A stretch of DNA of 64,000 nt from an uncultured Flavobacteriales bacterium (GTDB lineage: Bacteria > Bacteroidota > Bacteroidia > Flavobacteriales_G > Salibacteraceae). Below, in pieces: positions 1 to 64,000 of the stretch; the first letter of the stretch is position 1, and every line of letters starts with the position of its first letter. The translations under genes were made by a program, and so were the position numbers. The notes below the pieces were generated by a model, which was not told the DNA's origin, ran no database searches, and was given only the letters and a program-made list of their open reading frames with translations. The DNA is taken from assembly GCA_943788725.1 (NCBI GenBank), contig CALSRJ010000001.1, positions 1-64,000 on the forward strand, given 5' to 3'.

Positions 1-530
1 CGCGTAAAGGTCAACAGATAAGCGTTGTTGTAATGCGAGAAGAGCAAGAAGTGAAACTCGACGTGGCCGTTTCTGATGGAGGAAGGATTGGCATCGCAAT
101 GGCACCCGCTACTTCATTCATTCAGACGGAGACCTATAAGTACGGCTTCTGGCAAGCCATTCCTGCAGGCGTTCAAGAGACGGGTAACATCCTAGGAAGC
201 TACATCACCAGCATGAAGTTGGTCTTCACCAAAGAAGGCGCTTCCCAAATAGGCGGATTCGGCGCCATCGGAGGCCTTTTCCCAGCTACTTGGGACTGGC
301 AAACCTTCTGGAGCATGACTGCCTTCCTATCGTTGATCCTCGCCTTCATGAACATCCTACCCATCCCAGCATTAGATGGTGGACATGTGATGTTCTTACT
401 CTACGAGATCATAACCGGCCGGAAGCCAGGGGATAAGTTCCTCGAGTACGCGCAGACCGTTGGTATGATTTTGCTCTTGGGATTGCTTCTGTTTGCGAAT
501 GGAAACGACATCCTGCGGGCTTTTCGATAG
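1..530 (+). CDS. rseP: RIP zinc metalloprotease RseP, C-terminal part (5' end outside window)
   Basis: The frame is open from base 3, so the gene starts before the window; the ATG at 33 is internal. The product is the C-terminal part of a site-2 (intramembrane) protease, which in the family cleaves membrane-anchored anti-sigma factors and other single-pass proteins. What is visible is a conserved LDGGH motif (bases 372-386, the third zinc-ligand region of S2P proteases), flanked by hydrophobic segments and a short final membrane helix ending FANGNDILRAFR. The HExxH motif and PDZ domain would be upstream and are not seen. The family assignment is confident; substrate is unknown. A heptad tandem repeat begins 12 bases after the stop codon. 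Confidence 0.93.
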   Translation, partial: RKGQQISVVVMREEQEVKLDVAVSDGGRIGIAMAPATSFIQTETYKYGFWQAIPAGVQETGNILGSYITSMKLVFTKEGASQIGGFGAIGGLFPATWDWQTFWSMTAFLSLILAFMNILPIPALDGGHVMFLLYEIITGRKPGDKFLEYAQTVGMILLLGLLLFANGNDILRAFR

Positions 531-542
531 TTTTTTTTGGGG

Positions 543-598
543 AGGCGCTAGGCGCTAGGAGCTAGGAGCTAGGGGCTAGGGGCTAGGGGCTAGGGAGA
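543..598. repeat. Heptanucleotide tandem repeat (AGGNGCT)n
   Basis: Seven head-to-tail 7-base units (AGGCGCT twice, AGGAGCT twice, AGGGGCT three times) at 543-591 with a degenerate eighth unit. The unit drifts stepwise from left to right. It lies directly behind rseP and resembles the heptad array behind the 7TM-HD gene at 5127-5182. These resemble the short tandemly repeated repetitive (STRR) sequences described in other bacteria; function unknown. Confidence 0.9.
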
Positions 599-675
599 CT
601 CCTCTTAAGATGTAAGTTCGAGTGTCACGCCAACGGCGTGATGTATCGACAACACGCCCAAAGTTGACGTTGAGA

Positions 676-1090
676 TTAAATTTCCACTAGCCAAGCCACC
701 GCTGCCCGCTCACTGTTGAACGTCTTGAACTTGGTGTTCTTGTCCATGTTCAAACGCTCGTAGAGCTTGGTTAGGGTCAAGGAAAGGGAGTTTTTGGTGA
801 AGACCGCAGCGCGCACCGAATTGAATCTCGCGGTGCCCTTTTTCATCTCCTTGGAGAAAAACAGGAGGTCCTTCATTTTTAGGGAGCTGCCCACACCCTC
901 TGCATGGTGCAAGACGAGCAAGTTTTTCTGGCAGACGATCATCTAATCTTATGTGGTCTATGAATCGATGGATATCCGCGGATTCGACAAGACCACTGTA
1001 GTCCATCTTTAGGATTCCGGTCTCTTCATCGAATCGGATGTTGACCATGGTTTGTCGATTAACAGGTTTTGCGGTTACGGGTGCGTTCAT
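676..1090 (-). pseudogene. STAS/SpoIIAA-like small protein, disrupted by a one-base frameshift
   Basis: Two minus-strand frames join into one coherent protein of about 137 residues. The N-terminal part (MNAPVTAK... to RLPEK) runs to about 923-927, and the C-terminal part (NLLVLHHAEGVG... to AAVAWLVEI) continues in another frame. Adding one A to the five-A run (T run 923-927 on the plus strand) restores a single frame. The pattern (FDEETGILKMDYSG near the start, VRAAVFTKN later, FNSERAAVAWL at the end) resembles STAS/SEC14-like proteins common in Bacteroidetes, whose role is unknown. The start is uncertain: ATG at 1090, TTG at 1099 (better spaced from an AGGAGG at about 1111-1116), or an internal ATG at 1048. 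The break may be a homopolymer sequencing error rather than real inactivation. Confidence 0.65.
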
Positions 1091-1274
1091 CTTTTGCAAA
1101 GAATAAGCGCCTCCTATTTAGAACGCAATAAGACGAAAAGGGTTCGCTTGAATCGCAAGGTTATGGAATTATTCGACATGATTCAAGCCTTAATTGCCAA
1201 ACGCTTAGAAAGCAGAACAGGCGCTCGAAGCGCCTGATTGCAGTGGTTGATAGCATTGATTCATACTCAACTCA
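1091..1274. other. Intergenic stretch with an 8-bp perfect hairpin
   Basis: No gene is supported here; the open frames are short and uncoupled to any start signal. The one structure is a perfect inverted repeat, CAGGCGCT-CGA-AGCGCCTG, at 1218-1236. No T run follows it on either strand, so it is not a convincing intrinsic terminator. Confidence 0.4.
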
Positions 1275-1487
1275 TTAGAATTGAATCTTGTACGCAAGTA
1301 CAGGAAGGATGCCTACTTGGTTGCTTGCCTCGATTTGATCTGTCTCTGGATTGTAGTAGTCGTACCAAGGATTCTCGCGGTTGATGCAATTCTGCACGTC
1401 CAGCTTGATGAGATGAGATGCCTTCTTGCCGTTGATGCGGTAGGTCAACTGAACGTCTGGACGAAGGTAGTCTGGGTTGGTATACAA
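1275..1487 (-). pseudogene. C-terminal remnant of a TonB-dependent outer-membrane receptor
   Basis: About 70 residues (PDYLRPDVQLTYRIN ... GILPVLAYKIQF, then stop) look like the last beta-strands of a TonB-dependent receptor, including the terminal aromatic residue (Phe) typical of outer-membrane barrels. No barrel, plug or signal peptide is found upstream in any frame: within about 150 bases the sequence becomes repeats and the thiolase terminator. The fragment is therefore most likely the tail of a deleted gene. The apparent start in the open frame is not a genuine start. Confidence 0.55.
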
Positions 1488-1538
1488 ATGTAAAAGACTG
1501 ACTCAACCTTGTGGAGGACCGTGTTAAATTCAACTGCG

Positions 1539-1556
1539 CTGCAATTGCAACTTCAA
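1539..1556 (-). repeat. Short hexanucleotide repeat (TTGNAG family)
   Basis: Read on the minus strand: TTGAAG, TTGCAA, TTGCAG, three consecutive 6-base units. The same unit family occurs at 2994-3023 and 8707-8724. Weak on its own; listed because of the recurrence. Confidence 0.4.
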
Positions 1557-1584
1557 TTTTGGGTTTGACCTGACTTTAGCGCAT

Positions 1585-1613
1585 AAAAAAAAAAGGCGCC
1601 CTGAGACGCCTTT
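1585..1613 (-). terminator. Intrinsic terminator of the thiolase gene
   Basis: On the minus strand an AAAGGCG...CGCCTTT stem with an 8-base loop runs into ten T residues. It lies 23 bases after the thiolase stop codon. Confidence 0.85.
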
Positions 1614-1635
1614 CCTTGTGTTTAGTGACTTGCTT

Positions 1636-2814
<1,179 letters not shown>

Positions 2815-2855
2815 CTTCTTCTATGTTGTGTTTGTGATACTTCCATTTGTGGCTG

Positions 2856-2863
2856 CAAATGTA
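2856..2863 (-). promoter_or_regulatory. Candidate promoter -7 box for the thiolase gene
   Basis: TACATTTG on the minus strand matches the Bacteroidetes -7 consensus TAnnTTTG exactly, 42 bases before the thiolase ATG. No TTG is found at the expected -33 spacing, so the call rests on one box. Confidence 0.5.
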
Positions 2864-2883
2864 GGAAATAGGTCTAGGGTAGT

Positions 2884-2918
2884 GGCTATCGGCTGTTAGC
2901 CTTCAGCTGTGAGATAAG
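2884..2918. repeat. Degenerate heptad repeat
   Basis: Five successive 7-base units, GGCTATC, GGCTGTT, AGCCTTC, AGCTGTG, AGATAAG, share a GCT-like core. They look like an eroded version of the heptad arrays at 543-598 and 5127-5182. Confidence 0.35.
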
Positions 2919-2993
2919 AGGCGCAAAGGCAATAAAGATTCTTCAATTGTCTGTTCGTGGAATCATGCCCAAGCCGCAATCGAATCAATAACA

Positions 2994-3023
2994 AGTTGAA
3001 GTTGCAGTTGAGATTGCAGTTGA
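2994..3023 (+). repeat. Hexanucleotide tandem repeat (AGTTGA/AGTTGC)
   Basis: Five 6-base units: AGTTGA, AGTTGC, AGTTGA, GATTGC, AGTTGA. In the other register they are TTGAAG/TTGCAG, the unit family also found at 1539-1556 and 8707-8724. They lie in the 265-base gap between the thiolase and the 7TM-HD gene, which holds no gene. Confidence 0.7.
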
Positions 3024-3079
3024 AACAACAACTTCCTCAACCCCTTCGGTGAAACGACAGAATCTTACATTCGTTTCCT

Positions 3080-5122
3080 GTGAATTACTCTTGGAAAGAC
3101 CGCATACGGAATTACGCTTTGATTCAGCGCTCATTGGCATACCTGCTGACGTTGTTGGTGGTGTTTCTCTTCTTTCCTAAAGAGGACCTGTTCAAGTTTG
3201 AGTACCAACTCAACCGCCCTTGGAAGCACGATAAGTTGATTGCACCTTTTGATCTTGGCATTCGAAAGACCGACGAGCAAATTACCGATGAGCAAGCTGA
3301 ATTGGCCTCGGCTCAGCCACCCGTGTTTTCAATTTCTCTGACGTCAGAGCAGTCTATCCTTACGCGCATGGACGATGCTTGGGAGGTAAGCACCGACAGC
3401 GCATTGACGTGTGATTCTCTGCGTGCAAGCAGCATGCAGTTTGTAGCTGATGTCTTAAAGCGTGGTGTGATTCAGCAAGGACCTACTACCAAAGAGCTTA
3501 CGCCTCACGATGGCATCATGATCGATCGGGGTGGGACGGTGCAGCAAATGGACTATGGAGATGCCTTTTTGCTTACCGAAGTCATGGACTCCATGCAGGT
3601 ATTGATCGACTCACTGCCGGACGGGCCTTGCAAGACAGCATTTGCCGATATCATTCGCGATAACATTGCCTCGAATGCCATCTACAACGATAGCCTGACT
3701 CAAAAATTGATCAAAGGCAGCTACGAAGGAATCCTGACCATTGAAGGAAAGATCAATCGCGGGCAAGAGATCATCGACCGAGGTGAGATCATCAATGACC
3801 AGCGCTACAAAGCCCTGGAAAGTCTCAAAAAGGAATACGCCGAGCGCACGATTTCAAAGACCGGTTTTCGGTGGTCGTTGGTAGGGGAGATGGCCATCGT
3901 GGGTTTACTCCTTGGCCTATTGGTGCTATTCATCTACCTCAACCAAGAGAAACTGTTCAACGACCCGCGTCCGATTACCCTTGCCTTGTCCCTTGTGGCC
4001 ATCGCTTTTGCGGTGACTTCGCTGGCTCAGACTAGCAATGCGGCGAGCGTGTACATCATTCCTATCGGCATTGCACCTTTGCTTTTGCGGATGTTTTTCG
4101 ATTTCCGCGTTTCCCTGTTCAGCTTCATCATTTTGGTGCTGATGGTGGCCTTGTTTGCTTCAAATCCCTTGGAGTTTATCTTGGTGCAATTAAGTGCCAT
4201 TTCCTTTGCCACCCTCTATCAGTCTTCTTCCACCAAGCGTTCGCGCATGTTGGGTACGGCCGCTTTGGTATTCATCGGTTATTCGGTCATCTACATGGCC
4301 ATCAGTCTTGCCCAGAACGGCTCCCTCAGCGGCATTCAGACTGAGAATTTCGGATGGTTCGCCATCAATGGTTTGCTCTGTACCATGGTGTTTCCATTGA
4401 TTTATGTGGTAGAAAAGGTGTTCGGCTTCATCTCCGAGACGACGTTGCTCGAATTGTCAGACAGCAACCAACCGCTCTTAAAAGAGCTCGCGGTGAAGGC
4501 ACCAGGCACCTTTCAGCACTCCATGCAAGTCGCAAACTTAGCAGAGAAGGTGGCGTCTAAGATTGGGGGTAACGCAGTACTGCTCCGCACAGCGGCGATG
4601 TACCATGACATTGGTAAGATGAACGAACCCCAATTCTTCATCGAGAATCAATTGCCAGAGAACAACCCACACGACGACTTAGAACCGGAAGAAAGTGCTT
4701 TGATCATCATTGGGCATGTATCGCTCGGGATAGAAAAGGCACGGGAACATAATCTTCCCATAGACGTCATCCAATTCATTCGCACCCATCACGGTACGAG
4801 CACGGTTCGGTTCTTTTTAAAGAAAGCACGCGAGCGGGATCCAGAGATCGATCCATTGCGTTTCACGTATCCCGGTCCTCGACCCAACACTAAGGAACAA
4901 GCCATTCTGATGATGGCGGATTCGGTAGAGGCTGCTTCTAGGAGCCTGAAACAATACGACCGAAAGACCTTGGATGGGTTGGTAGATCGCATCGTCGACT
5001 TCCAGCGTTCGGAAGGGCAATTCGAAGAGGCGCCGATCACGTTCCGCGACATTACTGAAGCCAAGGCCGTGCTCAAAGCAGCACTCAAAGGCATATTTCA
5101 TCAACGCATCAGCTACGACTAG
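3080..5122 (+). CDS. 7TM-HD membrane phosphohydrolase (PgpH-like)
   Basis: A 680-residue membrane protein with the 7TMR-HDED/7TM/HD layout. There is an N-terminal helix (about 15-35) and an extracytoplasmic region to about residue 265. A block of about seven membrane helices follows (about 268-460), then a C-terminal HD hydrolase domain with HSMQVANLAE, the metal-binding HDIGK (about residue 510) and a later THHG motif. The Listeria PgpH member of this family degrades the second messenger c-di-AMP, so that activity is the best guess, inferred from family only. The start is GTG at 3080, chosen because the charged N-terminus and first helix follow directly. The heptad array begins 5 bases after the stop. 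Confidence 0.88.
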   Translation: MNYSWKDRIRNYALIQRSLAYLLTLLVVFLFFPKEDLFKFEYQLNRPWKHDKLIAPFDLGIRKTDEQITDEQAELASAQPPVFSISLTSEQSILTRMDDAWEVSTDSALTCDSLRASSMQFVADVLKRGVIQQGPTTKELTPHDGIMIDRGGTVQQMDYGDAFLLTEVMDSMQVLIDSLPDGPCKTAFADIIRDNIASNAIYNDSLTQKLIKGSYEGILTIEGKINRGQEIIDRGEIINDQRYKALESLKKEYAERTISKTGFRWSLVGEMAIVGLLLGLLVLFIYLNQEKLFNDPRPITLALSLVAIAFAVTSLAQTSNAASVYIIPIGIAPLLLRMFFDFRVSLFSFIILVLMVALFASNPLEFILVQLSAISFATLYQSSSTKRSRMLGTAALVFIGYSVIYMAISLAQNGSLSGIQTENFGWFAINGLLCTMVFPLIYVVEKVFGFISETTLLELSDSNQPLLKELAVKAPGTFQHSMQVANLAEKVASKIGGNAVLLRTAAMYHDIGKMNEPQFFIENQLPENNPHDDLEPEESALIIIGHVSLGIEKAREHNLPIDVIQFIRTHHGTSTVRFFLKKARERDPEIDPLRFTYPGPRPNTKEQAILMMADSVEAASRSLKQYDRKTLDGLVDRIVDFQRSEGQFEEAPITFRDITEAKAVLKAALKGIFHQRISYD

Positions 5123-5126
5123 AGTT

Positions 5127-5182
5127 GGCAGTCGGCAGTCGGCAGTCGGCAGTCGACAGTGCGCAGTGCGCAGTGCGTAGTG
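5127..5182. repeat. Heptanucleotide tandem repeat (GGCAGTC)n
   Basis: Eight consecutive 7-base units: GGCAGTC four times, then GACAGTG, CGCAGTG twice and CGTAGTG, all with an nnnAGTn core. It starts 5 bases after the 7TM-HD stop codon, in the same position relative to its gene as the array behind rseP. From here to 5381 no gene is supported; the only other structure is a strong GC hairpin (CCTCGCC-AC-GGCGAGG, about 5276-5291). Confidence 0.9.
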
Positions 5183-5381
5183 TGATTGCTCGTGCGCGCT
5201 GCTAACTGCGCCAGCGATAGCAGCGGCATCCTCTAAGGAGCGACGCGACGCAGGGATAGAGCGAATAGCGCGGTCCCTCGCCACGGCGAGGGAGGCGCCC
5301 AGATCACGTTTTCTATAAGAAAAATGGATCTACAAGCACCGAGGGTTGTCCGTTCGCGCCATATACCACTGCTTACTAACT

Positions 5382-5424
5382 AAAAAGAAGGCCCCGAGCT
5401 TCGATCGAAACCGAAGTCGGGGCC
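5382..5424 (-). terminator. Intrinsic terminator of rnpB
   Basis: On the minus strand, GGCCCCGA pairs with TCGGGGCC around an inner CTTCGGTTTCGATCGAAG segment that is itself partly self-complementary. The T-rich tract TTCTTTTTA follows. It begins 8 bases after the mapped 3' end of RNase P RNA. Confidence 0.85.
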
Positions 5425-5431
5425 ATATGTC

Positions 5432-5796
5432 CCAGATCTGTAAGCCGGATTCTGTGTCCTCCGTCAGAAACGAAGGGCTCCTGCCATTTATCTACGCGAC
5501 CTACCCTCCTGGGCTTCGTCAGACGAATCGAGCGAGCAGCCCTCAAACCCAGGTTTACATGGTCTTGCAGCCCGAAAGGTTTACCCAATGTGCCGTTACC
5601 GACACAGCGCGTGAGCTCTTACCTCACGTTTTCACACTTACCTGCTCTCGCCGAAACGAGAACATAGGCGTATTGTTCTCTGTGGCACTTTCTGATAACC
5701 CCGAAGGATCACCCCCGCTTTCACAGGGTGCGGTGCTCTAAGCTGTCCGGACTTTCCTCCATCTCGCCGAAACGAGACAGCGACAGAACGATCTGG
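5432..5796 (-). ncRNA. rnpB: RNase P RNA (bacterial type A-like)
   Basis: This is the catalytic RNA that removes 5' leaders from tRNA precursors. On the minus strand the near-universal 5' core GAGGAAAGTCCGGAC is at about 5744-5760 and the 3' core ACAGAATCCGGCTTA at about 5441-5455. The internal AGAAAGTGCCACAGA core lies between them. Helix P1 is visible as CCAGATC at the 5' end pairing with GATCTGG at the 3' end, which sets the boundaries at 5796 and 5432 (365 nt, within the usual range). A -7 promoter box lies just upstream and an intrinsic terminator just downstream. The plus-strand open frame across this region is spurious. Confidence 0.96.
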
Positions 5797-5800
5797 AGTG

Positions 5801-5808
5801 CAAATGTA
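5801..5808 (-). promoter_or_regulatory. Promoter -7 box of rnpB
   Basis: TACATTTG (minus strand) matches TAnnTTTG. Its end lies about 5 bases before the P1-defined 5' end of rnpB, the spacing expected between a -7 box and the first transcribed base. No good -33 TTG was found, and the region upstream is the 3' end of the Smr gene. Confidence 0.65.
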
Positions 5809-5815
5809 CTGCTAA

Positions 5816-6352
5816 TCAGCGGTGAATGATGACCTCCGTAGCCCCATAGCCATACGTGCGGTACGGTGCATCGTGGTACTCAATGTGGGTGAGTTGGTCG
5901 AGGTACTTGTGGATTTCGTGCTTCAATACACCTTCGCCTACTCCGTGTATCAGCACGATTTTCCCGAAGCGCTTGTCCACGGCTTCACGTACAAAGCTGC
6001 GGCACCGTCCCATCTGGTATTGGAGGATCTCGCCATTGCTCATGTTGGCGTAGTGGTCGAGCAATTCATGGATATGTAGGTCGAGTTCATAGACCGCTTG
6101 CGATGCGGGCTCCAACTCGCGCAGTTTATCACGTCCGTAGACTCGGTGAAGCTTGTCTTTTGCAGAGAGTTCTGCGTGGTCTTCCACGTCTGCGATCAGG
6201 TCATCGTGCTCCACTTTTACCAGTTGATTCGCGGTAAAGGGCAATTCCATACCATCGATCTCTACCATGGCCTCGTTGCCAGATAAAGAGCAAACAATGC
6301 CCTGGCCCGGGTCGTCGATCAAGCGGACGGTATCTCCAACCTTTAATTCCAT
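5816..6352 (-). CDS. Smr-domain protein (DUF2027/MutS2-like C-terminus)
   Basis: A 178-residue cytoplasmic protein. Residues 1-60 form a small beta-rich domain (KVGDTVRLIDDPGQGIV...). The rest holds a Smr domain, with the ELDLHIHELLDHY segment (DLH motif) and the LIHGVGEGVLKHEIHKYL segment (HGxG motif). Smr domains in MutS2 and relatives bind and nick nucleic acids, and some act on stalled ribosomes or mRNA, so a nucleic-acid role is inferred. The start at ATG 6352 is chosen over an upstream extension because the family begins MELKVGD and a good promoter sits just before it. It is divergent from the J-domain gene. Confidence 0.82.
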   Translation of the reverse strand: MELKVGDTVRLIDDPGQGIVCSLSGNEAMVEIDGMELPFTANQLVKVEHDDLIADVEDHAELSAKDKLHRVYGRDKLRELEPASQAVYELDLHIHELLDHYANMSNGEILQYQMGRCRSFVREAVDKRFGKIVLIHGVGEGVLKHEIHKYLDQLTHIEYHDAPYRTYGYGATEVIIHR

Positions 6353-6358
6353 TGCGGC

Positions 6359-6387
6359 CGAAATTACGAAAGCGAAAGCGCTTCCAA
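6359..6387 (-). promoter_or_regulatory. Promoter of the Smr-domain gene
   Basis: On the minus strand there is TTG (6385-6387), 18 bases of spacer, then TAATTTCG (6359-6366), a one-mismatch TAnnTTTG. The very short leader to the ATG at 6352 is typical of this phylum. Confidence 0.55.
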
Positions 6388-6410
6388 TCAAAGAACAACC
6401 ATTCAACTGC

Positions 6411-6418
6411 TATTTTCG
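6411..6418 (+). promoter_or_regulatory. Candidate -7 box of the J-domain gene
   Basis: TATTTTCG, one mismatch from TAnnTTTG, 12 bases before the ATG. The same octamer appears before the genes at 47261 (plus strand) and 55673 (minus strand), suggesting a local -7 variant. Confidence 0.4.
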
Positions 6419-6430
6419 TTTACTGAGTAG

Positions 6431-7270
6431 ATGCATCGCTTTGCAAAGGCATATGAGATCTTGGAGCTGACGCCTGACGCCTCCATGGAACAGGTTAAAA
6501 AGGCCTACCGTCGATTGGCGTTGCGTTATCACCCGGATCTAAATTCTGCCGCAGATGCACACGATCGATTTTTGCACGTGCAAAAGGCCTATGAGATCAT
6601 CCTAACGGTAGACAAGACCTGGAACGATGAGGACCTAAACGTTCAACGAAAGACGAAGATGTCTGCCCGCGAGCGCGACCGCAAAAAGATGTCCCGAGAG
6701 GAAGCACTTAGGAGGGGTAGGGAGACCGCTCGAAGGTTTGACGCGATACGAATGCAAAGGGATGCGCGACAATTTGCTCGTTTTAAGGCCTCCATTTACT
6801 ATCCATGGACCATGGCCATGAGTTATTTATCGCTCGTCATCTTCGCGTTGATTCTTGTGGATGCGTTCAGCGCCAATCAACTCCACGCGGGCTATGTGGT
6901 GGATAAGGAACCGATTGAAATCAATGCCTTAGGCCTTGAAATTACGCTTGGTTATAGCGTAAAATTGGCCAATGGAGACGAGGTAAGTATGGGCGTCGGT
7001 CCGGCGCTGCAGATCTCAAAAAACACCCACATCAGCCTGGCCGAAACAATGATCTTTCGAGACATTCCCACCATCCATGTGGTTAACGCAGATTTTAAGG
7101 CATTCGAAGTGAATGGATTCAATAAACCGCCCTACCTATTCTTCTTGTTGTTGATCGGAGTGCCTATCTTCATTCTGTGGGCAGACCAGCCCAGCGCGGT
7201 CTTCTATTCTGCGGGCGCTTATGCACGCTATGCCGTCCTCATCTTTATCCTGGGCTTCTTGATTTTTTAA
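6431..7270 (+). CDS. Membrane-anchored J-domain (DnaJ-like) protein
   Basis: 279 residues. A complete J domain fills residues 1-70 (AYEILELTPDASMEQVKKAY, then the diagnostic HPD in YHPDLN), followed by a charged helical stretch (about 75-120). Next come a membrane helix (about 130-150), a soluble beta-rich segment and two more hydrophobic helices at the C-terminus. J domains stimulate Hsp70 (DnaK) ATPase. Tethering suggests recruitment of DnaK to the membrane, but the client is unknown. There are no Gly/Phe or zinc-finger regions, so this is not DnaJ itself. Its last 4 bases overlap the convergent DUF819 gene. Confidence 0.85.
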   Translation: MHRFAKAYEILELTPDASMEQVKKAYRRLALRYHPDLNSAADAHDRFLHVQKAYEIILTVDKTWNDEDLNVQRKTKMSARERDRKKMSREEALRRGRETARRFDAIRMQRDARQFARFKASIYYPWTMAMSYLSLVIFALILVDAFSANQLHAGYVVDKEPIEINALGLEITLGYSVKLANGDEVSMGVGPALQISKNTHISLAETMIFRDIPTIHVVNADFKAFEVNGFNKPPYLFFLLLIGVPIFILWADQPSAVFYSAGAYARYAVLIFILGFLIF

Positions 7271-8655
7271 GGGGCCACGATCTGCATCAGCAATCCACAG
7301 ATGTAGGCTCCGTAGGTTCCTAAGGCATACCCCAATACGGCTAGCAATACTCCAACTGGCGCTAGGCTCGGATGAAAAGCAGCCGCAACCACCGGAGCAG
7401 AAGCTGCACCACCAATGTTGGCTTTGGAACCGACGGCCAAAAAGAAGAACGGAGCACGAATCATTTTAGCTACGATTACCAATAAGACTACGTGAATCGC
7501 CATCCATAGCAGTCCAACCAAGAAGATTGCCGGATTTGAGAAAATCTCCATTACGTTCATCTTCATCCCGATGGTCGCCACCAAGAAGTAAATGAATACG
7601 CCTCCGATCTTGGAGGCACCGGCTCCTTCGTAGTTCTTAAGTTTCGTGAAACTAGCTGCCAGCCCAAAGGTTGTCGCCAATACGATGAGCCAAAAGAACT
7701 TAGAGTCCAAACTGAATTTCTTGAGACTGGGGACGTGCTCAGCAATGTAGGGTGCGATGTAATCGGCGATTAAATGTGATGCCCCGGTCGCCACGAACGC
7801 GATTCCCAACACGATGAAGAGGTCGGTCATGCTTGGTATACGGGTAATGCGTTGACTGAATTCGTGCATCTTGTTTTTGAGGTTTTCGACGCTGGAGGCG
7901 TTAGCCTTGAAGAAGCGATCAATGGCATCTGATTTACCGACGCCAAACAACAAGAACGCCATCCAGACTTCCGCTACGATTACGTCAACGGTAATCATGA
8001 CGGAGTAGAGCTTAGACGAAGGTTGAAAGACCTCAAACATGGCCGCCTGATTCGCTCCCCCGCCAATCCAACTCCCTGCGATGGTGGTCATTCCGCGCCA
8101 AACGGCTTCTGGTCCGGCACCGCCCACAACATCCGGTGCGATGAAGGAAAAGGCAAGAATGGCAAGCGGACCGCCGATCACGACGCCCAGTGTTCCAGTG
8201 ATGAACATCACCAAGGCTTTTGGTCCCAACTTGATTAATTCGGGAATGCTGATGCTCAGCGTGAGGAGTACCAAACTCGCCGGCAAAAAGTAACGAGACG
8301 CAGCGAAGTAAAGCATCGATTCGCGCTTGAATGAACCTAGGTCATCTATGTCCAATCCTAGCGCAGTTATTCCGGCTTCCAAGTCCTTTGCATTCCAGTC
8401 AGCTGGAAGCGCATGCCCTAAAGCAGTGAGGTGGTCAGCCAGTGAAGAGAGATCGTACCAACTCGGAGCAATGATTCCCAAAGAAGTGAATACGCTCGGT
8501 AAAAAGTAGCAAAGCAGCAAAGCGGGAATGTAGGTATAGAACTTCCCCCAGATCCCTTCTTTGATCGAATTCGTGTAGAAAATAACGCCCAATAACCCAA
8601 GGAGAATCCCCAGAACGGAAGCGTCGTTTGTAATCAGCGGCTCGTGAATGTGCAT
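7267..8655 (-). CDS. DUF819 family integral membrane protein
   Basis: 462 residues with many hydrophobic helices spread along the whole length, beginning MHIHEPLITNDASVLGILLG. The glycine-rich segments (SWIGGGANQAAMFEVF in the middle, ANIGGAASAPVVAAAF near the end) are typical of DUF819 (YjcL-like) proteins. These resemble secondary transporters with an inverted repeat; substrate is not known. Nothing in the neighbourhood suggests one. The gene has its own upstream region containing a hexamer repeat. Confidence 0.8.
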   Translation of the reverse strand: MHIHEPLITNDASVLGILLGLLGVIFYTNSIKEGIWGKFYTYIPALLLCYFLPSVFTSLGIIAPSWYDLSSLADHLTALGHALPADWNAKDLEAGITALGLDIDDLGSFKRESMLYFAASRYFLPASLVLLTLSISIPELIKLGPKALVMFITGTLGVVIGGPLAILAFSFIAPDVVGGAGPEAVWRGMTTIAGSWIGGGANQAAMFEVFQPSSKLYSVMITVDVIVAEVWMAFLLFGVGKSDAIDRFFKANASSVENLKNKMHEFSQRITRIPSMTDLFIVLGIAFVATGASHLIADYIAPYIAEHVPSLKKFSLDSKFFWLIVLATTFGLAASFTKLKNYEGAGASKIGGVFIYFLVATIGMKMNVMEIFSNPAIFLVGLLWMAIHVVLLVIVAKMIRAPFFFLAVGSKANIGGAASAPVVAAAFHPSLAPVGVLLAVLGYALGTYGAYICGLLMQIVAP

Positions 8656-8706
8656 AGGGCCGCAATATTAGGGAATAGTTGATTAGCTGTTGAGAATGAC
8701 AATTTT

Positions 8707-8724
8707 AACCTCAACCTCAACTTC
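8707..8724 (-). repeat. Hexanucleotide repeat (TTGAGG/TTGAAG)
   Basis: AACCTC, AACCTC, AACTTC on the plus strand, i.e. TTGAAG-TTGAGG-TTGAGG in the minus-strand register, is the same unit family as at 1539-1556 and 2994-3023. It lies in the short gap between tryptophan dioxygenase and DUF819. Confidence 0.55.
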
Positions 8725-8759
8725 AATGAGCTATTGAGCTGATGTGCTAATGGACAACG

Positions 8760-9704
8760 CTATGCGGGAATGCCTTCTAAGTTATTCACACCCCACTGCT
8801 CTAGCTCCTCAGCGCTCCACAGGCCTGGGAAGAAGATGCGTTTCTGGTACTTCGGATGCATGTACTTCTGCCATTCGCTACCGCCGGTCGCTTCGGCTTT
8901 GGTTTCTCCACTGTTGAGGTACTTCGCGGCAGCATTGTAGTGGGCCATGACCCATTTTACATTTACCGTATGATCGTAATGCCGCATGGCCTTGATCAAT
9001 GCGGGGTCGTTTTGCGCGGATGCAGGAAGCTCTTGAAAGCGCGTCCAAAGATTGCGTGTGTTGTACCGCTGCATGAACACGATAAAATCATCCAAATAAC
9101 GATCTTCAAAGAGTTGAATCAGCGTTGACTTCTTTCCAGTTTTATGGTCTTTTCCAGCGGCTTGCCAATAGAGGTGGTCATATGCGTGCTTGAAAGGAGT
9201 GTCTCGATCGATGGTAGCCCGAAAACGGATGTCGATCAAGTTGATCAATTCTGTAGATGCGAATTCAATCATGCGGTACTGTGCGCTTTGAAATCCACTT
9301 GCCGGAGTAAGGGTGTCTCTGAACTTCATGTATTGAGCCACTTCCATGCCGTCGCCCATGACGTCGAAGGAAGAACTGAGCATATCGAAGTAGCGACTGA
9401 TTCGTCCGAGGCGTTCTGCAAAGAATGCAGGGGTGAGGGTCTTGCATTCAGCCACCTGATCAATTTCCCACAGGATCATCTTGAACAGGAGTTCATTCAC
9501 TTGGTGGTACATGATGAACACCATTTCGTCGGGTTGGTTGGTGCGCTTGATCTGCAAATTCAGCAGCGCGTCGGTCTGAATATAGTCCCAGTAAGTGATA
9601 GGTGTCGCTTGCAGCAGACCGCTTAAATGAGTGTCGAGGTTTTGTCCGATTCCATCGAATTTATCTTCGAGTTGTTTCAGAAGTTCAGCGCGCTTTTCGG
9701 TCAT
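8760..9704 (-). CDS. kynA: Tryptophan 2,3-dioxygenase
   Basis: A 314-residue haem enzyme that opens the indole ring of L-tryptophan to N-formylkynurenine, the first step of the kynurenine pathway. Family signatures are clear: YWDYIQTDALLNLQ, the YHQVNELLFKM haem-pocket helix with its His, FRDTLTPASGFQSAQYR, and the C-terminal ATGGSEW and FFPGLW segments. The start ATG at 9704 (MTEKRAELLKQ) is preferred over an upstream TTG-type extension that adds 21 basic residues. No other kynurenine-pathway gene is nearby. The gene is divergent from the TonB receptor. Confidence 0.95.
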   Translation of the reverse strand: MTEKRAELLKQLEDKFDGIGQNLDTHLSGLLQATPITYWDYIQTDALLNLQIKRTNQPDEMVFIMYHQVNELLFKMILWEIDQVAECKTLTPAFFAERLGRISRYFDMLSSSFDVMGDGMEVAQYMKFRDTLTPASGFQSAQYRMIEFASTELINLIDIRFRATIDRDTPFKHAYDHLYWQAAGKDHKTGKKSTLIQLFEDRYLDDFIVFMQRYNTRNLWTRFQELPASAQNDPALIKAMRHYDHTVNVKWVMAHYNAAAKYLNSGETKAEATGGSEWQKYMHPKYQKRIFFPGLWSAEELEQWGVNNLEGIPA

Positions 9705-9835
9705 GGTGATTCGTTTGTGGCGGCAAAGGTGCTCCTTCCACTTGGTAATAACAATGATGGAAGTCATTCAAATTGCAACCTGGGAATTGCTTTCGGGAGC
9801 GTAAAAAATATATTCGCGGCCTGATAAGCCAATCA

Positions 9836-11683
9836 ATGAGAAATCTACTGACCCTACTTGGAGCGCTCCCAATACTGGTAAATGCCCAAGACACCAACCT
9901 CCTGAATACATTCACGATTTCGGATAACCGAATAGAAACCAATGTTTTGGCTTCTGGTCGAAATGTGCAAGTCATGACCAGACAAGAGATCCAAGCCTTG
10001 CCGGTGCAATCGACCCAAGACCTGCTCCAATACATCAGCGGGGTCGATCTACGACAACGCGGAGCCTGGGGAGCACAGGCAGACGTCAGTTTGCGAGGCG
10101 GAACCTTTGATCAGACGCTTATCCTCGTCAATGGCATCAAGATGAACGATCCGCAAACGGGTCACCACAGCATGAACCTAGGCATTGACCTAGGAGCGAT
10201 CCAACGCATAGAGGTAATCAAAGGTCCCGCCGCGGCACGCTATGGATTGAATGCTTTTAGCGGGGTGATCAACATCATTACGTCACCAGAAGCAGAAAAT
10301 GCGGTGATGGCCGGCTTGAGCATCGCAAGAAGCGTGGATGTGGATTTTCCCGAAGAAAATTGGACGGGTTATCAAGTTTCTGGTTCAGCCCATTTGGGGA
10401 CCGAAGCCTCGCGCCACTTGGTAAGCGTACAGTCTACTCAAAGCAATGGCTATCGACCCAACACCGATTTAGATCGCACCTCCCTTTCGTACCTATCGTC
10501 CACCGAAACGCCAATTGGAACGCTCAAGGCAATGGGGAGCGTCCTAAGGAATCAATTTGGAGCGAGTGGGTATTACGCATTTCCCATCGATTCGTCCAGT
10601 GAGGAGGGCGTAGACACCTACATGGGAGCGCTGATCTATGAGCAGCAATTCGGAAGTGTTGGATTGAAAGGAAAGCTGTACAGTCGTAAAAATTTCGATA
10701 CCTATACACTGTTTCGCCGTGCTCCGGAGATCTATCAAAACAAGCACCGAACGGATGTGGAAGGCGCCGAAGTGCATGCCTCGATACCCAGTAAGTTGGG
10801 AATGAGCGGGGTTGGATTGGAATACAGAAGAGAAGCCATCAGCAGTACCAACCTTGGAAGATGGTTGAGGGAGTATGCTGGACTATTCGCCGAGCATCGA
10901 GTAAGTCTGTTCAATGCACGACTGGCCGTGCAGGGAGGCGCTTATCTGAACTACTTGAAAGACGATGGACTCCAATTTCTTCCTTCTGCTTCGCTGACCT
11001 ATCAGCTCTTTCCCGGCGCAAACCTCTTCGCCAATGTAGGGCGGTCCTTTCGCATGCCTACGTTTACAGACCTCTACTACGTAGGGCCTACCAATCTCGG
11101 AAATGAGGACTTGAAACCCGAACAAAGCGTGCAATACGAAGCAGGGGCTAAGTACGGTAAGGATGGCCATCTGATCCAAGCCAGTGCCTTTTACCAAGAA
11201 TCATCAGATCTGATCGATTGGGTGCGCGCGGATGAGCTCGCACCATGGGTGCCAATGAACCAAGAAGCGGTCTCCACCCAAGGAGTGGAATTGAGCTACT
11301 CCTTGACCCAACGGTTGGAGGTGGTCGAAGATCTCTTGCACGTAAACATGCTTCGCATTGGCTATACCTGGCTAAACATGCAACGATTGCAGGATGAAAC
11401 CGTTCTCTCTCGCTATGCCTTCAATCAGTTGCGCCATCAGTTCGTAGCACAGGCGTCGCTCACCTTCAAGGAGCATTGGGCCTTCATTCCAGCCATCCGC
11501 TTTAATGATCGAGTGGCTTACCAGGACTATACCTTAATCGATGCGCGCATTCAGTTCACGCAAGAGCGCTTTAAGGTGTGGATAGACGGAAGCAACTTGC
11601 TGGATACCGAATACACCGAAGCCGCGAATGCCCCCATGCCAGGCAGGTGGTTGAGATTAGGGGTTGAGGTACAACTCCATTGA
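9836..11683 (+). CDS. TonB-dependent outer-membrane receptor (BtuB/siderophore-receptor type)
   Basis: 615 residues with a signal peptide (MRNLLTLLGALPILVNAQ). A plug domain occupies roughly residues 30-150 (MTRQEIQALPVQSTQDLLQY, DVSLRGGTFDQTLILVNGIK, IEVIKGPAAARYGLNAFSGV). A 22-strand-type beta barrel follows, with the FRMPTFTDLYY motif and the NLLDTEYTEA...MPGRWLRLGVE ending. It imports a large nutrient (metal chelate, vitamin or similar) using TonB energy; the ligand cannot be read from sequence. It lacks the carboxypeptidase-like N-terminal domain of SusC-type receptors and has no SusD partner. The start at 9836 is chosen because the signal peptide begins there. Confidence 0.9.
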   Translation: MRNLLTLLGALPILVNAQDTNLLNTFTISDNRIETNVLASGRNVQVMTRQEIQALPVQSTQDLLQYISGVDLRQRGAWGAQADVSLRGGTFDQTLILVNGIKMNDPQTGHHSMNLGIDLGAIQRIEVIKGPAAARYGLNAFSGVINIITSPEAENAVMAGLSIARSVDVDFPEENWTGYQVSGSAHLGTEASRHLVSVQSTQSNGYRPNTDLDRTSLSYLSSTETPIGTLKAMGSVLRNQFGASGYYAFPIDSSSEEGVDTYMGALIYEQQFGSVGLKGKLYSRKNFDTYTLFRRAPEIYQNKHRTDVEGAEVHASIPSKLGMSGVGLEYRREAISSTNLGRWLREYAGLFAEHRVSLFNARLAVQGGAYLNYLKDDGLQFLPSASLTYQLFPGANLFANVGRSFRMPTFTDLYYVGPTNLGNEDLKPEQSVQYEAGAKYGKDGHLIQASAFYQESSDLIDWVRADELAPWVPMNQEAVSTQGVELSYSLTQRLEVVEDLLHVNMLRIGYTWLNMQRLQDETVLSRYAFNQLRHQFVAQASLTFKEHWAFIPAIRFNDRVAYQDYTLIDARIQFTQERFKVWIDGSNLLDTEYTEAANAPMPGRWLRLGVEVQLH

Positions 11684-11830
11684 AATACTCCCAGCATTTC
11701 TTGATTTCCTGCTTTTTGGGCAGTCATTTTCGGACGGGCAAGACAATTTGACCTTGGCATTGAGCTAACCACGCCAAAATGGCTTGAAATCAAGGAGGTA
11801 GCCCCCTTGGTTCGTACTTTGTTCACTCCT

Positions 11831-11870
11831 CCAGGTCAGCGTTCGACTCTCTATCGATAGGAGTACCTGG
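11831..11870. promoter_or_regulatory. Nested inverted repeat upstream of clpB
   Basis: An outer pair CCAGGT/ACCTGG encloses ACTC-T-CTATC directly abutting GATAGGAGT, a 9-bp perfect inverted repeat with one bulged T and the palindrome CTATCGATAG at its centre. It ends 46 bases before the clpB ATG. It does not match the CIRCE heat-shock operator. It could be an operator for a dimeric regulator or a cruciform; function is inferred only from position. Confidence 0.35.
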
Positions 11871-11916
11871 CGGTTGAAGGCCGACTGCTGACTTAACAAC
11901 ATTAAAACGGATTAAA

Positions 11917-14535
11917 ATGAATTTCAACAAGTTTACCATCAAGGCTCAGGAGGCGGTTCAGCAAGCCCAACAACTCGCCATGGGAAAGGGACAACAGAGC
12001 ATCGAGCCGGCTCACCTCCTCAAAGGCATATTCGATGTGGACGAGCAAGTAACTCCCTATTTATTCAAGAAGCTCGGCGTCAATCAAAGCGCCGTAGAGC
12101 AAGCCTTAGGCCGCATGGTAGATGCCCTACCCAAGGTGGAGGGTGGAGACCATTACCTCGGAAAGAAGGCTGCTCAAGCCTTGGCAAAAGCCCAAGAGCG
12201 CGTCAAGGATTTTGGCGATGAATTCGTCTCCATAGAACACATGCTGCTAGGATTACTCGACGTGAATGATCAGGTAAGTTCCATGCTCAAAGACAGTGGA
12301 ATACAAGCCGGAGAATTGAAAAAGGCAATAGAGGAACTGCGCAAGGGGGCAAAGGTGACTTCTCAAACGGCGGAGGATACGTACAATGCCCTCGGTAAGT
12401 ACGCCATTCACCTCAACGAGCAAGCGCGCAATGGAAAACTCGATCCGGTCATTGGCCGCGATGAGGAGATCCGTAGGGTGCTGCAGATCCTTTCTCGAAG
12501 GACGAAGAACAATCCCATCCTGATCGGTGAACCCGGCGTAGGAAAGACCGCCATAGCAGAAGGGTTAGCGCACCGTATTGTGAATGGTGACGTGCCGGAG
12601 AACCTAAAAGACAAAGAATTGTACAGCCTCGACATGGGCGCATTGATCGCAGGAGCGAAGTACAAAGGAGAATTCGAAGAACGACTCAAGTCTGTGGTCA
12701 AAGAAGTCACCAACAGCGATGGTCACATCGTCTTGTTCATCGATGAGATCCACACCCTTGTAGGTGCCGGAAAGAGCGATGGAGCGATGGACGCAGCGAA
12801 TATTTTGAAGCCTGCTTTAGCACGAGGTGAACTGCGGGCGATTGGAGCAACTACCTTGAATGAGTACCAGAAGTACTTCGAGAAAGACAAGGCCTTGGAG
12901 CGAAGATTCCAAACGGTTTTGGTGGATGAACCTGCGGAGGAAGATGCCATCAGTATTTTGAGGGGATTAAAAGAGCGGTACGAAACCCACCACAAGGTGC
13001 GCATCAAGGACGAAGCGATCATTGGAGCCGTGCAGCTGAGTCAACGCTACATCACCGATCGGTTCTTGCCGGATAAGGCCATTGACCTGATCGACGAAGC
13101 TGCCGCCAAGCTGCGCTTGCAGATCAACAGCATGCCGGTGGAACTGGATGAAGTACAACGGAAATTGCGCCAGCTCGAAATCGAGCGCGAAGCCATCAAA
13201 CGGGAAAATGACAAGAAGAAATTGGACGACTTGAACCGACAGATAGCCGACCTCAAGGAGCGACGAGACGGACTGAACGCTAAATGGGAAACCGAAAAGG
13301 TGGTAGTTGAAGGCATCCAAACCCAAAAGACCATGATCGAAGACCTGAAGCTCGAAGCCGAACAGGCCGAGCGTGTCGGAGACCTAGGTAAAGTTGCGGA
13401 GATACGCTATGGTAAAGTGACAGAAGCCGAGGCACGTCTGAAAGAATTTGAGGTCCAATGGGCCGAGATGGAATCTTCAGGCTCACGCATGATCAAGGAA
13501 GAAGTAGATGCAGAAGACATTGCGGAAGTCGTCGCGAAATGGACCGGTATTCCCGTAAGTAAAATGCTGCAGAGTGATGCAGAAAAACTACTTCATCTCG
13601 AAGCAGAATTGCATAAGCGCGTAGTCAGTCAGGAGGAAGCCATTGAAGCCGTAGCCGACGCTGTGCGGCGCAGTAGAAGTGGATTGCAGGACATGCATCG
13701 CCCGATCGGGTCCTTCATTTTTTTGGGAACCACTGGAGTAGGTAAAACAGAGTTGGCAAAAGCGTTGGCTGAATACCTGTTCGACAACGAGAACGCTTTG
13801 ACCCGCATCGACATGAGCGAGTATCAAGAGCGCCACGCGGTGAGTCGTTTGGTGGGAGCGCCTCCCGGATATGTAGGGTACGATGAAGGTGGTCAACTCA
13901 CCGAAGCGGTCCGCAGAAAGCCATATTCTGTCATCTTGTTGGATGAGATAGAGAAAGCGCATCCTGACGTATTCAATATTCTTTTGCAAGTCTTAGACGA
14001 TGGACGCTTGACAGACAACAAGGGACGTGTGGCGAACTTTAAGAACACCATCATCATCATGACCTCAAACCTTGGTTCAGATATCATTATGCGGAATTTT
14101 GATGGAGTCACCGAAGCTGAGCTGGACATCACCCTGGCAAAAACAGAGATGGAAATGATGGAGATGCTGCGTCATACGATGAAGCCAGAGTTTCTAAACC
14201 GAATCGATGAAACCATCCTATTCAAACCACTGAACAAAGGCGATGTCCGTGCGATCGTGGAGATCCAGCTTCGTCATTTGGTTGAACACTTAAAAGAACA
14301 GGACATTCGGCTTACTGCGACAAAAGAAGCGATTATGCACCTGAGTGAATCCGGATTTGATCCACAGTTTGGTGCTCGCCCGATCAAGCGATTGATTCAA
14401 AAGCGGGTATTGAACGAGTTGAGCAAGCAGATTTTGGCTGGAAAGGTATCGCGGGGGCAAGACCTCGTGCTGGATGTCTTTGATGGTGAGTTTGCTTTTC
14501 GTAAGCCGATTAAAGAAGAGGAGAAGGTAAGTTGA
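11917..14535 (+). CDS. clpB: ATP-dependent disaggregase ClpB
   Basis: An 872-residue Hsp100 chaperone that, with DnaK, pulls proteins out of aggregates after heat stress. The domains are an N-terminal Clp repeat domain (1-145) and AAA-1 with Walker A GEPGVGKT (about 204-211). A long coiled-coil middle domain (about 400-520) distinguishes ClpB from ClpA/ClpC. AAA-2 carries Walker A GTTGVGKT (about 604-611) and the Clp signature [20 protein letters not shown]. Length is normal. It is monocistronic, with a strong terminator 25 bases after the stop and a nested inverted repeat upstream that may be regulatory. Confidence 0.97.
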
Positions 14536-14559
14536 TCGACAACATTCTCTCAACCATAG

Positions 14560-14584
14560 AAGGGCGCTTCGGCGCCCTTTTTTT
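14560..14584 (+). terminator. Intrinsic terminator of clpB
   Basis: GGGCGC-TTCG-GCGCCC, a perfect 6-bp stem with a stable UUCG loop, is flanked by AA and followed by seven T residues. Confidence 0.92.
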
Positions 14585-14674
14585 ATGTTTCTGACGATGC
14601 GCTGGGAAATTGGTGGCTGATCGTACCGATACAAATGATAAGTTTGGTTGAAAGGAAACCAAACAACCTAAGGC

Positions 14675-15424
14675 ATGATCAAAGCGATCGTAGTAGATGA
14701 TGAGGTGAAGAACCGGGAGGGTTTGTCGAAAATGATCAGTCAGTTTTGCCATGATGTGGATGCAGTAGGCGAAGCGGAAAGCGTGGACGCCGCGATCGAG
14801 CTGATTGATGAACACAATCCTGAATTGGTATTTCTAGACATCGAAATGCCGGAGAAGAACGGCTTTGCCTTGCTCGAGCATTATGATGAGCCCGAGTTTC
14901 AAGTGATTTTCACCACTGCACATGCTGAGTACGCAATCAAAGCCATCAAGTTGGCGGCATTGGACTACCTGCTCAAGCCCGTCAACCTAAACGAACTGAA
15001 GGTGGCAGTGGAAAAAGCCATCCGCGAGGCTGCCAATAACGACCAAGACGAGCGCCTTTCCATCCTGAAAGAAAGCCGTGGACAAGGAGATTTTAAATTT
15101 CAACGCATCGCACTGCCAACTTCAGAGGGGGTAGAGTTTTATACGATCTCAGACATTCTGCGCTGTGAAGCGGATCGTGCATACTGCCGATTCCATATGT
15201 CGAATAAACAGGCAATCATAGTTTCAAAACCCTTGTCAGACTTTGAAGACATGCTGCAAGAGTGCAACTTCATGCGCATACATAAATCCAACATGGTGAA
15301 CATGAGCCATGTAAGAAAATACGTGAAAGGACGAGGAGGATACGTCGTGCTAACAGATGGAAGTCATGTAGATGTGTCTGTTCGCCGCAAGGATGAAGTA
15401 ATGAAAGCCCTTGGAATCAATTGA
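14675..15424 (+). CDS. LytTR-family response regulator
   Basis: 249 residues. The receiver domain (1-125) has acidic residues DDE at 8-10, the phosphoacceptor Asp55 in LVFLDIEMPEKNG and the conserved Lys in LLKPVN. The C-terminal LytTR DNA-binding domain (about 150-245) includes FYTISDILRCEADRAYCRFH and FMRIHKSNMVNMSHVRKY. Such regulators are phosphorylated by LytS-type kinases and bind direct repeats in target promoters. Its stop overlaps the start of the kinase gene, so the pair is translationally coupled and presumably forms one two-component system. Target genes are not evident. Confidence 0.92.
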   Translation: MIKAIVVDDEVKNREGLSKMISQFCHDVDAVGEAESVDAAIELIDEHNPELVFLDIEMPEKNGFALLEHYDEPEFQVIFTTAHAEYAIKAIKLAALDYLLKPVNLNELKVAVEKAIREAANNDQDERLSILKESRGQGDFKFQRIALPTSEGVEFYTISDILRCEADRAYCRFHMSNKQAIIVSKPLSDFEDMLQECNFMRIHKSNMVNMSHVRKYVKGRGGYVVLTDGSHVDVSVRRKDEVMKALGIN

Positions 15425-16545
15425 CCCTGCGCACCGTGGATGAGATTGAAGGATTGAGCGTTTTGATTTTAGAGGACAGTGAAGGTGACTTCCTGATCCT
15501 CAAGCAAATGTTGATCGAGAACGGATTCAACACCAAGCACATTCGCTGGGTAAGGAGCATCGCTGAACTCAGTTACAACCAAGAAGCTTTCGTGCTCTGT
15601 GATCTCAATGTGGAAGACTCCCAAGGTATTACCACGCTTCAAGGAGTGATGAGGTTGGTTCCAAAGCTTGGCACGTCGGTGATCGCCTTTACAGGTGAAG
15701 ACGACGAAGGCATAGCACAAGAGGCCATCCACCTGGGGGTTCAAGATTACCTGATCAAAGGTTCGTTCAGTAAGGCGTTTCTGAGAAAGACGTTGTTGTT
15801 TGCCCACGAAAGAACGAAGCTGCTTCAAGACCTTTATCACCAAGAAGGAAAAACCAAGGCGGCCGAGCACAACCTCAAGGAAGAGGCCATGCGCGGAAAG
15901 CGTTTTCAGCTTCAGTTATTGAGTTCACAGCTCAACCCGCATTTCATTTTCAATGCGATGTCTTCCATTCAGCATTCCGTGCTGCTCAATAATGTTGAAG
16001 ATACCCTGGCCTTCATTAGTAAGTTTTCAAGTTTGATGCGTCAGGTACTTGAGAACTCGAGAAAAGAGTTGATTACCTGGAGCGATGAGGAACTCTTTTT
16101 AACCACCTACCTCGACATTGAACGCTTCCGTTTTGAGAATTCATTTGATTATCGCTTTGATATAGAGGAGGGGCTTGATGCTGAATCGCTGCACATTCCT
16201 CCCATGATGATCCAGCCTTATTTGGAGAACACGGTTGTGCATGGTCTGGGCAATCTCAAAGGACGTCAAGGTGAAGTAGTCATTTCTTTGCGACACGAGA
16301 ATGGACACGTTGTAGTGACCATCATGGACAATGGAGTAGGCAGGGGGAAAGCCATTGCCTTGAGGAGTTTGCGCGTTGGGTCACATGTGTCAAGGGCCAT
16401 GCATATCAATGAACAGCGCGTTTCTCTCTTAAACGCTGTCTATCAAACGGATCTTTTCAAGGTGGAGGTTACTGACTTGATGCAGGATGGAAAGCCATCG
16501 GGTACCCGGGTCGATCTCATCATCCCCATTTCTATTTTATCCTGA
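15421..16545 (+). CDS. Receiver-LytS-type histidine kinase hybrid
   Basis: 374 residues. An N-terminal receiver-like domain (about 12-130) has an ED acidic pair, a likely phosphoacceptor Asp61 in CDLNVEDSQG and Lys in DYLIKGS. A short coiled coil (about 130-165) leads to a LytS-type kinase core (His_kinase family) with the phosphoacceptor His174 in LNPHFIFNAMSSIQ. An N box (QPYLENTVVHG) and the ATP-lid motif DNGVGRGK follow. There is no transmembrane helix, so this is a soluble kinase apparently controlled by phosphorylation of its own receiver, unlike membrane LytS sensors. The start is probably TTG at 15421, overlapping the TGA stop of the upstream regulator; a GTG at 15436 is possible. Confidence 0.85.
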   Translation: MTLRTVDEIEGLSVLILEDSEGDFLILKQMLIENGFNTKHIRWVRSIAELSYNQEAFVLCDLNVEDSQGITTLQGVMRLVPKLGTSVIAFTGEDDEGIAQEAIHLGVQDYLIKGSFSKAFLRKTLLFAHERTKLLQDLYHQEGKTKAAEHNLKEEAMRGKRFQLQLLSSQLNPHFIFNAMSSIQHSVLLNNVEDTLAFISKFSSLMRQVLENSRKELITWSDEELFLTTYLDIERFRFENSFDYRFDIEEGLDAESLHIPPMMIQPYLENTVVHGLGNLKGRQGEVVISLRHENGHVVVTIMDNGVGRGKAIALRSLRVGSHVSRAMHINEQRVSLLNAVYQTDLFKVEVTDLMQDGKPSGTRVDLIIPISILS

Positions 16546-16807
16546 CCGTCCGATAGGAAGAGTTATGCGCACGTTAGGAAGACGGTGGTTTGGCCACTGA
16601 TTCTATTAGTCTAAGCTTGTCTTGGGTTTTATTAGAAGTCTTCGGACTGAGGAATAGGTATAGTTCTTTACACTTTTAGGGTTAGTTGTTATTGGACACT
16701 GAATGAAGGCCGCATCGCAAGATATTAAGCACTCCTTTCGAGGAAGTGGATAGGCTAATCGCAAATGCATTTTGTGATTAATTCGGGTTCAATCAACCTT
16801 TAGTCGG
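16546..16807. other. Non-coding stretch before an isolated terminator
   Basis: 262 bases after the kinase stop with no supported gene; the few ATG-initiated frames are under 20 codons. A small AGTC-TTCG-GACT hairpin lies at about 16638-16649. The strong terminator at 16808 is too far from the kinase stop to be its obvious terminator. The stretch could be a long 3' untranslated region or hold a small RNA ending at that terminator. Confidence 0.35.
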
Positions 16808-16834
16808 AAAGGGCACCATTGGTGCCCTTTTTTT
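16808..16834 (+). terminator. Intrinsic terminator
   Basis: AAAGGGCACC-ATT-GGTGCCCTTT, a perfect 10-bp stem, followed by further T residues. It is strongest on the plus strand. It sits 22 bases after the minus-strand gene's stop on its far side and could also work weakly in that direction. Confidence 0.88.
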
Positions 16835-16855
16835 ATGCCCTAAATGTGCGGTGTT

Positions 16856-17347
16856 CTAGTCGTCGTGATCCTCGTGGTCGGCCTGGGCTTCGGCAGACGG
16901 AGCATCACCGGATCGAAGTTCGCTGTGCACGATCTTACCACCGTGCAAGGCCAAAGGAATAAGGGTAGCAAAAGCAATAGCTGTAACTACCAACGTGGCG
17001 AGTCGCGTAATTCGTGTCAAATGCTTCGCGTAGAAGTAGGAGACCAATGACATCAGCGCCAAAATTCCACTCACGATCATCATCCAAAGCGAAAGCTCTG
17101 CGTGTTCTTCATGCTCTTCCAGTTGGAATTCAGAAATACCTTGGATCTTTTCAATCACGTGCTCCGCTTCTTCACCTGAGAAATAGGCCGGAAGCGTAAA
17201 TACCGCCGACAATAAGATCGTGGCCATGGCAATGATCTCAACCGTTCGGTTTTTCATGAGCATGCCGATCAACAATAGTAGGATGCCAAAAAGCGATCCC
17301 AAGATGGGGATGTGGTTGGTGAGCAGGTGAATGTGCGTAGCGTCCAT
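16856..17347 (-). CDS. Four-helix membrane protein with His-rich tail (DUF2231-like)
   Basis: 163 residues with four hydrophobic helices (roughly 15-32, 37-55, 83-105, 113-135). A conserved-looking MDATHIHLLTNHIPILGSLFG opening has several His residues, as in DUF2231-type membrane proteins, where His residues are thought to bind haem or metal. The C-terminus (SGDAPSAEAQADHEDHDD) and a loop (EEHEEHAELS) are rich in His and acid, suggesting metal binding. It lies 67 bases downstream of the cytochrome c-FTR1 gene on the same strand, so a shared role in iron or electron handling is likely but inferred. Confidence 0.6.
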   Translation of the reverse strand: MDATHIHLLTNHIPILGSLFGILLLLIGMLMKNRTVEIIAMATILLSAVFTLPAYFSGEEAEHVIEKIQGISEFQLEEHEEHAELSLWMMIVSGILALMSLVSYFYAKHLTRITRLATLVVTAIAFATLIPLALHGGKIVHSELRSGDAPSAEAQADHEDHDD

Positions 17348-17414
17348 GGTGGTCTATTTTTATGCAAACGAAGTTCAGTGAAAGTCCGCTGCTGAACAAG
17401 AAAAATCGTGCTAA

Positions 17415-19310
17415 TTAAGCTTTCATTGCCTTGGAGGTGCTGTACTTCCACAAGGCGAGGATCAATCCGAAAACAACGACCTGCCCCAACAGCGTTTCAT
17501 ATGTAGGGTAAAGCCCTAACAAACTTATTCTCAGGTTGATCGGAAAAGAATGAATGTTGAGATATCCTCCTTCTTGAATAGCGTGGATTCCTTCGCCAGC
17601 CAAAACGAATGCCAGCGCCAATACCACGATAGAGGAATACAAGAACACTTTCGAAATGGGAAGACGTTTGAACCACTTTAGCATTGCCCAGGCGATGAAG
17701 AAGAGCAGAATTGCCGAGGTAAGGGTGCCGATGAATACACCTATACTGCTGCTCTCTCGTCCGTCCACGGTCAAGGATGAAAGAAAGAGTACCGACTCAA
17801 ATGCCTCTCTAAAGACCACGATGAACGAAAAAGAAGCGAGTCCGATCATGTTGTTCTTGGTGATCAATCCTTTGACCTTGGTTTCGACAAACACCTTCCA
17901 CCTATCTGCATTGGTTTTGCCGTGCATCCAGAAACCGAGGTAGAGAAGGACGATTACCGCGAAGAGTGCAATCAGTCCTTCCATCAGTTCACGGCTTTGG
18001 GCATCCCATTGCATCAACGACCCAGCAAAGAACCAACCCACTACACCAAAAAGCACGGCGGTTAGCCATCCACCATGCACCCAGCGCACTGCTGTCTTCG
18101 CACCCATGGATTGCAGAATACCGAGGATTGCGAGGATAACAAAAAAGGCCTCGAGCCCTTCTCTGATCAAGATGGAGAGGGTGATAACAGCCGTCATCCA
18201 CATGCTGCGCTCCGTGGAGCCAAGCAATGCTTCCGCCTCATCGATGGCGGAATAAGCCACTTCAAAGTTTGTTTGAATTTCTTGTGGGCTTCCTGTCTTG
18301 ATCGATTCGCGCAGTCCCATCATGGATGTTTCTAGTCGCTCGAAAAGATTGTTGTCTGACGCCTTGATCTTTGGCTCTGATGGTTCTACGCCTTGCAGGT
18401 AGGCTTTCAGTGCAAAAGCCACCGCCTCACTTTTTGCTCCGGCAATAGAAGCGGATTCCGCCTGATGGAGTAGTAGACGCGCTATCTCCATAGGCCCGCC
18501 GATGATCGAATTTTTTTGCTTTCTCAAGGTGGAAATATCTACACCGGGATGAGCTTTGCGCAAAGCGTCATTGCTCAGGGTGGCAACTTCATCCAAAGGG
18601 AGGGTTGAATTGCTCTCTGCCGTTTTTTCTTGGGCAAAAGGGAGTTCCATGATGTAGAAAGCAATGTCCCAGATCTCTTCATCGCTCAGACCTTCAAATG
18701 CCCGCATAGAGGTGCCGTCAATCCCCAGGGTGATGGTGTTGAATGCCTGCAAGGGGGATACACCGTCCATGATTGACGGGTCGGTTAGGTTGGTGGGCGC
18801 AGGGCTTAAACCAATACCCGCTGGACCGTCTCCGTTTCCTTCTGTGCCATGACAAGTTGCGCACAGATCTGTAAAAAGAGCTTTGCCATTGGTGTGATTT
18901 GGCCATTTCAAGGGAGCAAGAGGAACGAGTTTGAGGGCCACGATTGCTGCACGTATCGAAGCGGCTTGAGCACTCACTGCAGCGGGTGGCGCTTTGGAGG
19001 CAATCAATGCGCTTAACGAAACCAATGCGTCATGTTCAGCAGAAACGTCGGTCAAGACACCTCCTTGTTCCAAGGCGAGGAAATAGTCGAGGGCATTTCC
19101 TGAGAATTCTTGCATTTCGGCGAATTCAAAGTCGTTGATCACGTCACGATCGCTCACAGCCATGCGGTAGTCCTTGGCGATGTAATCCATTAGGTTGATC
19201 AGCATGCGCACCTCCGTTTGTTGCTGGGGTGTAAGGTCGGCGCCGAGCATGACGGAAGAAAAACACACGAGAAAAATGATCGAAAAAAGCTTCCTGAGTC
19301 TACATGTCAT
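17415..19310 (-). CDS. Cytochrome c-FTR1 fusion iron permease
   Basis: 631 residues. There is a signal peptide (1-23) and a periplasmic helical region. A c-type cytochrome domain follows, with haem-attachment CATCH (Cys150, Cys153, His154) and a likely axial Met202 in SMRAF. A second periplasmic stretch precedes a C-terminal FTR1 permease domain of about seven helices with REGLE (383-387) and a second, modified motif REAFE (501-505). FTR1 moves iron across the membrane through paired REXXE motifs; the fused haem domain suggests coupling of iron oxidation or reduction to import. The second motif keeps both acidic residues. It is probably co-transcribed with the His-rich membrane protein downstream. 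Confidence 0.88.
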   Translation of the reverse strand: MTCRLRKLFSIIFLVCFSSVMLGADLTPQQQTEVRMLINLMDYIAKDYRMAVSDRDVINDFEFAEMQEFSGNALDYFLALEQGGVLTDVSAEHDALVSLSALIASKAPPAAVSAQAASIRAAIVALKLVPLAPLKWPNHTNGKALFTDLCATCHGTEGNGDGPAGIGLSPAPTNLTDPSIMDGVSPLQAFNTITLGIDGTSMRAFEGLSDEEIWDIAFYIMELPFAQEKTAESNSTLPLDEVATLSNDALRKAHPGVDISTLRKQKNSIIGGPMEIARLLLHQAESASIAGAKSEAVAFALKAYLQGVEPSEPKIKASDNNLFERLETSMMGLRESIKTGSPQEIQTNFEVAYSAIDEAEALLGSTERSMWMTAVITLSILIREGLEAFFVILAILGILQSMGAKTAVRWVHGGWLTAVLFGVVGWFFAGSLMQWDAQSRELMEGLIALFAVIVLLYLGFWMHGKTNADRWKVFVETKVKGLITKNNMIGLASFSFIVVFREAFESVLFLSSLTVDGRESSSIGVFIGTLTSAILLFFIAWAMLKWFKRLPISKVFLYSSIVVLALAFVLAGEGIHAIQEGGYLNIHSFPINLRISLLGLYPTYETLLGQVVVFGLILALWKYSTSKAMKA

Positions 19311-19412
19311 CCCTACTGCTTATTCTTATTTAGATTGAATTCAAATAGAGGGCAAAGGAACGCCTAGTGCATGCATCCGCAATACCCGATTAAAGGTATT
19401 GTGAAGAAAAGT

Positions 19413-20000
19413 TCAGGACTTATAACGGTCGTTCAATCCAACTCCATTTATCATCATTGGAATGCACTTTTCGAGCCGTGAGATGCGCGTCTTCTCTTGT
19501 TTAGCGCCAGCAATGTACTCCGCGTATTCGTTTCTTCTGCCTGGCGTAAGTAGGTCGAATGCCTCACTCAGCTCTGCGCTTCGTGCGAGTGCTTCCTTGA
19601 GTTCGGAGGGAAGTGAAACCCGTTTTGGTTGGGGCTTCATTTCTTTGCCATCTTTTTGATTTTGAATGGCCTCTAATACATAAGCCGTGACCAATGCAGG
19701 GTCGATTTCCTCTTTAGACGAGAATCGCCATTGACGCAACGCTTTGGCACCACCTCTCTGTGCACTTACCAGAACCTTCGCTGCATCTGTTAGGAACACA
19801 CCTTGATGAAACCAAAGGCCTGCATAGGATTTGAACCCAGCGATTCCTACTACAATTTTCCCATCAATGGTGTAATGCGGCGCTCCCCATTTTACAGTTT
19901 CGCTCAGCTCCGTTTCAAGCAATAGGGCGCGAAGAAGTGTCAACTCGTCCTTTCTCGGACTTGATGCGATTATAGCATCTACGGCTTGGGTGTTTGTCAT
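19413..20000 (-). CDS. YdeI/DUF1801 domain protein
   Basis: 195 residues. The N-terminal two thirds is a DUF1801-type domain (LSETVKWGAPHYTIDGKIVVGIAGFKSYAGLWFHQGV), and the C-terminal third carries the YdeI-like ending (LTPGRRNEYAEYIAGAKQEKTRISRLEKCIPMM). The family is widespread in soil and water bacteria. YdeI has been linked to resistance to antimicrobial peptides, but a biochemical activity is not established. No signal peptide or membrane segment is seen, so it is cytoplasmic. It stands alone between the iron permease and a divergent DUF2911 gene. Confidence 0.8.
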   Translation of the reverse strand: MTNTQAVDAIIASSPRKDELTLLRALLLETELSETVKWGAPHYTIDGKIVVGIAGFKSYAGLWFHQGVFLTDAAKVLVSAQRGGAKALRQWRFSSKEEIDPALVTAYVLEAIQNQKDGKEMKPQPKRVSLPSELKEALARSAELSEAFDLLTPGRRNEYAEYIAGAKQEKTRISRLEKCIPMMINGVGLNDRYKS

Positions 20001-20105
20001 TTGATTCTTGTCGATTCAGTAATGGGTAAACATACAAAACCGGTTAAGGGTAACAAATAACGAGATGTCGGTCAACTCCTTATTTTTACGCCCAAACTAA
20101 GAAAG

Positions 20106-20657
20106 ATGCTGAAGAAGGTCCTCATAACAGTAGGCACTCTAGTGCTCATCGCAATCGTGGCGTTGGTCTATATGAACTACCAAAATAGGACCATGAGTCC
20201 TTCAGACGAACAAAGGATTACTACCTCTACAGGCTTGGATGTTCGTATCAGCTATAGCCGACCTTCTGTGCGAGACCGACTCATTTTTGGAACGGAAGAG
20301 CATGAAGCATTGCAACCTTTTGGTCAGTACTGGCGCTTAGGAGCAAATGAGGCTACTGTAATGGAATTCAGCGCCCCTGTAAAGGTGGCGGGATACGATT
20401 TGCCTGCTGGAACCTATGGCGTTTATGCGATACCGGGTCCTGATTCCTTCAAGATTGGATTCAATACCACATGGGATCGTTGGGGTTACAGCGAGCCAGA
20501 TTACAGCCAAGACGCGGCGTCATTCATGGTGCCGGTAGAGGGGCATGAACATGTAGAACAATTCACCATTCAAATAGGCGAAACAGATAACGGTGTGCGC
20601 ATCATTTGCGAATGGGACGACATCCGATTTGTGATCCCCGTGCAAGAAGTGAAGTAG
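20106..20657 (+). CDS. DUF2911 protein, membrane-anchored
   Basis: 183 residues. An N-terminal helix (MLKKVLITVGTLVLIAIVALVYM) anchors or exports the protein; the rest is one DUF2911 domain with the typical GQYWRLGANEATVMEFSAPV and LPAGTYGVYAIPG segments. The family is abundant in Bacteroidetes and has no assigned function. A weak TATTTTTA box lies 18 bases before the ATG. Its stop codon is 3 bases from the end of the convergent S9 peptidase gene, so transcripts probably overlap. Confidence 0.83.
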   Translation: MLKKVLITVGTLVLIAIVALVYMNYQNRTMSPSDEQRITTSTGLDVRISYSRPSVRDRLIFGTEEHEALQPFGQYWRLGANEATVMEFSAPVKVAGYDLPAGTYGVYAIPGPDSFKIGFNTTWDRWGYSEPDYSQDAASFMVPVEGHEHVEQFTIQIGETDNGVRIICEWDDIRFVIPVQEVK

Positions 20658-20660
20658 GTC

Positions 20661-22691
20661 TTATTTCAACCATTCATCCAGCCAGCCGTAGAATTCGCGG
20701 TGCCACATGACACCGTTTTGTGGCTTAAGTACCCAGTGACCTTCATCAGGATAGTAGAGCAGTTTACTAGGAATTCCCTTGAGCTGAGCAGCGGTAAAGG
20801 CTTCCAAGCCTTGGTTGAGAGGGACCCGAAAGTCGAGTTCGTTATGAATGACGAGGATGGGAGTATCCCAATTCTGCACGAGTTTATGTGGGCTGAATAG
20901 GTTGTAGCTCTTCGGGGTAGGTTGTTCCCAATAGGGACCTCCAATATCCCAATTCGCAAAAAACAACTCCTCCGTACTGGCATACCAGCTCTCCAAGTTG
21001 TACAAACCACAGTGGCTGATGAAGGTCTTAAACCTGCCTTCATGGATCCCTGCAAGGTAATAGACGCTGTACCCACCATAACTCGCACCAACGGCTCCTA
21101 GGTTATCGTTGTCTACAAATGGCTCCTTGGCTACTTCATCAATCGCGCTTAGGTAGTCCTTCATGGCCTGTCCTCCCCAATCTTTGGAAATGTCGTCGTT
21201 CCATTTCTGCCCGAACGAAGGAAGACCGCGACGGTTCGGGGCAACAATGATGTAACCATTAGCCGCCATCAATTGGAAATTCCAACGGTAACTGAAGAAT
21301 TGACTCACAGCACTTTGCGGTCCGCCTTGGCAATAGAGCAGGGTAGGGTACTTCTTAGAAGAATCGAAATCTGGAGGATAGATTACCCAAGTCAGCATTT
21401 CCTTTCCGTCGGTGGTGGCAATCATGCGCTTCTCCACCTTGCCCATTTTCATTTCATCGAGCATGCCCTTATTCTCTGTCGTCAGTGGCGCTTCTTTGCC
21501 CGTTTTTATGTCCCAGACGAACAGCTCGTTTGGCATGCTCATCGTGCTTTTAGACCCGATTAACTTCTTACCCGCAATCGCAACCGAGTTGATGTTGTGA
21601 ATGCCCGACGTGACTGCGCGGATCGACTTCATCGTGTTGTCCTTGTTCAAAGAGACCTCATAAATTTGATAGGTTGCATCGACGGGACTCAGGCTATAGA
21701 TTTTATCTCCTGTAGAATTCCACACGGCATGGCCGAACGTCTGATCCACAGACTCCGTAGTGTATACGTGCTTTCCTGTTTTTAGGTCTAGGATGTGGAT
21801 GATGTTCTTGTCCGCCTCGAAACCATCTTTTCTCATGCTTAACCAAGCCAGCTTAGAGCCGTCTGGTGAATAGGACGGGTCGTTGTCGTAACCCGCATTA
21901 TCTGGGCTCAAGTTCTTTGTAGCCTTGGTCGTCAAGTCGTACTGATAGATGTCAGAATTGGTACTCGTAGCCCACTCGGTTCCAGGCTTTTTCTTAGATA
22001 CATAGACCAAAGACTTCCCATCGGTTGCCCAAGCGATTTGCTCTCCACCACCGAAAGGAGGCAGGGGAGCGTCGAACGCCTCGCCTTCCATGATGTCTAT
22101 ATGCGTCTTGCCGGCAGCGCCGTCTGTGTAATCGGCAATACAGACATGGGAGTACGCATGGTCATGCCATTGGGTCCAATGCCGAAACATCAGGTTGTCA
22201 TAAGACTTTCCGGTAGCCAAGGGTAGGTCCGAATGTTTTTGAGCCAAGGTTTGCTCTACCTGAACTTCCATGGTAAAGCTGATGTGCTTCATGTCAGGGG
22301 CGTAATGCCAGTTGGAAATATCAAAGGCGAAATCGGTCACTTGGCGGTCCTCGCTGCCGTCTGGGTTCATCTCCCACAATTGTACGCTTCCGCTTTGTGA
22401 GCTGAGGTAGCCGATCTTTTTTCCGTCAGGGCGCCATTGCACATCGAAAATGGATTCGCGCACGATGCGCTTGCGATCGGATCCGTCTACGTTCATCATG
22501 TATACCGTCGTACTGCCCTTGTCCGCTTCAAGCTCATAGGAGCGAACGTTGTAGAACATTTTTGCGCCGTCGGGTGAAATGGATTCGCCAGAAACGCGCT
22601 TCAACTTCCATAGGTTTTCTGGGGTAAGGGTTTCTTGGGCAACGAGAAACGATGCTAAGAAAATACTGAGGGAAAGGAGGAGGATTCTCAT
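20661..22691 (-). CDS. Secreted S9 family peptidase (acylaminoacyl/dipeptidyl-peptidase type)
   Basis: 676 residues. Signal peptide MRILLLSLSIFLASFLVAQ. A seven-bladed-type beta propeller of WD40-like (PD40) repeats fills residues 40-390 (ISPDGAKMFYN, WRPDGKKIGYLS, YSPDGSKLAWLS). The C-terminal alpha/beta-hydrolase has nucleophile Ser537 in GASYGGYS, likely Asp620 in NELDFRVP and His652 in DEGHWV, so the triad is complete. These enzymes remove short peptides or blocked residues from peptide N-termini in the periplasm or outside. The start is set at ATG 22691 because the signal peptide begins there, 14 codons into the longest frame. Confidence 0.92.
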   Translation of the reverse strand: MRILLLSLSIFLASFLVAQETLTPENLWKLKRVSGESISPDGAKMFYNVRSYELEADKGSTTVYMMNVDGSDRKRIVRESIFDVQWRPDGKKIGYLSSQSGSVQLWEMNPDGSEDRQVTDFAFDISNWHYAPDMKHISFTMEVQVEQTLAQKHSDLPLATGKSYDNLMFRHWTQWHDHAYSHVCIADYTDGAAGKTHIDIMEGEAFDAPLPPFGGGEQIAWATDGKSLVYVSKKKPGTEWATSTNSDIYQYDLTTKATKNLSPDNAGYDNDPSYSPDGSKLAWLSMRKDGFEADKNIIHILDLKTGKHVYTTESVDQTFGHAVWNSTGDKIYSLSPVDATYQIYEVSLNKDNTMKSIRAVTSGIHNINSVAIAGKKLIGSKSTMSMPNELFVWDIKTGKEAPLTTENKGMLDEMKMGKVEKRMIATTDGKEMLTWVIYPPDFDSSKKYPTLLYCQGGPQSAVSQFFSYRWNFQLMAANGYIIVAPNRRGLPSFGQKWNDDISKDWGGQAMKDYLSAIDEVAKEPFVDNDNLGAVGASYGGYSVYYLAGIHEGRFKTFISHCGLYNLESWYASTEELFFANWDIGGPYWEQPTPKSYNLFSPHKLVQNWDTPILVIHNELDFRVPLNQGLEAFTAAQLKGIPSKLLYYPDEGHWVLKPQNGVMWHREFYGWLDEWLK

Positions 22692-22790
22692 GTCTGTATT
22701 TAATTGTGAAGCAAGTATAATCCAAGCGAACAAGAGAAGCTACATTCTCGTGACGATTGGTTAATATTGAGGGAGACAATCGACGCAACA

Positions 22791-23411
22791 ATGATCCTTC
22801 GCATCTATCCTGAAAATCCGAATGAAAAGGAGTTACTCAAAGTGGTGGAAATCCTCCGCAATGGAGGGGTGATCATCTATCCAACGGATACGGTGTATGG
22901 CTTAGGCTGCGACCTGATGAATAAAAATGCGGTGGAGCGGGTGGCCAAGATCAAGGGGCTAAAACCTGAAAAGGCGAACCTTTCGATCATCTGCTATGAC
23001 TTGAGTCACATCACCGATTACGCTAGGCATGTTGACAACAAGACCTTCAAAATGATGAAGAAAGGCCTGCCGGGTCCTTTTACCTTCATCCTCGAGGCGG
23101 GAAACTTGGTACCCAAGATCTTCACCGCCAAGCGCAAGACAATCGGCATTCGTATTCCGGATCACTCGATCCCACGTGAACTGGTTCGCTTGTTGGGCAA
23201 CCCCATCGTAACCACTTCCATTCGCGATGAGGACGACGTCATCGAATATTCTACCGATCCCGAGCTCATCCACGAAAAGTTTGAGAACCTAGTGGATTGC
23301 GTTGTTGATGGGGGGTATGGCAATCAAGTTGCTTCAACCGTTGTGGACTGCTCATCTGGAATACCTGAGGTGATTCGAGAAGGTTTGGGCGAGGTTGGAG
23401 TGCTTTACTAA
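22791..23411 (+). CDS. YciO/Sua5/YrdC-family protein (threonylcarbamoyl-AMP synthase-like)
   Basis: 206 residues covering one YrdC domain: the KVVEILRNGGVIIYPTDTVYGLGCD start, the IKGLKPEKANLSIIC basic segment and GLPGPFTFILEAG. YrdC domains bind tRNA and ATP and make the threonylcarbamoyl-AMP used for the t6A37 tRNA modification. The shape of this protein (no Sua5 C-terminal domain, RxxxGIRIPDH segment) is closer to the YciO subgroup, whose exact role is less certain. The start is ATG 22791 rather than the in-frame TTG at 22767, because MILRIYPENP matches the family start. Confidence 0.88.
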   Translation: MILRIYPENPNEKELLKVVEILRNGGVIIYPTDTVYGLGCDLMNKNAVERVAKIKGLKPEKANLSIICYDLSHITDYARHVDNKTFKMMKKGLPGPFTFILEAGNLVPKIFTAKRKTIGIRIPDHSIPRELVRLLGNPIVTTSIRDEDDVIEYSTDPELIHEKFENLVDCVVDGGYGNQVASTVVDCSSGIPEVIREGLGEVGVLY

Positions 23412-23438
23412 TCTAAGTCGAATAGGGCATTATAAAAT

Positions 23439-23966
23439 CTAGAGTGCCTCTACCATCCCCTTTAAACTTTCCTTCCAAAAATTGCGCATGATCTCGGCGT
23501 CCATGCGGCTGTGCATGCGCTCGTGCTGGAGGATCATCTGAGTTTTACCTTCCCCTTTTTTATGGAACTTCACTTCGACCTTGGAATGGTCGGTCTTCCA
23601 TTGACAGGTGAGGAGGTTTCCATTGAACAATTCAGTTTCTGTAGCGCGTTGCTCTGATTCAAACCATTGAGAGGCATTCCAAAATACCTCGTTGAGCGGG
23701 TAGTCAAAGGTTTTACGTACCGAAATTTCAAAACAAGGATGATCTCCCTCTCCGGAGTGAAAGCTGTGCTTGGCGGCGAAACGGTTCGTAATCCTTCGCG
23801 CCCAATTGCGATCAATGCTGTATTCGTACACAAGCATGTCTTCCACTTCGTCGCAACTCAAGCCTCGAAATTTTGGACTTTCTAACTCGTTGAACCATTG
23901 TTTCCAGTTTCTTCCAGATTCGACTACAATGTCCTCAGCCGTCTTATGTCCGCTTGAATACGCCAT
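23439..23966 (-). CDS. SRPBCC/START-like protein with DUF4287-like N-terminus
   Basis: 175 residues, cytoplasmic. Residues 1-70 (TAEDIVVESGRNWKQWFNEL ... WARRITNRFAAKH) resemble the small helical DUF4287-type domain. Residues 75-175 look like an AHSA1/SRPBCC fold (FEISVRKTFDYPLNEVFWNA, HSKVEVKFHKKGEGKTQMILQHERM, FWKESLKGM), a ligand-binding cavity fold. No function can be assigned. It lies 13 bases upstream of the PhoD-like gene's stop on the same strand, reading away from a convergent yciO gene. Confidence 0.65.
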   Translation of the reverse strand: MAYSSGHKTAEDIVVESGRNWKQWFNELESPKFRGLSCDEVEDMLVYEYSIDRNWARRITNRFAAKHSFHSGEGDHPCFEISVRKTFDYPLNEVFWNASQWFESEQRATETELFNGNLLTCQWKTDHSKVEVKFHKKGEGKTQMILQHERMHSRMDAEIMRNFWKESLKGMVEAL

Positions 23967-23979
23967 ACGATAAGTTGTT

Positions 23980-25289
23980 TTAAGGATAGATCACCTTGGT
24001 CCAAAGTTCAGAACCTTGTTTGTCAAAAATGGATATTTTGAGTTGTCGAGCCAAACGTTCTCCGCTAATTTCTAAAATCCCAAAATTATGTTGGGTGACA
24101 GAGGTCTTATCTACCAGGTATTCGCTCGATTCGTTCTTAGACTCCTTCACCTGAGCTGTGAGGGGACTTACGGTTAAATCGTAGATGGTGATGTTGTCTC
24201 TGGAAGCTTTGCGCAACTCCGTATGTTGGCGATCTCCGCTGAGAAAGATGACGCCCTTGATCTTTTCTTCTACGATCCGAGACAACAAGTACTCGCGCTC
24301 CTCTTCATACCGTGCGTGGTTTTCAGACACCTTGGCCGGATTGACTACTTGGCCTCCAATAGCGACCAATTTAAAAGGTGCACGGCTGAATTTTAAGGCT
24401 TCGATGAGCCATTCAATTTGCTCCTTCCCTAAGATCTGCGCCTCCAACTTCTTATTGTCATCCGAAGTGCGGTTCCATCGATTGTCTAGGAGGAACATGT
24501 CTACGTCGTTGTACTCAAAGGCGGTTGTAATACCAGGCTGCCCCGGAAGGCCATAGGATGGATTCATCCAGAAGAGTTTGAAGGCATCCAAAGCCCAGTC
24601 CTTATGGATCCAACTACCATTCGCATCGCTCGGGCCAAAATCACTGTCGTCCCAGATGGCATAGTGATGGGCGCTGCGCAGCAGTCTCTGCATAGCGGGA
24701 GTAGCCCTTGCGTGTGTATAGCGATGAAAATAACCGCTTCTTGAACCCAGGTCATAGTCGCGGAGGTAAATGTTGTTTCCTAACCAGAGCATCACATCAG
24801 GATCTTTGGATGCAATCGTATCGAAGATTTCATAGTTGCTGCCATAAGGAACGCCAGGCTTGTCGTACGGCGCTTCATTGATAAAAGCGCAGCTTCCTAA
24901 TGCAATCGTCGTTGTGGGAGGATCCTCTCGATATTGCCACAACGCTTCTGTATGAAAGGACAAAGGTTGACCTACGTCAAAAACTTGACCGTTGATCAAT
25001 ACTTCGTATCCATACTCCATGCCCGGTTCCAGTCCTGTCACATGGAACTGAGCTACCTCCGTAGCATTCACATCGTGCACTGAGGGCCGAACGATGAACG
25101 ATAGCTAGGTCGCTCGAGGTCCCAGTACCGGAGCTTAACATCGGCAGAATCGGTTAGCTGAAGCCAAATGCCCACTGAATTCATGGAAGCGTAACCGGGC
25201 ATCGGTCCGCTTTGAATGACCTGTGCTGAAGCGAAATAGCTGAGAAGAGTGAAGGTGAATATTGATAGAAACCAACTAGTCATGTACAA
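23980..25289 (-). pseudogene. PhoD-like phosphatase with frameshift and altered metal-site residues
   Basis: Two minus-strand frames form one secreted protein: a signal peptide and PhoD_N-like start (MYMTSWFLSIFTFTLLSYFASAQ to SSFGP), then a body in another frame (SVHDVNATEV... to WTKVIYP). Restoring one base in the CCC run at 25084-25086 joins them (about 436 residues). PhoD-type phosphatases are metal-dependent phosphodi/monoesterases. Motifs I expect as LGDN, WDDHD and GDRHHTEL are LGNN, WDDSD and GDRQHTEL here, so three probable metal ligands are changed. The enzyme is therefore likely inactive even without the frameshift. The comparison is from memory of the family, not an alignment. The frameshift alone could be a sequencing error. 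Confidence 0.7.
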
Positions 25290-25444
25290 GGAATTTTTTC
25301 AATAGTAAAGTTGTATCCTGAATTCACCATGCGATCCGAGTCTTTTTTTCACGGATGTGAAGAGAAGTGATGTTTTCTTTTCCAGAATAAAGCTTGTAGG
25401 GTGTGTTGCAATAGCCTTAATTAGTGGGCTCAATTTAATCCGAC

Positions 25445-25825
25445 ATGAAAGAATTTATTTACCTCTTCAGGGGAGGAAAAACGACCGATGCTTCAGACGA
25501 ACAACTCAAAGCCCACGAAAGTGCGTGGGATGAATGGATGGACCGCCTAGAAGACGACGGCGTGTTGATCGATGGTCTGCCGATGAAAAGCGAGATCGTT
25601 ATGATCACAAAAGACGGTGCCAACGTTCATGGAATGGATGATGAGTACAGCGTAACGGGCTACTTGATCATTGAAACCGATGACATGGACGCTGCGGTAT
25701 CTATGGCCCAAGACTGTCCCATCTTTCAGTTTGACGGCACCATCGAAGTTCGCGCACTGGAATCACACTTAGACGACCTTCAAGACGATGACGACGACGA
25801 TGGCTTCACAGATGTAGAGCCTTGA
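25445..25825 (+). CDS. YCII-related domain protein
   Basis: 126 residues; the family is small and cytoplasmic. MKEFIYLFRGG is followed by WDEWMDRLEDDGVLIDGLPM and GYLIIETDDMDAAVSMAQDCPIFQFDGTIEVRAL, the ferredoxin-like YCII fold also found in sigma-factor-associated proteins. It ends in an unusual acidic tail (DDLQDDDDDDGFTDVEP). Function is not established. The 155 bases before it hold no gene. It precedes msrA by about 60 bases on the same strand. Confidence 0.78.
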   Translation: MKEFIYLFRGGKTTDASDEQLKAHESAWDEWMDRLEDDGVLIDGLPMKSEIVMITKDGANVHGMDDEYSVTGYLIIETDDMDAAVSMAQDCPIFQFDGTIEVRALESHLDDLQDDDDDDGFTDVEP

Positions 25826-25886
25826 TCTGATTGCTTCGTAAGGTGCCTTGGAACCAATCGTCCTCATGCTTGTTATTAAGATAGCA

Positions 25887-26555
25887 ATGAATAGACTAGG
25901 ACTGATAGGGTGGATGTTATGCACGAGCAGCGTTCTGTTTGCGTGCTCCACGATGCAAGAAAAAAGCGAAAACATATCGAATTCAGAAGAGATGGAGATG
26001 GATGAAAACACTACGAGCGAAGGAATGGATACCGCTACTCTGGGTGCGGGCTGCTTCTGGTGTGTGGAGGCTGTGTTTCAAGAGTTGAAAGGAGTGAAAA
26101 GCGTAAACTCAGGGTACGCAGGTGGTTTTGTAAAGAATCCATCCTATAAAGAAGTCTGTACCGGAAGAACGGGTCACGCTGAAGTTGCCCAGATTGTATA
26201 CGACCCTAGCGTCATCAGCTTTGCTGAATTGCTCGAAGTGTTTTGGCAAACCCACGATCCAACTACCCTGAATCGCCAAGGCAATGATGTAGGAACGCAG
26301 TACCGTTCTTCGATTTTCTACCACAACGCCGACCAGAAAGAGAAGGCTGCTTTTTACAAGGAAAAGCTAGAGGCCTCTGGTGCATGGGACGCACCGATTG
26401 TGACAACGATTGAAGAATTGACTGATTTCTATCCTGCCGAGGATTACCATCAGAACTATTTCAACAACAACGAATCGCAACCCTATTGCACCTTCGTGAT
26501 TCGTCCTAAGGTGGAAAAGTTCCGCAAAGCATTCGCAGACAAGCTGGCGGATTAA
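25887..26555 (+). CDS. msrA: Peptide-methionine (S)-S-oxide reductase, lipoprotein form
   Basis: 222 residues. Repairs methionine-S-sulfoxide in proteins. The catalytic motif GCFWCVE is present, with GYAGGF, TGHAEVAQIVYDP, NRQGNDVGTQYRSSIFYH and DYHQNYF, so the enzyme looks intact. The N-terminus is a lipoprotein signal (GWMLCTSSVLFAC, lipobox LFAC), followed by a flexible Ser/Glu/Met-rich linker, placing the enzyme on the outer side of a membrane. The start is ATG 25887; an upstream TTG at 25848 and ATG at 25866 give longer, less typical leaders. It follows the YCII gene. Confidence 0.93.
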   Translation: MNRLGLIGWMLCTSSVLFACSTMQEKSENISNSEEMEMDENTTSEGMDTATLGAGCFWCVEAVFQELKGVKSVNSGYAGGFVKNPSYKEVCTGRTGHAEVAQIVYDPSVISFAELLEVFWQTHDPTTLNRQGNDVGTQYRSSIFYHNADQKEKAAFYKEKLEASGAWDAPIVTTIEELTDFYPAEDYHQNYFNNNESQPYCTFVIRPKVEKFRKAFADKLAD

Positions 26556-26786
26556 CCACAGGGTAGCATGAGTGACCCGCTGCAACTCTGCAGGAGATTT
26601 GTGCGTTGATCGACACCCTTAAGAAGCGGCGAGGATTCGCTAATATTTCCTACATTGAGAAGTGTATTTTGGTGATGTGTTGACAATGGGATTTTCTTTT
26701 TTGAAAAGTTGTGGCATTTTGTTGGTCTCTTCAAAAGATGTTCGCTCAAAAAAACACACTTTTGCCGCCATTAATTGACCAAACAA

Positions 26787-27239
26787 ATGGAAGATATATA
26801 CGAGTATTCGGCCGATGTCTACAAGAAGTTAGGGGATGCCATTCTTTGGACGACCATCCTCGCTGCCGTGCACAAAGACGGAGTGATAGAAGAGGAGGAA
26901 AGAGCGGAAGCGATCAAGCAAACCCACATCCGATCCTTTAGCACAGAGCCCTACATCAAGCCGATCTACGAGCACTTGGACGAGCATTTTGAGAAGGATT
27001 TTGATACCTATATCAAAGATCTCCCAGTAGAATATGAAGCCAAGGAAGCGTACATCCAAGCCAAGTTGGCGGATTGCGTGGCGATACTCAAAGACATGGG
27101 ACCTGTTTTTACGGCTGAGTTTAGCCGAGACCTGGAGAGTTTATTCGATCGCGTTTTCACTGCGAACGCAAGTCTCTTTCAGTCCTTTCTCTTTCCCTTT
27201 ATGACCGGACACCTAGAAGACAAGAATAAACGCAAGTAA
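26787..27239 (+). CDS. TerB-like small helical protein
   Basis: 150 residues, all helical by pattern and acidic. The first 40 residues (ADVYKKLGDAILWTTILAAVHKDGVIEEEERAEAIKQT) resemble the opening of TerB domains, including the D-x-x-I-x-x-x-E metal-binding-like loop. The remainder is not recognised. No signal or membrane segment. The start ATG 26787 is preferred to the TTG at 26775. The 231 bases upstream hold no other gene and only a one-mismatch -7-like CACTTTTG. It lies just before the sucC promoter. Confidence 0.5.
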   Translation: MEDIYEYSADVYKKLGDAILWTTILAAVHKDGVIEEEERAEAIKQTHIRSFSTEPYIKPIYEHLDEHFEKDFDTYIKDLPVEYEAKEAYIQAKLADCVAILKDMGPVFTAEFSRDLESLFDRVFTANASLFQSFLFPFMTGHLEDKNKRK

Positions 27240-27263
27240 TCCAATCTGATTGGCAGATAGTGG

Positions 27264-27294
27264 TTTGCACCTTTTAAAGGGAAGGCTACATTTG
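27264..27294 (+). promoter_or_regulatory. Promoter of the sucC operon
   Basis: TTTG (27264-27267), 19 bases of spacer, then TACATTTG (27287-27294): both boxes match the Bacteroidetes consensus exactly. This is the best promoter in the window, 28 bases before the sucC ATG. Confidence 0.8.
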
Positions 27295-27322
27295 GAATCA
27301 GTTCACGAAAAGCATTAGATAG

Positions 27323-28534
27323 ATGAATTTACACGAGTACCAAGGAAAATCCATTCTAAAGAGTTTTGGAGTTCGTATCCAAGAAGGTTTGGTCGCCTCT
27401 TCACCGGAAGAAGCGGTAGAGGCAGCAAAGAAGTTGAACGCAGAAACGGGAACCGAATGGTGGGTTGTGAAGGCTCAGATCCATGCCGGAGGTCGAGGTA
27501 AGGGTACCATTGTAGGTACCGATCAACACGGCGTAGCCATTGCAAAATCACTGGATGATGTAAAGCGCATCGCTGGAAATATCCTCGGTGGAGCCCTCGT
27601 CACGAAGCAGACGGGTGAGAATGGAAAGCTGGTGAATCGTGTACTCATTGCGCAAGATGTATACTATCCTGGCGCGAGTGAGCCATCTGAATACTATATG
27701 GGAGTTTTGCTGAACCGACAGACTGGTCGCAATATGATCATGTATTCTACAGAGGGTGGTATGGACATCGAAACGGTAGCCGAAGAAACACCTCATTTGA
27801 TCTTCAAGGAAGAAATCGATCCGAAAGTGGGATTGATGCCATTTCAGGCAAGAAAGATTGCATACAACCTTGGACTGAGCGGAGGCGCTTTCAAGGAGAT
27901 GACCAAGTTTGTGGTTGCACTGTACAAGGCGTACGAAGGATGCGATGCGTCCATGTTCGAGATCAACCCCGTACTAAAGACTTCGGATGATTTGATCATG
28001 GCGGTTGACTCTAAAGTGACCCTAGACGGCAACTCACTTTTTCGACACAAGGATTACGCTGACATGCGTGACGTGACCGAAGAGGATCCAACGGAAGTAG
28101 AGGCAGACAAGCACAGCTTGAACTATGTGAAACTGGACGGAAATGTCGGTTGCATGGTAAACGGTGCAGGTCTGGCTATGGCTACCATGGACATGATTAA
28201 ATTGAGCGGAGGAGAGCCTGCTAACTTTTTGGATGTTGGTGGAACAGCGAACGCGGAGCGCGTAGAAAACGCCTTCCGCATAATCCTTCAAGACGAAGCG
28301 GTAAAGGCAATCTTAATCAACATCTTCGGTGGTATCGTTCGATGCGACCGGGTTGCACAAGGTGTCGTTGACGCCTACAAGAACATCGGTGAGATACCAG
28401 TTCCGATCATTGTACGTTTACAAGGTACCAATGCTGAGGAGGCCAAGAAGATCATCGATGAGTCTGGACTTAAAGTTCGCTCTGCCATCGCGCTTCAAGA
28501 AGCTGCCGACGCAGTCAAGGAGGTCCTTTCTTAA
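27323..28534 (+). CDS. sucC: Succinate-CoA ligase, beta subunit
   Basis: 403 residues. With the alpha subunit SucD it converts succinyl-CoA to succinate with substrate-level phosphorylation in the TCA cycle. It begins MNLHEYQGKSILKSFGV, with the ATP-grasp glycine loop HAGGRGKG, and ends with the ligase-CoA half (NGAGLAMATMDMIKLSGGEP, LDVGGTANAE, INIFGGIVRCDRVAQGV). Length and motifs are normal. sucD is not adjacent. It is the first gene after a consensus promoter; the next gene starts 22 bases after its stop, so it likely leads an operon running through accC. Confidence 0.95.
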   Translation: MNLHEYQGKSILKSFGVRIQEGLVASSPEEAVEAAKKLNAETGTEWWVVKAQIHAGGRGKGTIVGTDQHGVAIAKSLDDVKRIAGNILGGALVTKQTGENGKLVNRVLIAQDVYYPGASEPSEYYMGVLLNRQTGRNMIMYSTEGGMDIETVAEETPHLIFKEEIDPKVGLMPFQARKIAYNLGLSGGAFKEMTKFVVALYKAYEGCDASMFEINPVLKTSDDLIMAVDSKVTLDGNSLFRHKDYADMRDVTEEDPTEVEADKHSLNYVKLDGNVGCMVNGAGLAMATMDMIKLSGGEPANFLDVGGTANAERVENAFRIILQDEAVKAILINIFGGIVRCDRVAQGVVDAYKNIGEIPVPIIVRLQGTNAEEAKKIIDESGLKVRSAIALQEAADAVKEVLS

Positions 28535-28556
28535 GGACGAGATAAAACGACCTTTT

Positions 28557-30119
28557 ATGGGATTGAAGGCACTTGTAACCTGTTGCGTTGTCATCGGCTA
28601 TTCATTGATGGCCAGCGCGCAGCAGAGCAAGATTACCTTCAAAACGGATCCGATGAACGCCAAGCTTATCTTGGACGGTGAGGAAATGGGTGATGCCAAC
28701 GGCCGAAAGATCAAGGTTGGTTTCAACGAACGCAAAGGAATTGTGCAGCACGTGTTTGTGGTGAAAGCCGCGGGATATGAAGACAAGGATGTAACATTCG
28801 ACCTCGATACTCCCGCCCAAAAAATAAGCATCGTCAAGCTGGAGCGTACTTTGCCCACCTTTGATTTCGAAACGCCCTTTCTCATTGACTTGAAGATGAT
28901 TCAGTCGGGCATTGCATATTCTACGAACGTTGGGAACAATACCAAGTGGAAGTACAAGTTCGATGAAGAGATCGTCATAGGGGAGAAGCGACTCAAGATC
29001 TTGGATGAAATGGAGCGCATGAAAATGCCAACCCTTCGCAATGCCGAAGAGGGGGACGATGCCATAGCTCGCATACAGGTCAAGGGAATCGTTCAAGGCT
29101 TGGACATCAAACGCGGTCGGCAAATCGACAATTTCTCGCCCTATTCCAAGTACAATACCATTAAGACCACCATCAAATGGCAGTTCTACGATCGACAGAC
29201 CAAAGAGGTCTTCTTTGCAGAAGAGAATGAGGTCAGCTACGAATTTTCGAACTCCGAGATCAACGAAGAATTCTACAATGCAATCGTGGAGAATTTCGTG
29301 GTGATGTTCAATTTGAAACCCAGCGTGGCACGCGAGCTGAACGAATACGATCAAGCCTTGGTGCAGGCTGCTAAGGAAGCGGAAGAGGCAGAGCAGCAGG
29401 CTGCCCTAGCTGCTAGACAGGCGGTGCTTGATTCTGTTGCAAAGGCGGAGCAAATAGAAGAAATAGGAGCTGAATTAACCATCGATTCGAATACGTCTGC
29501 TGTGGTGAACAACCTTCGGCAGGTAATCCGTAGACCGACAATTCCACAAGTCAGCGATCCGATAGCCTTAGAAGCGGCCACCAAAAGAGCCGTAGTAACG
29601 CTTCAACCCAAAGGGGAAGACTACGTGCAAGGTGGTACCGTGATCAGCAGCGACGGGTACATCGTAACGAATTACTTGGATTCAAACATTTCGACGTTGG
29701 TCGTGCAGTTTTCGAATGGAATCCTACTCGAAGGAACCATCGTGTTGACGTCAGAAACATACCACATTGCCTTGGTCAAGGTAGAGGCTTCAGCTCTGTA
29801 CGCCTTGCCTATTATAGAAGATATGACTTCGGTGAACGGTGAGGATCAAGTGATCTCATGGGAGTCTGCAGATATTCGAACCTTGGATGCGAAGCCTGCA
29901 CATGGTAAACTACTCGGAAAACAAGACCCCAACGGAGTGCGTAAACTATTGACCAACATTTTGAGCGAACGCGTGAGTGCCGGAGCTGCCTTGATCGATG
30001 CGCAGGGTAGGGTCATCGGAATCATTGATCACGCAGACAGTGGAGGTGCCCTCTCCCAAATGACGATGGCTATTGACGCGCGCTACATCAATCTCGTCTT
30101 AGGAATCGGATATGAATAG
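28557..30119 (+). CDS. Secreted PEGA-like/HtrA-like protein lacking the protease triad
   Basis: 520 residues. Signal peptide MGLKALVTCCVVIGYSLMASAQ, then a PEGA-like domain (about 25-95: TFKTDPMNAKLILDGEEMG, VKAAGYEDKDVTF). An unrecognised beta-rich region (100-265), an Ala/Glu-rich coiled coil (about 270-305) and a C-terminal HtrA-like trypsin fold (359-520) follow. The protease frame is clear (GTVISSDGYIVTNY, HIALVKVEA, AALIDAQGRVIGII), but all three catalytic positions are replaced: TNNHV is TNYLD (372-375), DIAL is HIAL, GNSGGPL is SAGAAL (474-). It is therefore predicted to bind rather than cut. The longest frame begins inside sucC; ATG 28557 is chosen for the signal peptide. Its end overlaps the next gene by 8 bases. 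Confidence 0.75.
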   Translation: MGLKALVTCCVVIGYSLMASAQQSKITFKTDPMNAKLILDGEEMGDANGRKIKVGFNERKGIVQHVFVVKAAGYEDKDVTFDLDTPAQKISIVKLERTLPTFDFETPFLIDLKMIQSGIAYSTNVGNNTKWKYKFDEEIVIGEKRLKILDEMERMKMPTLRNAEEGDDAIARIQVKGIVQGLDIKRGRQIDNFSPYSKYNTIKTTIKWQFYDRQTKEVFFAEENEVSYEFSNSEINEEFYNAIVENFVVMFNLKPSVARELNEYDQALVQAAKEAEEAEQQAALAARQAVLDSVAKAEQIEEIGAELTIDSNTSAVVNNLRQVIRRPTIPQVSDPIALEAATKRAVVTLQPKGEDYVQGGTVISSDGYIVTNYLDSNISTLVVQFSNGILLEGTIVLTSETYHIALVKVEASALYALPIIEDMTSVNGEDQVISWESADIRTLDAKPAHGKLLGKQDPNGVRKLLTNILSERVSAGAALIDAQGRVIGIIDHADSGGALSQMTMAIDARYINLVLGIGYE

Positions 30120-31293
30120 GCTGAAGGTCATACTGCCCCTCTTGGTCGTGCTTCTTATGGTGGGCTGCATTCGGGAAACGACGCTTACACCATATGAGTT
30201 GCCAGACCTCGTGAAGTCGTACATCCGAAAGGTCGAATGCTTTGACAATGAAAATGCCTTGTTGGTGGCTTCTGATGAGGGAGTAATGCTCTTGTACGGT
30301 GAAGAACAGGTGCTCTACGATGCAAACATCTACGACGAACTTTTTAAGGTGGAATGGTCAGAGGCGGAAGTGCTGTACTCCCAATCCAATGAGATTTTTT
30401 GGATCATCTATGACTCTACCTTCATTCAAATGGGGAAGAATACCTACGATGTTCATTACGACAATACCCAGTTCTTCGCGGCTACCCAATCCTATTTTGC
30501 CTACGCGCTTTCCAATGAGGGCAATTTGATGCGGTTAGGGTATTGGAAAGAATTTTGGGATCAGAACTCTGGCTCCTTTTACTCAGATTACTACATCGGC
30601 ATCTACGAATACCTAGGTAACAACAACAATACCTGGAGAGAGTACCAAACGGATATCACAGTGAATTCCAAGTTTTTGGCCAATCCGAATTTTACAGTGG
30701 TAGCCAATGGCGATATCATCCTCCATACCAATCCAGGATACATCATCACAGCGTACGATGATCAAGGAGCCACTGCCGATTCTGTATCGAGAAGCGGACA
30801 GGGATTCAAGTTTCGAACGGCGACACGCCCGCATCTCGCGGCTTCTGGCAATCTATACGGCATGCTGTATCAACCCGCTTTGCTCACTCCGGTCACGAGC
30901 ATGCTATCGGTCGGCTTGACCGAGGACCCCGTAGTTGAGCATGTATTTGAAGAGAATTGTCCCTTCCCAATGGAACATCAAGGAGCGGTAAAATTGTTGG
31001 ATTGGAAGGGCGATGTAGTGCGTTTTTATGTGCGCCAATACACGAATTCACTCTCCTCAAATACAGATGTTATTGGCCATATTCTGGAATATGACCTGCT
31101 GAACGATGCTTGTTCGATCACCTCTCTTTCCAGTGGTGAATTATTGAAGTGGAGCGAAAGCATCGTAGATGTGGACATCTTGGGGGCCATCGTGTACATC
31201 GGAACACGCGATGGACTCTTGATTTACGATTTGGAAACCGACGAAATCGATTCCTACCTGTTGAACCTGTTGGAATTGAAGTTGGATCAATGA
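30112..31293 (+). CDS. Uncharacterised lipoprotein
   Basis: 393 residues. MNRLKVILPLLVVLLMVGC is a clear lipoprotein signal with Cys19 as the lipid-attachment site. The rest is beta-rich with many aromatic and Asp residues and repeated blade-like stretches (ENALLVASDEGVMLLYGEEQ, LGAIVYIGTRDGLLIYDLET), suggesting a beta-propeller, though I do not recognise the family. It starts inside the previous gene (8-base overlap) and its TGA overlaps the next ATG (ATGA), so it is translationally coupled to both neighbours, which are also envelope proteins. Function unknown. Confidence 0.7.
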   Translation: MNRLKVILPLLVVLLMVGCIRETTLTPYELPDLVKSYIRKVECFDNENALLVASDEGVMLLYGEEQVLYDANIYDELFKVEWSEAEVLYSQSNEIFWIIYDSTFIQMGKNTYDVHYDNTQFFAATQSYFAYALSNEGNLMRLGYWKEFWDQNSGSFYSDYYIGIYEYLGNNNNTWREYQTDITVNSKFLANPNFTVVANGDIILHTNPGYIITAYDDQGATADSVSRSGQGFKFRTATRPHLAASGNLYGMLYQPALLTPVTSMLSVGLTEDPVVEHVFEENCPFPMEHQGAVKLLDWKGDVVRFYVRQYTNSLSSNTDVIGHILEYDLLNDACSITSLSSGELLKWSESIVDVDILGAIVYIGTRDGLLIYDLETDEIDSYLLNLLELKLDQ

Positions 31294-32084
31294 GGGCGGT
31301 TTTGGTCATACTATTTTTACTTGGCTTGTCCGGTGTTTCATCAGGGCAAGAGGCAGACGACGACCCTAGCCTATACTTTTTCAATCCAAGTGAATTAAGG
31401 TCGAGTATCCGACACGAAATGGGAATGTCTGTAGGGACGCATTGGACAAAGTCTCCTATGCGCGATGTTTACACCTCTGTAGTGGATGGCGTTGCTTACC
31501 CAGAACCCGTTTTCAGTAGGGCGATTGGCATCATTTCAGCGACGTATGAACCGCGACTACGCCTCATTGAATACAAGAGTGATGCATCCATCAGTTTGGA
31601 CATTCCACTGACCCTGTCTTTCTCCTTGGTCGACGTGCTTTCTGGATCGCGATACAAGTATTCTGCGGAGCCATTGACCGAGCAAGAATTGGCATCCAAT
31701 ATTTTTTCCAAAGAGCGCGATGGTATCGTGGGGATCTGTCATGTTGAAGCTGGCGCTTTGCTTTCTGTCAACTTAGGTCAGGGGGCAACGATTGAAAATA
31801 CCAAGACCGTCGGATGGACCTTGTCAGCTGGCTATAACTTCGTTCGCGGTCCTTTGCTGATGAATTTCTTCGAGGACTATGACAAAGCCGACTATAAGAG
31901 CTACCTCGGCTGGGGCACCCCTGTTGCACGGGTTGGTATCCACGCTGATAAAATCGTGGTGTACTATATGCTCGGCATTACCCCAACTCGGGTCAATTAC
32001 CAGACGGGTAGTACATTTGACGTCCAAACAGAATTGACGAACACCTACAACAGGCTCAGCCTGTCATTCAGAATAGGAAGATGA
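31290..32084 (+). CDS. Uncharacterised secreted/outer-membrane beta protein
   Basis: 264 residues with signal peptide MRAVLVILFLLGLSGVSSGQ. The mature part has alternating-hydrophobic strands (SLDIPLTLSFSLVDVLSG, TVGWTLSAGYNFVRGPLLMN, VVYYMLGITPTRVNY) and ends LSLSFRIGR, as in small outer-membrane barrels. I do not recognise the family. The start at 31290 overlaps the upstream stop (ATGA), and its own TGA overlaps the accC ATG in the same way. An upstream start at 31149 would lie deep inside the lipoprotein gene and is rejected. Confidence 0.65.
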   Translation: MRAVLVILFLLGLSGVSSGQEADDDPSLYFFNPSELRSSIRHEMGMSVGTHWTKSPMRDVYTSVVDGVAYPEPVFSRAIGIISATYEPRLRLIEYKSDASISLDIPLTLSFSLVDVLSGSRYKYSAEPLTEQELASNIFSKERDGIVGICHVEAGALLSVNLGQGATIENTKTVGWTLSAGYNFVRGPLLMNFFEDYDKADYKSYLGWGTPVARVGIHADKIVVYYMLGITPTRVNYQTGSTFDVQTELTNTYNRLSLSFRIGR

Positions 32085-33562
32085 AGAAGATACTTGTAGC
32101 CAACAGGGGAGAGATCGCACTGAGGATCATGCGCACTTGCCGAGAAATGGGAATAAAAACGGTCGCTGTGTATTCTGAGGCTGACAGAGATGCCCTTTTT
32201 GTTCGGTTCGCCGATGAAGCGTATTGCATTGGACCTCCCGCGTCTTCTCAGTCTTACCTCGTGATCGACAAGATCATTGATGTAGCCAAGAAGAGCGGGG
32301 CTGATGGAATCCATCCTGGCTACGGCTTTCTTTCAGAAAATCCTGAGTTTGCTAGGAGGTTGGAACATGAAAAAATCACGCTGATCGGTCCTCCGGCTTC
32401 TGCCATGGAGGTGATGGGTGATAAGCTTGCTGCAAAAGCGACCGCGGAAAAGCAGCGCGTTCCGCTCGTGCCAGGTTCAGCTGGGGCGGTAGAAGACCTA
32501 GAAGAGGCTAAGCGTGTGGCTAGAGAGGTCGGTTTCCCACTCCTCATCAAGGCTTCCGCAGGAGGTGGCGGTAAAGGAATGCGCGCAGTATACGACGAGG
32601 AATCAATCGACGAACAATTGACACTCGCCATGAATGAGGCAAGGTCCGCGTTTGGAGATCCCAGCGTGTTCATCGAGCGTTACGTCACCAGCCCAAGGCA
32701 CATTGAAATTCAAGTATTAGCCGACAAACACGGCAATTGCGTTTACCTCTTTGAACGTGAATGCAGCATTCAACGCCGGCACCAAAAGGTGATCGAGGAA
32801 GCGCCATCTGCCATTCTCACTCCTGAAATGCGCAAAGAAATGGGGGAGTGTGCCGTGAACCTCGCTTTAGGATGCGCCTACGTGGGAGCCGGTACGGTTG
32901 AGTTCCTAGTGGATGATCGGATGAATTTCTACTTCTTGGAGATGAATACGCGCCTGCAGGTGGAGCATCCTGTGACCGAGTTGATCACAGACGTCGACCT
33001 CGTTAAACAGCAAATATTGATCGCTGATGGCGAGCCCTTGTCTTTTGCTCAAGAAGACCTCAAAATCAGGGGGCATGCCCTTGAGGTGAGGGTCTATGCC
33101 GAAGATCCGAAGAACAACTTCCTCCCAGACATCGGAACGCTGACCACCTACAGAAGACCGCAGGGTCCTGGCATTCGCCTCGATGATGGTTTCGAGGAGG
33201 GCATGACCATCCCCATTTATTACGACCCGATGATTGCCAAGCTTTGCACCTTTGCTGAGGATCGGAAAGGAGCGATCGATCGGATGACACGGGCCATTGA
33301 CGAGTATCAAATCTCCGGGGTAGAGACTACCTTGGAGTTTTGCAAGTTCGCCATCAATCACGAAGCGTTTGTGAGCGGAAAATTCGATACGCATTTCGTG
33401 AATGACCACTTCAAGCCTGAAGCCTTAGAGCCGGTAGATGAAGTCGCGGAGGCCGCTTTGGCCGCCTTTGTGGGTGCAACTCTGGGCACGTCTAGTGGCG
33501 ATAGAGGGGTGGCGACAGAACAGCGACCCATTGTTTCGAAGTGGAAGATCAACCGTCGCTAA
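32081..33562 (+). CDS. accC: Biotin carboxylase subunit of acetyl/propionyl-CoA carboxylase
   Basis: 493 residues. It carboxylates biotin on a carrier protein using ATP and bicarbonate, feeding fatty-acid synthesis or propionyl-CoA metabolism. The N-terminal domain starts KKILVANRGEIALRIMRTCREMG. The ATP-grasp domain has KASAGGGGKGMR, ERECSIQRRHQKVIEEAPS and FLEMNTRLQVEHPVTE, and the C-terminal domain has GHALEVRVYAEDP. It is longer than E. coli AccC by a C-terminal extension of about 45 residues rich in Ala/Gly. No biotin carrier or transferase gene adjoins it, so the substrate is not decided. It is the last gene of the coupled run from sucC. Confidence 0.9.
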   Translation: MKKILVANRGEIALRIMRTCREMGIKTVAVYSEADRDALFVRFADEAYCIGPPASSQSYLVIDKIIDVAKKSGADGIHPGYGFLSENPEFARRLEHEKITLIGPPASAMEVMGDKLAAKATAEKQRVPLVPGSAGAVEDLEEAKRVAREVGFPLLIKASAGGGGKGMRAVYDEESIDEQLTLAMNEARSAFGDPSVFIERYVTSPRHIEIQVLADKHGNCVYLFERECSIQRRHQKVIEEAPSAILTPEMRKEMGECAVNLALGCAYVGAGTVEFLVDDRMNFYFLEMNTRLQVEHPVTELITDVDLVKQQILIADGEPLSFAQEDLKIRGHALEVRVYAEDPKNNFLPDIGTLTTYRRPQGPGIRLDDGFEEGMTIPIYYDPMIAKLCTFAEDRKGAIDRMTRAIDEYQISGVETTLEFCKFAINHEAFVSGKFDTHFVNDHFKPEALEPVDEVAEAALAAFVGATLGTSSGDRGVATEQRPIVSKWKINRR

Positions 33563-33651
33563 ACTTCCTTCATCTCTTCTCGGATGTCTGTGTTGAACCG
33601 GTTTCGCACTCCTTAACAAATTGACGCGTAAGAAATTGACGCCTCTTCCGT

Positions 33652-33659
33652 TAACTTTG
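33652..33659 (+). promoter_or_regulatory. Candidate -7 box of the DUF4294 gene
   Basis: TAACTTTG matches TAnnTTTG, 28 bases before the ATG. The nearest TTG is too close (13 bases). A 10-base direct repeat AAATTGACGC lies just upstream at 33618-33627 and 33633-33642. Confidence 0.45.
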
Positions 33660-33687
33660 GTATGCACATTGCGTATTAGCTATTGAC

Positions 33688-34290
33688 ATGAGCTTCAACC
33701 TTCGCATATTGATCTTCACTCTACTCGGGACCTTTTCCTGCATGCGCATGGAAGCACAGGATGAGTTGAGTCGTGAAGGAATCGTCATGCTAGCTGAAGT
33801 TTTCGACGGCGACACTTTTCCAGTCAAGTACCTGCCAAACGTTATGGTCGTAGGGGAAAAGCAATTTGTGAGTAAGCGAGAGCGAGCCAAGTGGTCGCGC
33901 ATGAAGTTCAATGTGAAAAAGGTCTATCCTTACGCAAAACTCGCAGGCGAATTGCTGGAGAAATACGAAGTGCCTCTCGATACAATTACCAATTCCCGCG
34001 AACGCAAGAAATACTTCAAGCTGATTGAGCAAGAACTGCTCGCGGAGTTCGATGACGACATCCGCACCATGACCACGACCCAAGGACGCATTCTGATCAA
34101 GCTCATCGATCGTGAAACCGACAATACTTCCTATGAAATCGTTCAAGAATTCAGGGGAAGCTTTACCGCCTTTTTTTGGCAGGGATTATCACGCGTATTT
34201 GGGCACGACCTCAAGAGTCGTTATGAACCCCATGGGGAGGACGAGGAAATAGAGAATATCATCCAGCTGATTGAAGCGGGTATGATTTGA
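33688..34290 (+). CDS. DUF4294 protein
   Basis: 200 residues. Probable signal peptide (MSFNLRILIFTLLGTFSCMRMEAQ); the Cys in TFSC could also be a lipidation site. The rest is one DUF4294 domain, conserved in Bacteroidetes: FDGDTFPVKYLPNVMVVGEK, KVYPYAKLAGELLEKYE, RERKKYFKLIEQELLAEF, TTTQGRILIKLIDRET, FWQGLSRVFGHDLKSRYEP. The function is not known. The gene is followed directly, with no gap, by the convergent acyltransferase gene, so there is no room for a separate terminator. Confidence 0.85.
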   Translation: MSFNLRILIFTLLGTFSCMRMEAQDELSREGIVMLAEVFDGDTFPVKYLPNVMVVGEKQFVSKRERAKWSRMKFNVKKVYPYAKLAGELLEKYEVPLDTITNSRERKKYFKLIEQELLAEFDDDIRTMTTTQGRILIKLIDRETDNTSYEIVQEFRGSFTAFFWQGLSRVFGHDLKSRYEPHGEDEEIENIIQLIEAGMI

Positions 34291-35157
34291 TTACCGCTCA
34301 ATCGAAATCGCCCTTTCGGGCTTTCGGTGCTTCCAACGTTTATGCGACCACAACCAATTGAAAGGCTGTTCATAGATTTCTCGCTCCAGGAACTCCACAA
34401 AGGCCCTCGTCACTTCAAAGTCATTCGTACCCGTTGTTTTGCAAGGTTCAAAATGAATCTGGTATCGGCCGCGTCCCGTTTTCCGAACGTGGGCGAAGAG
34501 TACTTCATAGTCCAACCGTTTGAGCAGCACCTCCGTTCCTCGGTAAAAAGGGGCTTGCTGATCAAGAAACTGAATCCACAGCCCTTTTTCAGCGCCTGGT
34601 GTGTGATCGGCTAAAAGCGCAACAGCGTGGGGTGAGGGCTGTCCCTTGATCAATCGAAAAGCATCCTTGTCTAATATTGGCGTGGCCCCAAAGCGCGATC
34701 GAAGCGCCTGGAAGTAGCGATCCATGGAATCATTCTTCACTTTCCTGTAAACGGGAAGTACGTGAATGCCAAAGTCGATCGAGGTCACACAACCTGCCCA
34801 CTCCCAATTGCCAGCATGCCCCATCAGTAGGATGACGTTCTTCCCTTGATCGGCAAGTTGCTGCAATAGCTGAGGCTCCTTGAACACGACGCGTTCTCTC
34901 AGTACATCTGCGGAGATGGAGTGGAGCTTTATCGTCTCGATCATTACGTCGGCTAAGTACGAGTAGAACTCACGCATGATCAACCTGCGCTCTTCCTTGT
35001 TCTTATCAGGAAAGGAGCGGCGGAGGTTTAAATCGACAACTTCCCTTCGGTACCTAAACACATCGCGCAATGCCCAAGCGAGTCCATCAGCCAAAAGGTA
35101 GAGTACGCTTAATGGAAGGTGCGACAAAATGCGGAGGAGGAGTATTACGGCTTGCAT
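34291..35157 (-). CDS. Lysophospholipid/lipid A acyltransferase (LpxL/HtrB family)
   Basis: 288 residues. An N-terminal membrane helix (MQAVILLLRILSHLPLSVLYLLADGLAW) precedes the acyltransferase core, with the catalytic HX4E motif in MGHAGNWEW and later VALLADHTPGAEKG. LpxL/HtrB enzymes add secondary acyl chains to lipid A at the inner membrane; some Bacteroidetes homologues act on other lipids (for example ornithine lipids), so the acceptor is uncertain. The start ATG at 35157 has a consensus -7 box only 10 bases before it, giving a very short leader. Confidence 0.85.
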   Translation of the reverse strand: MQAVILLLRILSHLPLSVLYLLADGLAWALRDVFRYRREVVDLNLRRSFPDKNKEERRLIMREFYSYLADVMIETIKLHSISADVLRERVVFKEPQLLQQLADQGKNVILLMGHAGNWEWAGCVTSIDFGIHVLPVYRKVKNDSMDRYFQALRSRFGATPILDKDAFRLIKGQPSPHAVALLADHTPGAEKGLWIQFLDQQAPFYRGTEVLLKRLDYEVLFAHVRKTGRGRYQIHFEPCKTTGTNDFEVTRAFVEFLEREIYEQPFNWLWSHKRWKHRKPERAISIER

Positions 35158-35167
35158 AAAGTGTTTG

Positions 35168-35175
35168 CAAATTTA
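35168..35175 (-). promoter_or_regulatory. -7 box of the acyltransferase gene
   Basis: TAAATTTG on the minus strand matches TAnnTTTG exactly. The implied transcript start is only about 5 bases before the ATG, so the message may be nearly leaderless. Confidence 0.5.
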
Positions 35176-35237
35176 TCTGCTTTGAGGTCCGTTAGCTTCG
35201 CAAGCTTTTTAGCTTTGAGGCACCCACGGTTAATTTT

Positions 35238-36905
35238 ATGCTCAAGCAACTCGAAATCACAAATTATGCGTTGATCCGTCACACGTCGGTGTCGATGGAA
35301 CACGGCTTTACTGTGATTACGGGAGAAACCGGAGCGGGGAAGTCGATCCTTTTAGAGGCCCTGGGCTTAGTGCTAGGCAGCCGAGCCAACTTCAATGCGA
35401 TCCGCAAAGGAGAGGAGAAGTGCGTGATTGAGGCGACTTTTGAATACAAGAACACATCGCTCGACTCCATCCTGCACCGAGAGACATTGGACGTTTTGTC
35501 GGATGTGATTTTGAGGAGGGAATTGACCTCCTCTGGGAGAAGCAGAGCCTTTGTGAACGACAGCCCTGTAACCATATCCGTGCTGAAGGAGATTTCAGGC
35601 TTGCTGGTGGATATGCATGGGCAACAGGAGAACTTGTCGCTCCAGACTCCCAGTTATCAAGTGCACCAGTTGGATCTTTTCTCACGCAATCAGAAGACGT
35701 TTGAATCATTTGCAGAGGCTTACAAGACGTTTCGTTCCTCAGATAAACAGTTGAGCCAATTGCGCGATGCAGCCGCTCAGGTGCGAAAGGATGAAGACTA
35801 TTTTCAATTCCAATTTGACGAGCTCAATACGGTGGAGCTAGATGCCGAAGCGTTCAACGGACTCGAGAATGAGCTAAGTGCTTTGGAACATGCAGAAGAC
35901 ATCCAACGCTCTCTGGCCATTGTGGATGCTGCATTGGATGGAGGTGGAGACGGCAGCGAATCTGCCTTGAGTGTGCTTCGCAAGGTGGTGAGCGAACTGC
36001 GGACCATCGAGGCTTTCACCGATCAACTCAAGGAATTAAGTGAGCGCATTCGATCTGCTGTGATTGAAATGGAAGACATTCATGGAGAGTGCTCGTGCAT
36101 TGCAAACTCGATAGAATACAATCCTCAACGGCTTGAGGTAGTGCGGGATCAAATCGACCAGATGCAGCGCCTGCTCCACAAGCATGGTGTGCAGTCAGTG
36201 GAAGCATTGATGGAAGTACGAGAGGAGTACCAGATCAAGTTGGATGGTATAGCGTCCTATGAAGATGAATTAGCTGACTTGGAGGAGAAGGTGTCGTCTG
36301 CTGCACGTATTCTGGACGAGCGCGCCAAGGCATTGAGTGAATCTAGAAAGAGTGCGGTTGACCTCTATGTTAAGCGCCTGATGGAGCAAGTGCACAAATT
36401 GGGCATGGAAAAGGCCACGATCGACGTGCGGTTAGTTCCTTTGGAGACGACGGGTCAGCTCGGGAATGAAACGGTCGAAATGTGGTTTGATGCTAATGGC
36501 AACAAGCACCTTGTTCCGCTGAAGGAAAGCGCTTCAGGAGGCGAAGTGTCTCGATTGATGCTGGCATTAAAGAGCATATTGGCAGAGAACGATCGCACGC
36601 CGACTTTGATTTTTGATGAGATTGATACGGGAGTGAGTGGCGAGATTGCAAAGCAGATTGGCGTATTGATGCGTTCCATCGGTGCGCATACGCAAATCAT
36701 AGCTGTAACGCACCTTCCCGGCGTAGCTGCCAAAGGGGAACACCACCTCCAGATTGCCAAAAGGGAAGAAGAAGGACATGTTTTGTCGGGGCTTCGAGTA
36801 TTGGGGAAAACCGAGCGCATTCAGGAGATCGCAGGCATGTTTTCAGGCAATGCATTGAATCAAGCATCCCTAGAAAGTGCCAGAAACTTACTCGAAGAGA
36901 AATGA
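35238..36905 (+). CDS. recN: DNA repair ATPase RecN
   Basis: 555 residues, an SMC-like protein that acts early at DNA double-strand breaks. The N-terminal head has MLKQLEITNYALI and Walker A GETGAGKS (about 31-38). Two long coiled-coil arms (about 150-370) follow. The C-terminal head has the ABC-type signature SASGGEVSRLMLALK, Walker B TLIFDEIDTGVSG and the switch His in AVTHLPGVAAKG. Length is normal. fabI starts 49 bases after its stop. Confidence 0.96.
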   Translation: MLKQLEITNYALIRHTSVSMEHGFTVITGETGAGKSILLEALGLVLGSRANFNAIRKGEEKCVIEATFEYKNTSLDSILHRETLDVLSDVILRRELTSSGRSRAFVNDSPVTISVLKEISGLLVDMHGQQENLSLQTPSYQVHQLDLFSRNQKTFESFAEAYKTFRSSDKQLSQLRDAAAQVRKDEDYFQFQFDELNTVELDAEAFNGLENELSALEHAEDIQRSLAIVDAALDGGGDGSESALSVLRKVVSELRTIEAFTDQLKELSERIRSAVIEMEDIHGECSCIANSIEYNPQRLEVVRDQIDQMQRLLHKHGVQSVEALMEVREEYQIKLDGIASYEDELADLEEKVSSAARILDERAKALSESRKSAVDLYVKRLMEQVHKLGMEKATIDVRLVPLETTGQLGNETVEMWFDANGNKHLVPLKESASGGEVSRLMLALKSILAENDRTPTLIFDEIDTGVSGEIAKQIGVLMRSIGAHTQIIAVTHLPGVAAKGEHHLQIAKREEEGHVLSGLRVLGKTERIQEIAGMFSGNALNQASLESARNLLEEK

Positions 36906-36954
36906 GATCGACGAACAATACTATTTTTATCGCATAACTAATCTACCAAGAGAA

Positions 36955-37758
36955 ATGAGTGACTTACTAAAGAACAAGAAGGGAATCATCTTCGGAGCGC
37001 TGGATGAACGATCCATTGCATGGAAAGTAGCAGAGAAGGTGCATGAGCAGGGAGGATCTTTCATACTTTCCAACGCACCTATCGCGATGCGGATGGGGAA
37101 AATCAATGAGCTTGCTGAAAAATGTGGAACCGAAGTAATTCCGGCCGATGCTACGAGCATGGAAGACCTTGGAAACCTCTTTGATGCGGCCACAGAGAAG
37201 TATGGTAAACTCGATTTCGTTTTGCACTCCATCGGCATGTCGCCGAATGTGAGAAAGGACAAAGCCTATACAGACTTGAACCACGATTGGTTTCAAAAGA
37301 CGTTAGACATATCTGCGCTTTCTTTTCACAAGGTATTACAGACAGCGTACAACAAGGATGCGATGAACGACTGGGGGTCAATCCTAGCATTGAGCTATAT
37401 CGCCGCTCAGGAGGCATATCCATTCTACAGTGATATGGCGGATGCTAAGGCTACGCTTGAGTCGATAGCACGAAGTTTTGGCTATCATTTCGGTGTGAAG
37501 AACAAAGTGCGCGTCAATACCATTTCTCAATCTCCAACCGTTACGGCGGCGGGGAGCGGAATCAGTGGATTTGAGAAGTTCTTCAATTTTGCGGAGGAGA
37601 TGTCGCCATTGGGCAATGCCGATGGTGATTCCTGTGCTGATTACTGCGTGGTTATGTTCAGCGAACTGACCCGATACGTCACGATGCAAAATCTTTTCCA
37701 TGATGGAGGATACAGTACCACTGGTATTACGTCCAAAGTGATGGAGAAATGGAGCTGA
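36955..37758 (+). CDS. fabI: Enoyl-[acyl-carrier-protein] reductase (NADH), FabI type
   Basis: 267 residues. Catalyses the last, reductive step of each fatty-acid elongation cycle. The short-chain dehydrogenase fold starts KGIIFGALDERSIAWKVAEK with the altered glycine-rich loop of FabI. LHSIGMSPN and the catalytic Tyr-x6-Lys in FYSDMADAKATLE are present, as is QSPTVTAAGSGISGF. The longest frame begins inside recN; ATG 36955 is chosen because MSDLLKNKKGIIFG matches the family start. Transcription may continue from recN. A bidirectional terminator follows at 37784. Confidence 0.94.
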   Translation: MSDLLKNKKGIIFGALDERSIAWKVAEKVHEQGGSFILSNAPIAMRMGKINELAEKCGTEVIPADATSMEDLGNLFDAATEKYGKLDFVLHSIGMSPNVRKDKAYTDLNHDWFQKTLDISALSFHKVLQTAYNKDAMNDWGSILALSYIAAQEAYPFYSDMADAKATLESIARSFGYHFGVKNKVRVNTISQSPTVTAAGSGISGFEKFFNFAEEMSPLGNADGDSCADYCVVMFSELTRYVTMQNLFHDGGYSTTGITSKVMEKWS

Positions 37759-37783
37759 TAGATTCTCGTCAATGCAGTCAAAC

Positions 37784-37813
37784 AAAAAAGCCCCGAGTAA
37801 TCGGGGCTTTTTT
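37784..37813. terminator. Bidirectional intrinsic terminator between fabI and hpf
   Basis: AAAAAA-GCCCCGA-GTAA-TCGGGGC-TTTTTT: a perfect 7-bp GC stem extended by A/T pairs, with T runs on both strands. It serves the two convergent genes. Confidence 0.93.
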
Positions 37814-37831
37814 CTTGGTTTTTACCTGCGG

Positions 37832-38134
37832 TTAGCGGTGTGCCCGCTCCAGGTCCTTCTTCTTAAGAAGTTGTTTTCTCACTTTTTCGATGACTTCAAT
37901 CAATGAATGTTCGAAGCTGTCGCTTTGGTGATCAGCATAAACATCTTCACCGGGGATATTTAGCTTCAACTCTACCTTCTTGTTCTCTTTGTGCTCATCG
38001 TATTCCAAGCGGAGGTAGACCTCAGCCCCTATGATCGGGTTGTAATACTTTTCTAGTTTTTGCACTCGCTCTTTTGTCGTCTCCAACAGATCATCCTTGG
38101 CATTGAATCCGACGGTTTGAATATCCCATTTCAT
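37832..38134 (-). CDS. hpf: Ribosome hibernation promoting factor, short form
   Basis: 100 residues of the HPF/RaiA (YfiA) family, which binds the small ribosomal subunit in stationary phase to hold ribosomes inactive. It starts MKWDIQTVGFNAKDDLLETTKERVQKLEKYY, with the characteristic basic C-terminus (EVIEKVRKQLLKKKDLERAHR), and lacks the dimerising C-terminal domain of long HPF. The start ATG 38134 is preferred over an upstream extension of 24 basic residues. It shares the terminator with fabI and lies downstream of the large ABC protein gene on the same strand. Confidence 0.9.
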   Translation of the reverse strand: MKWDIQTVGFNAKDDLLETTKERVQKLEKYYNPIIGAEVYLRLEYDEHKENKKVELKLNIPGEDVYADHQSDSFEHSLIEVIEKVRKQLLKKKDLERAHR

Positions 38135-38209
38135 ATGACTAGATTTTGTACGATGAATATACGCAACTACCCAGGGCGATAGACGCTTTTTAAAGCTCCT
38201 TGACAATTA

Positions 38210-41200
38210 TCAGGATTCCTTTTTCTTGAAGAGGCTGATGTTAGAAAAGATATTGAGCAAACCCTTCAATGCATCGAAATACAAGGTCACCATCAAGAGA
38301 ATGGACATTGCCCAGAGTATCAACACATTCACTTGCATCGTTGGGTAATACTTTCCAAAAATCATCTTCTTTGGAGCATAAAAATGGGCCCGAAGACCAT
38401 CAGGGATGTGGAACACGGGATCGGCTCGTTGAATGAGTGCTCCGTCGTATTCTGTAATCTGATTAAACTCATTTTTATTGGTCACCAGATCAGACAAGCT
38501 TTCGTTCTCGAAGTTGTTCCGAAGTTCATTAAAGGCTGTCTTGTCCTCTTCTGTCTGCTGATGCTCTCGAATGATGCGGTCTTTCTCATCACTGTTGTAG
38601 TTCCATTGCTTCACGTAGTAACGATTGACCGCAGTCAGGTAGGTAGAGAAGTAGTCTAGAAGGTCCTCGTTGAGGCCTTCAAGGGTAAAGTCTTCCACAT
38701 CATCAAATACGAGAACGGAGTCTATTGTAGCTAGAATGTTATTTTCATGTCCTACTTCGTTCCGAATGGTGCGCAAATCATTCTCTATTTCTTCTGGAGG
38801 ATAGCGATCATTGTTTCGGAGGTATTCCTTAAACTTACCCACCTTAGCTTTCAACTCGGGAACCCAAAAGTTCTTTTTGAAGTTGGCATCGCTCATTTGC
38901 TGATCGTAAGAGTAGAAAAGCTTTTCGTAGTCATTCTTGATGAATTGATTGACCGCCAAAGCTTCAAAGGACCATCTGGATGCCATTACTTCACCGATAA
39001 TAGGCACAATGCTTTGAGAAGTGATGACGGGGTTCAGCTTTTCAAACTTCACCAACACACCACTGAACAAGATCTGCGGAATGATCAGGAAAGGGATAAT
39101 GATGTAAATCGTCACGGCCGAGTTAAACGTAGAAGAGATGTTCAATCCCAACATATTCGCAAAACAGGCTGTGGTAAAGAGAATCAACCAATAGTCCCAA
39201 AGCATGCCGTCGATGCCCAAAATCGTGTTTCCGATTAGGATAAAGGTGAACATCTGAATGGCCGAAAGGACAAACATGATGATGACCTTAGAAAGTAAAT
39301 AACTTGCCTTACTCAGGTGAAGGAATGATTCACGCTTACGGATCTTTTGATCTTTAAAGATCTCCTCGGCACTTACAGTAAGCCCAAGGAAGAGGGCGAC
39401 GATTACCGCCATGAACATGTACACGATCAGGTTGTCGTTCTCGTAAAAGATGTATTCCTGAGCTTCTTGCTCTCCGATCATGACATAACGCAAGAAGTAA
39501 CTCAAGATGAAGCCGAGTAACGGAGCCTCCAACAGGTTGATGGCCAGGTATTGCGTATTGGTAATCTTCGAAAGAACGTCTCGTGTTATGAAGACCTTCA
39601 ATTGATTAATGAAGTTAGGCGTCTTGAATTCTACCTCCGGAAGCTCAGGCTTGTCGAAGTTGAGTTCTTCCGTGAATTTAGCATTGTAAATGTCGTTCCA
39701 TTCCTTCGGCGAAGTCTTTCGCATGTCGGTCAGGTTGCCGTATTCATCCACCACCTTTGCTTCGATGATGTTGAAAATCTGCTCAGGGTTTACGTTACCA
39801 CATCTCGCACATTCGCTCTCGCTCTGGTTAATGGCTTGCACTTCCGTCTTGAAGTATACAATCGCGTCGAGTGGATTGCCATAATAGATCGGATAGCCTC
39901 CAGTATCCGTGATCATCAGCATATCGAACATCTTAAAGATCTCCGAAGAAGGCTGGTGAATGACCACGAAGATCAATTTGCCCTTAAGCGCCAATTCTTT
40001 CAGCAGGTCCATGATGTTTTCAGAATCCCGCGAAGACAGACCCGATGTAGGCTCATCCACAAACAAGACCGATGGCTCACGAATTAATTCAAGGCCACAG
40101 TTCAGACGTTTTCGTTGACCTCCAGAAATCTTTTTGTTCATCGGATTACCCACTTGGATATCCTTGATTTCATATAAGCCTAGCGCAGTCAGCGTGTCCT
40201 TCACGCGAATAGCGATGTCTTCGTCGGACATGCCGTCAAAGCAAAGCTTGGCGTTGAGGAAAAGGTTTTGGTAGACCGTAAGCTCTTCGATGAGCAGGTC
40301 ATCTTGAGAGATGTACCCAATCATACCGCTCACTTCATCCTCTTCATGATGAATGTCGTATCCATTCACCGTCACCTTACCGGAGTAGGGGACGTAGTTT
40401 CCATTGAGGATGTTGAGCAGCGTAGATTTTCCAGAACCACTGGCACCCATGATGCCGATCAGCTTTCCAGATTCTTCTGAGAAATTCAGCGGGTGGAGAC
40501 CGATTTTACCGCCCTTGAATCGGTAGGTAATCTCGTCTGCCGTGAAGATGATTCTGTTTTCGCTTTTATCGCTCAAGAAACGACTGATGATGTCGCTGTA
40601 GTAAATCGGGCTCACCTTTGAACTGCGAATGGATGAACCTTGGGTAAGGATGTACACGCGCTCTGGATCAATGATCTGTCCGTTCAGTAGCAATTCATCG
40701 TCGCCGAAGAACTTAAGGGCGTACATGCCCACACTTTCAATGGAAAGTACCATGAGGCTTCCAGAAAGTGTATCGTGGCGTATGTGTCGGTTTTTTTCTC
40801 TTCCAACCAAGGTTTCGGCCGAATTGATCAGAAGTAGTTTCTCAGAATCGTCGGTGGTTTCTTCGCTGCAGATGACAAAGCGTTTGATGTCTGCCAACTC
40901 CTCATTTGGAATGTTGAAAACATCCGATACCGTATCAACAAATTCATGCTCTTGCTCGGTGGCTTCCTTCTCTGAGTTGATGTATTCGATCAATCGAAGG
41001 AGTACAAAGATTTTTTGACGCTGCTCGAGTTCTCCGTTGATCTGAGTACAGATCTTCAGCACCTTCACTGAGTTCAGGGAGGTCTTTTTGCGCTTGCCTT
41101 CTTTCTTGGCGGATACCTTATGGTGAACCTCAAGGTATTCATCGTAGTGCTTTAGGTAAGCATCTACCTGGTCTTGCGACAGGCGCTGTTTCAGGAAGTG

Positions 41201-41293
41201 CTCGACTACGATCCGGCTCTTGTTGTTCAGGTCGTCGACGTCAGCTATGATTGCAAAAAGCTGCATCAACGCTTTCAGAAGCTTCTCACTCAT
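38210..41293 (-). CDS. Large ABCG-type ABC transporter with TerB-like and FHA-like N-terminus
   Basis: 1027 residues. Residues 1-140 are helical and TerB-like (LMQLFAIIADVDDLNNKSR...). About 150-240 looks like a beta-rich FHA-type domain (LLINSAETLVGREKNRHIRHDTLSG). The ABC ATPase has Walker A GASGSGKST (283-291), signature SGGQRKRL and Walker B VLFVDEPTSGL (409-419). The C-terminal half holds an ABC-2-type permease of about six helices, interrupted by a long soluble insertion (about 780-900), and a final helix. Half-transporter ABCG proteins usually dimerise and export lipids or drugs; the cargo here is unknown. The TerB and FHA additions suggest regulation by metal or phosphorylation, which is inference. 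hpf lies downstream. Confidence 0.8.
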   Translation of the reverse strand: MSEKLLKALMQLFAIIADVDDLNNKSRIVVEHFLKQRLSQDQVDAYLKHYDEYLEVHHKVSAKKEGKRKKTSLNSVKVLKICTQINGELEQRQKIFVLLRLIEYINSEKEATEQEHEFVDTVSDVFNIPNEELADIKRFVICSEETTDDSEKLLLINSAETLVGREKNRHIRHDTLSGSLMVLSIESVGMYALKFFGDDELLLNGQIIDPERVYILTQGSSIRSSKVSPIYYSDIISRFLSDKSENRIIFTADEITYRFKGGKIGLHPLNFSEESGKLIGIMGASGSGKSTLLNILNGNYVPYSGKVTVNGYDIHHEEDEVSGMIGYISQDDLLIEELTVYQNLFLNAKLCFDGMSDEDIAIRVKDTLTALGLYEIKDIQVGNPMNKKISGGQRKRLNCGLELIREPSVLFVDEPTSGLSSRDSENIMDLLKELALKGKLIFVVIHQPSSEIFKMFDMLMITDTGGYPIYYGNPLDAIVYFKTEVQAINQSESECARCGNVNPEQIFNIIEAKVVDEYGNLTDMRKTSPKEWNDIYNAKFTEELNFDKPELPEVEFKTPNFINQLKVFITRDVLSKITNTQYLAINLLEAPLLGFILSYFLRYVMIGEQEAQEYIFYENDNLIVYMFMAVIVALFLGLTVSAEEIFKDQKIRKRESFLHLSKASYLLSKVIIMFVLSAIQMFTFILIGNTILGIDGMLWDYWLILFTTACFANMLGLNISSTFNSAVTIYIIIPFLIIPQILFSGVLVKFEKLNPVITSQSIVPIIGEVMASRWSFEALAVNQFIKNDYEKLFYSYDQQMSDANFKKNFWVPELKAKVGKFKEYLRNNDRYPPEEIENDLRTIRNEVGHENNILATIDSVLVFDDVEDFTLEGLNEDLLDYFSTYLTAVNRYYVKQWNYNSDEKDRIIREHQQTEEDKTAFNELRNNFENESLSDLVTNKNEFNQITEYDGALIQRADPVFHIPDGLRAHFYAPKKMIFGKYYPTMQVNVLILWAMSILLMVTLYFDALKGLLNIFSNISLFKKKES

Positions 41294-41474
41294 CTATCTT
41301 GAATTCGTCTCTAGGCTAGTCAGGGCTAGTCTTGGGTTGGCTGTCAAAAATAGCCAAGTGGGAGGAATGACAATGGACGGAGCCTAAAAAGAACCGAATC
41401 TCTTTCAACAGGGGTAGTGGAGAAGTAACCAATTGAAAGACATTTGGTTAGAAGAGAGGAGTACGCGAATGGCG

Positions 41475-42143
41475 CTATATGTACTTCTTTGCCTCTCTTA
41501 AACTCACTGATTTGAGACTGTATGAATCGACAAATGAACGCACGAATGCCGCATCGGTTTTTGAAACTTGACGCAAGGCCCACCCGATTGCTTTTTGCAG
41601 AAAGAATTCTTTTGAATCGAGATGAGGAATGATCAAGGTGGTGAGTAGCTGCTTGTCGACCTTGTCCTTGTACTTTAATTGAAACAGGATGGAAGAACGA
41701 ATTAACCAGAGGTTTTCAGAGGCGTTCCATCGCTTAACTGTAGGCGCAGTGTATTGAGGGAAGTGCTGAAAATATTGACCGGAAAGGGAAGCAGCGATGT
41801 AATCAACTGTATCCCACCAGGATCGCTCTGTAATCATCCATTCAATCAGTGCGATGGCGTGTTCGCGTCGATACCATTTCTTGCGATCCATGCACTCCAT
41901 TGCTACATATTGCATTTCGCGGTGTGGATCTAACCAACACCTGTGAAGCTCCGCCTCGAATGTCTCATCGTTGGGTAGACCCAGGTCATGGAACACCTCT
42001 TTTTAAATGGATTTCCGTTCAGGAGAAGGAACGCCATAAAATGTAAACCGACCCTTCATATACGCCTCCATAGCTGCAGCTCTATCATTGTCCGATTGTT
42101 CTAATAGTCGGACTGAAAGGGCGTCGTGGAGGCTTGGACTCAT
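41475..42143 (-). pseudogene. AlkD-like DNA alkylation repair protein with internal stop
   Basis: AlkD-family proteins are HEAT-repeat DNA glycosylases that remove alkylated bases. The reading frame from ATG 42143 (MSPSLHDALSVRLLEQSDND ... VPSPERKSI) is interrupted by TAA at 42003-42005 and continues in the same frame (KEVFHDLGLPNDETFEAE ... SVSLREAKKYI), together about 222 residues, normal for the family. The downstream part keeps HEAT-like helices, including WWDTVDYIA and RSSILFQLKYK. Changing the single stop (for example CAA to TAA) would restore a complete gene. A GTG at 41996 could start a truncated form without the N-terminal helices. The 5' end overlaps the end of the secreted-protein gene upstream by 4 bases. 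Confidence 0.75.
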
Positions 42144-43846
42144 TCTTTGATAAACGAGGTGCTTGTGCGATTCCCAGCCGCGTCCATGATCTCTAGCAGG
42201 TGTACACCCGGTGCCAACTTTCGAACGTCTATTACAACTTCGCTTTCCGAAGAAAACTGGCTGAAGACAAGTCGTCCCGTGGCGTCGTATACCTTGAAGT
42301 TTAATTGGGCTTGAGTTGATTGCTGGATGTGCAAAACATCCGTCGTCGGATTCGGATAAATGTGCAAGCCTGCAAGGTTGAGGTGCTCGACACCTACGCA
42401 AACCGTCACAACAACCGTATCATATCCGGTACAGCCTTCTTCCGAGGTTACTCCCAGCCAATAGTTACCAGCGCTGGTCACGGCGATCAAGGAGCTGGTG
42501 CTTCCTGTAGACCATTCGTAAAATGCGCCCTCAATATTGCTTTGAAGAATGAGTTCTTCACCTGGACAGTATTCTGTGTCCTCACCGAGGTCAACCACGG
42601 GGATATCCCAAACTACTACTTCAAAGCTTTCTGATTGCGCACAGTTGTTTAAATCGGTAACCGTAAGTGTCACGGAAGTGCTATCCGTAAAAATAACCGA
42701 CGAAGTAGTGCTTCCATCAGACCAGCTATAGGTGCTGTAGGAAACAGTCGTAGAGACCTCGTTTTCACCGCACTTGTCTACTTCATCTGTAAACACCAGT
42801 GGTGATATGGTGTAGGTGTTCACGATGATGGTGTCGGCGCCGGTGCATTCGCCTGCTGCGTTTGCATGCAACCAATAGGTGCCTGCATTGGTGACCGTGA
42901 TACTCGATGTTGTATCTCCTGTTGACCAAAAATGATTGACATAATTCCCACCCGATGGGATGACCGTAGCAGCTCCTGGGCAAATCAAGATGTCTTCGCC
43001 TAAGTCCACATCGGTAATGGGAAGAATAGCAATAATAGAGATGGTGTCAGATCCTGTACAACCTTGATTGGATGTGCCCTCCACCCAGTGCGTGCCCGCG
43101 GTGTTGAAAGCGTTGCTGTTGGATGTAGATCCATCAGACCATAGAATGTTATTGAGGTTGCCAGCAACGGAAAGTTGCAACTCAGTTCCATCACAAATGG
43201 AGGTGTCATTGCCCAAATCGATCTCCGGAGCTGCGTACACTTGGATGAGGTGCTCGGTAGTGTCGTTGCACGTATCAGCAAAAGCTACCAAAGTCAGGGG
43301 TATTGAACCGGCAGAGTCGAATGTGAAGACGGGGGAGAAGGAAGTGTCTATCAATTCCCAGTTTTGATACCACTTGAGGCTGTCTTGTCCAGTACTTGTG
43401 TTGGTTACAGTAATGCTTTCACCTACACAAACAGTATCCTCAGACGGTGTGAAAGCCGCGATGGCACCGCAGCATTGACCTACGCTGATGCTCGTTACAG
43501 CGCCGGTTGAGCTTAGCGTGCTGTTTAGGTAGGCAGTGGCCTGCACCGTCACCGCACCCGGAGCGAGCTGTCCGAGATTGACGTTTACGGTAACATACTG
43601 TAAAGCTGGCAAACAAATGAAACCTACCGTGTAATCTAGTTGCACCGTGTAAGCACTTCCACTCTGTGTTATGGTTGCACCTGTGTAGCTATAGTTGGCG
43701 CAATAGAGTAGCAGGTTAACGGAGATGTACGTATCAGAACAATTGTTGGGATTGGTGGTTGTGACATTCGTGGTTCCAATCAGTGCTTGCCCGGAGACGG
43801 AGGCGCTGAAAACGGTCAAAAAGAGTAACGTGGCAAGCTTTTTCAT
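42140..43846 (-). CDS. Secreted Ig/PKD-repeat protein with T9SS type A sorting domain
   Basis: 568 residues. Signal peptide MKKLATLLFLTVFSASVSGQ. An N-terminal beta domain (25-125) is followed by about five Ig-like repeats with a recurring WSTGDTTSSI/WSDGSTSNS core and paired Cys residues (SICDGTELQLSVAG, ILICPGAATVIPSG, KCGENEVSTTVS, YCPGEELILQSN). The C-terminal 75 residues are a type A sorting domain (LHIYPNPTTDVLHIQQ ... GRLVFSQF ... LAPGVHLLEIMD). It should be exported by the type IX system and attached to or released from the cell surface; likely adhesive. The stop overlaps the start of the broken alkD frame. Confidence 0.88.
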   Translation of the reverse strand: MKKLATLLFLTVFSASVSGQALIGTTNVTTTNPNNCSDTYISVNLLLYCANYSYTGATITQSGSAYTVQLDYTVGFICLPALQYVTVNVNLGQLAPGAVTVQATAYLNSTLSSTGAVTSISVGQCCGAIAAFTPSEDTVCVGESITVTNTSTGQDSLKWYQNWELIDTSFSPVFTFDSAGSIPLTLVAFADTCNDTTEHLIQVYAAPEIDLGNDTSICDGTELQLSVAGNLNNILWSDGSTSNSNAFNTAGTHWVEGTSNQGCTGSDTISIIAILPITDVDLGEDILICPGAATVIPSGGNYVNHFWSTGDTTSSITVTNAGTYWLHANAAGECTGADTIIVNTYTISPLVFTDEVDKCGENEVSTTVSYSTYSWSDGSTTSSVIFTDSTSVTLTVTDLNNCAQSESFEVVVWDIPVVDLGEDTEYCPGEELILQSNIEGAFYEWSTGSTSSLIAVTSAGNYWLGVTSEEGCTGYDTVVVTVCVGVEHLNLAGLHIYPNPTTDVLHIQQSTQAQLNFKVYDATGRLVFSQFSSESEVVIDVRKLAPGVHLLEIMDAAGNRTSTSFIKE

Positions 43847-43867
43847 ACTGGATTTTTAATCAAGGTG

Positions 43868-43875
43868 CAAAGGTA
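43868..43875 (-). promoter_or_regulatory. -7 box of the type A secreted protein gene
   Basis: TACCTTTG on the minus strand matches TAnnTTTG, 21 bases before the ATG at 43846. No TTG at -33 spacing. Confidence 0.5.
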
Positions 43876-43959
43876 CTTTTCATCCTTATATTACTAAGGA
43901 TTAATCAGAATGGATTGCATTATAAAACTAGAATGTCTCTCAATCATTATTTTCGCACC

Positions 43960-44520
43960 ATGCAAACGAACAAGCGCATCCTGATCGTAAGTGCCATCAT
44001 TATCGGCGCTGCTTTGACTCGACTGATTCCTCACCCCATGAATTTCGCTCCATTGGGGGCCATGGCGTTGTTTGGCTCGGCCTATCTGAGTAGGAATGGT
44101 GTAGGTCTTTTTGCCACCATGATGGCCTGGTTCATCAGCGACCTTCTCCTGAATAACTTTGTCTACGCGACTTCCGGGTTTACACTCTTCACCCAGGGTT
44201 CCTTTTTCATCTATGGCAGCATCGTGCTCATCTATTTCTTAGGCAAAGGACTGCTTAAGGAGGTGACCATGCCTAAAATGCTGGCTGGAAGCTTAGGTGC
44301 TTCTGTCATTTTCTTCGTCTTAAGCAACCTTGGCGTTTGGCTTAGTGGACAAGGATACCCTTTGACGATGGGAGGCTTGGTAGCCTGCTACACCATGGCG
44401 CTTCCTTTCTTTCAAAACACCTTGATTGGCGATTTATTTTACGCCCTGGTCCTCTTCCTCATTTATGAACGATACCTCAAATCGATGATGGTTCCCGATA
44501 AGCTTCGGAGGGACCGCTAG
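43960..44520 (+). CDS. DUF6580-like integral membrane protein
   Basis: 186 residues with about five hydrophobic helices. The pattern (RLIPHPMNFAPLGAMALFGSAYL, MAWFISDLLLNNF, FFQNTLIGDLFYALVLFLIYERYL) fits the DUF6580 family and broadly resembles S-components of ECF vitamin transporters, where a small membrane protein binds the substrate. No partner ATPase is nearby and the substrate is unknown. The start at 43960 (MQTNKRILIVSAI) is preferred; ATGs at 43915 and 43936 give 8-15 more residues. It is divergent from the secreted-protein gene. Confidence 0.7.
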   Translation: MQTNKRILIVSAIIIGAALTRLIPHPMNFAPLGAMALFGSAYLSRNGVGLFATMMAWFISDLLLNNFVYATSGFTLFTQGSFFIYGSIVLIYFLGKGLLKEVTMPKMLAGSLGASVIFFVLSNLGVWLSGQGYPLTMGGLVACYTMALPFFQNTLIGDLFYALVLFLIYERYLKSMMVPDKLRRDR

Positions 44521-44669
44521 AGAAGGGAATGAGGAGCGTATCCTCATTTTTTTTGCAAATTATTTTCTAACAATGCATGCGTCAATTTACTTTTTGACTA
44601 ACTATGTATTGACCACTGTGCCAGTGGATTGAACTATTCATATTTCGTGTAACCAATTCTTATTGAGAG

Positions 44670-44804
44670 ATGAGAAAGGAAAGGTCTCGGGAACGCAGCC
44701 GAAGCAGTTTTGATCGTGAGGTTAAGATCAAAAAGGTGGATTCCCACAAGCAGTTGAGCAAGGACTGGAAAAGGTTCTTGGATACGGAAGATTTTGACGA
44801 TTAA
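44670..44804 (+). CDS. Small highly charged protein, 44 residues
   Basis: ATG 44670 to TAA 44802-44804. It encodes MRKERSRERSRSSFDREVKI followed by KKVDSHKQLSKDWKRFLDTE and DFDD: a basic Arg/Ser-rich start, a lysine-rich middle and an acidic end. It is preceded by a GAGAG-like stretch 3-8 bases before the ATG and followed within 4 bases by a strong terminator, as expected for a real gene. I recall similar tiny proteins in Bacteroidetes, but the function is unknown; nucleic-acid or ribosome binding is only a guess from charge. Other frames of the gap 44521-44669 hold nothing. Confidence 0.6.
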   Translation: MRKERSRERSRSSFDREVKIKKVDSHKQLSKDWKRFLDTEDFDD

Positions 44805-44807
44805 ATC

Positions 44808-44836
44808 AAAAAAAAGCCCCGCTTTCGGGGCTTTTT
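44808..44836. terminator. Intrinsic terminator after the 44-residue ORF
   Basis: A run of A residues, then GCCCCG-CTTT-CGGGGC followed by TTTTT: a 6-bp GC stem, with T tracts on both strands. It lies immediately before the SRAP gene. Confidence 0.9.
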
Positions 44837-44867
44837 CATGTCCAAAAGAATACCCAACTTCGCTCAC

Positions 44868-45683
44868 ATGTGCGGAAGGTATGTGACCATTTCAAAAATC
44901 AAAGAAGTTGAAAAACGTTTTGGAGTGACGGCAGGGTCTCCAGGTCAGTATCGCATCAATACGAATGTGTCAGCCGGCCAAAGCAGTCCAGTCATAACCG
45001 ATGCAGCGCCGGATCAACTCGATTTCTTCACTTTCGGCTTTACTCCATTTTGGGCGAAGAAGCGGATGTACGTGCTCAACGCGAGAAGCGAAGGAGACCA
45101 TAACAAGGATGATGATCCAGCCTTCATAGGTGCTAAGGGAATCATCTCTAAGCCCATGTTTAGAAAGTCCATACGATCGAAGCGATGCTTGGTCATTGCC
45201 GATGCTTTCATCGAAGGCCCCAAGGTGGAAAAACTGAGCAAACCGTATTGCGTATACTTGAAAGAAGAGCAGCGACCTTTCGCCTTTGCAGGAATCTGGG
45301 ATGAGTGGGCAGATACGAGCACCGGTGAAATCGTACACTCTTTTGCCATCATCACAACTACCGCGAATCGGGTACTCCGAACCCTGGGTCATCATCGCTC
45401 CCCCGTGATCTTAGACCGAGCCGAAGAATCCATGTGGTTGGATCGGGATCTCCCTTTGGCCGAGGCCACAAATTTGCTTCGGAGCTACCCAGACGATGGC
45501 ATGAATGCATATCCTATTTCAGCAGACATTAAGAACGCCAGAAATCACGGCCTAGAACTCCTCCGACCGGTAGGCGAGCGTGTCATTCCCGAGTTCACGT
45601 ACGAACTGCACCAAAGTCTTCAACTGGAAGGAATGGGAGCGGCGCCGGCGAGGCAGCGCAGACTCTTCGACGATGAAAAGTGA
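44868..45683 (+). CDS. SRAP (YedK/HMCES) family DNA-protein crosslinking protein
   Basis: 271 residues. SRAP proteins form a covalent link to abasic sites in single-stranded DNA to protect them. The catalytic Cys2 is exposed after Met removal (MCGRYVTISKIKEVEKRFG). The other active-site parts are present: NVSAGQ, RCLVIADAFIEG with Glu, and the His in LGHHRSPVIL. The longest frame adds 10 residues before MCGRY, but the family requires Cys2, so ATG 44868 is the start. It sits directly after a terminator and may use a promoter within it or in the gap. The C-terminal tail (about 235-271) is longer than usual. Confidence 0.92.
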   Translation: MCGRYVTISKIKEVEKRFGVTAGSPGQYRINTNVSAGQSSPVITDAAPDQLDFFTFGFTPFWAKKRMYVLNARSEGDHNKDDDPAFIGAKGIISKPMFRKSIRSKRCLVIADAFIEGPKVEKLSKPYCVYLKEEQRPFAFAGIWDEWADTSTGEIVHSFAIITTTANRVLRTLGHHRSPVILDRAEESMWLDRDLPLAEATNLLRSYPDDGMNAYPISADIKNARNHGLELLRPVGERVIPEFTYELHQSLQLEGMGAAPARQRRLFDDEK

Positions 45684-46256
45684 TCAGGGGTGGCGCACCA
45701 CAATGCTCAATGCTCCGTCCTCTTGCTCAACCGTTAAACCTTCATCTGACACGATGAATTCAAGGGGTGAGCACCTTTCACCGTTGATGTGCGCCTCGCC
45801 TTTCAAGACGATGATGACACGTTCCGTTCCTCCTTCGTACACACGAGAATGCTTTTCTCGCATCACAGCAAGAATTCCTGACTCGTGGAGATCTTCACAC
45901 ACCACGATATCATCTCCGTCCATGATATGCACATCAGAGGGGCTGTGTCCTAGCGTAATGAAGCGGTCATTTACTTTCATCGTGAAGGTTTGCAAGTCGT
46001 TTCCTCCAGCCTCGAAGCCGTTGTGATAAAATCGATGGGGCTCAAATAACCTCAACCACTCGGGTAGGAGGGGTTGATGGATCGGGTTCAATTGAAAAAA
46101 TCCGTGGCGCACGTGGCCCATTGCATCTGGGATGCGATAAAAGGATTGCAGACTTGCTGCATTACCAACCACCCCATTGGCCCACCCAAATGAAGGGGCT
46201 AGCAATGATGTCGCGAACCCTACAGCTGTTGTTTTGATGAATGAACGCCTTTCCAT
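45684..46256 (-). CDS. Tat-exported cupin-like protein beside a pirin
   Basis: 190 residues. A twin-arginine signal (RRSFIKTTAVGFATSLLAPSFGWA) suggests folded export, often with a cofactor. The mature part is beta-rich. Its second half reads like a cupin/pirin-type barrel (SDVHIMDGDDIVVCEDLHESG ... RVIIVLKGEAHINGERCSP ... LTVEQEDGALSIVVRHP). The usual HxH metal motif is not evident, so metal binding is uncertain. The gene starts 1 base after the stop of the pirin gene, indicating one operon. Its function is unknown. Confidence 0.55.
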   Translation of the reverse strand: MERRSFIKTTAVGFATSLLAPSFGWANGVVGNAASLQSFYRIPDAMGHVRHGFFQLNPIHQPLLPEWLRLFEPHRFYHNGFEAGGNDLQTFTMKVNDRFITLGHSPSDVHIMDGDDIVVCEDLHESGILAVMREKHSRVYEGGTERVIIVLKGEAHINGERCSPLEFIVSDEGLTVEQEDGALSIVVRHP

Positions 46257-46257
46257 C

Positions 46258-47139
46258 TTAACCGAAGTCTTCTTCCAAGGTCCCTAATTTTCCGGCTTGA
46301 TAATCCTGTATTGCTTGCATGACCTCTTTTTGTGAATTCATGACGAAGGGGCCATAGCTCACAACGGGCTCTTCGATCGGCTTTCCGGCAAGCAGGATGG
46401 CCCTGGTCTCGGTCAATCCTTCTATCGTGATGCCTTCGCCATCGGTAGAGAATACGGTCATATCCTTTGCCTTCAATTCACGGTCCCCATTGATGCGTAG
46501 CGAACCATCCAAAGGATACAAGATGGCGTTGTAATCTGCTGGAATTGGAATCTGCATGCTTCCCCCTTTCGCAATGTCTAAGCGGAGTGTGAGGAGGGGA
46601 GAGTGGGTCTCAATGGGCCCCTCCTTGCCCAAAAAACTGCCCGCTACGATGCCGATGTTGATTTTCCCGTCCGTTGAGCTAACCATTGGGGTGTCCTCGG
46701 CGGAAAGCGGTTGATAGTTGGCGGGGTCGAACTTGTGCTTTGCTGGGGCATTTACCCAAAACTGAATCAGTTCGAAAGGACCACCCGCTTGCGCGAATTC
46801 CTTGGCTGGACGTTCGCTGTGTACAATGCCGTATCCGCTGTTCATCCACTGGGTCCCTCCTCCGTAAATAATACTCTCGTGCCCCTTGGAATCGCGGTGG
46901 TGTACGCCTCCTTTGAAGATGAATGATACAGGTGTGAAACCTCGGTGAGGATGAGGTCCCACACCTACCTTGCTCTGATGTTGTCCGCCAGGAAGTACGT
47001 CGTTCCAATGATGGATCAGAAGAAAGGGGTCAACCATATCCAATCCACGATACGGAAGGGGTTGGTCCAAGACCACCCCTCCCATATTTACTTTTACGGA
47101 AGGGTAAACGCCTTTGATGCTGCGTTGGGTAAAGCTCAT
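46258..47139 (-). CDS. Pirin family protein
   Basis: 293 residues, bicupin fold. The N-terminal cupin has the Fe-binding residues in GVGPHPHRGFTPVSFIFKG and HRDSKGHESIIYGGGTQWMNSGYGIVHSE. The C-terminal pirin_C domain includes LLTLRLDIAKGGSMQIPIPADYNAILYPLDG. Bacterial pirins include quercetin dioxygenases and regulators that bind other proteins, so activity cannot be assigned. The gene is the first of a two-gene operon with the Tat-exported cupin-like protein and has a consensus -7 box. Confidence 0.92.
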   Translation of the reverse strand: MSFTQRSIKGVYPSVKVNMGGVVLDQPLPYRGLDMVDPFLLIHHWNDVLPGGQHQSKVGVGPHPHRGFTPVSFIFKGGVHHRDSKGHESIIYGGGTQWMNSGYGIVHSERPAKEFAQAGGPFELIQFWVNAPAKHKFDPANYQPLSAEDTPMVSSTDGKINIGIVAGSFLGKEGPIETHSPLLTLRLDIAKGGSMQIPIPADYNAILYPLDGSLRINGDRELKAKDMTVFSTDGEGITIEGLTETRAILLAGKPIEEPVVSYGPFVMNSQKEVMQAIQDYQAGKLGTLEEDFG

Positions 47140-47159
47140 GGTGAAAATGTGTGTACCTA

Positions 47160-47167
47160 CAAATATA
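47160..47167 (-). promoter_or_regulatory. -7 box of the pirin operon
   Basis: TATATTTG (minus strand) matches TAnnTTTG, 20 bases before the pirin ATG. No TTG at -33. Confidence 0.5.
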
Positions 47168-47260
47168 AAGCACGGCGATTAAAATGAAAAGGGTATTCAG
47201 ATTGAATTAGGACGCCGCTGCAGTATTTCGTTTTATTTTCGAGCACCTACTTACAGCTAG

Positions 47261-50200
47261 ATGTACGCTACGCGAATTCACATGCTTCGTTCCATTTTAC
47301 TCGGATGCATTGGTCTGCTGTCCTTTGCGTCCATCAGTATGGGCCAAAACGACGTGTTTGTGAGCGACGCAAGTGGGAGCAATGTTATCACATGTGGTTC
47401 GAGTGGGTCTCCTTGTCAAACCATTCAATACGCTGTAGACAGCATTGCGGTAGACGGCGATACGATAAGGATCGATACAGGTGAATATTCCCTTCCGTCC
47501 TCCGTGAGTTCCTATACTCCTGTAGTCAAGTTGCCGGAAGGCAAGAGTTTGAGTTTCAAGGGATCTACGCTAGGGCAAGGAACGCGCATAAACGGCAGTG
47601 TGACTCGCCGTGGATTCCTCTATTACTACGCGGGTACGGGATGCAACACGGGAACGGCGAACGATGGCATTTCCGATACCTTGAACTTTTACTTTCAAGA
47701 CCTGATCATCGAGGACTGCAAGATCACGGAGACTTGCGGTTCCATTTCCTACGCATACGGAGGTGGCATTCGCATCGATTGTGATACGGCTTCAGCCTTG
47801 CACGTTTTCATCAACGACTGTGTATTTCGCGATAATCAAGCGTATGACTCGCCTGGAACTTTCGCAGGAGGCCGTTCGAGCAGCGGAGGGGCAATCTTCA
47901 TCTTCGGACGAAGGAATGGCAGCAGTAGCCAAGGAACATACGCCGAGGCACACATCAGTGGTTGTGACTTTTCCGGAAACTTTGCGAATCAGAATTGGAA
48001 CGGAGGCCACGGAGGAGCGATCTTATTGAGGGACTTGGATACCGCTTCGGTGGTTCAAAGTAGCTTTTGCGACAACTATGTGTACAGTCAATCTGCCGAC
48101 AACGGCGATTTACAGCACGATCGAAATGCGGGAGGTGCCATTTGTTTTTATGATCTATTTAATTCAACGCCAGGTCACGGCTATTTGGTTGACGAATGCA
48201 CCTTCATCAACAACAGCGCAACCACCAATAGCGGAGCGAACTTTACCTACCACTCTGAAGGAGGTGCAATCTTCTTGACCAAGGGCGATGTTTTGAGCGG
48301 ACAGAATACAGCAACCGTGCACATCAGCGCATCCAATTTCTACAACAACTACATCGAGACAGGGGTAGAGCACATCGATAAGAATGGCGGCACCATTGAT
48401 ACGGTGTCAATCGGGTTCAATGCCTACTATACGGCCTTCGAAGTGGGACTGGGAGAGGATACTACGCTATGCGATGGTGATTCGCTAGAGCTCAATGCAC
48501 AATTGCCTGGCGGGGTATACCTATGGCATGACGGGTCAACCGGACCTACGTTTATGGTAACTGATACGGGGTCATATGCGGTGACCGTCTCAGTGGGTTC
48601 TTGCACTGTGGCCGACACCATCGAGGTTGAATACCAGGCGTTTCCAGTCGTGGACCTAGGCAACGACACCGTGCTCTGTCCATACGACAGCATCGTGCTG
48701 GACGTCTACCTTCTCGATGCGAACTACAATTGGTCTACCGGAGATACTACTTCGAGCATCACCTACATCGACTCTGGGGAAGTGTGGGTAGAGGTAAGCA
48801 TCCACGGCTGTGCTTCCACCGATACGATCGTGATCGATACGGTCAATATAAGGGCAAACGTACTGGTCGAGGATACGATCCTATGTCCCAATGCTACGAT
48901 GACCCTCGATGCCACCCTGAATGGCTCTAATTACTTGTGGCAAGACGGCACCACCAACCCTACGTACCCAATCGATCAAGCAGGTATCTATTCCGTCATC
49001 GTTTTTAAAGAAGGTTGCTCGGTTACGGATACCATGGAGGTAGAGTACGTGCTCCAAATCAACGACATCATCGGCGATGATCGTATTGCGTGTGAGGAAG
49101 ACACCATTGTACTGGAAGTCATCCAATCAGGTTTGGATGGAATCAGCTGGTCCAATGGATCCGTCGACTCGGTGCGCTACGTCACTTCTCCCGGTACCTA
49201 CTCTGTGACCATCAACGACCGAGGTTGTCTCTTTGATGACTCCATACAAGCGAGCTTCAAGCCTTTGCCCATTGTCGACTTAGGGCCAGACACCGCAGCG
49301 TGCCAGGGAACGGTAATTTGGCTGGATGTCTTCAACGATGGCGCCACCTATCTCTGGAACACCAATTACACCAGTCCGTTTTTTCCGGTAGCCGTAAGTG
49401 GAACCTACAAAGTGACCGTCACGCTAGACGGATGCAGCGTGACGGATCAGATAGAAGTTGATATTCATCCCACGCCAAACCTTGTTTTAGATGAAGACGT
49501 GCATTTCTGTGAGGGAGATTCATTTGAACTCACTGCAAAAGGGCCGCAAAATGCCAGCTTCGTTTGGTTCGATGGAAGCGTCGGTCCGAACATAATGGTC
49601 TATGAATCGGGGTTTTATGCTGTAACTGTGACCAAGAAGGGTTGTACGCGAAGTGACTCAGTGGAGGTGGCTGTTCACCCCATCCCTCAAGTAGAGTTAG
49701 GAGAGGATCAAACAGGCTGCGAAGGCACCACTGTATTGCTTGAACCCGGATTGTCTGGTGTGGAATACCAATGGCAAAACGGTGCTACCGACTCCGTGTT
49801 CTTGGTTACCAAGGCAGGAAAGTATTGGGTGGTGGTCAGTGCAGGAGGTTGTGGGACTTCAGACACCTTCCGTTTTTACACCAAAGCAGCTCCCAGCTTG
49901 GTCGACATTCACGACACCACCATCTGTTTTGGCGATACGTTCAGCTACCGGCAGAAAGACACCAACACAACTTACCTGTGGAATGGCAGCCATAACGGAT
50001 ATGGGCAATTCGTCGAAGGGGAAGGTTTGTTTACCGTAGAAGGATCCAACGACTGCGGTTGGCTCAGAGACTCTGCGTATGTTTCTTTAGTGGAGTGTGA
50101 TTGCCGGATGTACATCCCCAACGCCTTTTCGCCTTTTCGTGACGGAATCAATGATGTGTTTGAGATCTCTTATGCATGTGAGATGGACAAGTTCAGGATC

Positions 50201-50395
50201 ACCATCTACGATCGGTGGGGTGGGAAGGTCTTTACTTCAGGCGATCCTGCCTTCCAATGGGATGGCGTATTGACGGGGTCGCGAATTCCCGTAGGCGTCT
50301 ACACGTATCGTATTGATTACAATGCATTTGTAGGACTGAACGCGAAGAAGGCTAGGCCCTTTGAACGCACCGGCGCCTTGCACGTCATCCGTTGA
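47261..50395 (+). CDS. Giant secreted beta-helix/Ig-repeat protein with T9SS type B domain
   Basis: 1044 residues. A signal peptide precedes mature QNDVFVSDASGSN. Residues 35-390 read as a right-handed parallel beta-helix of the DUF1565/pectate-lyase type (CQTIQYAVDSIAVDGDTIRI, repeated GGAIFI/GGAILL/GGAICF/GGAIFL turns). Residues 395-940 hold about seven Ig-like repeats of about 80 residues with W-DGS/WSTGDTTSS/WQDGT cores and paired Cys. The last 95 residues are the gliding-motility-associated (type B) sorting domain: CRMYIPNAFSPFRDGINDVF ... ITIYDRWGGKVF ... PVGVYTYRIDY. It is likely a cell-surface adhesin or polysaccharide-binding protein; enzymatic lyase activity is not claimed. Start uncertain between ATG 47261 and ATG 47282. 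Confidence 0.87.
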   Translation: MYATRIHMLRSILLGCIGLLSFASISMGQNDVFVSDASGSNVITCGSSGSPCQTIQYAVDSIAVDGDTIRIDTGEYSLPSSVSSYTPVVKLPEGKSLSFKGSTLGQGTRINGSVTRRGFLYYYAGTGCNTGTANDGISDTLNFYFQDLIIEDCKITETCGSISYAYGGGIRIDCDTASALHVFINDCVFRDNQAYDSPGTFAGGRSSSGGAIFIFGRRNGSSSQGTYAEAHISGCDFSGNFANQNWNGGHGGAILLRDLDTASVVQSSFCDNYVYSQSADNGDLQHDRNAGGAICFYDLFNSTPGHGYLVDECTFINNSATTNSGANFTYHSEGGAIFLTKGDVLSGQNTATVHISASNFYNNYIETGVEHIDKNGGTIDTVSIGFNAYYTAFEVGLGEDTTLCDGDSLELNAQLPGGVYLWHDGSTGPTFMVTDTGSYAVTVSVGSCTVADTIEVEYQAFPVVDLGNDTVLCPYDSIVLDVYLLDANYNWSTGDTTSSITYIDSGEVWVEVSIHGCASTDTIVIDTVNIRANVLVEDTILCPNATMTLDATLNGSNYLWQDGTTNPTYPIDQAGIYSVIVFKEGCSVTDTMEVEYVLQINDIIGDDRIACEEDTIVLEVIQSGLDGISWSNGSVDSVRYVTSPGTYSVTINDRGCLFDDSIQASFKPLPIVDLGPDTAACQGTVIWLDVFNDGATYLWNTNYTSPFFPVAVSGTYKVTVTLDGCSVTDQIEVDIHPTPNLVLDEDVHFCEGDSFELTAKGPQNASFVWFDGSVGPNIMVYESGFYAVTVTKKGCTRSDSVEVAVHPIPQVELGEDQTGCEGTTVLLEPGLSGVEYQWQNGATDSVFLVTKAGKYWVVVSAGGCGTSDTFRFYTKAAPSLVDIHDTTICFGDTFSYRQKDTNTTYLWNGSHNGYGQFVEGEGLFTVEGSNDCGWLRDSAYVSLVECDCRMYIPNAFSPFRDGINDVFEISYACEMDKFRITIYDRWGGKVFTSGDPAFQWDGVLTGSRIPVGVYTYRIDYNAFVGLNAKKARPFERTGALHVIR

Positions 50396-50418
50396 CGGGC
50401 AGTACTGCGTTGATTCCA

Positions 50419-51591
50419 TTAAAGTGTTGAAAGCACGGCTAGTATTTCCGCAGAAGCCCAGCGGATTTCATCCTCCGAAATGCACAGCGGCGGCGCCAAT
50501 CGAAAGGCATTTCGAGTAGAGAGGAAATAGAACCCAATGATTCCGCGTTTCAATAGCGCAGCGATTACGGTGTCCACTTGTTCCGCCGATTCCAACTCAA
50601 CCGCTAGCATCAAACCTATTTGTCGGACTTCCTTGATCCGTTGGTGCTCCAACAATGCACGAAAGAGCGCGCCTTTTTCGTCCACTTGTCCCAACCAAGG
50701 CTCTTGATCCATCAACACTTCCAAGTTGGCCAGCGCGGCCGCGCAGCATACCGGGTGCCCTCCAAATGTCGTAATGTGCCCGAGAATAGGGTCGTGGGTC
50801 AGCAGCTCCATGTTCGCCTTGGAGCTGATGAAAGCGCCGATTGGCATACCGCCTCCAAAGGCTTTGGCGGTCGTTAGAATGTCTGGGATGACCTTAAAAC
50901 GTTCAAACGCATAGAGGGTTCCGGTTCGTCCGAGACCCGTTTGGATTTCGTCAAAGATCAACAGAGCACCCGTCTCATCGCATCGATCGCGAAGTGCCTC
51001 TAGGTAGCCCGGTACAGGGATGCGGACTCCCGCATCGCCCATGACGGGTTCCACGATTACGGCCGCAGTCTTGTCGGTTATGGCGTGCAGCTCGCTGGTC
51101 TGATTGAAGTGGATGAAGGTGGTGCCGGGTACAAAGGGTCTAAAGGCTTGCTTTTTGATTTCGTTTCCGCTCACGCTCAAGGACCCATGCGTGCCTCCGT
51201 GGTATGCACCGCGCATGGCGACAATTTGAAAACGACCCGTAACGCGCTTGGCGAGTTTCAAAGCGGCCTCGTTGGCTTCCGTTCCTGAGTTGACAAAGTA
51301 GCTGCAGTTCAGGGATTTAGGGAGTGTGGAGGCGAGTTTGTCTGCCAACCTGTTTTGCGGGTCTTGGGAAAACTCACCGAAAGGGATGACGTGTTGGTAC
51401 CGATCCAGTTGGTCTTTGATTGCCGCAATCACATAGGGGTGGCGATGACCGATGTTGGCGACAGCGATACCCGAGATCAAATCCAAATAACGCTTACCGC
51501 TCTTGTCGTAGATGTAGCAACCTTCAGCTCGATCTACTTCAATGCCCATTGGGAAAGGACTGGTCTGCGCTATGTGAGGGGAGAACGGCAT
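50419..51591 (-). CDS. Class III PLP aminotransferase (acetylornithine/ornithine type)
   Basis: 390 residues. Fold-type I enzyme with GCYIYDKSGKRYLDLISGIAV, the GTEANEAALKLAKR cofactor loop, LLIFDEIQTGLGRTG and the PLP lysine in TTAKAFGGGMPIGAF. Such enzymes move amino groups from omega positions of ornithine, acetylornithine, GABA or similar; the substrate is not decidable, and no arginine genes are near. The start ATG 51591 is chosen over a TTG 12 bases upstream. It is convergent with the giant secreted protein gene, 23 bases apart, without a visible hairpin. Confidence 0.9.
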   Translation of the reverse strand: MPFSPHIAQTSPFPMGIEVDRAEGCYIYDKSGKRYLDLISGIAVANIGHRHPYVIAAIKDQLDRYQHVIPFGEFSQDPQNRLADKLASTLPKSLNCSYFVNSGTEANEAALKLAKRVTGRFQIVAMRGAYHGGTHGSLSVSGNEIKKQAFRPFVPGTTFIHFNQTSELHAITDKTAAVIVEPVMGDAGVRIPVPGYLEALRDRCDETGALLIFDEIQTGLGRTGTLYAFERFKVIPDILTTAKAFGGGMPIGAFISSKANMELLTHDPILGHITTFGGHPVCCAAALANLEVLMDQEPWLGQVDEKGALFRALLEHQRIKEVRQIGLMLAVELESAEQVDTVIAALLKRGIIGFYFLSTRNAFRLAPPLCISEDEIRWASAEILAVLSTL

Positions 51592-51676
51592 TCTATTTGG
51601 CAAAAGTGGTCAAGAATGTGCACGGAATGAAATACTAGTTTTATTTTTCAAGCTGACTAAACCCTTTTCGAACGTA

Positions 51677-52433
51677 ATGATTAGAATACTACTGCTGTGC
51701 TTGACGATAGGGTTAATGGGGGTGGAGATCTATGCCCAAAACTTGGAAGACAGTCTTCGCGCCGGGATTCAATCCGTCGCAGACAAAGAGAGTAAGGTGG
51801 ATCTACTCAACGAGCTGGCCCAAACATTTTTCGATTCCAGCACGGATAGTGTAGTAGCAATAGGTACTCGATCCTTTGAACTCGCTACATCCATTGAGTA
51901 TGAAGAAGGAGCAGCATACGCTAAAAAGCATATTGGGATTGCCTATTATGTGCTAGGCGAGTACGTAATGGCTATCCAATATTGGGGAGAAGCAAGAAAG
52001 ATTTTTGAAACAATCGGACACAACGTGGGACTGTCCAATATGTACAACAACATTGGGGCAGTCTACTACGATCGAGGCAATGAGACCAAAGCCCTGGATT
52101 ATTATTTGGAATCATTGAAGTATGCTGAATTGGAAGGAGATACGCTGAGGATTGCGACGGCTTGGATGAACATTGGTACAGTACACTCAGATAGATTGGT
52201 GACGAGGCCAAAGGCGATTACGGCCTACCGCAAAGCCCTCAAACTGGATCAAGCCATCCATTACGACAGGGGAATAGGTGCGGTCACCTTGAACCTCGGT
52301 GCAGCATACTTAGGCATGGATATGCTGGATTCAGCACTTTATTATTTAGATATATCCAAGGAAGCTTCGCGAGTCTGGAAAGCGTGAACAAATCGCTTTG
52401 TTAGAGGAGAAGTTAGCCCAATTGAAAGACTAG
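51677..52433 (+). pseudogene. Secreted TPR-repeat protein with a C-terminal frameshift
   Basis: A signal peptide (MIRILLLCLTIGLMGVEIYAQ) is followed by about five tetratricopeptide repeats (AYAKKHIGIAYYVLGEYVMA, SNMYNNIGAVYYDRGNETKA, ATAWMNIGTVHSDR, AVTLNLGAAYLGMDMLDSA). The frame ends at a TGA at 52385-52387 (RVWKA). In another frame the sequence continues as a plausible coiled-coil tail: LRESGKREQIALLEEKLAQL then KD and a stop at 52431-52433. One extra base in AAGGAAG (52358-52363) would explain the break. Full-length relatives usually continue into a cyclase, kinase or DNA-binding domain after a coiled coil. That is absent, so an internal deletion is also possible. The surviving protein is likely non-functional or truncated. 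Confidence 0.6.
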
Positions 52434-52455
52434 TAGCTGCTTATTCTGTTCGGAA

Positions 52456-53412
52456 TTACTTTCGAGCAATCGCCCGTTTGGCGGCGGAGATGATATCCGT
52501 AACGTCTAGGCCGTACTTCTTCATCAGGTCTTCCGGTTTCCCACTTTCACCGAACTTGTCATCTACGGCAACAAATTCCTGTGCAACAGGGTAGTGGGTG
52601 CTGGTCACTTGCGCTACAGCTTCACCCAATCCCCCGAATCGGTTGTGTTCTTCTGCTGTGACCAAGCATCCTGTTTTTCTGACAGAAGCTAAAATGGCCT
52701 CCTCATCGATCGGTTTGATGGTGTGAATGTTGAGCAAGTCTACCGCAATACCTTCCTTCTCTAGCTCTTTAGCAGCAAGTATAGAATACCACACCAAGTG
52801 CCCCGTGGCAATGATGGTGACATCTGCCCCGTCATTGATCTTCCACGCTTTTCCAATTTCAAAACGATCCTTAGGGGCGAAGATCGGCCAAGACGGACGT
52901 CCGAATCGGAGGTAGACCGGTCCTTCCCAGTCCTTGATCGCTTTGGTGGCGGCGAAAGTTTGGTTGTAATCGCACGGGTTGATAACGGTCATTCCCGGAA
53001 GCATCCGCATAAGCCCAATGTCTTCGAGGATTTGGTGAGTGGCACCGTCCTCACCAAGCGTCAGACCAGCGTGAGAAGCACATATCTTGACATTCTTCCC
53101 CGAATAGGCAATGCTCTGTCGGATCTGATCGTATACGCGACCCGTACTGAAGTTCGCAAAGGTTCCTGTAAAGGGAATCTTGCCGCCAATCGTAAGGCCT
53201 GCCGCCATTCCGATCATGTTTGCTTCTGCAACTCCCGTTTGGAAGAAGCGGTCTGGAAAATTGTCGGCAAAGGCGTTCATCTTGAGCGAGCCTGTGAGGT
53301 CTGCGCAAAGTCCAACCACCCGCTCATCTTCCTTGCCCAATTCATAGAGGGCATCTCCAAAACCACTGCGTGTGTCTTTCTTCTCGGTCGGGTTGAAATC
53401 GTGTATGCTCAT
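52456..53412 (-). CDS. Transketolase, C-terminal subunit
   Basis: 318 residues. The C-terminal half of a split transketolase, the thiamine-diphosphate enzyme moving two-carbon units in the pentose phosphate pathway. It carries the pyrimidine-binding domain ([52 protein letters not shown] with the activating Glu) and the transketolase C-terminal domain ([25 protein letters not shown]). The partner half is at 54828-55673, separated by a VWA-protein gene. All three genes read the same way with gaps of 7 and 28 bases, so they form one operon. Length and motifs are normal for the split form. Confidence 0.93.
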
Positions 53413-53419
53413 AGGTTGT

Positions 53420-54799
53420 TCAATTCAGCTTCACGGCAACGGAAGCTCCAGAGGTTACTTTGAATTTTCTTTCTACGGTAAAGATGCTCCCGCGCGCCTG
53501 CTTGGGTCTAAACACGGCGACATAGTCGCCAGGTTGCAGGCTGAGCGATTCTCTTTCTTTGGTTAAGCTTAGGTCTACCACCAATTCCAATCCGTCTTTG
53601 GTCTGCAGGTAGACCGAACCGTAGCCGTAGCCCAGTTTGCTAAATGTAGCGCTTCCAGCTTGCGGAATTTCGATGGTAGTAGTGTGGCTTTGTGATATCT
53701 CTACATCCTCAATGTAAGTGCGAGGCAAGGTCAGGATCTCCAGATCGTACTTGCCGACGATGTAACGCTGTTTCTCTGTAAATCCTTGGATGTGTAAGGT
53801 CTTCATTTGATCGGCCTGTCGGACAATTACGTTGAGGTGCTGATTCTCAGGATTCAGCCCCAGCATTTTGAATTCCAGATCTCCGAGTGGGGTAGGAATG
53901 CCTATGATCGTATGTTTTCCGGGAGTCACTACGGCGCTGTCGGTGAAGCGCGGTGGGACCGTATGTGCCACTACCCGGTAGACGTGTGCGGGATTCAAGG
54001 CAAGAGTGTCTGGATTGCCTTTTACATTCATGGTGTGCACGAAGTTGTGGATGACCTCTCCGGTGCGCTGGTCGTAGAACGTCATGTTGATGTTGGTCTC
54101 GGTCGGATTTCCCGAGAAGTCAAGCAAATTCACCTGAGCGGTTGTATTGTTCAAGGCTTGCGAGATGACGACACCAAGGGCCGTTTTAAATTTTTCCTGA
54201 CTCGAAGCATCGAAGTACGTGCCGACGCATTCAAAGGCTTCGCGGAACTCAACATCGAGACCAACGCCAATGACAAATGGTTTTAGGATGATGCCGCGCT
54301 TTTGCAACGCCAGTGAAACGGCACAAGGATCCCCATCACATTCTTCTATGCCATCTGTGATCAGGATGATGATGTTCCGGCATTCGCCTCGGGGACATTT
54401 GGGAAAATCATCTGCCGCTTTTTCTAGGGTGGCCGCAATGGGAGTGGTTCCTTTTGGTTGGAGCTTGTAGAGCTCGTTCTTCATGCGAACCACATTGCTG
54501 GAGCCGAAGGTTACCAGCAGTTTAGTGTCGTCGCAGTCTTGTCCTTTTTGATAGAACTTCTCTTGGCCGTAAACGCGCAAAGCCATCTCGAGGTTTTCTA
54601 CGCCGCGCAATGAATCGAGGGCAGAGGAGAGGAGCTTGGTCGCCAAGTCAATTTTTGGCTTGCGCTCCCAAACCCCGTTCATACTGTTGGAAGCATCGAA
54701 AATGAAAAGTATACGCGTCAGCGGTTGCTCTTGCTGGGCAGATGCGTTCCATCCCAGACAAAAAAGTAGTGCTATCAGTAAAATTCTCTGCATACGCAT
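53420..54799 (-). CDS. Secreted von Willebrand factor A-domain protein inside the transketolase operon
   Basis: 459 residues. Signal peptide [26 protein letters not shown] domain (about 28-215) has an intact metal-ion-dependent adhesion site: DASNSMNG (DxSxS), the Thr in [13 protein letters not shown] and Asp in [16 protein letters not shown]. The C-terminal part is beta-rich (repeated strand pattern, ending [19 protein letters not shown]), with no membrane helix or sorting domain recognised. VWA domains mediate metal-dependent protein binding. Secretion is odd for a gene lying between two cytoplasmic transketolase halves. Start ATG 54799 is chosen for the signal peptide; the longer frame runs back into tktN. 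Confidence 0.83.
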
Positions 54800-54827
54800 T
54801 GTAACGAACCGCTTAGGTGTTTTAGCG

Positions 54828-55673
54828 TCAATAATCACCCTCCGTCTCTTCCAACTGTTGCAAAGCCTGCGCCAACTGTTCATCATTCGGAGCAACGCCA
54901 TGCCATTTATGGGTACCCATCATGAAGTCGACACCCTGTCCCATCTCGGTGCGCATGATGATTACGATCGGATAACCTTTTCCCGTCATCGACTTCGCCT
55001 CGTGTAGCGTCTGCACGATTGCCGCCATATCGCTGCCGTCCATTTCAAGCACCTTCCATCCAAATGCTTCCCATTTGGCGCGCAGGTTTCCGAGAGACAT
55101 CACATCGCTCACGTCGCCATCGATTTGTCGATTGTTGAAGTCTACTGTTGCAATCAGGTTGTCCACCTTCATGTGTGGTGCAGCCATTGCGGCTTCCCAG
55201 ATTTGACCTTCTTGCAGCTCCCCATCACCGTGAAGCGTGAATACCAATTTATCGTCGCCGTTGAGCTTCTTCGCCAAGGCCGCACCAATTGCTACGCTGA
55301 GGCCTTGGCCTAAACTTCCGGATGCCATTCGGATTCCAGGAAGATGTTCGGCTGTGGTAGGATGACCTTGAAGACGTGTGTTCAAAGCGCGAAATGTCCC
55401 CAACTCAGCAATTGGAAAATAGCCGCTGCGGGCCAATGTGCTATACCAAACAGGCGAAATGTGTCCGTTTGATAGAAAAAAGAGGTCTTCCCCTTTCCCG
55501 TCCATTGAAAAATGTTGCGGGTCGAAATGCATCATTTCTCCATACAGGGCGGTGAGAAAGTCGGTGCATCCGAGTGATCCTCCAGGATGTCCACTGGATT
55601 GCGAGTGGACCATTCTGACAATATCACGTCTTACTTGGGAGGAGCGCTTTTTGAGTTCGGTTAGTTCAGCCAT
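54828..55673 (-). CDS. Transketolase, N-terminal subunit
   Basis: 281 residues. The thiamine-diphosphate-binding half of a split transketolase. Motifs: SQSSGHPGGSLGCTDFLTALY, FLSNGHISPVWYS, GSLGQGLSVAIGAALA and the ThDP/Mg site LHGDGELQEGQIWEAAMAAPH ... TVDFNNRQIDG. The start ATG 55673 matches the family start MAELTELKKRSSQVRRDIV; the longer frame adds 26 unusual residues. A one-mismatch -7 box (TATTTTCG, 55692-55699) precedes it. It is first in the operon with the VWA and C-subunit genes. Confidence 0.93.
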   Translation of the reverse strand: MAELTELKKRSSQVRRDIVRMVHSQSSGHPGGSLGCTDFLTALYGEMMHFDPQHFSMDGKGEDLFFLSNGHISPVWYSTLARSGYFPIAELGTFRALNTRLQGHPTTAEHLPGIRMASGSLGQGLSVAIGAALAKKLNGDDKLVFTLHGDGELQEGQIWEAAMAAPHMKVDNLIATVDFNNRQIDGDVSDVMSLGNLRAKWEAFGWKVLEMDGSDMAAIVQTLHEAKSMTGKGYPIVIIMRTEMGQGVDFMMGTHKWHGVAPNDEQLAQALQQLEETEGDY

Positions 55674-55737
55674 GGGATTCGTTGAATGGTGCGAAAATAG
55701 AAGGCCTCCATCGCGTAGAAAACGAATGTTTAAAACT

Positions 55738-55766
55738 TTTGAGAACTTCAAATTGAGCTACATTTG
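55738..55766 (+). promoter_or_regulatory. Promoter of the first tandem type B gene
   Basis: TTTG (55738-55741), 17 bases of spacer, then TACATTTG (55759-55766); both boxes match the consensus. The ATG is 30 bases downstream. Confidence 0.75.
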
Positions 55767-55796
55767 AGACATCTTTAAAAGAAGGAACTTGAGCAC

Positions 55797-58700
55797 ATGA
55801 TGAAATGGAAAAGCATATTGACACTCTTCGGATTGGCCATTGGACTGACAGCAGGCTTATTGGCGCAATCTGTCGGATATATGGAGAACAAGGGGCAGTG
55901 GGATGAAGAGATAGTGGCACGGTATTCTCTAGCCAATGGTGTCGCTTGGTTCATGGAAGATAGAGTGCGCATCCCAATCGTTGAAGAATCAGTCCACATG
56001 GCGACGATCGAAGCGACCCATGACGCGCCAGAAGGAGACCATTTTATTTCAGGACATACGTACGAAGTTCGATTCGGAAGCGCCACATCTCCCGCATCCA
56101 TCGATTTGAAATCCAGGCATAAAGATTACGCCAACTTTTTTTTAGGAAAGGATCGACGGAAGTGGGCGAGTCGCGTTGGCATCTATGATGAGCTGCATTA
56201 TGTAGAAGTGCATGAGGGGGTTGATCTAGTATGGACCTTCCAAGAAGGAAACATGAAGTATACCTACTCAGTAGACCCGGAAGTTGATCCGCGAAACGTC
56301 TTCTTAGAGTACAATGCCATTCGCTCTATCAAAGTGGTGAACGGAGACCTACACATACAATTACCCAATCTGACAGTAGTTGAGCAACGGCCCTACGCTT
56401 ATCAGGTGCTCGATGGAAAAGAAGTGGAGGTTGACTGCGCTTTCGATGTGGAGGATAACCGCGTGCATTTCAGTCTGGGTGATTACGACCCTAACTACAA
56501 ACTATTCATCGATCCGGTCATTGTTGGGTCCACGAACATCGGAGCTACAGTTATGACCTTTGGGCACAGTGCTACGTTTGATCAGTTTGGCAACATCATC
56601 GGGGGAGGGCGCCCTTTCGGGCAGGGATACCCAACGGATACGGGCTCGTTTCAAATGAATTACGGCGGAGGCTCGGTCGACATAGGCATCTCGAAATTAA
56701 ACGATGACGCCAGCGACCTCCTGTGGAGCACTTACATCGGTGGGTCAGACCAAGAGTATGTCCACAGTATTGTGGTCAATGGATTCAACGATGTAGTGGT
56801 TTATGGAAAGACGTATTCCACCGATTACCCAGTGGCTGCCAATGCATTAGACACATCATACAACGGCGGTATCGATATTTGTTTGACCATCATTTCAGAC
56901 AGCGGTGACGTCTTAATCGGCTCCACGTACCTAGGTGGAGAAGGTGCCGATGGCGCTAACAGTATTTCCGGTGTTCCTTATGCCAGCTTTAAAGGAGAGG
57001 TGGTTTGCGACATCTACAGCAACGTTTACGTGGCCAGCACTACCTCGAGCGATTCGATCCAGGTTTCAAGTACGGCCTGGGCTACGAACCGAATCGGCAT
57101 GCAGGATGGCTATGTGGCGAAACTCAATTACAACCTCTCGGTCCTTGAATTTGGCACCTACCTCGGTGATTCGCTCAACGACGGCGCGTTCAACCTAAAG
57201 CCCGCAAAAGATGGGACTGTGTACGTCGTTGGCGTTACTTCGAGTCCTGATTTCCCAACCACAGCAGGAGCAGAGGACGAAGGATATAACGGAGGTCAGA
57301 GCGATGGATTCATCACCCGATTGAGCGCCGACGGATCGAGTATTTTGCAAAGCACCTTTATTCGCTCAGACAGCACGCTGAACGATGCGGACCGCGGACT
57401 CTTCTTACAAGTCGACCGAGATGGGGAAATCTTTGTTTTGGGCACATCGGGTGGAAGTATTGTCGCCGATACCAATCGTTACGTGGGCCCTGGTACGAAC
57501 CAAGGAAGCTACATTCGGAAATACACTAAAACGCTCGATTCGATCCACTGGACATCGACTTTCGCGAACCTTTCGCATTCGGCATTCTTAGTAGACAACT
57601 GTAAAAACATCTATGCCGCAGGAAACGGGGCCAATGGAAATGGCAATTTTGAATTGACCGCCAATGCAGTGCAGCCATCACCTGCAGGGTTCTATATCAT
57701 CGTTCTCAACCCGGAGGCTGACAGCTTGATCCATGGAACATTTTTCGGTACTGCAGGTTCCCATGTGGATGGAGGAACCAGTCGTTTCGACAAAAGAGGT
57801 GCGGTATACCAAGCCACATGTACGAATGGATTTTCTTTTCCGCAGACTTCAAATGCCTGGTCGGGAAACCAAAACGGCGGAACCTATGACCTCACCCTAT
57901 TCAAGATTGATTTTGAAGTAGAAGCAGCCGTGGCCAATGCGCAGGTAGCTCCGAACAGCGTGGGTTGTGTTCCGCACACGGTCAACTTCACCAACTTCGG
58001 AAGCCAAGGCCTCAGCCACCAATGGAATTTCGGCGATGGAGACACTGCCCTTACACAAACACCTTCTCACACCTACACCCAACCAGGGCAATACGAGGTT
58101 TTGTACATCATCTTTGATTCTGTAGGGTGTGTGCTTAGCGATACCGCCACTTTAATCATCACCGTATACGACACATCCTCTATTGAGATACTTACGGATT
58201 CTGCGATTTGCAACGAAACGGTAACCCTCTTCGTGGAGAGCCCCTTTTCAACCTACCTATGGTCCGACGGTAGTTTGGGGAACCAAATCGAAGTGACGGA
58301 GAGCGGGGCGTACTGGGTAGAAGTGGTGAATGCGTGCGGCAATTTTGGAGACACCTTTGACGTCGAGATCATTCCACCCTTCGAATTCAGCTTGATCAAC
58401 GACACAGGTATTTGCGAACCGGGATTCTTCCTCGAAGGGCCGAATGCTGCGACCCACTTCCTTTGGAGTACGGGTGATACTACTCAATCTACGCTTGTTT
58501 CAAATACCGGAGATTACATATTGATTGCGGGTAATGAGTTTTGCAGCGATACAGACACGGTGAACGTGCGTGTTTCCTACACAAACTTTACGACTAGCGA
58601 TACGGTAGTTTGTGCGGAATCGGTTGAATTATCTGTGGTAAATGACGATGGCACCATTACTTGGAGTACCGGTGATACAACGGCATCAATAAGCATTACC

Positions 58701-59693
58701 GAAGAAGGAGTGTACTGGGTGAGATTGGAGAATGGATTTTGCACAACAGTCGATACCATCCGTGTAGACCTAAGTCCGACCCTCGTCGACCTTGGTCCCG
58801 ACACGGTGATTTGCACGCCCGGCGTCTTCTCTGCCTTTGATCCTACGTTGGTTTCTTACTTATGGAGCACGGGTGATTCGGTTTCCGAAACTTTTGTAGA
58901 TACCTCCATGACCCTCTGGGTTATTGGTAGAAGTGATCTCTGTGCAGATACCGACACCATCAACGTATCGCTAGAGACCTTGAGCTTTTCCATCACTGAG
59001 GAGTTGGTATGCGATCGCGACAGCCATTACCTCGTGGCGCCTGGGCCTTCTGGAGCCTCGTTTAGCTGGAGTACTGGAGATTCAACACGAACTACTGAGG
59101 TGTACAGCACGGGAGTTTATTACGTGACGGTGACCACTGAGCACTGTGCCTTGGCAGATTCGCTCAGCATCATTTTTGCCAATGCCCCAAAATTTAGTTT
59201 GGGAGAAGATCAGGTCATATGCGACGGAGAGGAAGTGCGCGTAACGGTGGATTCGGTTTGGTCGACCGTGCGTTGGAACAATGGAGACACCGGTAGGTCA
59301 GTGCTCGTAAGCGATTCAGGGTTGATCTACGCGTCGATGTCGTTCAATGGATGTGAAGGCAGGGATAGCATCAACGTAACTTGGAGAAAGCTTGATCCAG
59401 ATTCGTTTTTCATCATCCCCAATGTTATCACTCCCAATTATGACGGCATCAATGATCTGTTGGGCTTGAACGTGGTCAATAAGAATTTGGTTACCGAATA
59501 CGAGCTCCTCGTATACAATAGATGGGGTGTATTGCTCTTCGAATCTGAATACATCAACCACGATTGGGATGGTCGCCTGCCGTCCGGTGAAATGGCGGAA
59601 GAAGGCACCTATTTTTACCTTTTGCGGGCGAATACCATTTGTACCGACATCCCGATTATTGAGGTCAAAGATCATGTGACCATTCTCCGATAA
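55797..59693 (+). CDS. Giant secreted SBBP/PKD/Ig-repeat protein with T9SS type B domain
   Basis: 1298 residues. Signal peptide (to LLAQ), an N-terminal domain (25-230: SVGYMENKGQWDEEI, YVEVHEGVDLVW, NYKLFIDPVI) typical of proteins carrying SBBP-type repeats, then beta-propeller-like repeats (about 240-690: LLWSTYIGGSDQEYVHSIVV, GSTYLGGEGADGANSISG, FGTYLGDSLNDGAFNL). A PKD domain (about 710-790: HQWNFGDGDTALTQTPSHTY) and about six Ig-like repeats with WSTGDTTQST cores follow. The last 95 residues are the type B sorting domain (IPNVITPNYDGINDLLGL ... VYNRWGVLLFES ... GTYFYLLRAN). It is likely a surface adhesin. Its end resembles the end of the next gene closely. Confidence 0.88.
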   Translation: MMKWKSILTLFGLAIGLTAGLLAQSVGYMENKGQWDEEIVARYSLANGVAWFMEDRVRIPIVEESVHMATIEATHDAPEGDHFISGHTYEVRFGSATSPASIDLKSRHKDYANFFLGKDRRKWASRVGIYDELHYVEVHEGVDLVWTFQEGNMKYTYSVDPEVDPRNVFLEYNAIRSIKVVNGDLHIQLPNLTVVEQRPYAYQVLDGKEVEVDCAFDVEDNRVHFSLGDYDPNYKLFIDPVIVGSTNIGATVMTFGHSATFDQFGNIIGGGRPFGQGYPTDTGSFQMNYGGGSVDIGISKLNDDASDLLWSTYIGGSDQEYVHSIVVNGFNDVVVYGKTYSTDYPVAANALDTSYNGGIDICLTIISDSGDVLIGSTYLGGEGADGANSISGVPYASFKGEVVCDIYSNVYVASTTSSDSIQVSSTAWATNRIGMQDGYVAKLNYNLSVLEFGTYLGDSLNDGAFNLKPAKDGTVYVVGVTSSPDFPTTAGAEDEGYNGGQSDGFITRLSADGSSILQSTFIRSDSTLNDADRGLFLQVDRDGEIFVLGTSGGSIVADTNRYVGPGTNQGSYIRKYTKTLDSIHWTSTFANLSHSAFLVDNCKNIYAAGNGANGNGNFELTANAVQPSPAGFYIIVLNPEADSLIHGTFFGTAGSHVDGGTSRFDKRGAVYQATCTNGFSFPQTSNAWSGNQNGGTYDLTLFKIDFEVEAAVANAQVAPNSVGCVPHTVNFTNFGSQGLSHQWNFGDGDTALTQTPSHTYTQPGQYEVLYIIFDSVGCVLSDTATLIITVYDTSSIEILTDSAICNETVTLFVESPFSTYLWSDGSLGNQIEVTESGAYWVEVVNACGNFGDTFDVEIIPPFEFSLINDTGICEPGFFLEGPNAATHFLWSTGDTTQSTLVSNTGDYILIAGNEFCSDTDTVNVRVSYTNFTTSDTVVCAESVELSVVNDDGTITWSTGDTTASISITEEGVYWVRLENGFCTTVDTIRVDLSPTLVDLGPDTVICTPGVFSAFDPTLVSYLWSTGDSVSETFVDTSMTLWVIGRSDLCADTDTINVSLETLSFSITEELVCDRDSHYLVAPGPSGASFSWSTGDSTRTTEVYSTGVYYVTVTTEHCALADSLSIIFANAPKFSLGEDQVICDGEEVRVTVDSVWSTVRWNNGDTGRSVLVSDSGLIYASMSFNGCEGRDSINVTWRKLDPDSFFIIPNVITPNYDGINDLLGLNVVNKNLVTEYELLVYNRWGVLLFESEYINHDWDGRLPSGEMAEEGTYFYLLRANTICTDIPIIEVKDHVTILR

Positions 59694-59769
59694 GAGCTTC
59701 TGCTTCTTGTTGAAATAGTATCCATTACCAAAAGGGTTGGGGAATTCGTATTTTTAGCCCAGTTTAGAA

Positions 59770-62025
59770 ATGGACTTACGCAAGAAATTATCGGTGAACC
59801 GTAAAAGCTTCCTCCTTAGTTGTTGGCTCATGTGGGCTACATGTCCGTTGTCGGCTCAAATCATATTTGGAGGCACCACCGACACCTTAGGTTCTGAATG
59901 CTACCAACTAACCGGCCTTACTGCGGCAGCAGGAGGGTATGTATATGAACAAACCCCTCTCAATCTTAACCAGTCTTTTGACCTCAGTTATGACGTGTGG
60001 CTGGGCGATAATGACAATGGTGCAGACGGCATCGTGTTTGTTTTGCGGGGTGGATTGACCGGATCACTGATTGGTAGCTCTGGAGGGTCGATAGGCTTCT
60101 CGGGAAGTGGATTTACCTCGAATTCATTCGGGATTGAAATTGATACATGGCAAAACGGCGATTACGGCGACCCCGTCGAAGATCACATTGGCATATTTAG
60201 GAATGGACCTGTGGATCACACGGCTTCTAACTCCCTAGCCGGACCCGTGCCCGCCTTATCTGGTGGTGGAAATATGGAAGATGGTGAGAACCACGGTCTT
60301 CGGGTGACATGGAATCCCAATACGGATGTGCTTCGTGTCTATCTCGACTGTTCACTTCGCATTTCTCTAGAGGTTGACCTGATTGACGACGTGTTCAATG
60401 GTGATAACTTGGTGCATTGGGGCTTTTTAGGGACGACAGGTGGGGGTTTCAATGAACAAGGCTTTTGTGGGCCGCAGGCTATCGGTGGGTTCAACAACAA
60501 CCTTACCGCCTTCTTGCTTTGTCCGGGAGATTCGGTGCAACTCGAAGCGGGTGACTCTTCGGTTGCATACCTGTGGTCTCCAATCGCGGGTTTGAGTGAT
60601 TCTACATCGAATGCTCCTTGGGCTTCTCCTTTGGATTCCACTACCTATGTGGTGCGAAAGATCTCAGGGTGCGATACTGCTTTTGACTCGGTTGACGTCA
60701 ACATTTTCCCCTTTGTACTTGACCTCCTTTCAGATACGAGCATCTGCGCATCAAGTTTTACCATTGAGGGGCCAGTGGGGGCGGAATTCTATTTATGGAA
60801 TACGGGAGACACCACGCCGAACATTACGATTGACACCGCGGGCAATTATTCCCTTGTAGCCAGTTCTGGAGTCTGCATTGATACGGATTATGTTTTTATA
60901 GATATGGCCTACCTCCAAAACGAATGGTTGGATACGGTGCTTTGCGAAGGGGAACTTTCGCTCAGCGTTTACAACCCAAATGGAACTACGCTTTGGAGTA
61001 CAGGGGACACGTTGGAATCGATTGACATAACAGAGGGTGGTCTGTACGCGGTCACGCTCACGCTGCAAGATTGTGTTTTAGAGGATTCGATCGATGTGCG
61101 ATTCCGTGCAGTTTCAGTGATTCTGCCTGAGGACACCACCTTTTGCGGACCTGCCGTCATTCAAGCGACGCTTTCAGGGAGCGGTCAGCTGGAATGGAAT
61201 ACGGGTGATACCGGTAGTAGTATTTCAGTGGACTCTTCAGGAATCCGATGGTTGTCGTTTAGCAATGATTGGTGTTCGGACGCTGATACGGCCTTTATTA
61301 GGGTAGAGTCATTTGCGTTGGTAGATACATTTCTACTCCTGTGCGATGAAGTCAATACGACGCTTTCGGCACCAATGAATGAGCCTTGGAAGTATCAATG
61401 GTCTACTGCGGATACGACAGCTTCCATTGTGGTCAATCAAAGTGGTGTTTACGATATCACGGTAGAAAGCGCGTTCTGCACCTTTACTGACGCCATGGAA
61501 TTGGTGTTGAGCACTTCGCCGATGTTCGAGCTTGGAGATGACATTGTGCTCTGTGCTGGACAAGAGGCGAAAGTGACCCCGATACCTGAATGGGAAGGAA
61601 TGCGTTGGAGTACGGGTGAGGTTGCGTCGTCCATCTTAATCGCTGATACGGGCTTCCTAGTTGCAGAGGCTTCCTATGAAGGGTGTTTATATAGGGACTC
61701 CATCTATGTGTCGTCGCGCTCCTTGAATCCGGATGATTTCTTTGTCGTGGGCAATGTCCTAACGCCCAATGCAGATGGATTGAATGATGCACTGCGACTG
61801 GAACTCGCAGATCCTTCAGTCATTGACAGCTATCGATTGTCTGTATTCAACCGGTGGGGAGGCTTGATCTTCGAATCAACCTTCCTGAACAATGGGTGGG
61901 ATGGCGCCATGCCCAATGGTAGTCCAGCTCCTAATGGCACCTACTTCTATCTTCTCCAAGCGGAAACTACCTGCGATGACTTGCCCGTGATAGAGGTCAG
62001 AGATAACCTCACATTGTTGCGCTGA
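59770..62025 (+). CDS. Secreted L-type lectin/Ig-repeat protein with T9SS type B domain
   Basis: 751 residues. A signal peptide (to LSAQ) precedes an L-type (legume-like) lectin domain at about 35-245: FDLSYDVWLGDNDNGADGIV, NSFGIEIDTWQNGDYGDPVE, HGLRVTWNPNTDVLRVYLD, LVHWGFLGTTGG. About five Ig-like repeats with WNTGDTTPNI/WSTGDTLESI cores and paired Cys follow. The type B sorting domain ends it (VGNVLTPNADGLNDALRL ... VFNRWGGLIFES ... GTYFYLLQAE ... VIEVRDNLTLLR). Sugar binding is likely from the lectin fold. It begins 76 bases after the previous type B gene, and the two share their C-terminal halves, so a duplication is likely. Confidence 0.88.
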   Translation: MDLRKKLSVNRKSFLLSCWLMWATCPLSAQIIFGGTTDTLGSECYQLTGLTAAAGGYVYEQTPLNLNQSFDLSYDVWLGDNDNGADGIVFVLRGGLTGSLIGSSGGSIGFSGSGFTSNSFGIEIDTWQNGDYGDPVEDHIGIFRNGPVDHTASNSLAGPVPALSGGGNMEDGENHGLRVTWNPNTDVLRVYLDCSLRISLEVDLIDDVFNGDNLVHWGFLGTTGGGFNEQGFCGPQAIGGFNNNLTAFLLCPGDSVQLEAGDSSVAYLWSPIAGLSDSTSNAPWASPLDSTTYVVRKISGCDTAFDSVDVNIFPFVLDLLSDTSICASSFTIEGPVGAEFYLWNTGDTTPNITIDTAGNYSLVASSGVCIDTDYVFIDMAYLQNEWLDTVLCEGELSLSVYNPNGTTLWSTGDTLESIDITEGGLYAVTLTLQDCVLEDSIDVRFRAVSVILPEDTTFCGPAVIQATLSGSGQLEWNTGDTGSSISVDSSGIRWLSFSNDWCSDADTAFIRVESFALVDTFLLLCDEVNTTLSAPMNEPWKYQWSTADTTASIVVNQSGVYDITVESAFCTFTDAMELVLSTSPMFELGDDIVLCAGQEAKVTPIPEWEGMRWSTGEVASSILIADTGFLVAEASYEGCLYRDSIYVSSRSLNPDDFFVVGNVLTPNADGLNDALRLELADPSVIDSYRLSVFNRWGGLIFESTFLNNGWDGAMPNGSPAPNGTYFYLLQAETTCDDLPVIEVRDNLTLLR

Positions 62026-62041
62026 ATTTCGCCTACATTTG
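62014..62041 (+). promoter_or_regulatory. Promoter of ychF
   Basis: TTG (62014-62016), 17 bases of spacer, then TACATTTG (62034-62041). The -33 box lies inside the end of the lectin gene, and the ATG is 18 bases downstream. Confidence 0.7.
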
Positions 62042-62059
62042 CCGCCCAAATTTTAACCA

Positions 62060-63157
62060 ATGGCGCTTAAGTGTGGTATCGTAGGATTGCCGAATGTCGG
62101 TAAGTCAACTCTTTTCAATTGTCTCAGCAATGCAAAGGCGCAAGCTGCGAATTTCCCATTCTGCACGATCGAGCCAAACGTCGGTACCATCACGGTTCCA
62201 GATGAGCGTTTGAACGCGCTGGCAGGCTTGGTGAATCCGGAACGCATTGTTCCCACCACCATAGAGATCGTCGACATCGCTGGATTGGTAAAAGGCGCGA
62301 GCAAAGGCGAAGGCCTCGGTAACCAGTTCCTCGGCAATATTCGCGAGTGTGATGCCATCATCCACGTCGTACGGTGCTTTGAGGATGGAAATGTTGTACA
62401 CGTAGACGGAAGCGTAAACCCCGTGCGCGACAAGGAAGTCATTGACATGGAATTGCAGCTAAAGGACCTAGATACCTTAGAGAAGCGCATTGATAAGGTA
62501 AAAAAGCAAGCACGCGTCGGTGATAAGGATGCCAAAAAGGTGTTCGACATCTTAGAGAAATACCGTGTCCACCTCGAAGAAGGTAAATCTGCGCGCTCAG
62601 CGGATGTGGATGAAAAGGAGCGTGAAATCGTTAGTGACCTCTTCCTGCTGACCGATAAGCCTGTGATGTATGTGTGCAACGTAGAAGAAGGATCGGTTGT
62701 ATCCGGAAACGCGCATGTAGAGGCGATTCGTGAGGCGGTGAAAGATGAAAATGCGGAAGTCTTGGTACTTGGCGTAGGCATTGAAGCTGACATCGCGTCG
62801 CTGGAGACCTTTGAAGAGCGTCAGATGTTCTTGGAGGACCTTGGTTTGAAAGAGGCAGGGGTGAGTAAGCTCATCGTCAGCGCATATAGATTGCTCGATC
62901 TTCAAACCTACTTCACGGCAGGGGTGAAAGAAGTGCGCGCCTGGACCATCGAAAAAGGCATGAAGGCCCCTCAAGCAGCGGGAGTAATTCACACTGATTT
63001 TGAAAAAGGATTCATCCGCGCTGAGGTCATCGGCTACGATGACTTCATCCAATTCAAGTCAGAATCCGGAGCAAGAGACGCGGGTAAATTACACGTGGAA
63101 GGGAAGGAATATGTGGTCAATGATGGCGATGTTATGCACTTCCGATTCAATGTATAA
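62060..63157 (+). CDS. ychF: Redox-regulated ATPase YchF (OLA1 family)
   Basis: 365 residues. An Obg-like P-loop ATPase that binds ribosomes and affects stress responses. G1 GLPNVGKSTLFN, the switch FPFCTIEPNVG, G3 DIAGLVKGASKGEGLGN, a non-canonical G4 (YVCNVEEGS, which underlies ATP rather than GTP preference in the family), a coiled-coil insertion (about 125-200) and a C-terminal TGS domain (FTAGVKEVRAWTIEKGMKAPQAAGVIHTDFEKGF). Start, length and motifs are normal. Confidence 0.97.
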   Translation: MALKCGIVGLPNVGKSTLFNCLSNAKAQAANFPFCTIEPNVGTITVPDERLNALAGLVNPERIVPTTIEIVDIAGLVKGASKGEGLGNQFLGNIRECDAIIHVVRCFEDGNVVHVDGSVNPVRDKEVIDMELQLKDLDTLEKRIDKVKKQARVGDKDAKKVFDILEKYRVHLEEGKSARSADVDEKEREIVSDLFLLTDKPVMYVCNVEEGSVVSGNAHVEAIREAVKDENAEVLVLGVGIEADIASLETFEERQMFLEDLGLKEAGVSKLIVSAYRLLDLQTYFTAGVKEVRAWTIEKGMKAPQAAGVIHTDFEKGFIRAEVIGYDDFIQFKSESGARDAGKLHVEGKEYVVNDGDVMHFRFNV

Positions 63158-63204
63158 TAGCAGCTATAAGTAATTGATATCCAATAAGAAATGATGTCTT
63201 ACTT

Positions 63205-64000
63205 CTAGTTATAGATGATTAATTGTTTGATCGCTTTTCCAGCCTCGTTCTCCATGTGAATATAATAGCTTCCTGGTGCAAGTTCAGGCGTTAAGCGCAC
63301 CTCTTGAGTGCCACCAGTACGTTGACTGAATACCACCCTTCCATCCATTGCATAGATGGTAATGACTCTCATTGGAACTCCTGCGCTTTCTATTTGAAAT
63401 GCGCCTGAGGTTGGATTCGGATAGAGCTGGATGCTTTCGGAATCAAGGGTCTGAATACCTACGATTTCTACTTCAAAACACTCCGATGTGTCGCTGCAAC
63501 CATTTAATGTAACGATGACAGCATAGTTTCCAGAAAAAATTGGACTGAAGAGTTTTCCAGTTGCTCCAGCAATGTTGGAAAAACCAGCGTCACAATCTAC
63601 CCATTGGTACGATGCCCCTTGCTGCTGTGCGCTGAGTAGGCTTCCTGATTGTAAAACGGAGGTGTTGACGGTATCAATGGTAAGGAAGACAGTGATGATG
63701 CTATCGCATCCCGCTTCACTTGGCAGGGTGTCTTGATAGGTGCCTGAGCTCGTCCATGTTTGATTGCCCGACGGAGACGTGTAGCTTAGACAGGCTGTGA
63801 CATTTTGAGAGCTGGATGCGTTTCCGATGACATGCAGAGTGATGGTCATGTTTGAATCACAACCCGCGCCGTTCAGGATGGTGTCGTGGTAGACTCCAGA
63901 GAAGAAAATCGTATCGCTTCCACTGGGCAATACATAGGATTCACACACGGAGATACTGGGCGAACTGAACGTGTTCAAAATGGAGACGTCAAGGGTAATC
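63205..64000 (-). CDS. Secreted repeat protein with T9SS type A sorting domain, C-terminal part (5' end outside window)
   Basis: The frame is open to the window edge, so the gene starts beyond 64000; a TTG at 63978 is internal. Visible are two tandem repeats of about 50 residues (CESYVLPSGSDTIFFSGVY ... GCDSNMTITLHV; CLSYTSPSGNQTWTSSGTY ... GCDSIITVFLTI), an Ig-like module (YQWVDCDAGFSNIAGATG) and a C-terminal type A sorting domain of about 75 residues (LYPNPTSGAFQIESAG ... GRVVFSQRTGG ... LAPGSYYIHMENEAGKA). It is likely a large surface or secreted protein with an array of these Cys-pair repeats upstream. No hairpin terminator is clear in the 47 bases between this gene and ychF. Confidence 0.85.
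   Translation of the reverse strand, partial: ITLDVSILNTFSSPSISVCESYVLPSGSDTIFFSGVYHDTILNGAGCDSNMTITLHVIGNASSSQNVTACLSYTSPSGNQTWTSSGTYQDTLPSEAGCDSIITVFLTIDTVNTSVLQSGSLLSAQQQGASYQWVDCDAGFSNIAGATGKLFSPIFSGNYAVIVTLNGCSDTSECFEVEIVGIQTLDSESIQLYPNPTSGAFQIESAGVPMRVITIYAMDGRVVFSQRTGGTQEVRLTPELAPGSYYIHMENEAGKAIKQLIIYN

Follow-up and report, generated by a model that had tools for sequence, protein, structure and literature searches.

A gene trio for predicted envelope proteins, located between sucC and accC in one Flavobacteriales genus, includes a trypsin-fold protein that has locally lost its catalytic triad

The attachment complex of type IX secretion, PorU/V/Q/Z, brings together the propeller PorZ, the barrels PorV and PorQ, and a C25 sortase. 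Other envelope systems join a lipoprotein to an outer-membrane barrel. In the XusB/XusA system of the Bacteroidota, a propeller lipoprotein is partnered by XusA, a 22-strand TonB-dependent transporter (PMC13142918). In the RcsF-OmpA stress sensor, a lipoprotein works with a barrel of the eight-stranded class (PMC7553776, PMC4942254). RcsF itself is small and threads through barrels. Trypsin-fold domains characterize the HtrA proteases DegP and DegS as well as the HtrA-type magnetosome proteins MamO and MamE. The latter are encoded in a gene cluster and have repeatedly lost the triad while keeping a non-catalytic role; there the loss came after a duplication in the cluster, and MamO, which binds metal, also has a TauE transporter domain (PMC4794232). 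Here we describe a three-gene module that resembles several of these systems in part. It was analyzed in a window of 64,000 nucleotides from an uncultured Flavobacteriales bacterium whose genome comprises 2.93 Mb in 7 contigs. The module genes, termed A, B, and C, and their surroundings are as follows.

27264..27294, plus strand: promoter-like TTTG-N19-TACATTTG ahead of sucC (sequence match)
27323..28534, plus strand: sucC, module flank (Pfam ATP-grasp_2, Ligase_CoA)
28557..30119, plus strand: gene A, 520 aa; exported, signal peptide (by inspection); PEGA-like N-terminal region, middle domain, linker, and Trypsin_2 pseudoprotease domain
29592..30116, plus strand: pseudoprotease domain of A, aa 346-520 (alignment; PDB profile matches to DegP/HtrA)
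29673..29675, plus strand: Tyr373, in the catalytic His column (alignment; a one-residue gap adjoins, the alternative being Leu374)
29763..29765, plus strand: His403, in the catalytic Asp column (alignment)
29979..29981, plus strand: Ala475, in the catalytic Ser column (alignment)
30112..30119, plus strand: A/B overlap, 8 bases
30112..31293, plus strand: gene B, 393 aa; beta-propeller lipoprotein (predicted); lipobox, Cys19
31290..31293, plus strand: B/C overlap, ATGA
31290..32084, plus strand: gene C, 264 aa; signal peptide; small outer-membrane beta-barrel (predicted)
32081..32084, plus strand: C/accC overlap, ATGA
32081..33562, plus strand: accC-like biotin carboxylase, module flank (Pfam Biotin_carb_N, CPSase_L_D2, Biotin_carb_C)

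By the features compared, the module is not a member of the MamO/MamE or XusA/XusB systems, and probably not of RcsF-OmpA. Unlike the MamO/MamE cluster, it holds a single A copy with a PEGA-like N-terminal region, and an intact A paralogue lies elsewhere in the window genome; what happened to MamO is nevertheless the closest parallel to the fate of A, as XusA/XusB and RcsF-OmpA are for a lipoprotein on a barrel. XusA is a large transporter, whereas C is a 264-residue barrel of the OmpA/OmpW class, and no TonB-dependent transporter adjoins B, whose neighbors are A, C, sucC, and accC. B is a large propeller, in contrast to RcsF, and window A shares the trypsin-fold domain of DegP and DegS but has neither a PDZ match nor a triad. 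The type IX attachment complex was considered and rejected: PorZ_N was matched at only 0.054 in 1 of 10 B members, C had no Por match, and A had no C25 match. The preliminary description had spoken of a complex that its author did not recognize, and, consistent with this, no described complex was matched in the libraries searched. The open-licence literature yielded no account of this module and none of trypsin-fold pseudoproteases in Bacteroidetes.

The coordinates confirm three consecutive genes whose overlaps measure 8, 4, and 4 bases, in line with the preliminary description, and gene A begins after a 22-base gap from the end of sucC (28534). Single overlaps are commonplace in the window genome. 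Among 242 adjacent co-directional ORF pairs in 464 kb of it, crude ORF calls allow a 4-base overlap in 41 and an 8-base overlap in 11. Thus, it is the conservation of the overlaps across the genus loci, beyond chance, that carries the argument for translational coupling, a proposal that this conservation upholds. The A/B overlap is exactly 8 bases in 10/10 complete loci, although B identity drops to 19%. The B/C junction is a 4-base overlap in 8/11 loci (the remaining three being 1, 23, and 23), as is the C/accC junction in 10/11, the genes being 2 bases apart in the remaining one. For L053 and L056, where a longer B ORF exists, the B start was set by alignment to the window protein. The promoter described ahead of sucC was recovered as the promoter-like match listed above. 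Matches to what we take to be the promoter consensus, TT(T)G-N17-22-TAnnTTTG, lie just 5' of sucC in 12 of 15 scanned loci, including module-less G010 and G015. Since such matches also occur at module-less loci, the module probably relies on the older sucC promoter.

Complete A-B-C in fixed order, with sucC and accC on either side, was found in 10 of 13 genomes of the genus. In an eleventh carrier, G002, the locus is split between two contigs: one has sucC and a partial A, the other the end of B (profile E 8.7e-12) together with C and accC. The module is absent from G010, where sucC and accC are about 45 bases apart; in G015, of a different genus, the spacing is 9 bases. In G012 (L062), A and B are gone and the sole remnant between sucC and accC is a stop-riddled 3' piece of C, and yet its sister in a four-gene species tree, G004 (support 100), bears the module. 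The named sites were read directly, genome completeness being 86% for G010 and 78% for G002. To explain module presence, the species tree needs three changes, for which one gain plus two losses is the best reading. The module is a discrete unit within an older sucC-accC operon. Its position had been suspected to be accidental; this is probably so in origin, because sucC-accC adjacency occurs without the module, but the position is now fixed. The preliminary description had looked to conserved order with varying flanks as support for a system; instead, every carrier is flanked by sucC and accC, and the linkage may therefore be plain inheritance.

Searches of 100 relatives, the window genome counted, matched A in 18, B in 10, and C in 13 genomes. 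Matches to B were confined to the genus, and beyond it A was matched via its protease domain and C via one weak match. A profile of the A N-terminal part matched 11 of 42 genomes of the order, all in the genus, and one of 14 A-like or control loci (L015). A-like single-gene cousins with intact triads occur in other families. Homologues scattered singly, which the preliminary description had named as a sign against a system, do exist beyond the genus as A-like proteases and C-like barrels, but not within it, where the three stand together. Complete B and C were never found without A among the genus genomes, and A, B, and C together were seen in this genus only. The named module-bearing relatives are metagenome-assembled Flavobacteriales, two of them Salibacteraceae.

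All three proteins had been described as exported, in agreement with the signal peptides in A and C and the lipobox in B. The pairing of a propeller-like lipoprotein with a possible barrel likewise held at the level of fold class, on which AlphaFold2, Foldseek, and VIA-align agree for the predicted models. The B model (AlphaFold2, 7 sequences; pLDDT 78.3, pTM 0.80) had XusB as its top Foldseek match (E 2.8e-6, TM 0.35), followed by many propellers. VIA-align matched B to many propellers at Z 13-15 (maximum 15.4), with XusB at rank 43 (Z 13.3, rmsd 4.9, 283 aligned); as the scores are similar for many propellers, the secure assignment of B is to the fold class only, and B is predicted to be a beta-propeller lipoprotein. 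Pfam and NCBIfam contained no informative match to B, and against PDB sequence profiles it matched sensor propellers weakly (0.19). Its profile matched 54 of 345 genomes of the class; beyond the genus the matches were mostly to long propeller proteins, at their last blade (about residues 290-391). Lys or Arg at +3 with Asp or Glu at +4 after the lipid-bearing Cys was seen in 7/10 B proteins and, by a crude prediction, in 2/30 predicted lipoproteins, B included, from 464 kb of the window genome. The published lipoprotein export signal is C-x-K-(D/E)2 (PMC5080379); among B proteins only that of G004 has it in full. On these residues, B is possibly surface-exposed.

The C model (AlphaFold2, 8 sequences; pLDDT 77.7, pTM 0.74) retrieved barrels of the OmpA, OmpW, OprG, and OprF class with Foldseek (probability 1.00, low TM). 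In VIA-align it matched OprF at Z 11.9 (rmsd 2.8 over 128) and NspA, OmpW, and OmpA at Z 11.3-11.4. C is therefore predicted, from the model, to be a small outer-membrane barrel of the OmpA/OmpW class. At E up to 0.1, Pfam matched none of 11 members to an OMP family; NCBIfam matched neither of two members to one, and PDB sequence profiles gave no convincing match to C. The C profile matched 26 of 395 genomes of the class at E up to 0.01, mostly weakly, as in a loose small-barrel superfamily. We read the C-like neighborhoods in 19 stretches and in G025, some matches, such as G355, falling outside this set. Beyond the genus these were lone barrel genes with no A or B alongside, except for a pair in G025, of another genus (L063:7179-8920, minus strand). 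There, at a different locus, a gene homologous to C (hhalign probability 98, E 2.3e-13) overlaps by 4 bases (ATGA) a lipoprotein with two-component-propeller repeats, whose homology to B is not detectable; no A-like gene stands alongside. This one case suggests that a propeller lipoprotein and a C-type barrel are a recurrent pair. The G025 pair adjoins a gene that is presumably fumarylacetoacetate-hydrolase-like.

In window A, the Trypsin_2 match has E 6.6e-8 (33.8 bits vs a cut-off of 27.6). The NCBIfam HtrA/DegP models score window A below their cut-offs (25.6 bits vs 470; 24.6 vs 416.2), and no PDZ was among the families matched at E up to 0.5 in 10 A members. A PEGA match in the N-terminal region was obtained for 4 of 10 aligned A members (best 9.9e-5), though not for window A itself, and PDB sequence profiles gave no convincing match to the N-terminal part. 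The preliminary description had called A a dead HtrA-like protein. It is non-catalytic in the window species, but the His-Asp-Ser triad is retained in 7/10 complete A copies, so catalytic death marks a recent lineage and not the whole module. In the partial A of G002, His and Asp are retained up to the contig end. The window species and its sister G008 both have Tyr, His, and Ala at the triad columns with the one-residue gap alongside; in G005, His and Asp align and there is no Ser. On the species tree, the window species and G008 group with three live copies (support 90/91), a placement that implies two losses. A single clade uniting the three dead copies could not be rejected (p-AU 0.118), and the module tree leans toward grouping them (87). 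From these alignments and trees, catalysis was lost on the stem of the window species and its sister and, probably separately, in G005. A full-length intact A paralogue is present in G000, G008, and G001 only (3/13 genus genomes). A simple story of duplication and then loss is weak, as paralogue-bearing G001 keeps A intact and G005 lost its Ser without a paralogue.

We expressed evolutionary rate as the ratio of branch length in a module part to that in housekeeping proteins. For the protease domain, this ratio was 9.0 on the stem of the window species and G008 and 23.5 on G005. Live tips gave 0.20-0.78, with two exceptions at 2.17 (G009) and 3.55 (G001); the range on the other inner branches was 0-1.06. 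On the same two loss branches the ratios were 4.6 and 8.1 for the A N-terminal part, 2.5 and 4.9 for B, and 3.0 and 3.1 for C. After the loss, the protease domain ratio was 0.30 on the window tip, 2.49 on the G008 tip, and 1.8 on both tips (few changes); over these tips the A N-terminal part gave 2.0, B 1.9, and C 2.3. The dead domain is 89% identical between the window species and its sister and has no stops. dN/dS for this pair, with dS >1 and near saturation, was 0.052 for the protease domain, 0.067 for the A N-terminal part, 0.053 for B, 0.060 for C, and 0.016 for sucC. Furthermore, the protease:B dN ratio was 0.83 for the dead pair vs 0.21-0.32 in three live pairs. Live protease domains are thus far more constrained relative to B, indicating that constraint on the dead domain has returned but is weaker, as expected for a binder. 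A burst on the stem followed by a slowdown to roughly the pace of the rest of the module fits repurposing better than decay. Since the active site was lost and the domain is still under selection, window A probably now binds instead of cutting.

We tentatively favor the reading that A, B, and C are one envelope unit whose protease arm has turned into a binding arm in the window lineage. Expressed from the sucC promoter and coupled in translation, they would be produced together as a single outer-membrane unit. C would lie as a small barrel within the membrane, B beside it as a lipid-anchored propeller, possibly on the outside, and A would be soluble in the periplasm, docking through its N-terminal part and acting on a client or partner peptide with its trypsin-fold domain. 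Across most of the genus, A would remain able to cut, whereas the window species and its sister would have given up cutting and retained the fold as a domain that binds without catalysis. A physical complex of the three is plausible; the contacts, the membrane side of B, and what is bound or cut are elements that we infer.

Alternatively, unrelated envelope genes may have landed between sucC and accC as passengers that share expression and form no complex, overlapping because the operon is compact. The frequency of 4-base overlaps in the window genome (41/242 pairs), flanks that never vary among carriers, and the single A-like and C-like genes beyond the genus all agree with this. Rate covariation (Pearson), in line with passengers but not decisive, did not single out module pairs: it was 0.63 for B-C, 0.63 for C-DUF4294, 0.51 for B-recN, and 0.40-0.41, not significant, for A-B and A-C. 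We consider passengers unlikely, given an exact 8-base A/B overlap in 10/10 loci despite strong divergence, the loss of A and B in G012 together with inactivation of C, and the absence of all three from G010.

It is more doubtful still that B and C alone form a functional pair, a propeller lipoprotein on a barrel, with A a recruited quality-control protease so loosely linked that it was free to lose catalysis. The overlapping pair of G025, with no adjoining A-like gene, points in this direction, as do rate bursts on both loss branches in A and not in B or C, and a B-C covariation that, although not unique, exceeds that of any other two distinct module proteins. Against it, the G025 lipoprotein is not a detectable B homologue, and A is present in every genus genome that keeps complete B and C. 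The protease domain of window A might also simply be decaying: all three catalytic residues are lost, and degradation has gone further in G005 (no Ser, ratio 23.5). The identity and dN/dS retained after the loss, the intact reading frame, and the slowdown of the domain on the tips make this very improbable. Within the single envelope unit that we favor, A, B, and C might constitute a new sensing or quality-control unit of the outer membrane, restricted to this Flavobacteriales genus; its periplasmic protease would read a receptor made of propeller and barrel, and its output would have changed from cutting to binding on at least one occasion and probably on two. We regard so specific a role as improbable. 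If true, it would provide a natural before-and-after series from protease to pure adaptor with partners unchanged. Across the genus, a single chromosomal site is occupied by a live version of the module, by a dead one, or by none, so how an enzyme loses catalysis and keeps its place in a complex becomes testable. The module also adds an uncharacterized propeller-barrel-protease arrangement to the Flavobacteriales envelope.

Three further observations concern neighboring or related genes. At L064:4991-6679 (minus strand; G000:C3), a 562-aa lipoprotein-like relative of A has an intact-looking triad and adjoins a gene that we take to be PEP-carboxykinase-like. In 6 of the 19 stretches read for C-like genes (L150, L151, L155, L156, L162, and L164), a barrel gene of the C superfamily lies directly 5' of the next gene, presumably polyphosphate-kinase-like. 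Finally, the window carries at 26775-27239 a conserved gene 5' of sucC with a sub-threshold DUF5063 match.
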